A DNA stretch of 64,000 nucleotides from Chytriomyces cf. hyalinus JEL632. Lineage: Eukaryota > Chytridiomycota > Chytridiomycetes > Chytridiales > Chytriomycetaceae. The stretch is from the NCBI GenBank assembly GCA_025435555.1, contig JAIWWG010000077.1, positions 106,206 through 170,205 on the forward strand, given 5' to 3'. Position 1 is the stretch's first letter. Each line of letters starts with the position of its first letter. The notes under the pieces are model-generated. The model was not told where the DNA came from. It did not search any database and saw only the letters and a list, made by a program, of their open reading frames with translations. Positions 1 to 64,000 of the stretch are shown piece by piece. The translations under genes and the position numbers were made by a program.

Positions 1-74
1 AACAACTGGGGGGGGGGAGATGTTTCAAAATTTAAATCAAGTGTATAAATATACGGACCAAAAGTAAATAAAAT

Positions 75-810
75 ATGCTCCAAGGCGGCAAACGGATTCT
101 CTTCTTTGGCTCTGACGAGTTCTCAGTCATCTGCTGCAACAGGCTGCTCAGAGCATCGAAAGAAGGCGTCGTATCGAATCTCGAGATTGTGACACCCCCA
201 GACAACCCGCGCACGAAGCAACCCGAAGGTTCGTTCTGCCTTCACCAAACCTGTCCTGCCTTCCAAACAATTGCAATCTCAAACCAACAGTGCCTCTGAA
301 ACGATTTGCGCGGGAAAACAGTATCCCGCATCACCTTGCGCCGCCGAAAACTCTCACTGGATGGACAGTGAGTTCAAACTACCCCTTTCGCAATGGTCAG
401 TTCTGACGTTTGCGCATTTCTTTTCACGAAAACGAAATGATAACAGCCGCCAACTTCATTCGATCTCGCTGTTGTTGTTTCATTTGGATACTTTCTACCT
501 TCCGCTGTGATTGGTGCATTCCCGCTTCGAGCTCTGAATGTTCATCCATCGTTGCTGCCAAAGTAAGCACGCGTCCCTTTTTTCTATCCCCCCAAGTAGC
601 TGCCGTATAAAGACAGCCATCTATCAAAGATATCGAGGCGCCGCTCCGATTCAACACTCAATTCTGAATGGCGACACAAAAACGGGCGTTTCGATTATGG
701 AGTTGGACGAAAAAAAGTTTGACGCGGGGCGTATTCTTCATCAATCTTCGTTGGTGCGGAAAGCTTTCTTTTGTGTTTCGTTTTCGATGGACATAGCTGA
801 AAAATGCGAT

Positions 811-841
<31 letters not shown>

Positions 842-1470
842 GGATGTGGGGCCGTATCCATTCTATAAGGAGCTCCATGATCGACTTGCTGTTCAAGGAG
901 CCGAAGATCTTGTCAAAACTGTCAGCAAACTGCATGAACTGAAGGTTTTTTATTTTTTATTTTATATTTTTGTTCCTTTTGGAGCTATCCATAACGTGAG
1001 GCTTTGCCAGGAACACGCATGGCTACAAAACTTGGATGAAGTTACTCACGCGCGCAAAATCGAAACCGCGATGTCTGCTATCGACTGGGCTGCCATGTCA
1101 AGAGAAGGAATTTACAGCCGCCACAGAGCACTAGGATACAAGGTTCTTTTAAACCAGTTTTGTTTTATGTATCTTTCCAAAGTTACCGACAGGACTTCTG
1201 TTTTAGACTCCTCTATACTGCCAATTCCGGGAAAAACGAGTTCAAATCCTATCTATGACGCTCCAAAACTCGACCATGGATTTACCTGCAGATGCATCAC
1301 CCGGCAACCTTGTTTACGATAAAGAAGCAAGCATCCTATTCGTGAAATGCCAGGATGGATGGATCGGCGTGGATTCGTTGAAAGTAGCTGGAAAAAAAGA
1401 TTTGAACGCGAAAGCATTTTTTAACGGATACCAGTTGACGCCGCGCGACCAGTTTGTCCCTTCTGCGTGA
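75..1470 (+). CDS. FMT1: Methionyl-tRNA formyltransferase (mitochondrial type), multi-exon
   Basis: Formylates initiator Met-tRNA with 10-formyl-THF for organellar translation. Seen: the first exon from ATG 75 encodes KRILFFGSDEFS, the family's N-terminal Rossmann start. A later exon (from about 449) reads VSFGYFLP then LNVHPSLLPK, and the next (about 630) reads YRGAAPIQHSILNGD and GVSIMELDEKKFDAGRI. HPSLLP and RGAAPIQ are hallmark substrate-binding segments. Exons are separated by short GT-AG introns near 226-291, 369-448, 560-629, 752-841, 943-1010 and 1141-1190. The C-terminal part (1255-1470) carries the OB-fold-like end and stops at 1470. The fifth intron ends in about 30 consecutive T directly before its AG. 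The exact join near 1190-1255 is uncertain. Family assignment is firm, exon borders are approximate. Confidence 0.82.
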
Positions 1471-1632
1471 TGGGAATCTTTTCATGTTTGACGGGAATAC
1501 TCCAAAGAATAAAAAATGCCTCGATACGTGTGCCAATTTACACGCGTTTTTGGTGGAAACCTTGTTTGGGGACACGGGAACTTTTGCCAAAAACGGCCGT
1601 GTGCTCGTCTATGGACACTGTACCCTCAAACA

Positions 1633-2510
1633 TATGCCTCCAGAAATCCTCGACCAAATTGCGTCGTGCGTGAGCGGCCAGGACATTCTGCGATTGTGCG
1701 CATGCTGTTCGTTACTTCAAGCACATATCCAAAGCCATGTTTGATTTTGCGCATCCGCTTCAAATGCATCAGCCGCCAAGACCTGTGGAGCTCTGGCCTC
1801 GACTCAACGTGCGAACCATTGGCAAATGGACATGGACGGGCCAATTGCGCGAACTTGGGATCTATTCTCACATTCTTTCAAAGCATGGCGGATACGCAAG
1901 CCTCGACGACACTTGTAGATTGGCTGGCATCGTGGGCGCACTTCCTGCCAGCCTTGAAGTGTGGGTTGACAATGTCATCCAACCGACGACTTTTTCAGCA
2001 CACTCTTCATCACCAAAAAGGATATTCGGAAGCTGACTCTTGGATCAGACTGCTTTACTCGTTGCAACTCTGACCGACAAGCACTCAAAATGGTTGGCAA
2101 AGCTTTCCATCCATGAGCTTCGATTCGCGCGTTCCGCGTGGGTTTCGGGTCAAATACTTGGGGTACTCCATCTGGCGCCAATGCTGTCAATGTTGCTTCT
2201 GCCGGGTCTTAGAGACTGCCTGGGCGTCGCGTTGCACGAATGCAAGTCGCTGAGGAAACTGTCAGTTTCCAAACCGTTTGAAGGGAGGGAAAAAAGGGCC
2301 GAGGAGATTGTACAGCAGTTGCTGAATGTTGTTGAAGAATCCAAGATTCAGATACTGGAGGTGTTTTTGCCATGGGGTTGGCAGAAATATCTTCCCAGCG
2401 ATTTGAGGGAATTAGTGGTTACCTTGTATCTGGAACATGGCCAACCTGGGTTGTGTGAGAAATTTGAAAATGGAGAGAGCTTTGTATGTAGGAAGCGAGC
2501 CGAGATTTGA
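1633..2510 (+). CDS. F-box-like protein, model incomplete
   Basis: ATG 1633 opens MPPEILDQIASCVSGQDILRLC, matching the start of an F-box (LPxEIL...I...L..LxxCxxxC), the SKP1-binding part of SCF ubiquitin ligases. The frame stops at 1743. A second frame (about 1745-2036) and then 2040-2510 in that same frame continue a leucine-rich, helical protein with no recognised motif, ending KRAEI. At least one intron is needed near 1700-1770. The TGA at 2034-2036 must lie in another intron (for example GT 1961 to AG 2046) or be a lesion. Chytrid genomes carry many such divergent F-box proteins (family knowledge). The call beyond the first 30 residues is weak. It lies about 160 bp downstream of the formyltransferase, same strand. 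Confidence 0.42.
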
Positions 2511-3280
2511 ATCACGATTCATACATGCGAATAACGCGACAAATAAAACGAGTGAGGAGTTCAGATCATCCCCAGCGTGGATGCTGCTGTTGGGCATGTT
2601 GCCCTTGGTGCTTGGTGGGGAGGGTTGACAGCACACGCGTCTCCGCTTCCCGGAAGACCCGGAAGGATCCAACCGACTATCTCCGAAACCCGGAATGAGT
2701 TGCCGCTTGGTTGAGCTTTTGTTTGTGAATCACCGCTCTGGCGTTTTTGTGAGATGGAAATTTTTCCTTATCTCTTTCACATGGGTTGGACAGCAATGTC
2801 GCGGGTGTGAGTGAGCGCAGAGCGGGTGTTTAGTCCGTCCGGATGGATGGATGGAGGCGCAGTTGGTTCGGGCTCTTTTGCTGAGCAGTTTCGATGGGAC
2901 CAGTGCACTTGGTCACGAGAGTGAGATGCGCCAGTTAAAGACTTACGGTGATGCTGCTGGATGAATGAATGCCACGTATGTGGTTTACTTGAACACAGCC
3001 AGTGCATCCATCAGGTGGTAGACTGCCGCACAGCTCGCACGAATGCGGCGTTGGATGTGTATGCCTCAGCAGTATCAAACAAACAAGCTATATACAAGCA
3101 TGTGTTGATGGGCGTTGGCATGCGTTCATGCGTTGGGTGTGTGTGTGTGTGTGTAGTTGGTATCTGAGCACATCTTATCTCGCTGCTCGCACGTTTTGGT
3201 GTGACGAAATACCCCTAAATACACGGAGATGCGTTCAATTGTCAAACTGGAAAAAAAAAAAAAGAGACAGAAAACAAACC
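2511..3280. other. Intergenic region with simple repeats
   Basis: No supported gene. It holds a short GGAT run near 2841-2854, ATGAATGA runs near 2960, a (GT)n run near 3137-3154, and an A-rich stretch just before the DAHP synthase ATG. It presumably contains that gene's promoter. Confidence 0.6.
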
Positions 3281-4835
<1,555 letters not shown>

Positions 4836-4987
4836 ATTTTTGTTTCGTTCTTGTCATTGGCTATTTTTCGCAATGAAGAGCGTTTCAGAAGATGCAATCA
4901 ATCACTTGTAATGTGAACAGAACTTCACAAAATAAGTACAATAGAGCCCCCTGCCGCAAAAAGGGTTGAACGTGCGCAAAAGCGATA

Positions 4988-5058
4988 GGTCGTACCCGGA
5001 TTCGAACCGGGGTTACTGGTATCAGAAACCAGGGTGATAACCACTACACTATACAACC
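4988..5058 (-). tRNA. trnQ-CUG: tRNA-Gln (anticodon CUG)
   Basis: The reverse strand folds as a cloverleaf: acceptor GGTTGTA/TACGACC, A box in TAGTGTAGTGG, anticodon loop TTCTGAT (CTG at 34-36) on stem CTGGT/ACCAG, T arm with GGTTCGAATCC. No intron and no encoded CCA. Identical to the tRNA at 10502-10572. It sits between the convergent DAHP synthase and PWP2 genes. Confidence 0.95.
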
Positions 5059-5282
5059 CTGTCGACCATCGAAAAATAGGCACTCCATGAAACTATTGAT
5101 TTTCTCTGCTGAAATCATGACAGTTTATCTTCTCTCGCCTGTGTAGCAACCCATAGACTGGAACCTTCATGACATACATTACCGGTAGAATGCTATAATT
5201 GCGAAATGATTCAGGTAAATGGCTGTCGAAGGGAAATAGAGTGACAAAGTCCCACATTAATTATTTTTTTTTATTCTTTTGT

Positions 5283-8200
5283 TCAAAACAAGGCATCCAT
5301 TCGCACGTCTTCAAGTGCGCCTTCTCCCACATTGCTCTTTTTGCTTGATAGGCTCATTTGTGTGGTTAAGTAGCGCAGAGAGTTGATGTTGCCGTTGGTT
5401 CTGAAGAAAAAGGATAAGAAATGAGTTGAAAAGAAAATACACACATATTACGCTCAAGGCAAAAAGACTACTTACAGCTTGGAAATGACATCTTGAAGCT
5501 TGGTAATTCCCTTGACGAGACCACGAAGTGATCCACCATATTCTTGCGACCTGTCTTTCAAGAATTGGCCGTGATGCCTTAGAATGGCAAGACTCCACAT
5601 CAAGTTCAACTGGACACTTTGAGTCGTGTCCATTCGCTCCACCAAAAACTTCATCAACTTTTCCAGGTATTTGTGAGGGAGCCCCTTTACAACGACGTTC
5701 ACTTGGTCCACTGGAGTCTTTTCAAACACGGATTTGATCACATTTTGTTCGCCGAGCCGGAATGACATTACCAGTGCTCGCAAATACTCCTTGGTATCGT
5801 CAATAGCGGCCAAAATATTCTCCGGCGTAATATCAATCTCAAGGTCAAACGGGTCAAACATGATGGCATCGTCAAGAGAGTACAGCAAAAGACCTTCCGT
5901 GCTTGCGGCGGCCCATGTTCTTCCACTTGGCGCAAACTTGACACATTTTGTGCGAGCCTCGGGTCGAGATTTACTCCGCAAGCTCAAATCTCCCTTTTTG
6001 GCACCTGGCATGCTCATGTCTCGGCGATCCTCCATATCGCTCATGTCTCCGGTATCATCAATCAGCTCTCGTGGACCTGCTTCTGTCATGTTCCGGGAGT
6101 CCAGTTCCAAATGCATTCCATCCAGCGACAGGTTGTGTGAAATTTGAAACTTGCGCAACAGGGTGGCAGCCTTGACATCGTATATGCAAACGTACTTGCT
6201 GTTTCCTCCGGCAATCAAGCAGCTACCATCCACCGTGTAGCAAACAGATGTAAAGTATTTCCCATTGCTGCTGTTCGCTGCAGTAACTCTATCTCCAACC
6301 TTTCTTCCACCGCCAACATCCTTCTTTCCATCGATAATTCCAATCTGCCGGTGCATTTCAACATCCCAAATCGTAATCTGGCCATCTAACGTGGCAACTG
6401 CAACCTCTTTTCCATCCCCGCGATATGCCAACGCGAGAATCTCGGCGCCATGTTCAAACGGCTCACTCGCGCTGTCGCGACTAAACACATTCCACGTTCT
6501 CAAACTGCGATCCCAAGAACCACTGACAAGTTTCCCTTCAATTGGACTGAAACTCACACAGCTCACTGGACCCGTATGTCCACTCAAAACATCGAGCAAA
6601 TTTCCAGTTTGCACGCTCCACATGTAAATCTCAAATGTGTCAATGCTTCCTGCGCAAATTACTTCTGCACTTGGATCTACAGCAATACATCCAAACTGAA
6701 CGTGCGTTGGAGAAGTGAAAGTCCGAAAGTTACGATACCGCACCAAATCGAACGCGCGAACAGTTCCGTCCAATGAAGAACTAAAGACCACGTTTGCTTT
6801 CTTCTTGCTGAATTCAACCGCTTGCACGCTTGCACTGTGTTCAGTGAATGTGACGAAACAGAACCCGGTTTGCGTGTTCCAGAGCTTGATTTTACCGTCG
6901 TCTCCTCCAGTCACGACGTATTGGCCATCGGGGCTGTAACTGAGGCAGTTCATTTCGTGGTTGTGACCTTGTTGCTTGAGAACGTAGGATTCTGATTTCC
7001 ATTCCCAGACAAGAAGTTGGCCCAAGCGGGACGATCCAAAGACCAGCCAGTCTCCACTGGGACTGATCGTAACAGCGTCCACCTTTTTTTGCGAAATACT
7101 AAGGAAAAAGTAAAACAAAAAAAGATTTAAACATCAAATCACACACGGCAAATCATTTTGCAAAAATGCCTTTACCTCAATGTATGAATGTTGATGAAAT
7201 CGGGCAACTCCCAGATTCCAAATACACCGCTCGTAAATCCAACCACCAGCAAGTTTGACTGAGCGTGGAAATCGCACGAAACAACTTTCGCATGATTTTG
7301 ATTGAAATAGTGACGATTCGTCAACATCCACTTTCTCAACGGCTGATCAACGGGGGCAGCGTTCGTTTTTCTTTTTTTGGAGTCCGGTGTTGTGTCTCGC
7401 TGAATGGAGTCAACGGTTTTGAACTTCCAAACAAAAAGCGATCCATCTTTGCTGACGGAATAAATAGTTTGCGCGTCAATGGAGAACCAGACTCCCAGAA
7501 CAGCTTCGCGATGTCCAGAAAGTATTGATGATTCAAATCCTTCAATCGGATCCGTTGAAAACACGCGGACCGTCATATCTTTGCATCTGTTGCAAAAAAC
7601 CAATAAAAGCGTCATCAGAAACAAGATCAAGATGGAGTTTTCGATTGAATAGGATCAGCCAATACCCGCAAACGACGAATTTACTGTCTGGACTCCACTT
7701 GATGCTCAGGATATCGTCATACGGGCCAGCCAATGTCCTATGCAAAACCAACGGAGCAAACTCCATGTCGGTGAATCCAGGGGTCCTCCAAAACTGAATC
7801 TGCTTTCCATGCGTGATTGCAATAAACTTTCCGTCTGGACTGAATTGGGCGTCCTTGATTTTAGCTTTGAAGCTCTGTCTGTGCAGAATGGTTTGAAGTT
7901 GAAAATTGATGAGGAGCGCTCTTCCGTCTGAAGCAATTTGATTGTTCGATTAGTTTGAAACGATGACGTGTGGGCGCGTGAAGGATATGACGCAAATGAG
8001 GGCTGACCTTCGTCAATCGAAAGAAGGAGTTTTCCGGAAGGTGACAACGCAATGCGCTCAATGTTCTTTCTATTTTCGAACGCCATTGTGTAGCTTTTAT
8101 CTCTGCGTGAAATCGTAAATACGGGATGGGGCTGGGTGAAGCAGGGTGCAATGTGGTTCTCACCCGGGGATATCGAAGACGGTGACCCTGTTTCCAACGG

Positions 8201-8306
8201 CACTTAGAACGCAGTCGGCATTCGATGAGCCCGCGGGGGTAAAGAGGATGTTTCCTCCTTTGTAGACGGTGCCGCACAGGTTGCTGAACTTGAAGTTGAG
8301 CTTCAT
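5283..8306 (-). CDS. PWP2: Periodic tryptophan protein 2, U3 snoRNP/UTP-B WD40 protein
   Basis: Component of the UTP-B subcomplex of the small-subunit processome, acting in the nucleolus in 18S rRNA maturation (family knowledge). Start at 8306 gives MKLNFKFSNLCGTVYKGGN, the conserved PWP2 N-terminus. Six exons: 8306-8164, then about 8112-8008, 7930-7670, 7588-7175, 7100-5477 and 5410-5283. Tandem WD40 repeats run through, e.g. GHREAVLGVWFS, NHEMNCLSYSPDGQYVVTGG and GHTGPVSCVSFSP. The C-terminal Utp12-like helical domain ends ILRHHGQFLKDRSQEYGG. The last short exon follows a GTAAGT donor and closes with EDVRMDALF. About 890-900 residues, as expected. No lesions seen. Confidence 0.95.
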
Positions 8307-9119
8307 TTTTGAACTTGTGATTTTGGACAAAAAGAAAAAGAAAAATAGGCAGCCCCTACTGGACATGTCTGTTCATCCAGCCAGTTGATATGATGAGTTG
8401 AGAAACGTACCTGTTGGTTTCATCCACGCTCTGCTTCTGAGTCGAGGACCTGCGCTGGGTTGATCGGATCCTGACCCGCTTCAGCAAGGCAACTCCTTCA
8501 ACTCGTGCGCGTCCCTGGTTGAGCCTTGGATTACAGATTTACGAAGCGGCTAATCGACTTATCTTGACCTCGATACCATATTGGGTGAGACTTGCAAGGA
8601 TTCAGTCAAGTCCAAGTCCAATTGCAGCCCGTTATTTCTCCTCCCGCAGGACCTTTCCAGACACCGGTCATGAAGCTTTTGCGGTTTGTGGGTGCAAGTT
8701 GTGTCGGAAATCTGCGCATTCTTTTGCGCACAAATTACCGTTGGAAACGGAAGCGTGAAAATTTTGTGGATCAAGAAACAAGCGCGGACTGAACCGCAGG
8801 AAGCTTCTCACGTTGTGAAGTGTTTTCGGTGGAATGCCTGCTCTGCTGCAAGGCGAGATGATCGCATCTCTCATCACCCGGACAAACCGGACAAACCTCC
8901 CCTTCTGAGGGAATTCTGATGAACACCGATTTTAAAAAACACGCCATCCCATCGCGCCATGCTAACAGAGAACAAACTGATCCATCTCAGTGATGATGCT
9001 ATACAACCCATATTTATTTTACACACAACCTATCAGGTCGTTCATTCGCTTTCTGTAACTAATTCAGATATATACGCTATCCCCAGTATTGCATCCACGT
9101 GTACCAAGCTAACGGTTCT
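8307..9119. other. Intergenic region, nothing recognised
   Basis: Several small open frames on both strands, none with family-like composition. A short direct repeat CCGGACAAA occurs twice at about 8878-8896. It probably contains the PWP2 promoter (PWP2 starts at 8306, minus strand). Confidence 0.5.
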
Positions 9120-10235
9120 TTACGCGTGGGATGTCGAGGCTGTGATTTCGATCCGGTTGCTGCTGCTGCTGCATTTATACATGTGGCTGTCTGTTCCTGA
9201 GAAATCAATGTCTTTTCTGAACTTGAATTTGACAAGGATCTGCGCGGGGGGATTCGAACGAATCGAGGGTATGGATTGGCTGTCGCGAGTTGCGGCTGCT
9301 TGGTGGCACGTGACTGCCTGTGCGCTAAAAAGTCCTCACACTGGCCGACGATAGTCAGATTAGAGAACGGCCCGGATGCGGGGGGAGATTTTACAAGCGC
9401 ACACTCACTTGATTGACCACCTGGCTCAAACCGCTCATGCAGAGGTGGTTTTTTGCAGAAAGGGATTTGAGCAGGCGTATCCAGGTATTGAGCACATTGG
9501 TTTCGACGATGCCCATGTCGAGAAGAAAGAGTAGAATGGGTGCGTGTGTGTCGGGGCGTGGACCCACGTGGCGACAGCTTGGCTTTGTGCTTGGCCACAG
9601 TGACGCACGGGCAGTCACCAGGCACGTGTCGAGAAGGATACTGAGGGTCTCCATCTGCATTTGAGGAGTGTCGATGCAGCGTCGCAGCAGATGCACGCGG
9701 TCTTCTGCAATCTGTGTTTTGTGTGGGGTCAGTCAACTGTGCCAGCAGGCATTAAAACTAAACCAATGTCAAGAGCTTCCTCATGACGGTGTCTCACCCA
9801 CTCGACGTATGCTGCCGCGGCCACCGAGTTGTGGTTGTCGACGCAGTCCTGACTGCTCATGGCACAAGCGAGGTCTTCAAGCACGGAACTGACTGCACAT
9901 GAGGCCGTCTCAAAGGCTCGCGCCCGCAGAGCTGCTCGCGTCCATCCAGATTCAAGAAGCGTACACGCCTCTTCAACTTGACCGCCGTATGCCCCGCTGG
10001 CTTGGCTCGTGCTTGTCCGCTTGGGAAGCTCTGTGTCAGCGTCCACTACCCCACACAGCCTCGCAGGGTAATGGTCCAATCCGCGCTGCTGTGTTTGAGT
10101 CCGTGACTCTGTGGCTGTTGCTTCGATCCTTGTTGTCGGTCGATCGAAAGAGTGCTGCGATGAGTCATCAGACCGCGTTCGGGCCACTGCTGGAACCATT
10201 TCCGTGTTTGTTTTTGGACGCTTCAACTTCCCCAC
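9120..10235 (-). CDS. Hypothetical protein, three exons
   Basis: Not recognised. Three reading-frame segments join cleanly by splice motifs. Exon 1 (10235 to about 9767) has a Ser/Thr/Arg-rich start, then an alanine-rich helical part (LESGWTRAALRARAFETA) ending EEALDI. An intron (GTTTAG...TTGCAG) keeps frame into exon 2 (about 9704-9412: DRVHLLRRCIDTPQMQMETL), which is leucine-rich and ends at a GTGAGT donor. Exon 3 (about 9325-9120) gives PAQILVKFKFRKDIDFSG and stops at 9120. The exon 2 composition (alternating hydrophobic helices) suggests an ARM/HEAT-like or helical-bundle protein, but that is inference. The start Met is not firmly fixed. Confidence 0.45.
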
Positions 10236-10501
10236 ACCTCAATATGAAAAACACACCTCCCCCCATTGTCAGAAATACCCAATTCTCACACACCAGCATT
10301 CGTGCTACTTGAAATCTCTGACTTCTTGCCCCCCTGCTAATGCTCATCAACTTCATCAGAATAGGAATTCAGTGAAATCTGTCTGTCGGTCTGAAACTGC
10401 TATAGTGGAAAGGACCAGAACTAAATGAAACCATTTTGTAAAATCGAGGAAGACACTAAATGAGATTATTTTATAATTTGCCTATTTTTCGAAAGTTGCA
10501 A

Positions 10502-10572
10502 GGTTGTATAGTGTAGTGGTTATCACCCTGGTTTCTGATACCAGTAACCCCGGTTCGAATCCGGGTACGACC
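10502..10572 (+). tRNA. trnQ-CUG: tRNA-Gln (anticodon CUG), second copy
   Basis: Base-for-base identical to the reverse-strand tRNA at 4988-5058: acceptor GGTTGTA/TACGACC, loop TTCTGAT, T loop TTCGAAT. It also shares an upstream block, TGCCTATTTTTCGA, placed about 11-12 nt before the mature 5' end in both copies. Confidence 0.95.
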
Positions 10573-10590
10573 TCTGGTAAAGGTGTTTTG

Positions 10591-11031
10591 TCAGTGTCCA
10601 TTGTTTTGAATGGCACTCGTTGGGCATGCATCACGTGAAAAGTTTATTCTCAACCTTCTTCTGGAGTCAGTCACGACATTATATGTGCAGCCGCATCGCT
10701 TTTTGTTGCAGAGAAGCGGTTGTGTGGACTGCGTGATCAGCGTTTTCAATCGCGCAATGATTTCAGAATGAGACACAACTGCTGACGTGGAAGGAACGAA
10801 AGCCGCGCGTGCATGTTCAACAAACAATTGCAAATCGATTTCCTTGACTGCACAAAAGCACTGACTGAGTTCATGCAACGTGGAATGGACAGTAATGTAA
10901 GGCAGTGAGGTATATATCGAGTGCATGCGTTTTGGCCATGTTCGAGGCTTTCTGGAAGTTGACGTTTGCTTCAATGATTTGAAATTAGTTACAAGTGAAA
11001 GTAAATATTTATAAATCCATCGGAGCAGCAC
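10591..11031 (-). CDS. Uncertain open frame, hypothetical protein
   Basis: A 146-codon uninterrupted frame between tRNA-Gln and the divergent sacsin-like gene. It contains a plausible protein-like stretch (SHSEIIARLKTLITQSTQPL) and a CNKKRCGC cluster but matches no family I know. It overlaps the region expected to be the promoter of the gene starting at 11034. The first in-frame Met lies 4 bp from that start codon, so a shorter start (Met near 10925) is more likely if it is real. Confidence 0.25.
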   Translation of the reverse strand: MLLRWIYKYLLSLVTNFKSLKQTSTSRKPRTWPKRMHSIYTSLPYITVHSTLHELSQCFCAVKEIDLQLFVEHARAAFVPSTSAVVSHSEIIARLKTLITQSTQPLLCNKKRCGCTYNVVTDSRRRLRINFSRDACPTSAIQNNGH

Positions 11032-11033
11032 AG

Positions 11034-14000
11034 ATGCAGTCCCTCAAACAGGCCCGAGAGGAGCTTCGTGCGAATGGCCAAGAGGAGAAGGTCGAAGTGA
11101 ACCAGCGGCATCTGATTGACAAGATCCTGGCACGCGTGAGTTGAACGGTGCATGCATGATGTACGTGGCACCTTTCTGACACACCAACACACACAATCCT
11201 TGTCAAATCAGTACTCGGCCGAAAACACCATATTCAGGGAACTCCTTCAAAACTCGAACGATGCCGGCGCCACTGCAGTCGAAATCCACTTTAAAACATC
11301 GCCCGAATTGGCGCCTGCAACGCCACCCCCGCCGCCTCCCAGCTCATTCTTTGGCTCTCTCGTTTCTTCATTCGTCGGGGCTGTGACAGCAAAGAAACAG
11401 CCGCTTGCAAACATTGCTCAGGTCATTTATAAAAACAACGGCAGGCCTTTCCAAGGGGAGGACTGGGGTCGATTGCGCAAGATTGCCGAGGGAAACCCAG
11501 ATGAAACGAAGGTGAGATTTTCCCAGGGCAGTTTCAAAGTGTTCTCAGCGCAGATCTGATGTGCCGTGAACTAGATTGGATTCTTTGGTGTGGGATTCTA
11601 CTCATTGTTTTCGATATGCGAAGAGCCGTTCGTGACGTCCGATAAAGAGTGCATGGCATTCTTTTGGAAGGGAGACCAGCTTTTTACAAAGAAGGGCGCC
11701 GTTAAGGAGGAAGACGTGTCGCCGTGGACAGCCTTCTTTCTGGATCTGCGCGAGCCAATCGAAGCCCCGAATGCGAGCGACTTTGGCCGTTTCTTGGCAA
11801 ACTCTTTGGCTTTTACGAAAAACCTCAAGAGAGTCGAAGTATTTGTCGACGACCATCGCATTCTTTTGTTTGACAAGAAAGCAGCTGAACCCAGGCCGCT
11901 GACTTTCCCAAAGGGGGTGTATACCCTGACCTCACCAAATGGAATCTTTGATCTCAAATCCATCAGTGTTTCTAAAGTTCAACTGGATTTAACTGCGCAT
12001 CTGGATTTTGAGAATGAGACTGGGAAACTGGGGGAAGCAAGCGTTTTCACAATTTACATGCGCATTGCAACTGCTTCAGTTGGCGTTAAGCTGAATGCGC
12101 ATCTCTCGAAGGAAATGGAACGAACTACAAAGAAGAAAGCTCCTCCTGTGACGGACTTTCATGTCCAGTTCTCCAACTATGACGAATACGACAGTTCGAC
12201 TGTCGCTCGCTCAGGCAAAGGCGGTATTTTCAATGAATTGATACCCGGTCCGAAAGATCAAGGCAAAATTTTCATTGGGTTTCCCACGCATCAAACTACG
12301 GGGTGCTCCATTCATATTGCTGCGCATTTGATTCCAACTGTGGAGCGTGAAAGTATTGATTTCGTTGACCGATCGCTCAATATTTGGAATCAAGACTTGA
12401 TCACTGTGGGCGGACTCCTTTCTCGAATCTTGTTTGAAGATGAAATGCAAAGCATTGCGGAGTTGTTTTCGGGTGCCAGTTTGGATGAAGCCGCTCAGCG
12501 CTGGCTCTTTAATCGCGCGTCGCATGCCCTCTCTGCGTTCACTTTTAAGCCATCGACACCGTCCAGCATTGTTGGTCGGCTGAATCAAATGTTCTTTTAC
12601 AAAAGCAGCAATCGACCCATGAGCATGATCTCCACACAGGGAGTCCTGCCGCTTCCGCAAGTGAGGCTGCCGGACACGTCCATGCTCGGTTTCATCAAAC
12701 AAATTCCGATTGTCCCTGCTGAAACTTTGGCAACATGTGCCGATCTGATTACAGAACTTAAGAGCAATAATATGATTCAAACAATGGGTTTGCAGGACGC
12801 TTTCGTTGAATTGAACAAGCGAACATTGACAATCGACGAAGTTGTGGAGTTGCTGAAATGGTGGCGGGGTTACAAAAAAGTGCGCGCAGTTTCTCCCGCG
12901 GACTCTTCGCAGTTGTTTCAACTGCTTGTCGTGGTGGACCCGTTGGGTGCACCTGAAAAACTGCCCGTCCGCATGTTCGATTTGAAGCATCATGTGAACC
13001 TGAAAGTGATTCCTGCTGGAATGCCGTTGCCTGATACTGTGCTGTCAACCGAGATTTCCAAACATTTTTCCAAACAGGATTTGGAAGAAACGACTGGGTG
13101 CGAACATAATTCTTCATCGTTTGACTTTGTGTGTGGGGCTCACTGACCAAAATTATCCAGGTTTCTCACCGAGTTATCTATCCCGCAATGGCTTTCATTC
13201 ATCATCTTACAGTCGGACTTTAAAACAAACTCCGAGTTTGTCGAACGAGTGATGGTTGTTGTGAGCAGGCAGTTTTCGAATCTCAACAAGGACAGTCAAG
13301 CCTTTATCGTATCATTGCTCGCACAGCAGCCATGCATTGTTACGAAACAAGGACTAAAGTTGCCAAAGGACAGTTACTTTAAAAGCGTCACTCTGTTTGA
13401 TGACCTCCCCGTTGTTGCATTTGAATCTCGAAACTTGAGTGAAGTGTTCTTGAAGACGCTTGGAGTCCGTGAGCATGTGGACTTGGGGATGGTTTTTTCA
13501 CGGTTGCAAGACTTGAAATGGGACTCTGATCATGTTCAATTGGTGCGTTGAATTTGCGATTTTTTACCCTGCCCATTTCTAACCTCACTTTGCCCAAAGG
13601 TTAAATATTTGACATCGGTTCAAGATAAACTTACATCCGCAGAAATCGCGAGACTCAAGCTCACTTCCGTTTTCACAAAAGAGTCGCCAATAACTGCAAG
13701 CGCGTCCGAAGATTCTTCTGTGGCAAATGCCGAGGCCAAAAAGCAGCGTTATAAGGCCTCCGATTTATTTGCGCCGAACGATGCCATCAGAAGCCTCAAT
13801 TTGCCAATTATTGACTGGCCTGGGAAAGTGAAATGGAGATCTACCTCGGATGAAGGTTTGTTGTTTCTGCTTTGATTTTCATACAGACTCACCAAGAATC
13901 GCTTCCTTCAAAATCTCGACAGCCAAGTTCATGATGCGCCTCGGCCTGAAAGTAACGATTCCTTGGGAAGAATTAATTGAACGTGCTGCAAAGAGTGAGA

Positions 14001-16947
14001 CGGCGGAACTGCGATTCAAATTTTTGGACTACTTTATCGAAAACTGGAAAACCTCTTATGCAACCTCATACGACCCTATGGCCGTTCGATTTGCATTTCT
14101 GCCATCCGAAAATGCACCAGAACAGTTGTTTCGACCTCGAGAGTTGTACGCACACCCAGGGTAAGTAAAATACTTTGAAGAATGAAACGCGTCTTTTTCT
14201 CACATATTTTCGTTACAGCGTCGCTGTCATTGGTTTCTCATTCTTGCATAAAACGCTGCAATCTCACGCTGAAAAGTTTGGCGTGCGAGAGCATCCCAAC
14301 AGCCCCACGTTGATCAATGTGCTGAAAACGCAGCCGCCGAATCTTGAAAACGCTGTTGCTGTGTTTTCATACTTGGCAGGCAGACAGCAAGAATTTAGCG
14401 CCCAGGACTGGAACATTGTTCGGTCACTCAAATTCATTCCGATTACGATGCCGAAAGACAGTCCATCAAATCCAGGCGGTTTGACGTGGATTGAGCCTAC
14501 AAAGGTGTATTTTGGATCGAAAAATTCGTCAGGCTATCAGGACCAGTTTATTCATATTGGTGCGGCTTTAGTTTCTGTCATTTGCATGTGAACTGGACTC
14601 CTGAGCACTAATTTTTTTTTAAATTTGGTTTATTACAGATTTTGGTGAAACGAGCAATGCCTTCTTGCGCGCTTGTGGTGTAAAGGATGAACCAACTCCT
14701 CAAGAACTCGCCGAACAACTCGTCCGGAACCCTCAATCATTCATGAACCAATTGGGTTTCGCAAAGTATCTCCAAGTTTTGCGCACAATCGCGGCAAACT
14801 ATTACCAACTGCGCCACAACCGCACACTTGTTGCCGACATGAGAAAGAGCGCGTTTCTTGTCGGAGTCCGGTCGGAGCCATCTGAAGCCACAGAAGTGAC
14901 TGCCGATTCTCTTGAAAAGGCCGAGGACGAAGAGGAAGAAAAACTGCATTACCAGCTTGCACGGGCGGATGAAATCTATGTCATGGATGATACAGTCTTG
15001 GGACAGATTTTCACGCCGCTGGGATGTCCAATCGAAACGCTTCTGGAAGATATGTACACGGACCTGGGATCACAGTGGCTTACTTCTCAAGTCACGGAGG
15101 TTACGACGCCAAGGGGGAACACTGCTCCTTCGGAAAGAGCGAAGCGATTGCAAGCGCTGATTAACGAGCGGGCGTTGCTGCTGTTATACGATGGACAGCA
15201 AGTGCGCGCAACAAAGGACATTGTGTCTGGAGCTGAAGAAACGCTGAAGCGGATGGAAGTTCTCGAAGTTCCGGAGATTGTGATTGAAAGAACTTTTAAA
15301 GGGGTTGTGAAGACGCAAAAGACGACTTGTTGTTTGATGATGGACAAGTGGACAAGAAAGTACTTCTTGCTCATCAAGGGGAATGAGTTTGAGGTGGACT
15401 ATTTCGATGTGGCGCAGTGAGTATTCATCACCTCTCTTGAAAGATGCTTTTATCTGAATCATGGTTTCTTTTTGGTTCTCCTCCAGAGCGTTGGGCAAGG
15501 TCATTTTCAAAAAGGGGCGCCTTAATGATTCACTGCTGCTGTCATCGTTGCTTTCAACGTCATTGGTGAATTTGAAGAGAAAAGGTGTGGAAAGAGCCTT
15601 TCTAAATTCAGCAATTGGCGTATTCACTATATTGTTGTTTCAGGTTTCCCTGTTGACCGGATTTTGAACTTGCAAGAGGGAAAACTGAAAGCAGCCATGG
15701 CGAAAAAACAGCAACAGGAAGCAACTGAAAGGCGCGAAGCCGAAGTCTTGAAAAAGAATCAGGAAGCGGAGTTGAAGGCACAACCATTGCCTCCAGTTGT
15801 CAATTCAAATGCGGCAGTGCCTCCGTCGGCCGAAATGGCTGCTTTGAGTTCCATGTTCCCCAACGCAGACAAAACTTTTCTCGCAGCACAAATTGAAGCG
15901 GAAAAGGGAAATGCGCGAGCTGTCGAAACGATTTCAAACCGGCTTTTGGATACAAATTATCCAAAAGCAAAGGCGCCGCAACCACCTGCCTCTCCAGCTC
16001 CTACACCTCCAACCAACAACACTCCACCCGCGCAAATGTCAAAGAATAACTCTGCCTCTGATGAATTGATCAAATCAGCCTCCAAAATTGCAGACTCTGT
16101 CAAGGGCGGGTTTCTTGGGAATCTGTGGAACAGTGCCAAGGGGCAACTTCCAAAAACCGACGATGAACGGAAATCGTTGATGAAACCTGACGCTTCTTCC
16201 TCATCAAACTCGTTGAACTCTTCTTCATCATCCACACCTCACAAGCAGCAAACTCAGCAAACTCCTCAGATGGGACCGCGCGATGGCGCACCAGGGGGTG
16301 GACCGCCAATCGAAGAAATCACACCAAACTACACTGAAAACTTGAAAAAGCAACTCTCTTCCTCCATCAACACTGTAAAGCCATCGACGGATGCTTCATT
16401 TCGGGCCACGATTCCAAATGAATCTGATCTTAAACCTGAAGTCCCAACACGCCACTCGAATGCCGTCTGCACGCCGTTGCTGGACAGCGATTTGACGCTT
16501 CTTGCAAAACTGCCCAACGAAATCCCACTCTACGTTGACAAGAAAGTGTTTGCCGAAGCGCAAGCGGTAGTTGTAGCATCCCAAGAAGCATTACTCCGTT
16601 TTGTCGACTTGCTGCGCCTGTTGAGCCGAGTGTTTGGGTTGGAAACAAAAACGCTCAACATTTACTGGGATAAATCGGGAGGTACTGTTGCATTTAATCG
16701 AGGGCGAACGTTGTTTTTCAATTTTAGATTCTATTTGGGGTTGCACTTTCGAAGCGGGATGAGGCCGGGCATTGTTGGGGAAGATATTGACAGTGTGTAT
16801 TACTGGTTCATGACGGCGTGTCATGAGTTGGCGCACAACTTTGTTGCTGAGCATAATTCGCAGCATGAGTTTTACTTTAGTAGCTATGCGGAGACGTATT
16901 TGGCGAAATTGCACCGGGCTTTGAAAGCAGAAGGGGCAGAGCCTTGA
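11034..16947 (+). CDS. Sacsin-like GHKL ATPase-fold protein (fungal DUF3684-type) with CUE-like segment and C-terminal HExxH motif
   Basis: Ten exons join in frame: 11034-11135, 11212-11511, 11575-13097, 13161-13542, 13600-13855, 13887-14160, 14219-14559, 14639-15416, 15487-15584, 15644-16947 (about 1780 residues). The N-terminus carries a Bergerat-type fold: FRELLQNSNDAGATAVEIHF (N box) and IGFFGVGFYSLF (glycine lid), as in sacsin/Hsp90 relatives, with a proline-rich insert between. Near 15830-15960 AEMAALSSMFPN...AVETISNRLL resembles a CUE/UBA ubiquitin-binding helix bundle, followed by a Pro/Ser-rich linker. The C-terminus has TACHELAHNFVAEHNSQHEF, an HExxH zincin-like motif in a WLM/SprT-like setting. 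The role is inferred as a chaperone- or protein-quality-control-type factor. I recall the HELAHN end as a feature of this fungal family, not a fusion unique to this genome. Confidence 0.85.
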
Positions 16948-17018
16948 AAAAACAAAAAGTAAATGGGAAAGCGTCAGCAATAATAAAAATCGCGTGTATA
17001 ACTTTGATGGGGTATCAA

Positions 17019-17020
<2 letters not shown>

Positions 17021-17072
<52 letters not shown>
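17021..17072. repeat. (GT)26 microsatellite
   Basis: 52 bp of uninterrupted TG dinucleotides between the convergent sacsin-like gene and the MFS transporter, 27 bp beyond the transporter stop. Confidence 0.98.
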
Positions 17073-17073
<1 letters not shown>

Positions 17074-17098
17074 AAGTGGTGGGTGTTTATCACTGATT

Positions 17099-18518
17099 CT
17101 ACATCAACAGGATCAAAGGCGTCATGAGAGTCAAAAAGATTCCAAACACGAGCATTTGCCACATCCAGCCCAGATATTGAAAAACAAAAGATCCGACAAG
17201 AGGCTGTTGAATCCAAAAAAAGATAATGTGAGTTATGGACTGAAGAGAAAAAAGAAAGGAAATACGTACCCCAATCGCAATACCAAACGAAAACATGAAA
17301 TTCATGAGCGCATATCCCAGCGTGTAGTACTCCTTCGGCACGGCCGCTGCAATCGCAGGCATCATGGGAGCAGACCCAAATCCAAGAATAAACCCAGCAA
17401 ACACGAGCACACAACATGTCCATACAACACTAGAAGGCCCAGGAATCGCGAGCACAAACAGTGCAACTGCACTAGTTGGCATTCCAATCATGCAAGTACG
17501 GCGCATACCGAGTTTATCAAACGAGTATCCGCCCAACAGACCTCCAGCAACGTTGGGGACGACTAATGCGAGCCATACTGCTCCGATTTGACTGGAATTG
17601 TAGCCGTAGAGATTTTTCAGGTGAAGAGGTAGTGTTGGTTCCAGCTGAGTGAAGCAGATGGCCATGACGGCGCAGAATACTGCTGCTACCCACAGTGCCT
17701 TCATTTTGAAAAGAGCAGCGATGGTCACTGGTTCAGGTGTAACTTTGATATTTGACAGTGGTGATGGTGCTGGATCGATTACGGGATCGTCGGTGACCAA
17801 GAACTGGCTTGAGCCTTTCCCTGTCTCCAACTCTTGAAGCGTTTCTTCCGTGTCGTTTACAGGAGGCAGAGTGGACGGATCGGCAATCATGACACGCCCG
17901 ACCAAATCAAGGAACACGAGCGCTGCGCAGAAAATGAACGGAGCATGCTCGTTGACGCCGTATAGGGCCCCACCAATGGGCGGTCCTGCCAGCATACCGA
18001 GGGAAAGGCCAGACATGATGATGCTCATTACCACTCCAAGGTTCGATTGGTCATTGTCGTAGTAGTCGGCAACAAGTGCAAAGCCCATGATCCAAACCCC
18101 GGTCGATGCGAACCCTTGACACAGCCTGGCAGCGGCAAGCATCCAGATACTCTTGCTGACGGCAAAGAACAGAATCGAGAGCCAGACCATGACTAGACTT
18201 CCGAGCATGACAAACTTTTTGCTCATGAGTTTCTTGGTGACAAGCATTCCGAAGCCTAGCGAGCCTACAATGACGCCCAGCCCGTAGATGGCGAGGAGAA
18301 TGCCGACCCAGGACTCGGCTTCGTGTAGCTCTTCCAAAATGAACGGTACAACTGGACCAAGTAAATAGATACTGTCAGGAAGCTGGGATGCTGTGAAGGA
18401 TGAGATGACGGTACTCACTTGGAATAATGATGGAATAGATGGTAATGTCTGTGAAGATGCCGAGTGTGACGACCGCAACGGCAAAATGTTTTGAAGTGCG
18501 CAGCTGTGAGAGTAGCAT
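17099..18518 (-). CDS. Major facilitator superfamily transporter (DHA1/SLC18-like)
   Basis: Membrane transporter with about 12 predicted helices. Start chosen at 18518 (MLLSQLRTSKHFAVAVVTLG, first helix). An upstream in-frame extension exists but consists of repeat-encoded peptide. Exon 1 ends at a GTGAGT donor (about 18421). Exon 2 starts near 18380 with LPDSIYLLGPVVPFILEE. It contains a loop 2-3 region GFGMLVTKKLMSKK (motif A-like, degenerate), GLSLGMLAGPPIGGALYG (motif C of DHA1 antiporters), and a long cytosolic loop after helix 6 with acidic and Ser residues. The second half repeats the pattern. A second intron (about 17210-17270) precedes the last helix, which ends at 17099. Similarity to vesicular-amine-type (SLC18) proteins is family inference; the substrate is unknown. 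Confidence 0.85.
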
Positions 18519-18520
18519 GC

Positions 18521-18580
18521 TGTATGTCGTTGTATGTCGTTGTATGTCGTTGTATGTCGTTGTATGTCGTTGTATGTTGT
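18521..18580. repeat. 10-bp minisatellite, six tandem copies
   Basis: Unit TGTATGTCGT six times; the last unit has one change (TGTATGTTGT). It ends 2 bp from the MFS start codon (18518, minus strand), so it fills the immediate 5' UTR or promoter. Because three 10-bp units equal ten codons, the upstream frame is open and reads a ten-residue repeat. Confidence 0.97.
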
Positions 18581-19160
18581 TAGTGGTCGGGCCTGTGCGC
18601 GCGTGTTTAAATGCGCATTCGAATGAAAATTGGGATGACAAAGCATTTTATTTATTTTATTTATAATCCAGTTCGAGTCGAGTCGATGGAGATTATTTTA
18701 AATAAATACACGCTGATCTCGGCTGATTTCTCGGACATCCGAAACGAGAATACAAAAACACGTCCTTCCGAGCGAGCGAGCGAGCGCGTCTGCTGCGCCT
18801 GCTCCAGGGCATACGTCTGCCTCCTCGCGTTGTACACCTGCGCATGCGACGCGAAGGAGGGACAGAGCTGTCGATGTCATTGGAAAAGAGAGAGGGAGAG
18901 AGCCCAAAGGAAATGTAATGCATGCAGTCAAAACAAACAAATAAAAACTATGCGCATCATCTGTCAACCCCGGCGATATTCGCTTGTTCGCCGACCGCCA
19001 GATTGAGGTTGAAATGGCTTAATTGTGCGCTATTTAAATTGGGATGACACAAGAGGCCGCAGGTTCGATACCCGCGCATTCTGTCTTCACACGCGCTGAT
19101 CGACGCTCTTCAGACGCATCGCACAAGAGGCGGGCGAAGCTGCTGCACCGCATCGTGCCA

Positions 19161-20361
19161 ATGACCAGTCAGGACTCGGACGTGCCAGTCTTCTGGTCCA
19201 GGGCTGCTCTGGCTGTGTGTCTGCTTGTCGTGCTTCTTTGCGTGAGTATCTATGCTGGCTGCTGGCTTTGTTTCATGTTGGCCATCTCAACGCACTTCCA
19301 GGTTGCTTTTGAAGTATGGTTAATAGACTGCGAGTCGGGGGTCCACGAAACTCTCAAGAACGATGCCATCCGGCTGAACCTCGACCCAGTTCTATCGGCA
19401 AATTTGAACATTGACTTGACAGTTTCCTTCACGTACCATGCCGTATTCTTTCTTTCGCTGTTGTTTTGGCTGTTTCTCGTGTGGGATGCCGTCATGAGCT
19501 TCAATACCCTCCAAGTCCTGTCAATCAATGCATACAACGTTGCTGTGTTTGTCTATTCCATTCTTCAGCTGTTGCAAATCGAAGCGGATGCATCGAATAC
19601 CTCGCGCATGTTCCGAAACGATCCCGGCGTGCTTGCGTACCTCGGCTCGGCGAACTGCAAGACTGCGCCCTCTGCGCTTCCAATCTTTACCAGCCTTTTC
19701 ATTCCCATCTTTGCATACCTGACCATCAAACTGAAGGCTGATTTTGGATGGCGCAAGTATCGTATTGCTGGTGGCGATAAAGACTTGGAGCGAGGTATCT
19801 TCAGTTGAACCTACCCTTTTGTGAAATCGCGGCTAAATTGAAGATCTACCACAACCACCAAACTCAGCCTTTGTGTGGTACCACAACTTTCTACTCCTCC
19901 AAAAGTTTTCCTTCTTATTTGTGCTCTCGTTCGGTTCCATCAACTCGGTCCTCGTTACGGCAGTGACTGATGAAATCCCGTTTGCCCCCGCCATCTTGTC
20001 CGTCGTTGTTTGGGTGCTCCCGTTTGCGGGACACCACGCCGTGCGTCGGGAAAGAAAAAAGCTCGGATGTTTGGTGGTCCTGATGTACCTCGTCACGATT
20101 GCAATGTGCGCGTACACGCTCTGGTTCACGTTACAGAGCTGGCAAGCGTTCAAGACAAATGAAAAGAGGTTCACGTATGATCGAATGCGCAACACGTTGC
20201 TTCTTTACGCAGTTTTGACGATGATGGTTTTGTGTGCTGCGGCGGGGACGGGCGCGTTTTGTGTTTGGAGTTTCGGACGCGGTTTAAAGAACGCTTTGGA
20301 TAAGGAGCGGCTGAGAGTTCAGGGCGAGCAAAAAGCGCAACACATTGATTTGGACGCATAG
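19161..20361 (+). CDS. UPF0658 Golgi apparatus membrane protein family
   Basis: Multi-pass membrane protein of a fungal family annotated in the Golgi, molecular role unknown. Start taken at 19161 (MTSQDSDVPVFW). An upstream in-frame Met at 19044 would add 39 non-conserved residues. An intron 19242-19301 (60 nt, GTGAGT...CAG) is probable and keeps frame whether spliced or not. The next exon runs to about 19795, where a GTATCT donor after LER joins an acceptor near 19865 and gives the family signature FGWRKYRIAG...LERAFVWYHNFLLLQKF (the fungal FGWxxYKxIGAD...YQ motif). Around seven hydrophobic segments are visible. It ends KAQHIDLDA at 20361. The start is uncertain, the family call is fairly strong. 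Confidence 0.75.
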
Positions 20362-20473
20362 AATATTTAGACATCCATAAAGCATTGCTCTCATACTATT
20401 TACTGTTTCTTGAAGCTTGTGCAAATAGATTTACAGCTAGCACAGTGCGAATAACTCTTTGAGTATTTGCTAT

Positions 20474-21695
<1,222 letters not shown>

Positions 21696-21722
21696 TGGTA
21701 TTTACTATTTTTACGGATAAAA
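21696..21722. promoter_or_regulatory. 27-bp divergent intergenic spacer between TGS1 and CNOT11 start codons
   Basis: Only 27 AT-rich bases separate the two ATGs. Core promoter elements and at least one 5' UTR must therefore overlap the other gene's coding or UTR sequence, or the true starts lie further downstream. Confidence 0.6.
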
Positions 21723-23431
21723 ATGAAAGTAAATGCGGACGACATTGCGTTCCTGTTTTCAGTTCTGACGCAAAGCAGCGACACGTTTGGCGAATGCGCA
21801 GAGCGACTGTCGACGAAATTTGGGGCGGTTTTGTGTGTGGGTCTGACTTGTCGGACACTGTTTCCAAAGGTGCGTTTTCATGCTTTGGGCCCCGAAAAAC
21901 TTGGAACTCAGAAAAACAAAAACAGAAGTTGCGCTTGAATGCGCTGTTTGCCGCGTTTGCGCTGTTTTCGGATACGCCCGAGTTGTTGCGGTTACATCCT
22001 TTTCTGAGCGTGTTTCTGGCCGTGCTGCATCCACCGCCACGCGATCCTTCTTCAGAGCCTCCCGTCTCGATCCATGAACAGTGGCTTGTTTGTATGCTCA
22101 TGCTCAGAAACTGGACGCAACTCAAACATTTGACTTCGGACTTTATCCTGGCTTCGCTGGACCCGGACTTGGCCAACCAAGAGCTGCAATCGAATTCATT
22201 TCTGACATTGTTGAATCAGTTGAAGCTCCGTTCGGACAAGTTTCAAAGTCAATCCCCGCGTTTGTTTCAGATTGGGGCTGTGCCTGCTGTTTTCGCGCTT
22301 CCATCGACTGATTTTGATCCGTTTGAGTTGATTTCTTTACACCCCTTTGGTGAGAACCATGCGGGCAGCTGAAATGATGCTTTCTTCACCATCTCGCAAT
22401 CTACCAGGGAATATACGGATCCAACTATCGAAGAAGCAATGGATGCCATGATTGAGATTTTCAACGTTGATTCACTGGAGCAGCAGCTCGCACTGGCAAA
22501 CTTTAAAATGCCTCGACTTATACCCCCACCTCCGATTCGGATTCCCGGATTAGATGAGGTGATACCGGGCAATTGTTACCCCACTTGTCTTGGATTTAAA
22601 TTATTCCAGCTTCTAGTTTGTCTTGCTGGACGAGAAGAACGAAATTGATCCGGCAGTAAAACAGCGTAAGCAAAACGCGATGTCTTTGATGCAAAAAGCG
22701 ATTGATTTCCCGCTAAGATCCATGGAACAGCAGGTTTTTTATTTTGTAGTTTTGTTTTCCTCGAAAAAAAAGCTTGACCCCTGTTTACGCCCGCCATATC
22801 AGTTGATTTCAAACGAAATCACGGAAGACGCGTCCTTTGTTCTCGAATGCAACCAACTTTCGTCGACAACTTTCCCAAACCTTGTCGAAAGAAATCCGAA
22901 TGTTGCCATCAATGTGCTTAAAGCGTTGCTGTCTCTCTCTGCTGCTGACGAGTTTGATATTTTTTTTATTTAAGTGTACTGTTGTTGGATATTAATGCAA
23001 AAAAAAAAAAAAAAGGTTCTTGAATGCGATGCTCGGCATGTCCATCTCAATTCATTGCATGGATGTCGTCAATAAGCTTGCGTCTCTCATGAAACCGTAC
23101 AATATCCTTGGTGCGGAATTCATGCACCTGTATATCGCGAGCATTTGTCGAAAGTGTGATTTAAGCGTGGACGCCGAAAACCAAGCGAGAAATGTGAGAT
23201 TGGTGAGTTCTCATTTTGTATTTTTACGTGACAAAAACTGTTTTTCTCACCCTTTGTGCTCTGCGCGAAAAGGTGTGCGTGTTTATCCAATCACTCCTTC
23301 GCAATGCGGTGATTGCAGTGGAGGAGTTTGAAGTGGAGATGGAATCGTTTTGCATTCAGTATTCGCGATACAAAGAGGCTTCGGATTTATTTCAACTGCT
23401 TCGGCAGGCGCAGTTTTCAAAGGATGCATGA
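21723..23431 (+). CDS. CNOT11: CCR4-NOT complex subunit 11 homologue
   Basis: Scaffold subunit of the CCR4-NOT deadenylase that binds NOT1/NOT10. Exon 1 begins MKVNADDIAFLFSVLTQSS. The second exon (about 21935-22350) reads FALFSDTPELLRLHPFLSVF and a long helical region through FQIGAVPAVFALP. The following small exons carry the proline-rich PRLIPPPPIRIPGLDE segment and EITEDASFVLECNQLSS. The C-terminal DUF2363-type domain is clear: MDVVNKLASL...AEFMHLYIASICRKC, VRLVCVFIQSLLRNAVI, FEVEMESFCIQYSRYKEASD. It ends QFSKDA at 23431. At least five introns (about 21868-21935, 22353-22406, 22560-22612, 22735-22795, 22960-23015, 23201-23272). CNOT11 is absent from budding yeast, in keeping with an early-diverging fungus (family knowledge). 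Confidence 0.88.
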
Positions 23432-23764
23432 GTCCTTCTACAAGTTTTTGTATGCTTAATATTAGATTACACATGAGCAGTTTTTTTGTCAAGCGTTACT
23501 GTCTGTGCACATTTGGCGATAGACGGACCCAAGGGCGCGTGGAGTTTAAGTTGGGTGTGGGCAATGCCATCTATATTGGCTACCATGAAACGATAACGAC
23601 GAGGCCCATCATTTCTGGAAAGTGAAGCCAACGCACCGGCATCGCCAACACGAAACGAAACAAACGCACTTCTGAAACCAAACGTGGAATTTCATTGATT
23701 TGTTATTGTTTCTGCGATGGCCGCAATTTGTGCAACTCTCATTTTCAGAAAAGTTGTCTGAAGA
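23432..23764. other. Intergenic region, nothing recognised
   Basis: 333 bp between CNOT11 and the acetylhydrolase gene. A small open frame is present but has no recognisable protein signal. Confidence 0.5.
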
Positions 23765-25258
23765 ATGCCACTGGTACCAGCCAAGTCAAAACGTACTCCC
23801 TTGGCACCTTAACTGACTCTTAAACATCTTCCCCAGCAAAAATACCCCGGCCAATTCAGCGTTGCAACCGTGCCAATCGAAGTCTCACCAGCAACACCCA
23901 AAGACCATGGAGTTCTTGCCTCCATCTTCTACCCAACCGAGTCCACATCCGAAAGCCGTTCAAAATGGATTGTGGGACCTCGAACATTCTACAGCACGGG
24001 CTACGGCGACTACATTAAGCTTTCCAGGTGGATTAGTGCGGGACCCATGTCTTGGATCCTGGAAAGTTTCCGGATGCCGGCGCGGAAGGGATCGGCGTTG
24101 CATTCGGGCGGGGACAAGCGGGATAAGCTTCCAGTTGCAATCTTTTGTCACGGACTTGCGGGAAATCAGACAACTGTGAGTGTTGTGTTGCGAATGTGTT
24201 GCTCGGATTATTAATAATGAATGATGATTTTTTGTTCATGTTTCGAACAGTATTCAAGCTTTTGTGGGATGCTGGCGTCAAGGGGATTCGTGGTTCTCTC
24301 TCTCGAGCATCGGTAAGCTTAATCTGACTCGCGTTGGGAATATGCTTGCTGAGAAAACTGACGGTCTTTCTGTTGCAATTTAGCGACGGCTCGGCATCCG
24401 TGACTGGGCGCTCGAACTACTCTGAACGAATCAATTGTAAGCAGATATTGTTGTCCTGAGTCAACAAGTGCAGTCAATCTAACCACCGACAATTGGCGTT
24501 TCCAGACAAAAAACAGCCTGATGATCAGGACGATTACACCTTTCGCAACGGTCAACTTATTCAACGCGGACAAGAAGTGCATGAAGCTCTTCAGCTTTTA
24601 AAAGACTTGAACGACGGAAAAGCTATTGATAATCTTTTGGGAAACGCCGTTCCGGATATGAAGGGACGTTTGGATTTGAGCAATGCGGTTTTGACGGGGC
24701 ACAGTTTTGGAGGAGCAACGGCCATGTACGTGCTTCAGCAGCAACAGCAACCGTTTGTGTACGTGTGTATTGTTTGTTACTGGTCTCCCAGCCTTTCGAC
24801 TGACTCTTTTATAAAACAGCGCAGGAATTATTTTCGATCCTTGGATGCTGGCGATTCCATCACCATCGGACCCAATCACAGTACCAATGCTCTCTGTTCA
24901 GTCCGAATTCTTCCACTGGCCCGCGAATATCCGCCCTCTCCGCGAAATTTGGGACGCTTCATCAAAACACGCGAGTAATCAGTTTGCAGTCGTTCGCGGC
25001 ACGAAACATCAAGACATGAGCGACATGCCGTCTCTTGTGCATGGGGTGCTGAAATTGGTTGGGAAGCAAGGAAAAGTGGCACCGAATGTTGTGCTGGGTG
25101 CGTATGACTCTTTATCGGGAGCGTTTCTTCAAAAGGCGCTTAAAGGGCTGAATGCTGTTGCGGATGAAATTGTTGTTGCTGATGTTGGGAAGGATGTGGT
25201 TGTTTATGATGATGCGGCGTTTGTTGTTCTTCAAAGTCGCTTTTCAAGTGAGGCATAG
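23765..25258 (+). CDS. Platelet-activating factor acetylhydrolase-like serine lipase
   Basis: Alpha/beta hydrolase of the PAF-AH group II type, which removes short or oxidised sn-2 acyl groups from phospholipids. Start at 23765 (MPL..., first exon very short, donor near 23774) is provisional. The main exon begins near 23838 with QKYPGQFSVATVPIEV, typical of the family N-terminus (YPGPYxVG). Further motifs: LPVAIFCHGLAGNQT (oxyanion loop), then after an intron GMLASRGFVVLSLEHR joined to DGSASVTG (EHRDGSA signature), VLTGHSFGGATA (GxSxG nucleophile), GIIFDPWMLAI (catalytic Asp), and TKHQDMSDMP (catalytic His). It ends VLQSRFSSEA at 25258. Five introns, all 50-75 nt. No signal peptide is visible, suggesting an intracellular enzyme. 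Confidence 0.88.
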
Positions 25259-25423
25259 TAAAAGATTCATTCATTCATGTGAGCGTGGTTTTGAGAAATC
25301 GTGTGAATCGAGTATGTCACCAACGATTTCAATATGGACTGCGAACTCGCACATGAGAGAAAATATGACATACAGTATACATATAATTCATTGAAATCAG
25401 TGGTAAATATGATGAAAAGCGAT

Positions 25424-27923
25424 TCAATTCAGCAATGCTAGCGTGAGAAGTTCTTTCAACTCACTCGGTTCCTTGGTGACAAACAGCGTGTGCAGCCGAG
25501 GCGGTAACGAGAAGCAACCACACAGATTCAACGCCTTCAATGCAAACTGATCCACGTTCGCAATCGCATGAATAACATCCAAAGTCACCCATTTACAGCC
25601 GCTTAAATCCAGATTCACAAGCCTCGCGCATGATCGTATCAACTCCAGAATGGCATCCGCAGGATGAATAATCACACGCGTAAGCTCATCGTCGGGGACA
25701 TAAAAGAGCATGCTCAGATACTGCTTTGTCTCTGGAAAATACGTGTCAGGCTCCACAGTGCAATGAGCCAGATTCAAGCTTTTGAGATTAGGGCATTTTT
25801 GGGCGAGATGAATCAGTGAGCTTGCAGATACAATTTTGACGGGGTTGTGCGGTACATGTAGGGTATGAGTTTTGTCAGTTTCGCGGGCTTCAAAGGCTTG
25901 CATTGCATCATCCTCTCCCATGTTGATCACCACGGGATTCTGTTGTTGCTGCAGACGCTCGGGCCGTTTGAATTCGGTCGCGAAATTGGGGTTTCTGCTT
26001 TCCAGCACTTGCAAGTCTTCATTGGCAGTCAGAATTTCAGAGAGCTGTTCATCGCGTTGAAACCGCAGGCGCTCGATTATTTTGGACGGGTTCGAAGAGT
26101 CGATTTTCCTTAATTGCAGACTGCCATTGCTGCCGCTGCCACTACCGGTGCCACTACCGCTTCCACTACCACTGCTGCCGCTCCCTCTTCCAATTCCACT
26201 CCCGCTTCCACTCCCACTTCTATTGCCACCGCCACTGTCATCGCCATTGCCATTGCCAATGCCAATATTGCTCCTGCGACCACTGCTGGTCCTGCTGAAG
26301 TCACTGCTAGTGCTGCTGCCCATTGCCATGCCCGATGATATCCCCGGTAAGACGGCTGTAAAAAATAAGAACAAAGAGCGTAATCAGATCAACCCAGAAA
26401 TATTAAATTTAAAACTCGCGCCTTACAGTTTTCTACGCTGTTATAAAAACCATTCTGAGCACTGCCTGCATCATTATTGGAAAAAAAGTTGGCAAACAGA
26501 TCCTCCCCAGACATCCCAAACAGATCATTATTTGTTAAAAGATTGGGTGGCATCCCCATTCTGCCGGGAAAGGCAGGTGGGTCCACGAGGTCGAGCGATA
26601 TTGGCAGCGAATTCCAAAATTGGTTTGCATCATTCGGAAAGGGAAAAGCGTCGATTGGCATCAAGAACGCGGGGTCAAACTGAAACGGCATCGCGAGAGC
26701 GGGTTCAAGTTGGACCGGTATAGTGGGTGGAGGGTAAAGAATATGATCAGTTCTCGGCGGTACTCCAGCTGCAGCTTCAAATGTGTACGGGGTAGGAAAA
26801 TAGTTGTGGAATGACCAACTGTCAATCACAGGATTTTCAGTCGATGAATTCGGCAGACTGGTATTCCCAGTGCTTTGGAAGGATCGTCTTCCTTGTCCCG
26901 AACGTTTCGACATTGGGCGCCGGTCCTCATTCCTTCTCTGTGATGCTTGAGCGTTTGCTTCTCTCCCAACGTTATTCTCCAGGCTTTCGCTGCTCTTGCT
27001 GACGCCATAGAATCTTTCGATAAGCTCAACATCCATCAGCCGCCTGCAAAGCGCTGTTTGCGTGACACCAGATCCAACCAGATGCGGGTTGCCATGTGTC
27101 ACTGGAGTCCATGCCAAGCAGGTTTCGTCCGGCGAAGTATGCTCTAACGCCACTCTTTTTTGGATTCCATTGATTGTAATCGTGTCCCTGAGAAGACTTG
27201 ACGCGTGTCGAAACGAATGCACAAATACGAGAACAATGGAAGAAAGGTTTTGTGAATCGTACGGGTCTGAGTCAAGAATAACTGCGCGAATGGCGTTTGG
27301 TTCGGACGGTGACGATGCGCGGCTTCGGTTGTCGCAGTAACTGCTTGCGGAGAGATCAACAACCTTTTTTTTTTTTTTGTTCATCCGTGGTCAGTCAGTG
27401 AATTCGATTGAGGGCAAAATGAAGCATACGCATGTCAGGTTTAAGGGAAAGAAAAACTCCCACCTGCACGTATCGTCCAAACTGACATCTCCTCAAGTGG
27501 TCCCCCTTCATCTTTTTCTCATTCTCTCCCACCAGCAGCATGATGAACTCTGCCCACGACAGCGTTGATCGAAACTTAATTTCCCTGTTGAAGAGTCGGG
27601 GTGTTCATTCGTATCTTTTTTGCCCTTGACTGTGGTTGAACTGGAGCGGTAAACAAACCGGTTCAGAAACGGCCGGACCATCAATGCGAAGCGCACACTG
27701 ACAGCACTGAGAGCTTCAAGGTTGCTGCGTTTGTGCCGCACATCTTTTGGCAATGTTTGTAATTGGGGTTCATCGTGTTAGGTGCGTGACGAGGTGCAGG
27801 TTCGAGAGGCTCACGTTGGAAGATCATCTGAAGGATTTCAGTTGGGAGGGTTTCGATGGTTGTGCCAGTCGAGTTGGCGCTGGATGCGGTGCCGGTGGCT
27901 ATCATTTTGCCTTTGCCCAGCAT
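25424..27923 (-). CDS. F-box protein with C-terminal leucine-rich repeats and a Gly/Ser low-complexity linker
   Basis: Probable SCF substrate adaptor. The N-terminal exon from 27923 carries IETLPTEILQMIF (F-box start); after a short intron DVRHKRSNLEALSAVSVRFA continues the F-box pattern. A middle exon (about 27363-26425) encodes a folded part (LVFVHSFRHASSLLRDTITI, then LMDVELIERFYG) and a long Pro/Phe-rich disordered stretch ending NSVENC. The last exon (about 26355-25424) has a striking Gly-Ser/Gly-Asn repeat, a glutamine run, then LRR-like units: CPNLKSLNLAHC, CARLVNLDLSGC, ALKALNLCGC. It ends ELLTLALLN at 25424. Overall architecture is confident, the exon joins between 27760 and 27360 are not. 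Confidence 0.68.
26121..26330 (-). repeat. Coding low-complexity (Gly-Ser)n/(Gly-Asn)n tract
   Basis: Imperfect hexanucleotide/trinucleotide repeats (GGCAGT-, GGAAGT- and GGCAAT-like on the minus strand) encoding GSGSGS and GNGN runs within the F-box/LRR gene. Synonymous codon mixing argues for old, selected or drifting low complexity rather than a fresh expansion. Confidence 0.85.
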
Positions 27924-28068
27924 TTACGATGCTGGTGCTGCGCTGTTGGTGGAATTTGCAGTCAATTGAACAAACAGTCAGACTTTATAAATGTTATCAC
28001 ACATCAACATCAAAAGCACATGAATCTGCAACCACAGTCACCAATCTACATACAAGCACTCATTCACA

Positions 28069-31000
28069 TCAGACATCCTGTCCGGTAAACGCAGTGTATT
28101 TGACCTCCACATCCGCCCAGGAGATCCTTTCTTCCACAAGCTCCTTAATGATACGTGTGACGGTGGCAATGTCTTCACGAATCTGCTTGAGCGAGTCGCG
28201 CTCACGGAGAGTAACCGTGCCGTCCTTCACAGTCTGGAAATCAATGGTAATGGCGAATGGCGTGCCCAATTCGTCGTTACGACTGTATCTTTTTCCGATT
28301 GATGCCGCGCTGTCATCAACACGAGTACTCACACCTTCTCGGCGAAGACTATCGGCGATAGACTTGATAAATGGATTGAATTGTTCGTTACTTGAGATAG
28401 GAAGAATCAGCGCTTTGGTTGGGGCAACAGCTGGGTTAAAGGAGAGCACATTGCGTGCTTCATCATCTCCTTCACGAATCCACCAGACATGTTCCAACAG
28501 AGAGTACAGGATACGACCGAGACCGAAGGATGGTTCGACAACGTTTGGAACGTATTCACGAACTGAGAGCGAAGTGATGATTAGGTGAGGGAGCAGCAAA
28601 ATGGATGAATTAGATCAAGCAAGGCGAGAGAGAGACAGAGAGGAGAGAGAGAGATGTCCCCAAAAATCGCCCATATCGAATGCGGAACCAAGAGACCACA
28701 AACGAAAAGAAAAGCAATTCATAAGAGGGGATGAGCCAGAGAGTAAGAAAGAGAAAATGCGGCGAAGCAGTCGGAAAACCCGAAAGCCTCTAGGTGCACC
28801 TTCCCTCCTCCACAACTCAATTCGCAAAGTGACAGAAAAACTCTGTACACGAATTGACCAAACGTGGCGGATATCAAACAATCTGTCACAATATTGCGTG
28901 CTAATGACTCAAGCCTCTCCAACACCGAGCAAAAAGCTGGCAGGAAGACTCGCAAGACAAGAGGCCAACCAGAATAATGAAACGAGTTCACCAAACATTT
29001 GGAGTCTTTCGCTTGGTCTGTCAACCCATGGTAGAGGGATCTAAGGAGCGCGCTTCGATGGGAGTGTGCAGTCGATAAAGTATAGAGGGAGGCACAGAGT
29101 CGAAGAAGTCGAAGGGGTCAAGCACTCACTATGAATTTTCTCCGTCTTTTCGACAACCTCCACCATCTTGTCAGTCAACACATACTTGTTGCCATCCGTT
29201 CCGGTGATGGTGGTGCTGCCATTTCCGGCTTTCAGCTGTGCCTCCAAGGCCTTCAATTTTGCAGCGTCCCATTGGGTCAGACCTTCTTTCATTCGCGCCT
29301 CGTCCCATTCTTCTCCGTCCGCAAGAAGTGTTCCGAGGTATCCCATCACGTGCTTAGCGTTTGCTTTGAATGCAGGCCCGAAAACGGCTTTCTTGACTTC
29401 CAGGATGACTACGTCACGAACGATCGGCTCTGGCAGAGATTCGCGAACAACAAGCTTCTCTTTCGTTGCCTTGGAGTGGGCAGTTAAATCATACGCCGAG
29501 CGGTCGGCGCAGCCGACACATTCAATCCATCCGTAACTTGACAAAATTTCAGCGTCCCACTACGTTGAAATGTGTGAATACAGCAAACGGAAACTGCAAT
29601 CGAAGAATGCAAAAGAGACACTCACACAGTCAGACGCATAATGCGCCATTTCGTTGGCCATGTGCTGTCTGAAGCGAAGCTTGGTTGGGTTGATTCCAAT
29701 CCGCAAAAGGAAGAGGTAGATGCGGCAGATGAAGTATCCCAATGTTTGATTGTTAACAATACCCTGAGGAGAGGCAAATAGACGTTAGCAGATGAACGTT
29801 GGATTCGAAAGACAGGAAAGTGGATTGTAGGAGTAGTTGAATCAGAATACAAGGTCTCTCCATGGTTACATAGTAGTAAGAAGAACGAAAGTCATTGTAT
29901 AAAATTGGGTATCATCAAATTCAAATGGGAGAGGAAATGGATTGGTGCCAGTAAGATTGGGATTCTTTACCTTGGCCACTGCGTCCCCCATTTTCATTTT
30001 AATTGTACCCGCTCCCTTCAGTTGCAGGTCGCCTGGATACAGTGTCAGCTCAATATCCTTAATGGAATCGAACCGAGGATGGTCCTTTTTGAGGGGGTCC
30101 ACGTAGTGCTCAATCTCAGCCATAGTGAACTCTCTCACGCGAAGTAACCCTTGACGCGGTGAAATTTCATTACGGAACGATTTACCGATGGATGCAGAGG
30201 CGAATGGCATTTGGTCTTGGTTTGACTCAAGGAGCCTTTTGAAGTTAAGAAAGTGACCTTGAGCAGTTTCTGGGCGAAGGTATCCCTTGAATTGACCAGT
30301 GGGTCCAATTTGTGTCTCGAACATCAGGTTGAACAGTTTGGGCTCTGTCACATCGTTTCCAGTTTCTGGCGCCTTGATCTCAAGCTTTTGCATGAGCTTC
30401 CATAGATCATCACCTTGGTAGTTGTCGAGCTGGGATTGAAGTCAGCAAGGGCAGAGGCATAGTTGACGATGGTCACGAGAACATACCGACTCAAGGACCA
30501 TTTCGTACTCTTCGCGCATGCCGGCGGCCAGTGGCTCGGGCACTGGTTTGCCTTTTGGAAGCTTTTTCTTGTCAAATGAACCGTTTTTGATGGCCAGGTC
30601 CGTGTCGACGCGTGAGTTCAGCACCTGTTTCACCAAGTGATCTGCACGGAAGATTTCCCCAGTCTTGACATCGCGAACCATGTAATCGGCGAATCTATCA
30701 ACGTGTCCAGAGGTTTTCAGGACAGCTTCTGGGGTCAAGTTGGTGCATTCAATTTCGAGCATATCTTCTTCGAGAACAAAGTGCTTCCGCCAAAGGTTGA
30801 TGATGTTATTTTGGAGCGCAGTTCCTGGTGGTCCGTAGTCAAACAGACCAGTGACACCTGAGGTACAATGACGAGTTAATAACAGTTTTCGTTGAGGACG
30901 GAAAAGAAGGGATGAGGATGGTTGTGAATCAGAATACAAGGTCTCTCCATGGTTACATAGTAGTAAGAAGAACGAAAGTCATTGTATAAAATTGAGTATC

Positions 31001-31732
31001 ATCAAATTCAACAGGAAGGATGTTCGGGTGAAATGGGTTTTTGCAAGTACCTCCATAGATTGCAAATGACGGGGCATAAAAGAAACGCTTAAGCAAGAGT
31101 CCTTCGAGACCAGCTCTGTCGAATTGCTTTTCATTCCTCTTGGCCATACGCGCCTCATTCTCGCTCTTGAGCGCCTTGAGCCGTTCAACGTGAGGTGCGA
31201 CTTGATCCTTGGAGACTTTCTGTGCCTTGAGACCCTTGATCACATCTCCTTGGCGAACGATTTCAGCAGCCAGTGCAGCGTCGTCGAATGTGCTAAACTG
31301 GGAGTTGTCCGTCATGTTTGTTTCTGTCGTTGAGATAACAAGTCAATTTCGAGTGAATCGAATGATAAAAACCAGAGGGAGAGGATTTGGCCCATCTCCA
31401 CCAACGCACACCTTTGGCCCCAGCAGCGGGTGCAGACCAGCCCCAGCCATTCCACACGTATTCCTGCATCTACGAGTACGCGAGAGTGGGAGGCAAGCAG
31501 CAGGGGGTATGTCAGGGAGAGGTGCCGGGATTAGGAAAAAAAGCAAATCCAACCTTGGTTTTTAGGTAAGAAAAAAAGGGGACCGAAAAATGAGAAGATT
31601 TGCTTGACAGGGATGAAACGGCCCGAAATAGAGCTGCTTTCGAGAACGCATCTCACCTGTCAGCTTCTTCAGGTCACGGGAGTGCGAAGAGAACGCCCGC
31701 AGCTGATTCGCTGCCGGTAAAATCCGCGACAT
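28069..31732 (-). CDS. GRS1: Glycyl-tRNA synthetase, probable dual mitochondrial/cytosolic form
   Basis: Class II synthetase (alpha2 eukaryotic type). An upstream exon 31732-31657 encodes [20 protein letters not shown], basic and Ser-rich without acids until its end (mitochondrial presequence). Its ACAG|GTGAGA donor splices across 31656-31324 and enters exon 2 in frame just before a second Met at 31315 ([12 protein letters not shown]), the likely cytosolic start. The N-terminal WHEP-like helix-turn-helix ([20 protein letters not shown]) follows. Core: [14 protein letters not shown] (motif 1 region, across intron 31050-30858), [34 protein letters not shown] (motif 2), [20 protein letters not shown] (motif 3). 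The anticodon-binding domain ends [10 protein letters not shown] at 28069. Introns are long for this window (193, 207, 333 and about 560 nt); two share an 87-bp repeat. Confidence 0.95.
29838..29924 (-). repeat. 87-bp intronic repeat, copy 1 (GlyRS intron 29764-29970)
   Basis: Differs from copy 2 at about one of 87 positions, while the flanking intron sequence is unrelated. The ends form an imperfect inverted repeat: one end reads TGAAT...ATAC and the complement of the other end reads TGAATCAGAATAC. It lies about 45 nt from the donor and 73 nt from the acceptor. Confidence 0.9.
30925..31011 (-). repeat. 87-bp intronic repeat, copy 2 (GlyRS intron 30858-31050)
   Basis: Same orientation and almost same offset from the splice sites (about 38 nt from donor, 66 nt from acceptor) as copy 1. 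Neither copy contains a canonical donor or acceptor at its ends, so it is embedded in the intron rather than being the whole intron. Confidence 0.9.
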
Positions 31733-32322
31733 GGCTTGAAGGGAGACGAAGGCTGAAGACGTGTATTTTGGATGGAGGGATGGAAGGTGGATGAAGTTCG
31801 GAGGTGTTAACGGCGTTAAGAGCTGGAACAGCCGCAATGGCGGAGGGGCAGTGCGATGCGGCTTCATTGCATGCGTTTTGGTATTTAAGTTGTTGATCTG
31901 TTTCTTGTTCTCAGCAAAATGTTGAAAGAAGAACAATGGCCCGAGACATTCAATTGTCGCAACTGTTCTTCGTGTTTTGTCCGACTGAGTTCTGTTCATA
32001 GGCCAGGCGCCACGCTGGAATGCAGCCTCAGGAACTGCGACAAGAATGACAAGAAGGAAGAAGGAAAAATGGCGCAAGAAGCAAATAGAGACAGTTTTAT
32101 AAAGAGCAGCGCATGCTAAGATACAGATGTTGTATGCTGTGTGGAGGAGCCTCGTGGACATGATTTTAATGACTCGCGCTTTTCGCTTTTCCGCACATTT
32201 TACGCATCATAAATTCCGCATCCAAAACGAGGTCTCTTTTCGCACCCGTCACTGCTTGCATAAGACATCTGCGCGGACCCAGTCTGATCCACCGTTACTC
32301 AATCGCAACTGCGTCTGTTCAA
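31733..32322. promoter_or_regulatory. Divergent promoter region between GlyRS and LeuRS
   Basis: 590 bp between the two outward start codons. No gene supported inside; small open frames lack family signal. If GlyRS transcription also starts downstream, for the cytosolic form, that promoter would lie in the first intron (31324-31656). Confidence 0.5.
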
Positions 32323-35300
32323 ATGGCTACCCCAGCGCAACCCGCCGTCGACGGCCCCAAATCGGTTCGGCATATCTTGAGATTCTATCGTCCTTATCCT
32401 TGTCACTTATCGTTGGCCTCCTCACCCCTCCCAGTTTGCAAAGTTGAATGCCCTCAGAGACATTGAAATCGCTGCGCAGAAACGATGGGAGTCCGAGAAG
32501 GCGTTCGAAGTAAACTCGCTCCCTCAAAAGGCGCCCAAATTCATGGCCACGTTCCCGTTCCCGTACATGAACGGCCGTCTGCATTTGGGACACTCGTTCT
32601 CGCTGTCGAAAGTTGAATTTTCCGTGGCTTATGAGAAGCTGAAGGGCAAGAGGGCTCTCTTCCCGTTTGGATTCCACTGCACCGGAATGCCAATTAAAGC
32701 ATGCGCCGACAAGCTGAAAAAAGAAGTCGAACTCTTCGGAAAAGAGTTTGAACGCTACGTCGAAGGTACCTATTTTTATTCTGCGTCTTTTTCTCAAGTC
32801 TTCTGTTTTTGTCTGACGTCATTGCAGAAGAAGAGGCGGAAGAGGCTGCCCCGCCACCTGCCGACAAAAAAGATGCCAAGGAAAATGTCGATCCAACAAA
32901 GATTGTCAAAAAGGTTTGTCTTCGCAAAAAGAGTTGGAAATTGTCACCTGTGTTGACGGAAAATAATGCTTTCAACAGCACGGAAAAGCCAACGCAAAAA
33001 ACACCGGCTTGAAGTATCAATTCCAAATTATGCGAAGCATGGGCGTTCCAAACGAAGAGATTCACTTATTCGCCAATCCAACTCACTGGTTGTACTACTT
33101 CCCCCCCAAGGCTATTGTGAGCATTCTTTTCAAAACAATCTGATGAATTATCTCGTTTTCTAATAGCATCTTCTAAACGACAGGACGACTTGAAGCAACT
33201 GGGTCTTCACGTGGACTGGCGTCGCTCTTTCATCACCACCGATGTGAACCCATACTTTGACTCATTTGTCCGATGGCAATTCAACACTCTCCGCAAGCAC
33301 CCTCAACCCAAAATTAAGTTTGGTGAGCGTTACACTATCTACTCACCCTTGGACGGGCAGCCATGCATGGACCATGACCGTGCCAGCGGTGAAGGCGTTG
33401 GAGTTCAAGAATACACGGGAGTGAAGCTTCAAGTTCTTTTGGACGATATCAAAGCGATTCCTTTGGAATCACGCGACAAGGTTAAAGATGTGCCTGTTGG
33501 AAAATATCTGACGAGCCCCGAAATCCTTGCTGCGTTGAAGGGCAAGACTTTGTACATGGTTGCCGCAACTTTGCGTCCAGAAACAATGTACGGTCAAACC
33601 AACTGCTTTGTCGGGGTGGACTTGGCTTATGGCATTTACCAAGTGAACGCCACTGAGGCATGGATCTGCACTGAACGTTCTGCAAAAAACATGAGCTTCC
33701 AGGGACTTTTTGGAACCGCACGTGGTGAAATCACAAAGCTTGGATCTCTTAAGGGCAGCGACCTGATCGGTGTTCCATTGAAGGCTCCTCTCGCTCAGTA
33801 TTCTAAAGTCTACACTTTGCCAATGGAGGGAGTTCTTGCCACAAAAGGAACAGGAGTTGTGACTTCAGTTCCTTCCGACTCGCCGGATGATTACATCACT
33901 ATGCAGGATCTGATCAAGAAGTCGGCATACTACAATGTGCAATCAAAGTGGGTTGAGCCATTCATGCCACCGAAACCAATTATTCAGACACCAAATTTCG
34001 GAAATTTGGCTGCCGTTGCAGCCGTCGAGAAGTTGAACATTAAGTCACAGAAAGACAAGGTGCAGCTTGCGGAAGCAAAGGAACTTGTTTACAAGGAAGG
34101 CTTTTACAGCGGTGTGATCCTGGTGGGACAGTTTAAAGGAAAGTGAGTTCATTTCTTTTGCTTCGCTGAGTTTGTGTTGTTATGATGCTTAAATGCCACT
34201 TTTTCAGACCTGTCCAAGAAGCGAAACCACTCATCAAAGAGTACTTGATCGCTCAAGGATTGGCATTTACTTACTGCGAACCGGAAGGCCAGGTCATCAG
34301 TCGTAGTGGAGACGAATGTGTTGTGACCCTTGCTGACCAATGGTACATGGACTATGGTGAAGAATCGTGGAAGAAGACTGCCCTTGAGTGAGTTCCTTGG
34401 TTTCCTTGTGATTGATGTGCAACTAAAAATTGGTATTCCTGTGATGAAGGTGCTTGGGCAAGATGGAGACATTCCAAAATGAGACTCGCAATGCGTTCGA
34501 AAAGAATTTGGACTGGCTTGGTCAATGGGCATGCTCAAGAAGCTTTGGTCTTGGTTCTAGATTGCCATGGGACCCAACTTACTTGATTGAATCTCTCAGT
34601 GACTCGACCATTTACATGGCCTACTACACTGTTGCCCACATTCTGCATGGTAGATTTTTTTCCAACCTAAGCTTCGTCAAAAAGCTGATGGCGTTTCTTT
34701 TCTTTTCCAGAGGGAACTCTTGATGGCTCTAAACCAGGATCTGGCAATATTGCAGCTGCGGACATGACTGACGCTGTTTGGGACTACATCATGCTGCAAG
34801 GACCTGCCCCAAAATCCAAAATCCCCAAGGCAATGCTTGAGAAAATGAAGCAGGAGTTTGAATTCTTCTACCCTCTTGATCTCCGGTGCTCTGGAAAGGA
34901 CCTTGTCACCAACCACTTGACGTTCTTCATCTATAACCACACTGCTATCTTCCCGCCTGAAAAGTGGCCATTGGGAGTTCGATCAAACGGTCACTTGCTC
35001 CTCAACAGCGAAAAAATGTCGAAATCCACCGGTAACTTTATGACGCTGAGCGAAGCTATCCAACGGTACGGAGCCGATGCAACCCGTTTTGCTCTCGCCG
35101 ACGCCGGAGACGGTCTCGAAGACGCCAACTTTGTCTACAAAACCGCCGACGACGCTATTCTTAAGCTCTTTACCGAAAAGGAGTGGGCCGAGGAAACTAT
35201 CAAGGAATTGGGCACGATGCGCACGGGCAAACTGTCGTGGAACGACCGCGTGTTTGAAGCCGAAATCACGCGAATTGTTGCCGCTGCCGACAAGGGTTAC

Positions 35301-36229
35301 ACCGCCATGTTGTACCGCGAAGCTTTGAAGTGTGCGTATTACGACTTGCAAAACGCCAAGAGCGAGTACCGAAAAGCCACCATTGCCAGCAGCGACCCTA
35401 ACCTTGCGAATGAAAAGTACGAAGGCATGCACAAGGACCTTATTTTGCGGTTCATTGAAGTGCAAGCTCTTGTCATGGCGCCAATCGCCCCCCACTGGAG
35501 TGAATACATGTGGAGCACGATTCTGAAAAAGGTGCAGAAAATCTCAAATCTTATGTTCATCCATACTAATTCCTTCCGGCTTGTATCATCAGGCCACATC
35601 AATCCAAACTGCTTTGTGGCCAACCCACAACGTCCCCGTCGACACCAGCATCCTTAAGGGCGCAGAATACGTTCGAGATGTTGTCTACCGTATCCGAGCT
35701 GCCGAAGATGCCGCTGCCAGGAAAAAGAACAAGAAGGGTGGCAAGGAAGCTGCCGCTCCCCCTGCTGACGCCCCCAAAACGATTCGTTTGTACTACGCAA
35801 GCTCGTTCCCGGCTTGGCAGGACGCTGCTCTCGAAGCATTGAAGAAGACGTGGGTGAATGGCGCCTTTACTGGCAAGGAGAGGGAAGTTTTGGGCGATTT
35901 GATGAAGGATAAGAGAGTCATGCCCTTCATTGCCATGATGAAGGTAAACATGCTTGCACAGAGCATTTATTCGAAACTTCCAAACTCTCCTAACATTTTG
36001 GCGTTTTTAGAAAACGATCGAAACTGTCGGAGCTTCCGGCTTTGATCGTCGTCTCGAATTCCAAGAGCTTGAAACGCTGAAGGCCAACGCTGACTACATT
36101 CGCCGCGAACTTGTGACCATGAAGATCACCAAGGTTGAGTTTGTCGCCAAGGAAGATGTTGCCACTGAGGAAGATGTCGCCAAGGCAGACACGGCTGTTC
36201 CCGGAGTTCCAACCTATCGTTTGTTTTGA
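32323..36229 (+). CDS. CDC60: Leucyl-tRNA synthetase, cytosolic (archaeal/eukaryotic type)
   Basis: Class I synthetase charging tRNA-Leu in the cytosol. Exon 1 32323-32364 ([14 protein letters not shown]) joins 32435 onward ([20 protein letters not shown]). HIGH-type motif: [22 protein letters not shown]1 editing domain: [12 protein letters not shown] with [16 protein letters not shown] (editing-site threonines and Asp). Synthetic-site and KMSKS region: [20 protein letters not shown], then [15 protein letters not shown]. Anticodon domain: [15 protein letters not shown]. The C-terminal extension has a [16 protein letters not shown] linker and ends GVPTYRLF at 36229. Introns near 32765-32827, 32912-32980, 33116-33183, 34145-34207, 34388-34449, 34650-34710, 35532-35593 and 35944-36010. 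No presequence, so cytosolic. Confidence 0.95.
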
Positions 36230-36774
36230 TGATGATGAGAAAAGAGCTTATGTTGATGTGGTGGTTGAGCGGGGGTGCAAACGGTCTTGGGACGAGGTTC
36301 AGTCCTGACGGGATTACTTTTTCTTTCGCCGTGTGCTGTTGTTTTTTTTAATTGTTTTTCTGTTCTTTTGGCCGTTGGCCAACAAAGTTTGGAATCGCGG
36401 GTGTCGATGTATGACGATGAATAAATCCCATCCTTTTCAAAAGGTTATTCCAGTGCACTGGACGAGGGAATTATGGACATAAATGAAACGCGTTGCGCAA
36501 CAGCAACGCTGTGTCTTCTTCCAAATGGGGACCTCAGATTAACTTGCTGGTTCGCATTAGCCGAACCCGAATCGCGGTCGCCATTGCAAGGTTTCCTTTC
36601 TTGGAAAATGCGACCGCGTGCCAGCTTCTCTCGATGACGTCCAAGTTTGCGGGATAAAATGCGAAAGCTGATGCATGAAATGATCGGATAAAATGAGGAT
36701 GAAATAAATAAAGTCTCCAAAAAGTGGGGCTTTGCCCGGTCACACGCATACACACATACACCCACACAACAACC
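36230..36774. other. Intergenic region, nothing recognised
   Basis: 545 bp between LeuRS and the lipase gene; poly-T/A-rich 3' region of LeuRS followed by the lipase promoter. A minus-strand open frame here has no protein-like signal. Confidence 0.5.
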
Positions 36775-38325
36775 ATGCGCCCAGCCCATCTTTCTGAAGC
36801 CCACGAACTTTTCGCAGTCGTAGCGCTGCGGTCCACCATCAAACCTTACATGCTCACTTCCCGCCACTTTAGCGGCACGGCTGACGGTTCCTCGTCGTCC
36901 CACCCACCTCGGCAACCGAGACCCTTCCTTGCCCCCCTCAAATCCACTGTTTCATCTCTCAAGAACCTGCTCACTGCATCCGTCACTATCCGGCGCCCGA
37001 CACCCGGGTCCGACAACAACTCTCACATGTTTCAAAACGAGCATATTGCATGGGACCCGAAACGGTACGCTGAGATGCAAGTGCTGGGACGAGACTATTC
37101 TCCAACCCGCTACCCAATTGTTTTGCTGCACGGGCTGTTTGGATACGACAAAATATCACTTGGACCACAAGCGAAGCCATATGTGCAGATTCATTACTGG
37201 CGAGGGATTTCAGGTCTTTCACCCCCTTTGAATTCATGTTCCCAGGGGAGCTTTAATTAACTGTTTGCTGGGTTATTTAGAGGCATTGCAGCATCTGGGA
37301 TGTGAAGTGCATGTGCCGTCGAATGGGCCTGTTTCTTCGATTCGATCCCGTGCCTACGCGCTTGATCAGTACCTTGGTGAAACGCTTGCGGGACGTGAAG
37401 TGAATCTGATTGCGCACAGGTTTCTTATTTCTTTGGAGCATTTTTATTTTTTGAATGGGAAATCTTCGATTTGCAGTGTTCCTAACTTTTTTCAATCGGT
37501 GGGACAACTTTCAGTATGGGCGGTCTCGACGCACGTTTCCTGATTACGCACATTCAAAACCAAGACACCAAGTACAGCATTAATTCGCTGACCACAATTG
37601 CAACGCCACATCGTGGGAGTAGCTTCATGGACTTTGTCCAGGAAGTGCTGGGTGTTGGGTATGCCCTTGACGTGCGCGATCCAGTCGTGGCAGAGTTACA
37701 GCGGCGGCGGGATCTTGGGCAACTTGAGGTAACGGCGAGAAATAGGAAGAAAACCAAATCCACTGTGCAATATCGAAATTTCTTTTGCGTATATAGGCTC
37801 ATGACGTCCGAACCATGTCATCCCATCGATTGAAATCCAAGTACAAGACATTGAAGGCGTTGTGTGCTCGATTTGACCAACCGGCGTATGCCAATTTAAC
37901 TCGCGATTATTGTGATGCGTTTAACACAGTCACACCCAATGTGAGCACGGTGCATTACAAGTGAGTGAATATAGGTTTCATTGCACTTTCACACAAGACC
38001 TAACGAAAGCAAAAGTTCATACGCTGCCGTCGCCAAAATATCCCGGCTCGATCCGCTCTTTGTCTCCCAATCGGTTATCAATGCACGCGAGGGCCCAAAC
38101 GATGGGCTAGTATCTGTCGAAAGCGCGAAATGGGGCGATTTTGAAGGTCTTGTGACGAATGTGGACCATTGGGGACTGTTGCCGCCACGCAGCCTGAAAC
38201 GGCGGCGCGGGCATGAGCTTGTAGATGAACTGGAAAACCAGAAGAAGGCGAAAAAGGGTGGTGGTTATTGTAGCTTGGATTTTTATATGAAGGTCGCAAA
38301 TACGCTGCGGCTGAAAGGATTTTGA
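36775..38325 (+). CDS. Alpha/beta-hydrolase triacylglycerol lipase-like protein, probable mitochondrial import
   Basis: Start at 36775 (MRPAHLSEAHELFAVVALRS); the first 85 residues are basic and Ser/Pro-rich with few acids (SRHFSGTADG), suggesting an organellar presequence. Catalytic part: RYPIVLLHGLFGYDKISLGP (oxyanion HG), ALQHLGCEVHVPSNGPVSSI, REVNLIAHSMGGLDARFL (nucleophile elbow AHSMGG; the nucleophile Ser codon is split by the intron of about 37420-37513), TIATPHRGSSFMDFVQEVLG. C-terminal motifs NDGLVSVESAKWG (catalytic Asp region) and TNVDHWGLL (catalytic His). It ends ANTLRLKGF at 38325. Five introns. It resembles lipases of the class 2/LipA type with homologues in fungal mitochondria (family inference). 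Confidence 0.83.
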
Positions 38326-38557
38326 GACTGTTTTTCAGGGGGTTTTCTTTTCATGCCTTCTCTCTTGCTCCCTTCCAAATGGTTCTCTCCCTTTAAAAAG
38401 GCCTTATATATCATTGCTGTGTACCACTGTTTGGTTTGTGTCGGCGTCCTCTTACGCGTTGTTCGAATGCTAAAATTTAAAATAAATTATTTCATAAATT
38501 TTATGTTGATCAGATCGGGCGAACCAATTTGAAACGCACACTGATCCAGAACCACCA

Positions 38558-39211
38558 ATGCTGTCAGCCAATGCGCCATCAACTCCCGCCGGGACCGAAA
38601 AGAAGAAACTCCGATTCCTCTGCCTCCACGGCCACCGCGCCAATGCAACAGTCATGAAGTTTCAGTTGATGGGTCTGCAGATGGCCATGCCCGACGCAGA
38701 GATGGTCATCGTCAATGGAAGCGCGGTTGCAACGGAAGATCCCACCGAAGACATCCTCAGCTTCTTTGGCCGTGAGAACGGGCCATATTACGAATGGGAC
38801 TACGAGACCTCCTGGGACTACATGAAAGCCGTTGTGCAGGAGAAAGGCCCCTTTGACGGAGTCATTGGATTCTCTCAAGGTGCTGCTATCGCCAGCGCAT
38901 TAACGGCAAGGGTATTGGAAGAATGCAGGACGGGAGAAGCGGATGCTGCTCACTCGCTCATGTGGCGTGGTGTTGTTCTTGTGGGCGGAGTCGAAATACC
39001 CGAGCTGGAGAGTGTCCAGATGCAAAGTGTTCATGTTCATGGGGAACAGGACCCGTATGCGCCGAGGAGTCGGTTGCTGTTGCAGTGTTACGAGCGGGGC
39101 GGCGAGAAGCTGAGCTTCTTCACACACAAGGGCGGTCATGCCTTTCCTGGCCCGCCAAAAGCTCCCATCTACGCGGGCATTGCTCGCGCCATCAGGGAAA
39201 TGTTTGAGTGA
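38558..39211 (+). CDS. FSH1-family serine hydrolase
   Basis: Single-exon gene of 217 residues. LRFLCLHGHRANATVMKFQL is the FSH1 N-terminus (LCLHGxxxNxxxF). FDGVIGFSQGAAIASALTAR carries the GxSxG nucleophile; HVHGEQDPYAPRS the catalytic Asp; HKGGHAFPG the His. Related to yeast Fsh1-3 and OVCA2. Substrate not known. Intronless, in contrast to nearly all neighbours. Confidence 0.9.
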   Translation: MLSANAPSTPAGTEKKKLRFLCLHGHRANATVMKFQLMGLQMAMPDAEMVIVNGSAVATEDPTEDILSFFGRENGPYYEWDYETSWDYMKAVVQEKGPFDGVIGFSQGAAIASALTARVLEECRTGEADAAHSLMWRGVVLVGGVEIPELESVQMQSVHVHGEQDPYAPRSRLLLQCYERGGEKLSFFTHKGGHAFPGPPKAPIYAGIARAIREMFE

Positions 39212-39336
39212 AAGTGCACTGTTTCTAGAATAAAGTAAACTCATTTGGAAACGCTTCCTCCTCAACCTCAACTCAAACCAGTAATTGCTGGCCTTGCTGT
39301 TACCATGGACCCCAGAAGCTTCGAAAAAAGTAAAAT

Positions 39337-39407
39337 GGTCTCCGCGAGGTTCGAACTCGCGACCTTGTCCGTGTGAAGGACACGTGATAACCACTACACT
39401 AGGAGAC
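39337..39407 (-). tRNA. trnV-CAC: tRNA-Val (anticodon CAC)
   Basis: Reverse strand: acceptor GTCTCCT/CGGAGAC, A box in TAGTGTAGTGG, anticodon loop TTCACAC on stem TGTCC/GGACA, T arm GCGAGTTCGAACCTCGC. No intron. Its 5' end lies 3 bp from the start of the putative Ty3/gypsy LTR. Confidence 0.93.
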
Positions 39408-39410
39408 ACA

Positions 39411-39609
39411 TGTTCAGTGTTGCGTAACAGCGCCACTTGATCCATTGTGTCCATTTTACTTGACTTTAATTTTTCCTTCAAAATTCCGGAGATAGAAACT
39501 TCTCGAAAACAACAAAGTTCAAATCACCCTCACCACAGCAGTATAAAAGCCAGTGTCCTTCTACCAATAAAGATCATCTATCAACCAACATTGCTTTATT
39601 TCCGTAACA
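39411..39609 (+). repeat. Putative 5' LTR of the Ty3/gypsy element
   Basis: 199 bp beginning TGTT and ending AACA (4-bp inverted ends), with a TATA-like GTATAAAAG at about 39540. Two bases later comes TGGTAGC (39612), which matches the complement of an initiator tRNA-Met 3' end. No partner LTR exists in the window, so the boundary is inferred. Confidence 0.6.
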
Positions 39610-39627
39610 TTTGGTAGCATTGGCTAG

Positions 39628-40794
39628 ATGTCCTCCTCCTCTACCAGCCCAGAATCCATGACCAACGAGCCATTTGCTGCTTCCCAAGCCTCAACATTCT
39701 TTGCCGACGTAAATGGTCGTATTGTGACCACCAACGACATTGTATCAACCTTGGATGAACTTGTTCAGTTCATGCACACACTCAAGACCCGTGACACTGC
39801 CAGCTTTGCAACCTCACCAAAACCAATTGAAGAAACCAAGCTCCTGTCTCGAAAGGACTTCCGTATGCCAAGTATCAAGCCACTACCATTCAGTGGAAAA
39901 CTTGGAAACAGACCTGCCCATGAAATCCAGAACATTCTTGATGACTACCTTGAACGTAACTTGGAGAACTGCTGTCTCTACAACCTTGCACCTGATATCA
40001 ACTCAATTACTCACAATGGCCAACCGACATATGTTCAATTTGTTTCCTCTGGACTTACCGACACTGCATGCCAACGCTGGAGACAATTACCAGAATCAAC
40101 AAGAGATGAAATGACTTGGCCAGAATACGCCCAATGGATCAACAAATGTTTCGGATCTCAGCTAGCACTCTCCCAAGCCATTGACGCATTGGACACCATT
40201 CAGCAAACAGGATCAGCAGTCATCTACTCAAGTGCCTTCAATGAATTAGTATCTGCAACTTCTTCTGCCAATGTTCACCTTCCCGAAGCCTTCCTTTGTG
40301 TAAAGTACCTCAATGGACTCAAGCCACATCTTCAAGTGATTCCAGAACTCAGTAACATCTCTGGTGACCTCAGTAAGCTCCAAGCAGAAGCAGAACGCCT
40401 TGATGATGTGTACTACCAATGAAACATGCATTCCAAGACCTCAGCCTATCCTCGTAACCGTTTCAAGCTCCAAGCCCAACAAGTTCCTCCAGCCAGTCAC
40501 TCTCCTGGACCTTTCCAGAATGAGCCCATGGACCTAGATGCTCTGCAGCAAGGGAGGCCTTCCAGACTCCTCACTCCAATCCAGAAAGCTGAATACCGTT
40601 CAAAAGGATGGTGTGTTTATTGTCAGTCCAAAGATCATTCAATCGACAAGTGTAGCAAGCTCAAGAACAAAGTTACCTTTGAAGAAAGACCACGACCCAG
40701 CCGATCCTTCCATCAAGAAAGACACCCTTCAGTCAATCATGCCACACAAGCAGATTCAGACTCAGAGCCAACAATTGATGAAAGTGCCTGTTGA
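39628..40794 (+). pseudogene. gag: Ty3/gypsy gag with one in-frame stop
   Basis: Begins MSSSSTSPESMTNEPF. Retrotransposon gag-like region LPFSGKLGNRPAHEIQNILD and LTDTACQRWRQLPESTR. TGA at 40420-40422 interrupts the frame, which then continues to a CCHC knuckle (CVYCQSKDHSIDKC) and stops at 40794. Either a lesion or an intended readthrough; given the truncated element, a lesion is likelier. Confidence 0.8.
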
Positions 40795-42175
40795 AAGCCT
40801 TGTTCTCAGCAAGCCCTGCCAACCTTTACCCTCAGTCTCAGCCTTACCAGAAAACAAAACAACGGAAAATTTTACCTCTGATTGCCCCCGTCAAACAAAC
40901 GCAGCCACACTATCCCTCCACCACCTGCAAGAATGCACCAACCAGCCAGGACTACTCATTTGCCAAGGTGTAGTCAATCACCAGCCAGTATCCATTCTCA
41001 TTGACTCTGGAGCCAATCCCAGTTTCATTCGATCCAAATATGCCAGCAGCTACGTGGACAAGAATTCCAGTACCGTATTGATCAAATTGGCAGACAAAAC
41101 AATGATTCGAGGGCGTTGTACCCTCCCAATTCCCTTTATTGTCAAAGACAATGAATTCCAAGATTCCCATTCCTTCATGGCAGTCCCGTCTCTAGCCTAC
41201 GACCTGATCCTTGGAAAGGACTGGTTAAACAAACATAATCCTGTTATCGACTGGCCGTCAAATACCGTAAAGATCAAAAACCATACCTGGACCTGCGCCA
41301 CTCCAAGAAAAATTCCAGAGATCCTGTCAGCAATACAGTTCAAGAAAATCATCCGTAAACCCATGCACAACACGCTGTGTGGAGTCCTAATTCCTTCCGA
41401 GCCTTCGAATGGCCCTTTGCAATTGACTACTGAAGATAGCAATCAGCTTGACAGAGAAGCAAAATCGAAATTGAATCCAGACCTGCAGCAGCTTTTGGAT
41501 CGTTATCCAAAAGTGTTTAGTACATTCAAGGGACTCCCTCCATCCAGAACCACCGACCTGAAGGTTGAAACAAGCCCAGAATCCACGCCACCATGGCGAC
41601 CAATTTATCCAATGAACGAGAAAGAGTTGTCAACCCTCCGAGACGAGCTCGATTTCCTACTCAAGCATGGCCGAATCAAAGAATCCATTTCACCATATGG
41701 AGCCCCAGTATTCTTTGTCAAACAAAAGGACAAACTCAGATTAGTTTTTGACTACCAAGCATTGAACAAACTCACTGTCAAGAATCGAGCACCCTTGCCC
41801 AACATTCTGGAGTCCCTAGACCGCCTGGGAAAAGCCAAATTCTTCAGCAAAATTGACCTTGCCTCTGGTTACCATCAAATAAGAATTCTACCTGCCGACA
41901 CACACAAGACTGCATTTCGAACAAAGTACGGACATTTCGAATGGATCGTGATGCCATTTGGACTTGCAAACGCGCCGGGAACCTTCCAAGCCACAATCAA
42001 CTCGATTTTTCGCGACCTGGTTGACCGTTTCCTTTCCTGCTACATTGATGACCTGTTAATCTACTCCGAGACCTACGCAGAACACATGAATCACCTCAGT
42101 ATAGTCCTCCAACACCTTCAAGAAAACAATTTCCATGTTCGACTTCACAAGTGTCAATTCTTCACTGATACATTG
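40538..42175 (+). pseudogene. pol: Ty3/gypsy pol fragment: protease and truncated reverse transcriptase
   Basis: Lies in the +1 frame relative to gag and overlaps it by about 250 bp. Protease active site VSILIDSGANPSFIR. RT motifs: TPPWRPIYPMNEKELSTL, ISPYGAPVFFVKQKDKLRLV, FSKIDLASGYHQIRI, FGLANAPGTFQATI and YIDDLLIYS. The frame leaves recognisable RT after HLHKCQFF-type sequence (about 42165) and runs into repeat sequence until a stop at 42310. Confidence 0.85.
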
Positions 42176-43040
42176 TGTTGGGATTTGGCTTATGGGCTGA
42201 TAAGTATTTATTATCTTAAGGTTAATCACAACACATCAAAAACAGCTCTCCTTATATACATTTTTGGCTCCCATAAAATCTCATTGGGCTTTCTTCAGTT
42301 TCACTTTTGAGCCACCCTTTTTTTCATTTCATTTGTCATTTCATTTCTACAAATGAGATTTGATGTGAAATCATCCATTTTTCATTTGCAGTTTGAAATT
42401 GCTGAAAAAGTGAGTCAGTGCTGACAATTCAGTTTTTCAAGCTGATTAGTCATTCATTACTGGCTGACAGTTAAGGCTTGTCAATTATAATTAATATCCC
42501 CACACTGGGTAAGGTTATTGATTAATTGCTTGACTGGCTTGACATATTAGTCATACAAAAGTAGCAATAGAATACTTTTCCAAGTTGATTTCTATTTCTT
42601 CTTCTTCTGCTTATTTCTCTATAAAGATCAGAAGATAGCTGCATGAAGTTGGCAGCAGTGTGTCGCGACCAGTGACCTGTGGGTCTTTGGTCACGAACCT
42701 TAACAACTAAGCCAGAATCATATGAATTCCAAACAATTACTTTCAACCATGTTTATGCTTGATCAGAGCAAGAATAGTTGAAATCATGTAGTAGAATAAG
42801 CTATCATCATCTACAAGTCTGCACCCTTTATAGAATACGAGTATTCGTGTATTCATTCCTTGTTATAGTATCAACTAGACGTTTACCCTACTCAATGTCA
42901 TAATTCATGCCCATATGTATTGAGGTTGGTGGAATGGTGAGGTGCGTGACTCTTCTTTATCTGCAGTAGAGAATAAGAGATGAATCAGGGAGAATTAACC
43001 TTTATTGAAGTAAACAGTGCTCCATCACTTGAGACTGATA
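42175..43040 (+). repeat. Repeat family R, copy A (about 860 bp)
   Basis: Aligns along its length, same orientation, with 60800-61676. Strong blocks include TTATTATCTTAAGGTT, CAACACATCAAAA, AAGGCTTGTCAATTATAAT, TTGATTAATTGCTTGACTGG and ATTGAGGTTGGTGGAATGG. The 3' third (about 42850-43040) looks like decayed copia pol running into the RNase H frame below. The 5' two thirds are of unknown origin and contain a tRNA-like block. Confidence 0.85.
42661..42720 (-). repeat. tRNA-like head (possible SINE), copy A
   Basis: Reverse strand has an A-box-like TGGCTTAGTTG, 33 nt later a degenerate B-box (GGTCGCGAC). The second copy at 61293-61348 keeps a better B box (GGTTCAACCC). The spacing fits a pol III internal promoter; no complete cloverleaf forms. 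Confidence 0.4.
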
Positions 43041-43501
43041 TTCAACAAGATGCTGAATGGTTAACAGACACGATTGACTGTCGTTTCACATACGGCTACA
43101 TCACGTTCTTGGACTCAAACATTATGCACTGGAAAAGTAAACGATCTGGAGGAGTTGTAGGTTCAACAACAGCTGCCGAATTGGAGAGCGTCTATATGTG
43201 CCTCACTCATATGATCTGGGAACGCGATTTACTCAAGTCTCTGGGAATTGTAACCAAGAGGATGAAGATTTTCAATGACAATATGGCCTTGATCAAGATT
43301 CTGAACAGCGAAAGGATGCTGGACAGGACTAAGCACATGGCGGTGAAAATTGAGTTTATTCGTGAGTACATCAACAAGCAAGAGCTCAACGTGGAACACA
43401 TCAGCACTACTGAAATGAAGGCTGACATGTTCACAAAGAGTCTTGGCAAGATTTTGTTCAAGAAGGGAATGGATGGAATTGGTTTGGTAAGCCATACATG
43501 A
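42980..43501 (+). pseudogene. Ty1/copia pol C-terminus (RNase H)
   Basis: 173-codon frame. DIQQDAEWLTDTIDCRFTYG corresponds to the copia GYSDADWAGD...RRSTSG region, SNIMHWKSKRSGGVVGSTT to WKSKKQ..VALSST, AAELESVYMCL to EAEY.AL, and ISTTEMKADMFTKSLG to the terminal ..DQLADILTK. The upstream pol is missing or decayed. Directly followed by an LTR. Confidence 0.85.
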
Positions 43502-43510
43502 TTGTACATG

Positions 43511-43937
43511 TGTGGAGGAGGGTTGAATTCAGTTGTAGGACATGTAATTCTTTATTTACACATTGCCAATCTTAATTATTTCTTTACGATCACTCATCTT
43601 TCTTCTGGATGTTTTTCAGTCTCTGTCTTTTCATCCAATCATTTTATTCGATAGTTGTTTTACAAGCTACCTCTTTGTTCTGTTTTTTTTTCTGATTCAC
43701 ACAATGGGTCACTTGACCATTGTTCTTAGTGTTTCGTATTTGACATCTGCTTCTCCCTTGAGAACAGATCTTTATCTTCTACTATTTGCTCTCTGTTGCA
43801 GTATTGTTCTTATCGACTGCATATATCCTTAGGTTAGCCAGTTATGATACTTCTTCTTTCTTACGCTAATAGTTGTATGATTCCTTAGTTGATATATTAA
43901 AGAGTAGTAACTATCGATACAAGCTTTAAGAACTTCA
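43511..43937 (+). repeat. 3' LTR of the copia element
   Basis: Begins TGTGGAGGAGGGTTGAATTC 10 bp after the RNase H stop and ends TAAGAACTTCA. An inverted homologue lies at 60288-60705; shared blocks include TTCTTTATTTACACATTGCC and GATACAAGCTTTAAGAACT. Contains T-rich stretches and a conserved ATGGGTCACTTGACCATTGT. Confidence 0.8.
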
Positions 43938-43990
43938 CGAAGATCGCTATATAGTCGTGTTCCAGCGCCTATATTTCTACAATAGCATCC

Positions 43991-44197
43991 AGCAAGCACG
44001 CGATCGTAAATGACCGAACGAGACATATGCTCGGCAAGACCACGTTCGTGAGGGAAGCTATAAAAGAGCACAACATTGAGTTAGTATTCATCCCAACAAA
44101 AGATCAAAAGGCGGACGGACTCACCAAAGCGAAGGGGCCGACTGAGTTCAAACGATTTCGCACCGGGATGGGGTTGGAGACCAGCGTCGCCGGGTAG
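43991..44197 (+). pseudogene. Second, different Ty1/copia pol C-terminus
   Basis: Frame reads SSKHAIVNDRTRHMLGKTTF, VREAIKEHNIELVFIPT and KDQKADGLTKAKGPTEFKRF before TAG at 44195-44197. This matches the copia HIDxxYHFVRE...IPTxxQxADxLTK end, from a family distinct from the neighbour at 42980-43501. Its upstream pol is replaced by the first element's LTR. Confidence 0.8.
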
Positions 44198-44203
44198 GGG
44201 GAG

Positions 44204-44400
44204 TGTTGAAGTCCCCGGCTGAGAGCCACCGCCCATGAGATTGTTGGGCGGCACTTGGGTGGTTTATGAGATTGTTTTGTTGTCGTTCATTAGCCACCGG
44301 TTTTTTCTTATTATATTTCTATCGGACTTTATTTTAAGTATTTAACACGGCATGTTCGGACGAATAAAGAATACTCTTTTACAAAACTCAATACTGTTCA
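44204..44400 (+). repeat. 3' LTR of the second copia element
   Basis: 197 bp beginning TGTTGAAGTCCCC, 6 bp after the pol stop, ending CTGTTCA. Contains TATTTAACACGG and AATAAAGAATACTC (poly-A-like). No partner LTR in the window. Confidence 0.65.
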
Positions 44401-44791
44401 GGGTTGATTTTGCGAAATCTGGGTGTACCATCTGGCAAGCGTGAGTTCTGAGGCTTGCAGCGGGTTGCAGTTGGTTTTGCATCGCTTGTTGTTGCACTGG
44501 GGAGAACTGTAATAACTGCGGGTATTAATTGCGAGGCTGTCGTAGACTAAATATGCCATCTATACTGGAACGTGACTGTGTGCAAGGTTGGGTTTCGGAA
44601 GGCCCAGGTGGTGAGTTGTTGAAATCCAGTAATAATCGGAAGACTGCGTCAGCAATTTGCTTATCGCCAGTGGGTTGCCGTTTTGGATTTGATCAAGTAT
44701 AGGCATGGAAAGTGCTGCATTTTCAAAGTTGCAAACAAGTTTTTTCTTCCAAAGATTTACCTCACTCCTCACACCCCTCCCACTCGCGACG
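44401..44791. other. Intergenic region upstream of the chitin synthase
   Basis: No supported gene. It holds the presumptive promoter of the chitin synthase, squeezed between retrotransposon debris and the coding region. An in-frame upstream Met at 44706 could extend the protein by 29 residues. Confidence 0.5.
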
Positions 44792-47700
44792 ATGCACTCG
44801 CCCGACAATTTCATGGACATGGTGGGCCCTGACGGCGAGATCAATGACAAGAGCATTGTCACGCTCCTCCAAGAACGATATTGTCTAGATCAGTTCCACA
44901 CACGCGTTGGCTGCACAAACTTGATTGCTATCAACCCGCATAAACGCGTCTTTGTTCCTTCGCATAAATCTTACGATCTGGAACGTATTTGCAAAGTGCA
45001 GGAGGCAACGGAGCCTCATCCGTTTGATATTGGCAGTGCGGCATATCTTCATATGGTGCGATCTTGCGAAGATCAGGTCATTTTGAGCTGGTTTGTGCAC
45101 ACGCTCTCTCTTCCATTACATGAATAATTCCTATTAAACTGAATGATTTCAATCTGGGGACAGCGGAGAAAGCGGGTCAGGAAAGACGGAAACCTTGCGT
45201 CAAGTCTTGCAACAAATTGTTCATCTGAGCCAACAAACCGACCCGCAAACACAAATCCACAACGACATTATCAACGCCGACATTATTCTCGAGTGCTTTG
45301 GAAACGCGGAAACATTCCAAAACAAAAATTCAACCCGATACAGTCGGTACACAGAAGTGCGCTTCAATGATGACGGCACAATTGTGGGTTCAAGAATTGT
45401 AGACTACCTGTTTGAAAACTCCCGCGTGTCAAAATGCCCCGAAGACGAGCACAATTTTCACGTGCTGTACATGATGTTGGCCACGGCAACGAAAGACGAC
45501 AGAGCAAAGTGGCAGCTTCACACAGCAGAAACCAAGGCTTACCAGTTTCTGAGAAGCGAAAGCGCGATCCATGACAAGTCCAATTCCCCAGCTCTACCCA
45601 CCATGGAAGTCTTGAAAGCCAATTTGAAGCAGTTGGGGTTTTCCAGGAAAAGCGTGGCAGACATTTTCGCTACTCTTGCAGGCATCTTGCATTTGGGAAA
45701 TATTGAATTCACAATGGAGGAGCAAGGCAAAGGATATGGTGCTTACGTCAAGAACCGGCACGAGTTGGAAATTGCCGCCAAGCTGTTCAATGTAAACACA
45801 GACAAGTTGGAAGCTGCCTTGACTACCTCGACATACCTCGATGAGGACGTTATTTGCAGCGCATTTTTAGACGTAGACAAATCCAAAGAAGCGAAAAACA
45901 CGCTCGCTGCCGTCATTTACCAGCTCGTATTCAAGTGGGTCATTGAGCAAATCAACTTGTACCTGGGCAGCCAGAGACTGGGTGGGTCTTTTGTGACACA
46001 AATCGGACTTCTCGATGTCGCTGGCTTCGAAGACCGCACTCCAAAACCAAACGGGTTTGACCAGTTTATGGCAAACTACACCAACGAAAAGCTGCAAGCA
46101 TTTGTCATCAAGCGCGCAGTCAATTCCATCCCGGTCGCTATAGAGTCGGATGGAATCCAAGTGTCCAATCTCGTTCCAGCACTTCCCTTCCATTTGGAAA
46201 TCATCCCCTTTTTCGACACTCCGCAAGTGGGTATGTTTGACTTGATTGACAAGGAAACCTACACTCACGGGGAAAAAGCCCGTGACTCCACTTGTCTAGC
46301 CATGTTTGAAATCAACCATGGAAACGGCAAGAGCAAGTTTTACGAAAGCGGTACTGGCGGCTGGAGCACTTTCCGAATCCGTCACTACACCGGCAAACTT
46401 GTCTCCTACAACGTGAACGGATTCGTCTCCAAGAACCGCAACAATGTTTACGCGGACGTGATTCATTTGTTTGGAGTCACGCTGGGTTCCACGATGGGCA
46501 AGCAGAAGCCAAAGTCATTCATTGCAAGTCTTTTTACGGATTCGGTTGTAAAGGCAGTGATGCACCCAAAAGATGGAACGGCCATGGTAGGCGCCCGTCC
46601 CGCTGCGCCGCAGGGCCCTTCACACGCATCCGATGGGACAAGAAAGTCTTCTTCCAGCATGATTTTGAGCTCCAACTCGCTCGCGATGAGCACGAGTATT
46701 GGTTCTTCCATGGCGCTTTCGAGTAAACCGAACAAGAAACAAAAAGGAGCCAGTAGCCAGCAAATTTCGGCACTGTCGAGTCTCAGGCAGAGCGTTGACA
46801 CGCTGCTTGAAGCCATCGAAGAGATGCGGTCGTGGACTATTCTATGCATAAAACCAAACCATGAACTGGCACCGGAAAAGTTTGATTTTAAATTCATCCA
46901 GGAGCAGTTGGAAGCTCTGCGGGTGAAGGAAATTGTGCAAGCTTCGCGGATCGAGTTTACCGCTGGAATTGAGTTTGATCCATTTGCTGAGCGGTTTGAA
47001 AAGCTGCATGCGGATGTTGGTGTATCTGGGTTGGATGCATCTGAAAAGTGTCAAAAGCTGGTGGAGTTGGAGGGTTGGACTGGACAGGAAGCGCAGTGTG
47101 GAAACTCTAGAATCTTTTTAACCGAACCTGTGTGGAGAGGCCTGGAGTTGCGGTTGGATGCTTTAATAGGCGATGACGAGGATTTTGAAGGCAGAAAGAT
47201 TTATCTTGTGTATGATGACAAGGGGATTCAGAAGACGCCCGGATGCATCAAAAAGAGTCTGGCTTCGCTCGTGGAAAATGAGGAATCTGACTTTAAAAGC
47301 AATGTCGCTGGCCAGATGGACGTCAAGATTCCAATTGACACTGACGGATTATCGCACGACAAGAAAGCGTCTGAAAAAATGAAATCCGTGTCAAGCTTGA
47401 GGGCGGCAAAAGAAAAGCAAGAGGACGCTGAAGAAAAGGCGCTCAAAAAGGAGGCCCGAAAATGCTGCGCTAAAAAGCCGAAACCGCCCAAGGAAAAAAT
47501 GTCAAAGAATCGGCGAAACTGGGTGTACTTTACGTGGGGCGTCACTTGGTGGATTCCTGACATTGTCATTGAAAAAGTGTACAAGGCTGATCAACCAGGC
47601 ACGAAAATGGCCTGGCGAGAGAAAGTGGCAATTTGCTTCATTGTTGCGTTTCTCAGTGGAATCATGCTGTTTTTTGTGCAAGGTCTGGGAAAAGTTCTCT

Positions 47701-50700
47701 GCCCAATTCAGTTTTACTTCACCGTGGAAGAGGTGTCCAAGCACAAGGCAAAAACAAATCTGGATCCGTTTGTTTCCTACAATGGCTATGTGTTTGATAT
47801 TGCCGGATACGATCATCCCGGCGTTTCTATCCTCGGAGCTGCCGGAACAGACATCAGCGGCTACTTTCCGCGCGTTGATCCCGACACTGGCGTTCCCTTC
47901 TCATCCGACTGCGACTTTTTGGCACCTTTCAGCGACTTTACCCCGGCCGATCTATCAAAACCAAACCATTTTGCAAAAAGAGGGGAAAAGTATCGCAAAT
48001 GGTCCAATGATACAAACAGCTATTGCACAGACCCACACGTTCCAAAAAGTCAAGGCTACTGCCATGATGCTGGGACCATCAACAAGCAAATCAAAAGCAA
48101 CCATATGGGAGTGTACCAGGTCGGAGTGTTGGCGTTCCCGTTTACGGAATTACACAGAAGACACTACACTGCGGATGATTGGTGGATTGCTGTGGACGGA
48201 AAGATTTACGACATGAGTCTCCTCTCCTCGCCCGTATCCAACTACACCATCGATCCCAACTTTTTCGCCCTTGAAGATTTCGGGGGACCCGGAAACTCGG
48301 ATGCCACCAAAAACGCAAGCACGTTGAATCCACAGGTTCTGAGATGTTTTGATAACTTGCTTTTGGTTGGGTTTGTGGATCAGCGGCAATCCTCTGCTGC
48401 CTGTGAATCGTCTTCTTACATCTTGTACGGTGTAACTGGAGTCATGGTGAGTCACTTTGAATGATTCGAAGCTCCGTTTTGCATTTCAGCTTACTTCAGT
48501 TCCAACAATCTAGGTCGGCATCATGGTGATCAAGTTCTTGGCCGCCTTGCAACTCGCTCCAGCACCCAATCCTGAGGGAAACGACCGATTCGTGATTATG
48601 CAAGTCCCATGTTACAACGAAGGCGAGTCTTCGTTGACCAAAACGATTGAATCTCTGGCAACGTTTGATTACGACGATACAAGAAAGCTGCTATTTATTG
48701 TGTCGGATGGAATGATCAAATCCGCTGGTAGCGACATGTCGACACCAGACCTTGTCATGCAAATCTTGGGAGTGGATAAGAAGGTGCAACAACCGGAAGC
48801 CAAGTCGTATCTTGCAATTGGGCGTGGACTAAAAGAGCACAACAAGGTGTGTTGGCGCTCATTTCTCAGCGGAATTCTCACTTGCTGTTCATAAAAAAAA
48901 AAACAGGCCAAAGTCTATTCTGGACTATACAGCATCCATGCGCGCTACATTCCATTCATTTTTGTAATGAAATGCGGAAAGGAAGGTGAAACGGCAAAAC
49001 CAGGAAACAGAGGCAAACGAGACTCGCAAATGATTCTGATGAAATTCTTGAACCGAGTCAACTTTGGCACGCCCATGTCTCCCTTAGAACTCGAAATGTA
49101 CCATCACATCAAAAACATAATTGGTGTGGACCCGTTCCTGTATGAGTACTGTCTGATGGTGGATGCCGACACGCGTTGCGAGCCAGCTTCGTTGAATAAG
49201 CTGATTTCAGCCATGGTCAATGACGCCAACATGATGGGCATTTGCGGTGAAACGAGAATCGAAAATGAAAACGAGTCTTGGGTGACGATGATGCAGGTGC
49301 GCGTGGTTAACGTTGAAGCAGTTGCGTATTGCTAACAAGCCTTTCCATGCCAGGTCTACGAGTACTACATTAGTCACCACCTGGCAAAGGCATTTGAATC
49401 TCTTTTTGGGTCTGTTACATGCTTGCCAGGCTGTTTCTGCATGGTAGTTATCAAATTCATCGTTTGACAAGGAACGGGTCCAAATGCTAACAGAACAAAC
49501 ACAGTACCGTCTTCGCACGCCCAAAAAGATTCCTCTTCTCATTTCAAACCAAATTCTAAACGAATACAAAAATATCAACGTCAACACGCTCCACCAGCAA
49601 AACCTGCTCTCCCTCGGCGAAGACCGATTCCTCACAACTCTGATGCTCAAGCATTTCCCAGAATACCGCAACAAATTCACCCCCGACGCCATGTGCTACA
49701 CCATCGTACCAGACACTTTCAGCATGCTTCTCGGACAACGGCGCAGATGGATCAACTCCACCATCCACAACTTGTTTGAACTCATCTTCTTGCCAACCCT
49801 GTGCGGCTGCTTGTGCTTATCCCTGCGACTTGTCATCTTTTTGGACTTGTTTGCCACGCTGATAATGCCCGCTAGTACGGCTTATCTCGGCTACCTTATT
49901 TATGCCTCTGTCATGGCAAATCAGGCGCCAATCATTTCCTTGATCATGATGGGAAGTGCGTATGGGTTGCAAGCTATTATTTTCTTGGTCAAAGGGCAAT
50001 ACCAGCATATCGGGTGGATGATTATCAGTATCCTGGCTATGCCTGTGTTCAGTTTCTACATTCCGTTATGTAAGTCTCTTCCCCCCCAAAATGATTACAT
50101 ACTCACTGTTTGTTTACTTCAGACGCATACTGGCACTTCGACGACTTCAAATGGGGAAATACACGTAAAGGCGCCGCAGCAGAAACAGGAGGCGGTCACG
50201 GTACCGGCACCGACGATGAAGAGCTGATTCCCCTGGACCCCAGTGTCGTACCCCTCGTAACATGGGAAGCCTACGAAGCATCCATGATGCTGAAACAAAC
50301 TTCAAACTCCTTGGACAGTACAAACACCATCACTGGCAGCAACACCAAAATGGTGGCTCCATCTTCCAGAAACATTGCTCATGCTCCCTCGCCATATGAC
50401 AATGGTCACCAGCAGCAGTACTCGCAGAGGCATCAGCAAGTGGACATTTCTACACCCCAGCTGGCGTACATTCCGAACGGGAGACCCATGGACTCTGTAC
50501 AGTACATCAACGCGCATCAGAGAATCTCGGTTGCAAACCCTCGAACGGCGAACTTGAACTCGGATAACTCGGATCGATGGGTGACCCAGTCTGTCGAAGT
50601 CATGCCCACATGGACTGGAGGTGTCCCTGTCGATGACGACATTACGTGCTACATTCGGTACATTATTGCCACCACCGATTTGAGCCAGCTTTCGAAGAAG

Positions 50701-50796
50701 AAAGTCCGCGAAGCCGTTAACGTGTACTTTGGAATGGACTTGTCGCACAAGAAGGCATTCATCAATGATGTGGTCGAGCTTCTGATTCAGGGCTGA
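44792..50796 (+). CDS. Chitin synthase with N-terminal myosin motor-like domain (class V/VII type, CsmA-like)
   Basis: Membrane processive glycosyltransferase making chitin from UDP-GlcNAc. Start 44792 ([20 protein letters not shown]). Motor domain, about residues 1-650: P-loop [10 protein letters not shown] (re-entered after the intron of about 45095-45163), switch [21 protein letters not shown], switch [24 protein letters not shown], so ATPase signatures are kept. Next comes a charged [18 protein letters not shown] linker, TM helices, and a cytochrome-b5-like region ([20 protein letters not shown]). Catalytic domain: [68 protein letters not shown] and QRRRW. A DEK_C-like domain ([20 protein letters not shown]) ends it at 50796. 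Introns near 48447, 48846, 49297, 49443 and 50070. Domain order matches fungal class V enzymes; about 1870 residues. Confidence 0.93.
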
Positions 50797-50971
50797 TCGT
50801 GCATCGTTATTTATCTTCCTTTCTCATTCTTTATTTCTTCTTAAGTTCCCGCTTGGTAGATGCAACACAATAAGTTATAGACTGACCGATGAGAGAAAGC
50901 GTTTTTATTCAAAACAAAACAAGCGGGCAAACAGAGAGAACAAATGGTGCGACATCGTACCATCCCTATCA

Positions 50972-52597
50972 TCAGTTCACCTTCTGCTTCTTCGCTTCGG
51001 AGGCTTGGCTCACGGACGCTGGCGCCTTGACAACCATTGCGTCACGACCAGGACCCACGCCGATCCACTCAATAGGCACCCCGAGAAGCTCTTCAACCCG
51101 CTCGATGTAACGACGGCAGTTTTGGGGCAACTCCTCATAGTTGCGACATTTGCTGATATCGGATTTCCAACCAGGGAGAGTCTCATACTCCACAGTAGAG
51201 TCCGTTAACATATCCAAGTCAGCCGGGAAGTCAGTGTACCGCTTTCCATTGTGCACATATGCAACGCCAATCTGTACCTCATCAAACTGATCCAAAATAT
51301 CCAACTTGGTAAGATTGATTGAAGAGTAGTCGTTGAGCATGTGGGAGTGACGAAGCACAACAACGTCCAACCATCCACAACGCCGCTTGCGACCCGTTGT
51401 CACTCCATACTCACGACCGACAGTCTGCAGATGCTCACCAACAGAATTGAGTTGTTCAGTTGGGAATGGCCCAGCACCAACGCGCGTTGTGTAAGCCTTC
51501 ACGACACCAAACACTTTTCCAATTTTTCTTGGGGGAAGTCCGAGACCCGTGCAGACACCACCGATACCCGTGTTGGAGCTTGTCACGTAAGGGTACGTTC
51601 CAAAGTCAATGTCAAGCATAATCGCATTGGCACCCTCCACCAACACATTTTTTTTGGCGTTGATCGCATCATGAACGTATGGGATCGAGTCGAGCACAAA
51701 CGGACGGACCTTGTCCCTGTACTCCTGAGAAAAACAATGAAATAAAAAAAACAATCAGCCTCGAAACTACAGTGCTTCAGATGGAGAAAGCCCACCTTGC
51801 ATCTCTTCAACTCTTCTTCAGCGTTGTACTCAAACCCGTACTGCTTTTGGAGACCATCCAGGCACTTGTGGTACCGTGTGACAAAGTCATCCCAGTTATT
51901 GAGCAGGTGATGAACACGAACTCCAGAGCGGGACATCTTGGATGAGTAAGTCGGTCCGATACCTTTTGGGAAGCAGACAGAGATTTTTTGTTGTAAGAGC
52001 TAAGACGCGAGAGAGAAAAATGACAACAGCGGCACCTTTTCTGGTTGTTCCGAGACTCTTGCCACCCAACGCGCCTTCATTCAGGCCGTCCACGACCTGG
52101 TGAAAGTCAAAGACAAGATGGGCTCTGTCGGAAATCTTCAGGCGCTCTGGGTTCACTTTGAGACCCTTCTTGACGTTGGCTTCGATCTCGGAAAAAAGAT
52201 TGGCCAGATGGACAACGACACCGTTTCCAATCACAGAGATGCAGCTGTCGTTCACGAGTCCCGAGGGAAGCATGTGAAAGTCGTACGGAACGCCGTTTGC
52301 GATAATCGTGTGTCCTGGATGGGATGACGAATTAAGAGATAAGCGTCAGGCACGGAAGCATTCAGAAAGAAACAGAGATAATCAAGAGCATTTAAACGGG
52401 GAATCAGAGAGAAGTAAAGAGGGGAGGCTGCAAGAGGAGAGGGAAGATGGATAGTAAAAACAGGGTCACAACAAACACAAACCAGCGTTGTTCCCGCCGG
52501 CAGCTCTGCAGACAATGTCACTCTCCTGAGCCAGGATGTCGACCAGCTTGCCCTTCCCTTCGTCGCCCCACTGTGCGCCTAACACAACGTTCGCCAT
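50972..52597 (-). CDS. ADE12: Adenylosuccinate synthetase
   Basis: Converts IMP, Asp and GTP to adenylosuccinate in AMP synthesis. Exon 1 from 52597 reads [20 protein letters not shown] (GDEGKGK P-loop/catalytic Asp), then [10 protein letters not shown] joins [18 protein letters not shown] after an intron of about 165 nt. Further: [111 protein letters not shown] and a GPGRDA end motif ([11 protein letters not shown]). A Lys-rich tail follows and it ends EAKKQKVN at 50972. Four exons. Convergent with the chitin synthase. Confidence 0.95.
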
Positions 52598-52712
52598 TGC
52601 CTCAGATTCGTAACGTGGAGACGAGAAAAAGAGCAAATTCAAAGAACATTTTTTTTAGAAAATCAGAAAGCAGATCTTGGAATTTGACCCAACGGATGAT
52701 GTCACGAAGTAT

Positions 52713-54561
52713 TCAAAGTGTTTTATTCGTCCGTTTGTTTCCCATGCCCGCCGACATGCTCCTCAATCGTCCCTGTGCGCGTCCACAATTTTGGGGGTAC
52801 TGGTACCAGTTCTTGGTGATCGTCTCAGGCTCGCTCGCGCTGGCATGGCTTCTCATTTCCCCAGTCTTGGAGAAGTGCAGCCCACATGCATCACACATTG
52901 TGCTTACTCCTTCCGGTCCACGCCGTATCAGCTCCGTCTTGGTGATGGTGGCACGGCAATTCTGACAAGCCCACGCTTTCCATTTTTCCTGCCTTTTCAT
53001 ACCCAGTGACTCGACAAGTGTCACACCTCCCATCAGCGCATCGGTTTCTTCTTCCATCACCTCCAAGGCCGTATCTTGCCGCGTTCTTCTTCTTGGCAGC
53101 AGTCCCGTTGTCGCCGTTGCCTGCATTTGAGCAGGAACTCCTCGCGGCATGGTGCCTCTTTTTACTCCATTCCTCCAGATTGGCAGGGCACTCATCCATA
53201 GCCGAGTAACCTCTCGCTCAGGCAAGGCCGTGCGGCCTCTTGCACGGTTTGTTGCTCCAGCCCTTCTGCGACGGGCTGTGGTGGAGTTCGGTTTGTCATC
53301 CAGACTCGTGGGTGCTTGGGATGGCATTGCGCCTGTTAGTAATGTCGGGGTATAAAACGCTCGGTTTTCCGGCTTCCTCTTTGCTGTCTCGACTGGCGGC
53401 AGGAAGTGGTTGAACCACAAATCTGAAACAACAATAAATTTTGCGAACAGTTGTGCAGACATGATAGTTAAATACCTTCATCATCAATTTGGCTGTCGTC
53501 AAATGGATGTTCCAGCGCAAACAGTGTTTTGTGGTACATGTGAATTTGATCTCGAAGTTGATGCGCAATTGCGACTCTGTTCCAAAGAAACAATTGGACA
53601 AACAGAGAAAGAACAACAAAATGATTCAGACAAGCAAAGAGCCGCAAAAGAATCAACTTGTTGGTACCGAAATTCCGGTGTTAATCCCAATTCGCAACAC
53701 ATGACGAGAGCAAAATCCTCAGGCGAGTTTCGAGAACAGTTCAAGTCCCATTCCACATTGTCCATCACCGTAATAGTTCCAATCGATACGTCAATTTTCA
53801 ACGAAACGCGAAGGTTTGGGTGATCATCAAGATGTATTGTGGGTGTTTCCGACGACAGCTGTTTCCGATTCGACAGAGATTGGATGGGCGGCAATGGGAC
53901 GAGAGGAGGCTCTAAGCCTTGTGATCCAATGGGTGGTCGGATATATGTGTGATCGTAAAACTCCTCGGTTTGATCTTTGATTGCTCTGTGAAAGAAATGA
54001 TCAACAAAACCACACACGCTGCCTGCCTGCAATACGCACTTTGATATTTCTTCAACCGCAGCAGGGGGTAGCCGAAAATCGGACACAAGTTGTTGTGCGT
54101 ATAGAAGCGGGGGTACCAAGGTTTCTGAGAAGGGTGTGTTAGTTTACCGTCAAACAAATCTAAAGGTCCACCGTTTAAATTCCAGCAAAACTGATCCTTC
54201 AGCCTAAATCCATGAGTATCCACGTCAAAGTCCAATTTTATAGGCACGAGAATCACTGGACCATCCTCCCGTTTTGCAGGCATAACGTCAGCGACGCTTT
54301 CATGGTTCGACTCCTCCTTCTTTTGAGGAAGGCTGAATCCAATTCCAAAGTGTAAACGTACAGGTAAATAGTGAGTACTTGAAGCCTCGGGTTATGCAGA
54401 GTTGGTTACCCAAAGGCGACAAGGGGTGGGCGCGGGAGTCCTTTGAATGAGAACTGCCTCTGGTGAATTGGAGGCGGCGGCTGCAGACTCGCGCGGGCGC
54501 TCAATATTTGAGAGTTCCGTTTTGCTGATTCGCAGTGTGCTTGAGAGAAGGAGGCTGCCAT
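52713..54561 (-). CDS. SNF5: SNF5/SMARCB1-family chromatin-remodelling subunit with C-terminal GATA-type zinc finger
   Basis: Core subunit of SWI/SNF or RSC. Start 54561 (MAASFSQAHCESAKRNSQIL), a short intron, then LPVRLHFGIGFSLPQKKE...DGPVILVPIKLDFDVDTHGF (SNF5 start). Later exons give FRLPPAAVEEISKCV, SLKIDVSIGTITVMDNVEWD (SNF5 repeat core), EDFALVMCCELGLTPEFRYQ and IAHQLRDQIHMYHKTLFALE (second repeat). Exon end DDSQIDDE|GTATTT splices to LWFNHFLPP. The tail is basic and ends with CQNC-X20-CDAC (KTELIRRGPEGVSTMCDACG), a GATA-type finger. The start of the last exon could be mistaken for an independent gene (Met at 53462 lies in the intron). I recall SNF5-GATA architectures in other fungi. 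Confidence 0.86.
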
Positions 54562-54665
54562 GATGGATATTTCTTCTCGTGGTATTTATTTATGACTGTA
54601 TATTCACAGTATTTATGGACTTCTTTATTTTTTCAAGGAGCGACATATACGCCGCCCCCGCACCT

Positions 54666-56343
54666 TCACAAATCGATTTCCTTCAGATTTAACCGGATAA
54701 TTACGTCGTGCACCGTGTCAAAAATAGCCCGGATTTGATGCGTGTCCGTTGCCCACGTCAGATGAAAGTATATCTTCCGATCTGGATATTTGTTCACCTT
54801 TTTGAACTGCTTGATGAAATACGTGTACCCATTTTCATACGAGTTTTCACCTGCGAATTTTGCTGAGTTAGATCTCTTACAAAACCCACTCTCTCAGCCA
54901 CTCTCACCCGTGAATTCTGGGAAATAGTCCGATATGAGAATCGACTTCAGCTTCTCCTTGAAAATATCGATTTTGTTGAGGAACACAATCATGCCCGTTG
55001 CTTTAAACAAGGGATGGTTGCAGATGGCAGTGAACAAGGTCAGCGATTCCGTCACTACATTAAACATGGTTAAATTTATATCAAGCAAGATTTCAAAACA
55101 CGAACTCCGATTCACTGTTTCATCTTCGACGCAAGTCTGATCATACGAACTTATTGCACACTGCGTTGTGAAGGAAGCTAGTGTTAACAGCTGCTTTGTT
55201 CCAGAAACACTTCATTTTACCAAGTAAATTACTGCTGTCACGTCTTCAAAATAGCTGGCCCACTTTTTGCGCTCAGAGCGCTGGCCTCCAACATCAAACA
55301 CGCGATATAGAATTGTTTCAATGAAAAACTTCGTCTCCGTGACTGTCACCGTCATTATCCGTGCATTTAAAATGTCAGTTTCAGTGGGTATAAACTTGAG
55401 ATCACATATCCGCTCCACATTATCCATCAAGCTTCGGTGAACTTTTTTAGTTGTCAGGAAACGAGTTTAAATGAAACAACTCAACTATTTGCAAGAGTCC
55501 ATCAGCTGAAACTCTTTCGACCGGCTGAAGCAATACTGAATCCCGCTATCATTCCAGATCAAGCGGATCGCTTTTTCTGTTGACCCATTCACCTCTGTGC
55601 TCCCAAAGTCGTCGGAAATTTCAACTGACAAAATGTCCCTTGCCGCATCTGACACAGCGCTCTCTTGTCCATCCTCGCCTCCCAACTTATCATACTCAAT
55701 CTCTGCAAGCTTTGCTATCGGATCGTCTTTTTTATAAGCTTGTAAGAAATGGCCGCTCACAACCGTCGATTCCCTCCTTGAACCTCCATCTCCCCCAGAC
55801 ACTTCCAATTTCTGCGCAGACAAGGACTTAAGTTTCCCATTTGAAACGGCAGTCACTGCAGACTCCCGTAACGAGTTATCATTTACGTGTGTGGGTGTCA
55901 CACCAAGTTCAGGATTTGAATGCTGAGGGATCTGATCCAATTCCGTCAAGTTTCCTTCGGCCTCGCGAGTTGGGGGAATGAATCCAAACGGGATTTTAAG
56001 AAGGTACATTGCCTCAATAAGTGTTTGGGTGCAGTCGAGCAGGTTGTTTCGCATTGTAACTTTGAAGGATGTGATTTCCTCCGGGGTAAATTGGACGTTG
56101 TAGATGAGCCGCATTTGTTTCAATATGGTTGATTTCCCGACCTCTCCGGCGCCTTTTTTGGAATTTGAATTGGTTTTTTTTCCGTCAATCAGGAAACGCA
56201 GAAAAATAAAAATGGCCGTTACCAAGGAGCAGAAGTTTAATGGTCTGCTGCTTCTCCTCGTCTTCCAGTTGCTTCTGAATCATTCGATCAATTTGTCGGC
56301 TGCGCTGGGTTTGCACCATCGTCTCCGACTGAACGCAGCCCAT
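54666..56343 (-). CDS. Heterotrimeric G-protein alpha subunit with expanded helical domain
   Basis: Membrane GTPase switch. Start 56343 gives MGC (myristoylation Gly2, palmitoylation Cys3) and a basic/Gln-rich helix. G1 is split by intron 1 and reads LLLLGAGEVGKST, with Val where the family has Ser (GAGESGKST). KQMRLIYNVQFTPEEI follows. An insert of roughly 110 residues (Ser/Asn/Glu-rich) lies between helix A (EAMYLLKIPFGF) and KLAEIEYDKLG. Switch I is DILNARIMTVTVTETKF (Arg kept), G3 FDVGGQRSERKKW intact, G4 FLNKID, G5 HLTWATDT (normally TCAT). The C-terminus is IIRLNLKEIDL. About six exons. The 110-residue insert recalls yeast Gpa1 (established), while the G1 and G5 changes are seen directly. 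Confidence 0.9.
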
Positions 56344-56424
56344 ATTCTCCACTCGAAGATTTTCGCGGGAAATCTCTTCTCTGAGTTCATTAAACCTTTT
56401 TTACACTGCGAAAAACCCCGTAGA

Positions 56425-57657
56425 TTACCACGAACGACCCTCTTTATTTTCATTGCAGTCAACAGCATGAGTATCCCTAACTGCCAGCATGTCGTCTATT
56501 TCCGTGATGGGCAGCGGATCAACAATTTCCACTTCAAGAGGAAATCTCGTTGCTTCCAACCCCTCCAACTTCTTGTGCCGTTTCAGATGCGGCGAATCAG
56601 GATTATCGGATTCAGAATTATACCCGTCACTGTCCAGCGGAAACAAATTTGTTTCCAATTCGGGACGGTTCGAAAGTCTTCGAATGAGTGGGGTGGTCGG
56701 GAAACCAGAGGAGGTTCGGGATGCACGTTTGTTGAGATAAGGGGTGGGAATGACCCATCCATCTACGACTGGTTCATGCCGTCTGTTTGTTTGTTTGTTT
56801 GTTTGTTTGTTTGTTTGTTTGTTTGTTTTTGTTGTTTTGTTTGTTTGATTAGGGACGTTGAAGCCAAGTGAAGGTAATCGCGCCACATACATAATATCTC
56901 GAAACCCTTTCATCCGCTCTTCAATCTTACGCATCAGCGACGGAATCTTTTCGCTCAATGCCAAGAGCTGAACAGCCTCTCTCGGGGACGGCTCCCATTC
57001 GCTGCTGTAAACGTCCATTGTATTCGATCCGCCCCTTTTCACACCAAGAGAAACAGCGTGCAAGACCCTTCGCGCAATATAAAGTGATTCAGGATAATCC
57101 GCCAGCGCTTCAGCCGCTCCATAAAACTTGGACAGCAACTTAATATGCCCAGACGCCCGCACGGTTTTTAAAAGAGTTAAATTGGTTGCAATCAAGCTGG
57201 AGGTGTCTTTCAGGAGTTGGAGCGTGACGGCACAAACTCGGTTGGAATGATTGGACGGGTCGCTGATAATAATTTGAAGCCCCAGGATCACGCTGACAGT
57301 GAACAATTCAAGTAGATCTTTAAGCGTAGATTCCAAGGGCGTTGTGGAGGCTTCGTCCGGAGATTTTAACTGACGGGAGCACGTTAAAAGATGTGCATTA
57401 ACAGCATCAATTAAATTTTTCGCATGATGCAGGGTCCAGTTCTTCAGTGCTTCCAAGCAGGGTTTTCCAGAAGTGCAAGGACAACCGGTACGGCAAAAGA
57501 GAAGAAACTCTAAGTATGATCGCAAGTGGAGAGTGGCGATTCCGGACTCCAAATCAACATCTCGGGAAATAGAGTGCGGATTGTTGTTGTTTTGGTCAAT
57601 GGGTGCCAGGTATGAGAGAAGGGTATTCGAGTCTTGCGAGAGTGCGAGGCCCGCCAT
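56425..57657 (-). CDS. Hypothetical protein, single long frame with NKQT repeat
   Basis: 410-codon frame, not recognised. The first 280 residues are helical and Leu-rich (SYLEFLLFCRTGCPCTSGKP, ELFTVSVILGLQIIIS, RASGHIKLLSKFYGAAEALA), including a Cys pair. Then a repeat-encoded NKQTNKQTNKQT stretch arises from the (GTTT)n tract, followed by a Ser/Pro-rich acidic tail. A splice at the repeat (VARLPSLGFN) is possible, which would remove it as an intron. It sits 80 bp upstream of the G-alpha start, same strand. Confidence 0.5.
   Translation of the reverse strand: MAGLALSQDSNTLLSYLAPIDQNNNNPHSISRDVDLESGIATLHLRSYLEFLLFCRTGCPCTSGKPCLEALKNWTLHHAKNLIDAVNAHLLTCSRQLKSPDEASTTPLESTLKDLLELFTVSVILGLQIIISDPSNHSNRVCAVTLQLLKDTSSLIATNLTLLKTVRASGHIKLLSKFYGAAEALADYPESLYIARRVLHAVSLGVKRGGSNTMDVYSSEWEPSPREAVQLLALSEKIPSLMRKIEERMKGFRDIMYVARLPSLGFNVPNQTNKTTKTNKQTNKQTNKQTNRRHEPVVDGWVIPTPYLNKRASRTSSGFPTTPLIRRLSNRPELETNLFPLDSDGYNSESDNPDSPHLKRHKKLEGLEATRFPLEVEIVDPLPITEIDDMLAVRDTHAVDCNENKEGRSW
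56784..56852. repeat. (GTTT)n tetranucleotide tract
   Basis: About 11 clean GTTT units followed by degenerate T/G-rich sequence. On the minus strand it reads as AAAC repeats, encoding NKQT if translated. Confidence 0.95.
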
Positions 57658-57688
57658 TTGTGTTTTTATTGCACCTGTGTTTACGCCG

Positions 57689-59055
57689 TTAGTCGAACAA
57701 GTATAAATGGCATGAATGGTTGAGAGTATTACTTGTGAAGAGCGTAGTTTTTTTCAGTCCGTCTTCCGCATAGTATTTCTCAAATTCATTGCTCTCATCG
57801 CCACTGTACTCCCCATCAAAATCAGGATCCTGAATATACATGGTTGCCAAACCATTAAAATGGTAAGTTTTCAAAGGGAAGAAAAGCGGGCAATATCACC
57901 TCCATGTCTCTCAGTCGCTTCTGTTTTCCAGGTGTTTCCAAAAATTCGTCCGTTTCAATTTCCACATCAGGGCACCGCACCCGTTTCCAGAATGCATAAA
58001 AAGCATCCCTCTCGCCTTCGAGAACCCTGATTGCAGTTTTGTGTTTTGAAATCCTTGCGAGGTTATATCGCTTGGCCAACAGGATATGGAATCCGCGTTT
58101 GAAACCGGCAGTACGCGCAATTCGAGTTCCCCAGTCATAAATTGTTGTGCTTGTTTTTTCTAGAGTTTTACATTCCCATAATTGTTTGAGGAGTGGGCGA
58201 ATATGCTTGTGCAGTTGAGGGTGAGGCATCAGACTTGAAATGAGGGCAGAGTACATGACTGGTATTTTGACAGCGGATGGGAGAGATTTAAACAAATTGG
58301 GAATATGATGCACGAGCACATGGCTGTTTTTTTTTTTTTTTTTTTTTTTTGGCATGGTTAAATTGCGAAGAGTCCAGTGCAAGAGCCGAGAACGAGGAAT
58401 CACCTCTGCAAGTGCTCTGGAATGAATGTTTGATAAAATTGGTCATCTGACATGGGTTCCTCGTCCTCTGATTCTGTATCGGACTCGCCTTCGGACTCGT
58501 CACTTTTATCGCACTCTTCGCCAAACGACGCCGGCGTGGAAGCGGAGATCGATTCAAAAGAAGAGCCTGACGTGCGTCGATTTGGAAGAGAGAGTCCGGG
58601 GGCAAAGCCAACAGCGACAGCCTCAGCAGCGAGGCAGACAAGCGAACGCGGGTTGGAATAGCCTTCGGTGGATGAATTAGATGCGACATTGGATGCGTCT
58701 CTTGGCTTTCTTTTTGAGCTTGGTGTGGAGCAGTTTGATGTGATGGGCGTTGCTTTTAGTTCATACGCGTTGGCGTGAACCCTCAGCAGATTTGCGACAG
58801 TTTGTTCAGCCAATGCGGCAATGATTCTGCCTGAGAAGAAATGCCATTATTTAGATAGGTTCATTTCTCTCTCGGCAGCAGGCGTTTGTTCTCACCCAGT
58901 GATGTCTGACTGAGACCTTTTAGTTCCACACCCATTGAGCGCAGCTCTTCCACCTGTGACGGAGAACAGAGCGCACTCTGGTGAAGAGTCATAATCTTGC
59001 TGCGTATCTGCCGTAAGCGGCGAAAGTCACCAGCCGCACTGTTTGTGTGAAGCAT
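57689..59055 (-). CDS. Hypothetical protein, four exons
   Basis: Unrecognised. Exon 1 (59055 to about 58897): MLHTNSAAGDFRRLRQIRSK, donor GTGAGA. Exon 2 (from about 58832): IIAALAEQTVANLLRVHANA, then a Ser/Asp/Glu-rich acidic stretch (SDESEGESDTESEDEEPMSD) ending IPEHLQ. Exon 3 (about 58323-57902): FKSLPSAVKIPVMYSALISS, KHIRPLLKQLWECKTLEKTS, FHILLAKRYNLARISKHKTA, ending RLRDME at a GTGATA donor. A final acidic exon DPDFDGEYSGDESNEFEKYY ends at 57689. The acidic and basic helical blocks suggest a nuclear or nucleolar factor (inference only). The acceptor of exon 3 follows an A-rich tract of about 25 bases instead of a pyrimidine tract. Confidence 0.5.
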
Positions 59056-59271
59056 GGTTGGTTCACTTTCAAGTTCAATTTACTAAATCAAAGACACATT
59101 TGCCGCTGCTTTATCAGCCGCACACAGCTGGAAGGCACACGAATAAGGATAAAAAGTAAAAATAAAAATAATAAAAAAAATACACGGTTGATTTCACCTA
59201 GTCTGAATTAAGGGGTGGGCAAAAGTCGGAATGTAGTTGAATAAATACCCCGATTTAAGTCCCCCTCTGGC

Positions 59272-59553
59272 ATGAAATTCAGTGTGAAACAGAAAAAGAC
59301 TTGGAACAAAAGTTCATACACCAAGGTGAATGCAGTCACAACAGCCTCTCACAAGCAGACAACTTACCCACTGCACATGCAAACAACTCAGATGCCATTG
59401 ACAAAAGAACAGAAGAGTCAAGTGTGCCATGAAGTCAACCATGCAGGACTGGTGAATCAAGTGAGATGCACTGACAGAATCGCTGCCTTGAGCACAGAGT
59501 TGCAATGTGACAACGAAACAATAAAGGTTGCTTCAATCCCGTTTATTCAATGA
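59272..59553 (+). CDS. Unknown open frame in repeat-rich region
   Basis: 93 codons from ATG 59272 (MKFSVKQKKTWNKSSYTKVN). Gln/Thr/Lys-rich, no recognised family. Low-GC composition and repeated Gln/His words differ from the flanking genes, so it is probably part of an unclassified element together with the next frame. Confidence 0.3.
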   Translation: MKFSVKQKKTWNKSSYTKVNAVTTASHKQTTYPLHMQTTQMPLTKEQKSQVCHEVNHAGLVNQVRCTDRIAALSTELQCDNETIKVASIPFIQ

Positions 59554-59568
59554 CAATGCATAACTGGG

Positions 59569-60165
59569 TTGAGGATTGTTGACAAGTGCATTTCAGGTTT
59601 TCATCAGCAACTATTGGCAGGCAAAGAGAAAAGCTGCAAGCAATGTACATGCCATGCCTGCAGCAGGACCAGACCCACCTGTGATCAACAACCTGCAAAG
59701 AATCTGTCAAATCCTGCTGATCTGCAAGATCTCAATGACATCCTGGAGCAGAGGCCTCACAAAGCGCGCATTGTTGCCTCAGAAAAGATGCCTGGCTTCC
59801 AAATGTTTCTGCGCAAGCTTGGGAGAGATCTTAATGGTAAGGCATTTGCATCATATTTGGAACAGCAGTCACAACAGCCTCACACAGATGCAAACAAAGC
59901 CCTGAAGAAAGACAACAGTCAGGCTGAACTGCTTCAGATGAATGAGTTCCAAATGATTACCTCTGAGTCTGGCGTACAGCTGGGGAGTAAATGGGCAGCT
60001 CAGAGTCAAGATGAGCATGATGAATACGAAAGAATGGCATGCTGTCAGATACTTGCAAGTAAAGAAAATATGGACTCAACCGGAGGGAGCATTTCAGAAA
60101 TATGGGAAGCACAGCAAAAGGCTTATTTGACGATGGTAACTGCAATCAGAAATTTTGGTTCGTAA
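59569..60165 (+). CDS. Unknown 198-codon open frame in repeat-rich region
   Basis: MRIVDKCISGFHQQLLAGKE start, Cys/His-rich early part (CKQCTCHACSRTRPTC), then RKLGRDLNGKAFASYLEQQS and a Gln/Glu-rich region ending AIRNFGS. Not recognised. Position between unrelated genes and mobile-element debris, and composition, point to a transposon- or repeat-derived gene. An overlapping frame continues to 60287 (HWHFKMPYESDDN). Confidence 0.35.
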   Translation: MRIVDKCISGFHQQLLAGKEKSCKQCTCHACSRTRPTCDQQPAKNLSNPADLQDLNDILEQRPHKARIVASEKMPGFQMFLRKLGRDLNGKAFASYLEQQSQQPHTDANKALKKDNSQAELLQMNEFQMITSESGVQLGSKWAAQSQDEHDEYERMACCQILASKENMDSTGGSISEIWEAQQKAYLTMVTAIRNFGS

Positions 60166-60287
60166 CAAAACAGCCTTTGACTGGATTGATAGCTGAAACC
60201 TCCATTAGTGAAGATCAGTGGAACTCACATTGGCACTTCAAGATGCCATATGAATCAGATGACAATTGCTGCATTGTCTCTTCGTAA

Positions 60288-60705
60288 CAGTTCTTAAAGC
60301 TTGTATCGACAGTAACTACTCTTTTAATAGATCAACTAAAGACTTATACAACTATTAGCTTAATAAAGAAAGAATACTGTAGCCAGCTAACCTAAAGATA
60401 TACGCAGTCAGTAAGAACAATACTGCAACAGAGAGCAAATAGTAGAAGATAAGAATCAGTTCTCAAGGGAGAAACTGATGTTAAGTAGGAAACACTAGGA
60501 ACAATGGTCAAATGACCCATTGTGTAAAGTGACAAAGAGAACAAAGAAGTAGCTTGTAAAATAACGAATAAGGTGATTAGATTAAAAAAGACAAAGCCTA
60601 AAAAAACATCCAGAAGAAAGATGAGTGATTGTAAAGATAAAATTAAGATTGGCAATGTGTAAATAAAGAATTTCGCGTCTTACGACAGAATTCAACAAAA
60701 ATACA
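60288..60705 (-). repeat. Solo copia LTR, inverted relative to 43511-43937
   Basis: Read on the minus strand it starts TGTATTTTTGTTGAATTCTG and ends TTAAGAACTG, and is homologous through its whole length to the LTR at 43511-43937. No matching internal copia sequence adjoins it, so it is a solo LTR or a fragment. Confidence 0.8.
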
Positions 60706-60799
60706 GTGCAATGGTGTTAAAAACAGATGATTGATAAGTAAAAGACAGTACTGGTAGGCAGTTGGGGCTTGGAGTGTGTTTATCCAGGCTCTGGGTGTT

Positions 60800-61676
60800 T
60801 GGTTTTGGTTTCTTGGGCTTTTATGATATTTATTATCTTAAGGTTGAATCACAACACATCAAAACAGCTCTCCTTATATACATTTTTGTCTCCCATAAAA
60901 TCTAATTAGGCTTTCTTCAATTTCACTTCTTGGCCACATTTTTTTCCATTTCATTTGTCATAATTGAGATTTTCAGTCAGAAAGTCATTATGGATGTGAA
61001 ATCACTCATTTGTCATTTTCCAGTTTGAAATTGCTGAAAAAGTGAGTCATTGCTTACAAATCAGTTTTCAGGCTGATTCATTAATCAGAACTGGGCTGAC
61101 AGCAAAGGCTTGTCAATTATAATCAATATCCCCACAGTGGATAAGGTTATTGATTAATTGCTTGACTGGCTTGACAGATTAGTCATACAAAAGTGGTAAT
61201 AGAATACTTGTCTAAGTTGATTTCTATTTCCTCTTCTTCTGCTTATTTCCCCATAAAGATCAGAAGATAGCTGCATGGAGGTGGCAGCAGTGTGGGTTGA
61301 ACCAGTGACCTGTGGGTCTGTGGTCGCGAACTTTAACAGGTATGCCAGGATCATATAAATTCCAAACATTTGCTTTCCAACCATGTTTATGCTTGATCAG
61401 AGCAAGAATAGTTGAAATCATGTAGTGGAATAAGCTATTGTCATCTACAAGTCTGCACCCTTTATAGAACACGAGGATTCATGTATTCATTCCTTGCTAT
61501 CTACTAGACGTTTACCCTACTCAATGTCATATTTCATGCCCATATGTATTGAGGTTGGTGGAATGGTGAGGTGCGTGACTCTTCTTTATCTGCAGTAGAG
61601 AATAAGAGATGAATCAGGGAGAATTAACCTTTATTAAAGTAAACAGTGCTCCATCACTTGAGACTGACATTCAACA
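60800..61676 (+). repeat. Repeat family R, copy B
   Basis: Homologous to 42175-43040 with scattered substitutions and a short indel region near 60965-60990. The last 120 bp (GAATGGTGAGGTGCGTGACT to GACATTCAAC) are nearly identical to copy A. The match stops within the copia-derived frame (MNQGELTFI), where LINE sequence takes over. Confidence 0.85.
61293..61348 (-). repeat. tRNA-like head (possible SINE), copy B
   Basis: Reverse strand TGGCATACCTG (A-box-like) and GGTCACTGGTTCAACCC (B-box-like) with tRNA spacing. Compared with copy A, the A box is worse and the B box better, so the two copies together suggest a tRNA-derived ancestor. Confidence 0.4.
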
Positions 61677-64000
61677 CTGGGTTTCGCTGAGGTCATCCAC
61701 TTGAGACTCCCCAAGGTGGGTTTATGCAATTGCGCAGTTGAGGTTGTGCCAGTGGGCATGCTGGTGCGTCAGGCTCGGCCCAGTAGCCATTGGCTTGCTG
61801 TTGGAGATGGCGGGATTTGGTGTAGATGAGTGCAACAGTGGCAGAGATTTCGTTGTAGGTGTCAATGTCAGAGGGCAGAGTATTCTGGACTTTGTTCAAA
61901 ATGGTGTCAAGCCACGTCATGCAGCCAGCAGGCAGGGCGAGTGTTGTCTAAATTGGGCATAGCAGGGCTGTGGCACCGGAGCAGTCAGCAGCATGGGATT
62001 GGGTCAGCATGTCGGCACACTTGAGGCACGGTTCATGTCGGGTAACAGCACCAAGAGTCCAGCAGAGGATGTTGTTGCGGTTGATTCCCTTGCAGGCAGT
62101 CAGATACTGCCGGATTGGGTCTTTTGTTTCAACTTGGATCGCGCCAGCAATTGTGTCTGGGTTATTGTCCAGGTTGACAATGGATTCCTTGCGCAGTTTC
62201 TGGCGGACGGTGTCAGACAGGGCCCTTTGGGGTTTTGGATGGTGCGTGACTGGGACTGCAGCTCGGGGCGGTGGGGTCAGTGGGTGCTGTCGAAAATCAA
62301 TCCATCTAGCATCCGCATGGGTCACAAGAGGGTTGGAGCAAGCAAGACGAGGAAGACATTCCTGATGTGGTCTGTTGACGCCCAGGAGAGCGCCTTGCCA
62401 GAAACGAACAGCCGGAATGGAGCAATCGGTTGAGTTGTGCAAGCGTGACGACCACATGAGGTTGAGTTCAGTGGCTTGATGTTTGAACAGTTCGACTTGC
62501 AACAGCTTATGGAGTGCAGCAGAGGACGTGTTGCGGGGTGTGGAGGTGAGGGTCTGCAGCGCAAGGCATTGGACTGACTCATACAGCTTGAGGGTTGATG
62601 CAGATGGAGTCTTAAGAGCAACACTGTACTCAAGAACAGGCCGGATGAAGCTCCTGTAAATGTTAACAGATGCAGCAGGGGCCCATCCCATTGCATTCAT
62701 ACCAACCAACGCAAGTGCCATGATGACACTGCGTGCTTTTGCTGTGCGTTTCTTGGCCAAGAGAGCCCAGTTGATGCTGTGTTGACTGAAGGGGATGCCA
62801 AGGTATGGTGCTGTCTGTGAGGAGGGGAGATCCGTGCCATAGAGCTTGAGGGAGACATTGCACAGAGCAGGAGTTGGACCCAGGTAGATACACTTGGATG
62901 GTGAGAACCGGATTCTGAAATCGTTGGACCATTCCTCGCACGTTTGTAGCAAGACAGCAAGATCATGTTTGTTGGCTCCCACAAGCAATGTGTCATCAGC
63001 AAACGGGAGATTGTTGAGGCAGATACCATTGATCATGATGCGCGGGATCCCAGGAGCACTGAGCCGGATTGAGAGACCATGGATGTGACAGTTGAAGAGC
63101 AGTGGCAAGAAGGTAGCACCCTGTAGAAGACCTCGTTCATTGGCATTCGGATCTTAAGTCACGCCACCACCAGACAGCACGAATTGTGGTCAAAAAGATC
63201 CTGGAGCCACGTGAGCATGAATTTGTCCAGACGAAAGACTTGCAAGAGCATTTGCCAGAGGACCTGTTGATTGACTTTGTCATACGCGGCTTTGATGTCC
63301 AACAGGATGGTTGATGCATGTTTGTTGGTGTTCTGAGTCTCGTGGAGGACCATGGCTTGATCAAGTGAGGACTAACTGGGTCTGAAGCTGCGTTGGAAGT
63401 CATCCAGTTGTTGCATTACAGGACTGAGTTTGGGGACAAGCAGCTGCTCATAGAGTCGTCAGAGTGTACACATAAGGGCAATAGGCTGGTAGTTTGCAAT
63501 GTCCTGGTCAGAGCCCTTCTTCTTGAAGACTGGCATGATGAGCGCCTTCCTCCAGTCGGACAGGATGGTTGCAGCAGTGTGAATCATGGGCAGAAGTACG
63601 CCAAGGACATCAGCCATATAGTCGCCACCAGCTTTGATGAGTTCAGCTGGGATTCCATTGGATCCAGTAGCCTTGCCAAGAGGGAGCCCAGAGATTGCAG
63701 ACTTGATTGCATCCAGAGTGAAGACTTCCAGAGTTGATCGTGAGTGGATTTCCTCAGGCGCAGGGGTCCAGGTTGTGGGTGACCAGTGGGCATTGCACCG
63801 AAGGTAGTTTGAAAGTGTGCCACATGCTCATTGATTTTCGCTGGGTCCAGTTTGCATGTAGTGTGATCCTTTCATGACTTGACTCCTTTCACCATGCGCA
63901 TAAATGACGACATGTTTTGGGGGACCGCGATCTTGTCAACAGCATCTTCAAAAAGGACTCACTTGCGGGTGGTCAGATCGGCTTTGATTTTGCCGGGTCC
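61677..64000 (-). pseudogene. Decayed LINE (non-LTR) reverse transcriptase, truncated by window end
   Basis: Reading right to left: LDAIKSAISGLPLGKATGSN and IPAELIKAGGDYMADVLGVL (N-terminal RT), then ANYQPIAL, LLDIKAAYDKVNQQVLWQML (RT motif A), GLLQGATFLPLLFN (motif B), LPFADDTLLVGANKHDL (FADD catalytic motif C), FRIRFSPSKC, APYLGIPFSQHSINW. A C-terminal CxxC-X7-H-X3-C finger (PCLKCADMLTQSHAADC) lies near 62010-62050. The frame is broken by stops near 63443 and 63373 and a shift near 63155, so the copy is dead. Family resembles fungal/plant non-LTR elements, clade not determined. The 5' end is beyond the window. Confidence 0.88.

Follow-up and report, generated by a model that had tools for sequence, protein, structure and literature searches.

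We conclude, with high confidence, that two introns of a glycyl-tRNA synthetase (GlyRS) gene encode box C/D snoRNAs of the snR54/U59 family, and that this RNA gene, a putative 18S guide, was probably duplicated within its host gene. The two copies were found as a near-identical repeat in the window (the whole 64-kb stretch of DNA that was analysed), and their positions, together with those of the host gene and its relevant introns, are given in Table 1. They are most likely ordinary small guide RNA genes and not a mobile element.

Table 1. The GlyRS gene and its intron-encoded RNA features (positions are those of the window)
Feature	Position	Strand	Details
GlyRS coding region	28069..31315	-	from the start codon (31315) to the end of the stop codon (28069); five introns
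CDS intron 1, snoRNA host, 193 nt	30858..31050	-	GT-AG; 40 nt before and 67 nt after the snoRNA
snR54/U59-family box C/D snoRNA, intron 1 copy	30925..31010	-	RF00473, 43.1 bits (under cut-off); matched part 30927-31006
CDS intron 3, snoRNA host, 207 nt	29764..29970	-	GT-AG; 47 nt before and 74 nt after the snoRNA
snR54/U59-family box C/D snoRNA, intron 3 copy	29838..29923	-	RF00473, 42.0 bits (under cut-off); matched part 29840-29922
CDS intron 5, 567 nt	28563-29129	-	hosts the SNORA53-like candidate
Candidate H/ACA snoRNA, SNORA53-like, in CDS intron 5	28828..29054	-	RF00563, 25.9 bits (under cut-off); a lead only

When the five introns of the gene (193, 57, 207, 66 and 567 nt) are spliced out, a product of 718 aa results. 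Solved glycyl-tRNA synthetases match residues 16-717 of this product (best E 9.8e-220), and the best-matching chains are presumably human. The exon-3 peptide (156 aa) has one match in the genome. The earlier note, made on the same DNA, had located the two repeat-bearing introns exactly, and both have GT-AG ends. Introns 2 and 4 are only 57 and 66 nt long and gave no Rfam hit. On the minus strand at 31324-31732, 5' of the GlyRS start, lies an open start whose leader looks mitochondrial. A splice model in which this leader forms an exon ahead of the GlyRS start gave no in-frame join; dual targeting of GlyRS by way of the leader would be speculative.

The two introns share a pair of direct repeats, 29838-29931 and 30925-31018, that are 96% identical over 94 nt. 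The tight core of the repeat is 86 nt long and coincides with the two snoRNAs of Table 1; it is identical at 85 of 86 positions, with one difference. One further matching base brings the count to 86/87, the figure that had been estimated for an 87-bp block. Judging from its length, a repeat of this identity is far beyond chance. The remaining direct-repeat families within 29000-32000 number three, with units of 20-22 nt. Assembly error is an unlikely source of the two copies because they differ by one base and lie on one contig in unlike surroundings. Beyond the block, the two introns had been called unrelated, and the flanks are indeed largely unalike: their anchored identity is 11/40 on the 5' side and 22/67 on the 3' side, and the local alignment score of the 3' flanks is reached by 100 of 500 shuffles. 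The 5' flanks, however, have some excess similarity (5/500 shuffles), which may stem from a common C/T-rich composition or be a trace of shared origin. Inverted ends had also been noted, and they are present; their sequence is TGAAT..ATTCA, not TGAAT..ATAC. Another nearly identical sequence, a 91-nt stretch starting GTGATGAATATTGTAATTTCAAC, was seen on seven contigs (C10, C12, C130, C135, C159, C210 and C213; as seen in its first 80 letters) and is perhaps a dispersed repeat.

The family assignment begins with Rfam. RF00473 (snR54) is the top-scoring Rfam family at each block and aligns there over the full model (1-87 of 87), on the sense strand of GlyRS. For the intron 1 copy, E is 0.00096 in 4 kb and 0.015 in 64 kb; for the intron 3 copy, the values are 0.0015 and 0.025. 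Neither copy, at 43.1 and 42.0 bits, reaches the curated gathering cut-off of 50 bits. A best hit that is full length yet under the cut-off suggests that the two copies are divergent members of the snR54/U59 family. In a genome-wide RF00473 search, in which 63 of 2521 candidates were scored, the two copies were the only matches listed at E ≤ 1, with 28.9 and 28.1 bits (E 2.0e-5 and 3.5e-5). A weak RF00473 hit alone means little because matches at E ≤ 1, none of them above the cut-off, also occurred in 8 of 14 prokaryotic controls. A second family, snoU31b, aligned weakly at both blocks (21 and 20 bits; E 1.2 and 2.2). Rfam also places two tRNA-Gln(CTG) genes elsewhere in the window, at 4986-5059 (-) and 10502-10574 (+); they have opposite orientations, lie about 5.4 kb apart and score 62.2 bits each.

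Both copies have the architecture of a box C/D snoRNA. On the sense strand, the order of elements is a TGAA stem, the C box TTGATGA, a spacer, the guide ACTTTCGTTCTT, a D'-like CTTA, a second spacer, CTGA and a TTCA stem. The C box agrees in both copies with the consensus RUGAUGA except at the first base, which is T instead of A or G. The D box CTGA is present near the 3' end of both, and the D'-like box CTTA departs in both from the consensus CTGA. The single difference between the copies falls in the spacer after the C box, outside the boxes and the guide. When each 86-nt copy is folded computationally, pairing is predicted between the terminal ends TGAA..TTCA, as is an internal stem within the element, both on raw fold energies. 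With 15-nt flanks added, copy 2 retains GAA/TTC terminal pairing.

The guide points to 18S rRNA. No rDNA was found in this 37.8-Mb assembly, where a search for 5.8S gave 0 matches and AAGAACGAAAGTTA is absent; the assembly apparently lacks rDNA. A search of viral contigs for an 18S stretch gave 0. The guide was therefore matched to a published partial algal 18S of 1017 nt (PMC9460415, in excerpt), which is not the host's own. Against this reference, ACTTTCGTTCTT has a 12-nt Watson-Crick match to AAGAACGAAAGTTA. A Watson-Crick pairing of 12 nt was reached by 2 of 300 shuffled snoRNAs over the 1017 nt and by 1 of 300 over the first 418 nt. If one G-U pair is admitted, the pairing grows to 14 nt, a length that 46 of 300 shuffles reach over the 1017 nt and 31 of 300 over the first 418 nt; the 14-nt pairing by itself falls short of significance. 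The base that pairs with the last A of AAGAA lies five positions upstream of the D'-like box, and this register is that of the RF00473 consensus. Two pattern searches were set aside. A guide-complement pattern had three matches in the genome, namely the two snoRNA copies and one on contig C56, and a backwards control also gave three; the C56 locus had no match to a snoRNA family and only 2 weak unrelated hits, and the match there is put down to chance. A loose C/D pattern (63 matches, against 5 in a backwards control) was too loose for naming genes and was not used.

The position of each copy in its intron also fits a snoRNA that is released by splicing. C/D snoRNAs have their optimal place some 50 nt ahead of the branch point, or about 70 nt ahead of the 3' splice site. 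The distances to the two splice sites are listed in Table 1. Downstream of each snoRNA, only one branch-point-like motif was found, and its candidate branch-point A lies 48 nt past the snoRNA in intron 1 and 52 nt past it in intron 3. The spacing of splicing-dependent C/D snoRNAs explains why the earlier note saw the block at a "similar offset from both splice sites". In Neurospora crassa, the distance between the 5' splice site and a C/D snoRNA is mainly 41-60 nt (PMC2780460, in excerpt).

The repeat, the family match below the cut-off, the boxes, the complementarity of the guide, the intron placement and the copy number in this assembly are observed; from them we infer how the two snoRNAs would be expressed and processed, what they would methylate and by which route they were duplicated. 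Transcription of the GlyRS pre-mRNA would carry both snoRNAs, and each would be released from its spliced intron. The C/D motif and the terminal stem are the elements at which snoRNP proteins act; here they would bind these proteins, and exonucleases would be stopped there. The guide ACTTTCGTTCTT, beside the D'-like box, would then pair with 18S rRNA and direct 2'-O-methylation to the adenosine that corresponds to Am974 in yeast 18S and to A1031 in human. The snoRNA may have been duplicated within the GlyRS gene recently, or the likeness of the copies may have been maintained by gene conversion. We argue for recent copying or gene conversion because the near-identity extends to the spacers.

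The snoRNA reading can be kept while the route of duplication is questioned. The second copy could have arisen at the RNA level, by retroposition of a processed snoRNA, and not by DNA recombination. On either side, the similarity does stop near the snoRNA's terminal stem, as retroposition would predict, but an older duplication followed by gene conversion would yield identical boundaries. The flanks that were examined contain neither a poly(A) tract nor a significant target duplication, and the slight excess of similarity in the 5' flanks would suit copying at the DNA level. In addition, C/D copies that share a host gene are ascribed to recombination in human and to intragenic duplication in chicken (PMC8178906 and PMC2653536, both in excerpt). 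We regard retroposition as an unlikely route, albeit one with some claim to attention.

A related idea is that GlyRS has turned into a multi-snoRNA host in this lineage, with snoRNAs in the long introns 1, 3 and 5 and the other introns minimal, that these include a relative of SNORA53, and that snR54 was copied from intron to intron with boundaries near those of the mature RNA, which would hint at an RNA-level process. The candidate in intron 5 has E 0.0034 in 4 kb and 0.054 in 64 kb, at a score (25.9 bits) that does not reach the RF00563 cut-off of 38 bits. It was the only match listed at E ≤ 1 in a genome search with RF00563 (31 of 1403 candidates scored), in which 2 of 14 prokaryotic controls also matched. 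The sequence of its 5' hairpin fits well. Its fold is no better than that of shuffles (z -0.69; 52 of 200 fold equally well), the inter-hairpin AAUAUU does not fit the H box ANANNA, and the modelled 3' end shows no clear ACA box. The SNORA53-like candidate is thus a lead and not a finding. If it is real, the GlyRS gene hosts three snoRNAs; the multi-host idea as a whole seems to us improbable.

The remaining two explanations deny that the blocks are snoRNA genes. One holds that they are an unrelated structured intronic RNA or a splicing regulator, for example one controlling GlyRS splicing, that is merely snR54-like; the presence of the same element in two introns of one gene and the predicted internal stem would suit it, but the boxes, guide, length, strand and branch-point distance all suit a C/D snoRNA, and we consider it very improbable. 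The other, which has next to no chance of being right, was the headline of the earlier note: an introner or MITE, namely a short mobile element, bounded by inverted ends, that either entered the two introns or created them, which would agree with the near-identity of the block, its short inverted ends and its position within introns, but which is opposed by the count of only two matches to the 86-mer in 37.8 Mb (a lower bound, in an assembly that may be incomplete), by flank words that are not beyond chance as target-site duplications (7-mer null 8.1%, 6-mer null 32.3%), by splice sites that the block, internal to the introns, does not define, by inverted ends that we read as the snoRNA's terminal stem, and by the full-model match to a known snoRNA family. 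The same note had proposed a genome search and had named, as a result that would speak against a mobile element, only these two copies in the genome together with their conserved presence in all relatives; only these two copies are what the genome search returned. The alternatives that it offered, namely a structured RNA under selection and a recent duplication at the locus or gene conversion, were right in kind.

A box C/D snoRNA of this family can be compared with known relatives. Yeast snR54 makes 18S Am974 (PMC8307265, in excerpt), which is numbered 975 in excerpted text of PMC3511168. Like Saccharomyces cerevisiae snR54, which lies in the IMD4 intron, the GlyRS copies are intronic, match RF00473 over its full length and have the same 18S guide core, ACUUUCGUUCU. 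They differ from it in their host gene, GlyRS instead of IMD4, and in being present twice. They differ from the RF00473 family in the D'-like box, CUUA instead of CUGA, and in a score below the cut-off. The N. crassa counterpart of snR54/U59, CD49, guides 18S-Am971 at D' and is likewise intronic; in one table row, for this one gene, CD49 has an additional guide, at D, directed to 26S-Um2682 (PMC2780460, in excerpt).

The closest parallel to the duplication is in human. SNORD59A and SNORD59B (U59A/B) are both located in ATP5B and target 18S A1031 (PMC3766210, in excerpt); they resemble the GlyRS pair in the Rfam clan CL00065, in the 18S target, which for GlyRS is predicted, and in occurring as two paralogs within a single host. 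They differ in the host, ATP5B as opposed to GlyRS, and the copies in GlyRS are almost identical (85/86). The duplications in GlyRS and in human ATP5B were probably independent. In chicken, one gene is listed in ATP5B, and intragenic duplication is named as the source of nearly all paralogs (PMC2653536, in excerpt). Human C/D snoRNA paralogs mostly share one common host gene, which is ascribed to recombination (PMC8178906, in excerpt), and mobility of snoRNAs between introns is described as general (PMC3511168, in excerpt). The snoRNA genes of N. crassa are mostly singletons, which its authors link to RIP (PMC2780460, in excerpt). By analogy with human SNORD59A/B, the GlyRS snoRNA pair is likely to have arisen by duplication within the gene. 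In a literature search that covered few subscription papers, no paper was found to connect snR54 with an intron of GlyRS.

These results suggest that duplication of an ancient rRNA-modification guide, and not a mobile element, can account for a near-identical repeat in introns. GlyRS would be an added host gene for snR54/U59, one that is unnamed in the literature examined. The GlyRS pair would also represent another lineage, besides human, in which the snR54/U59 guide is carried twice in one gene.
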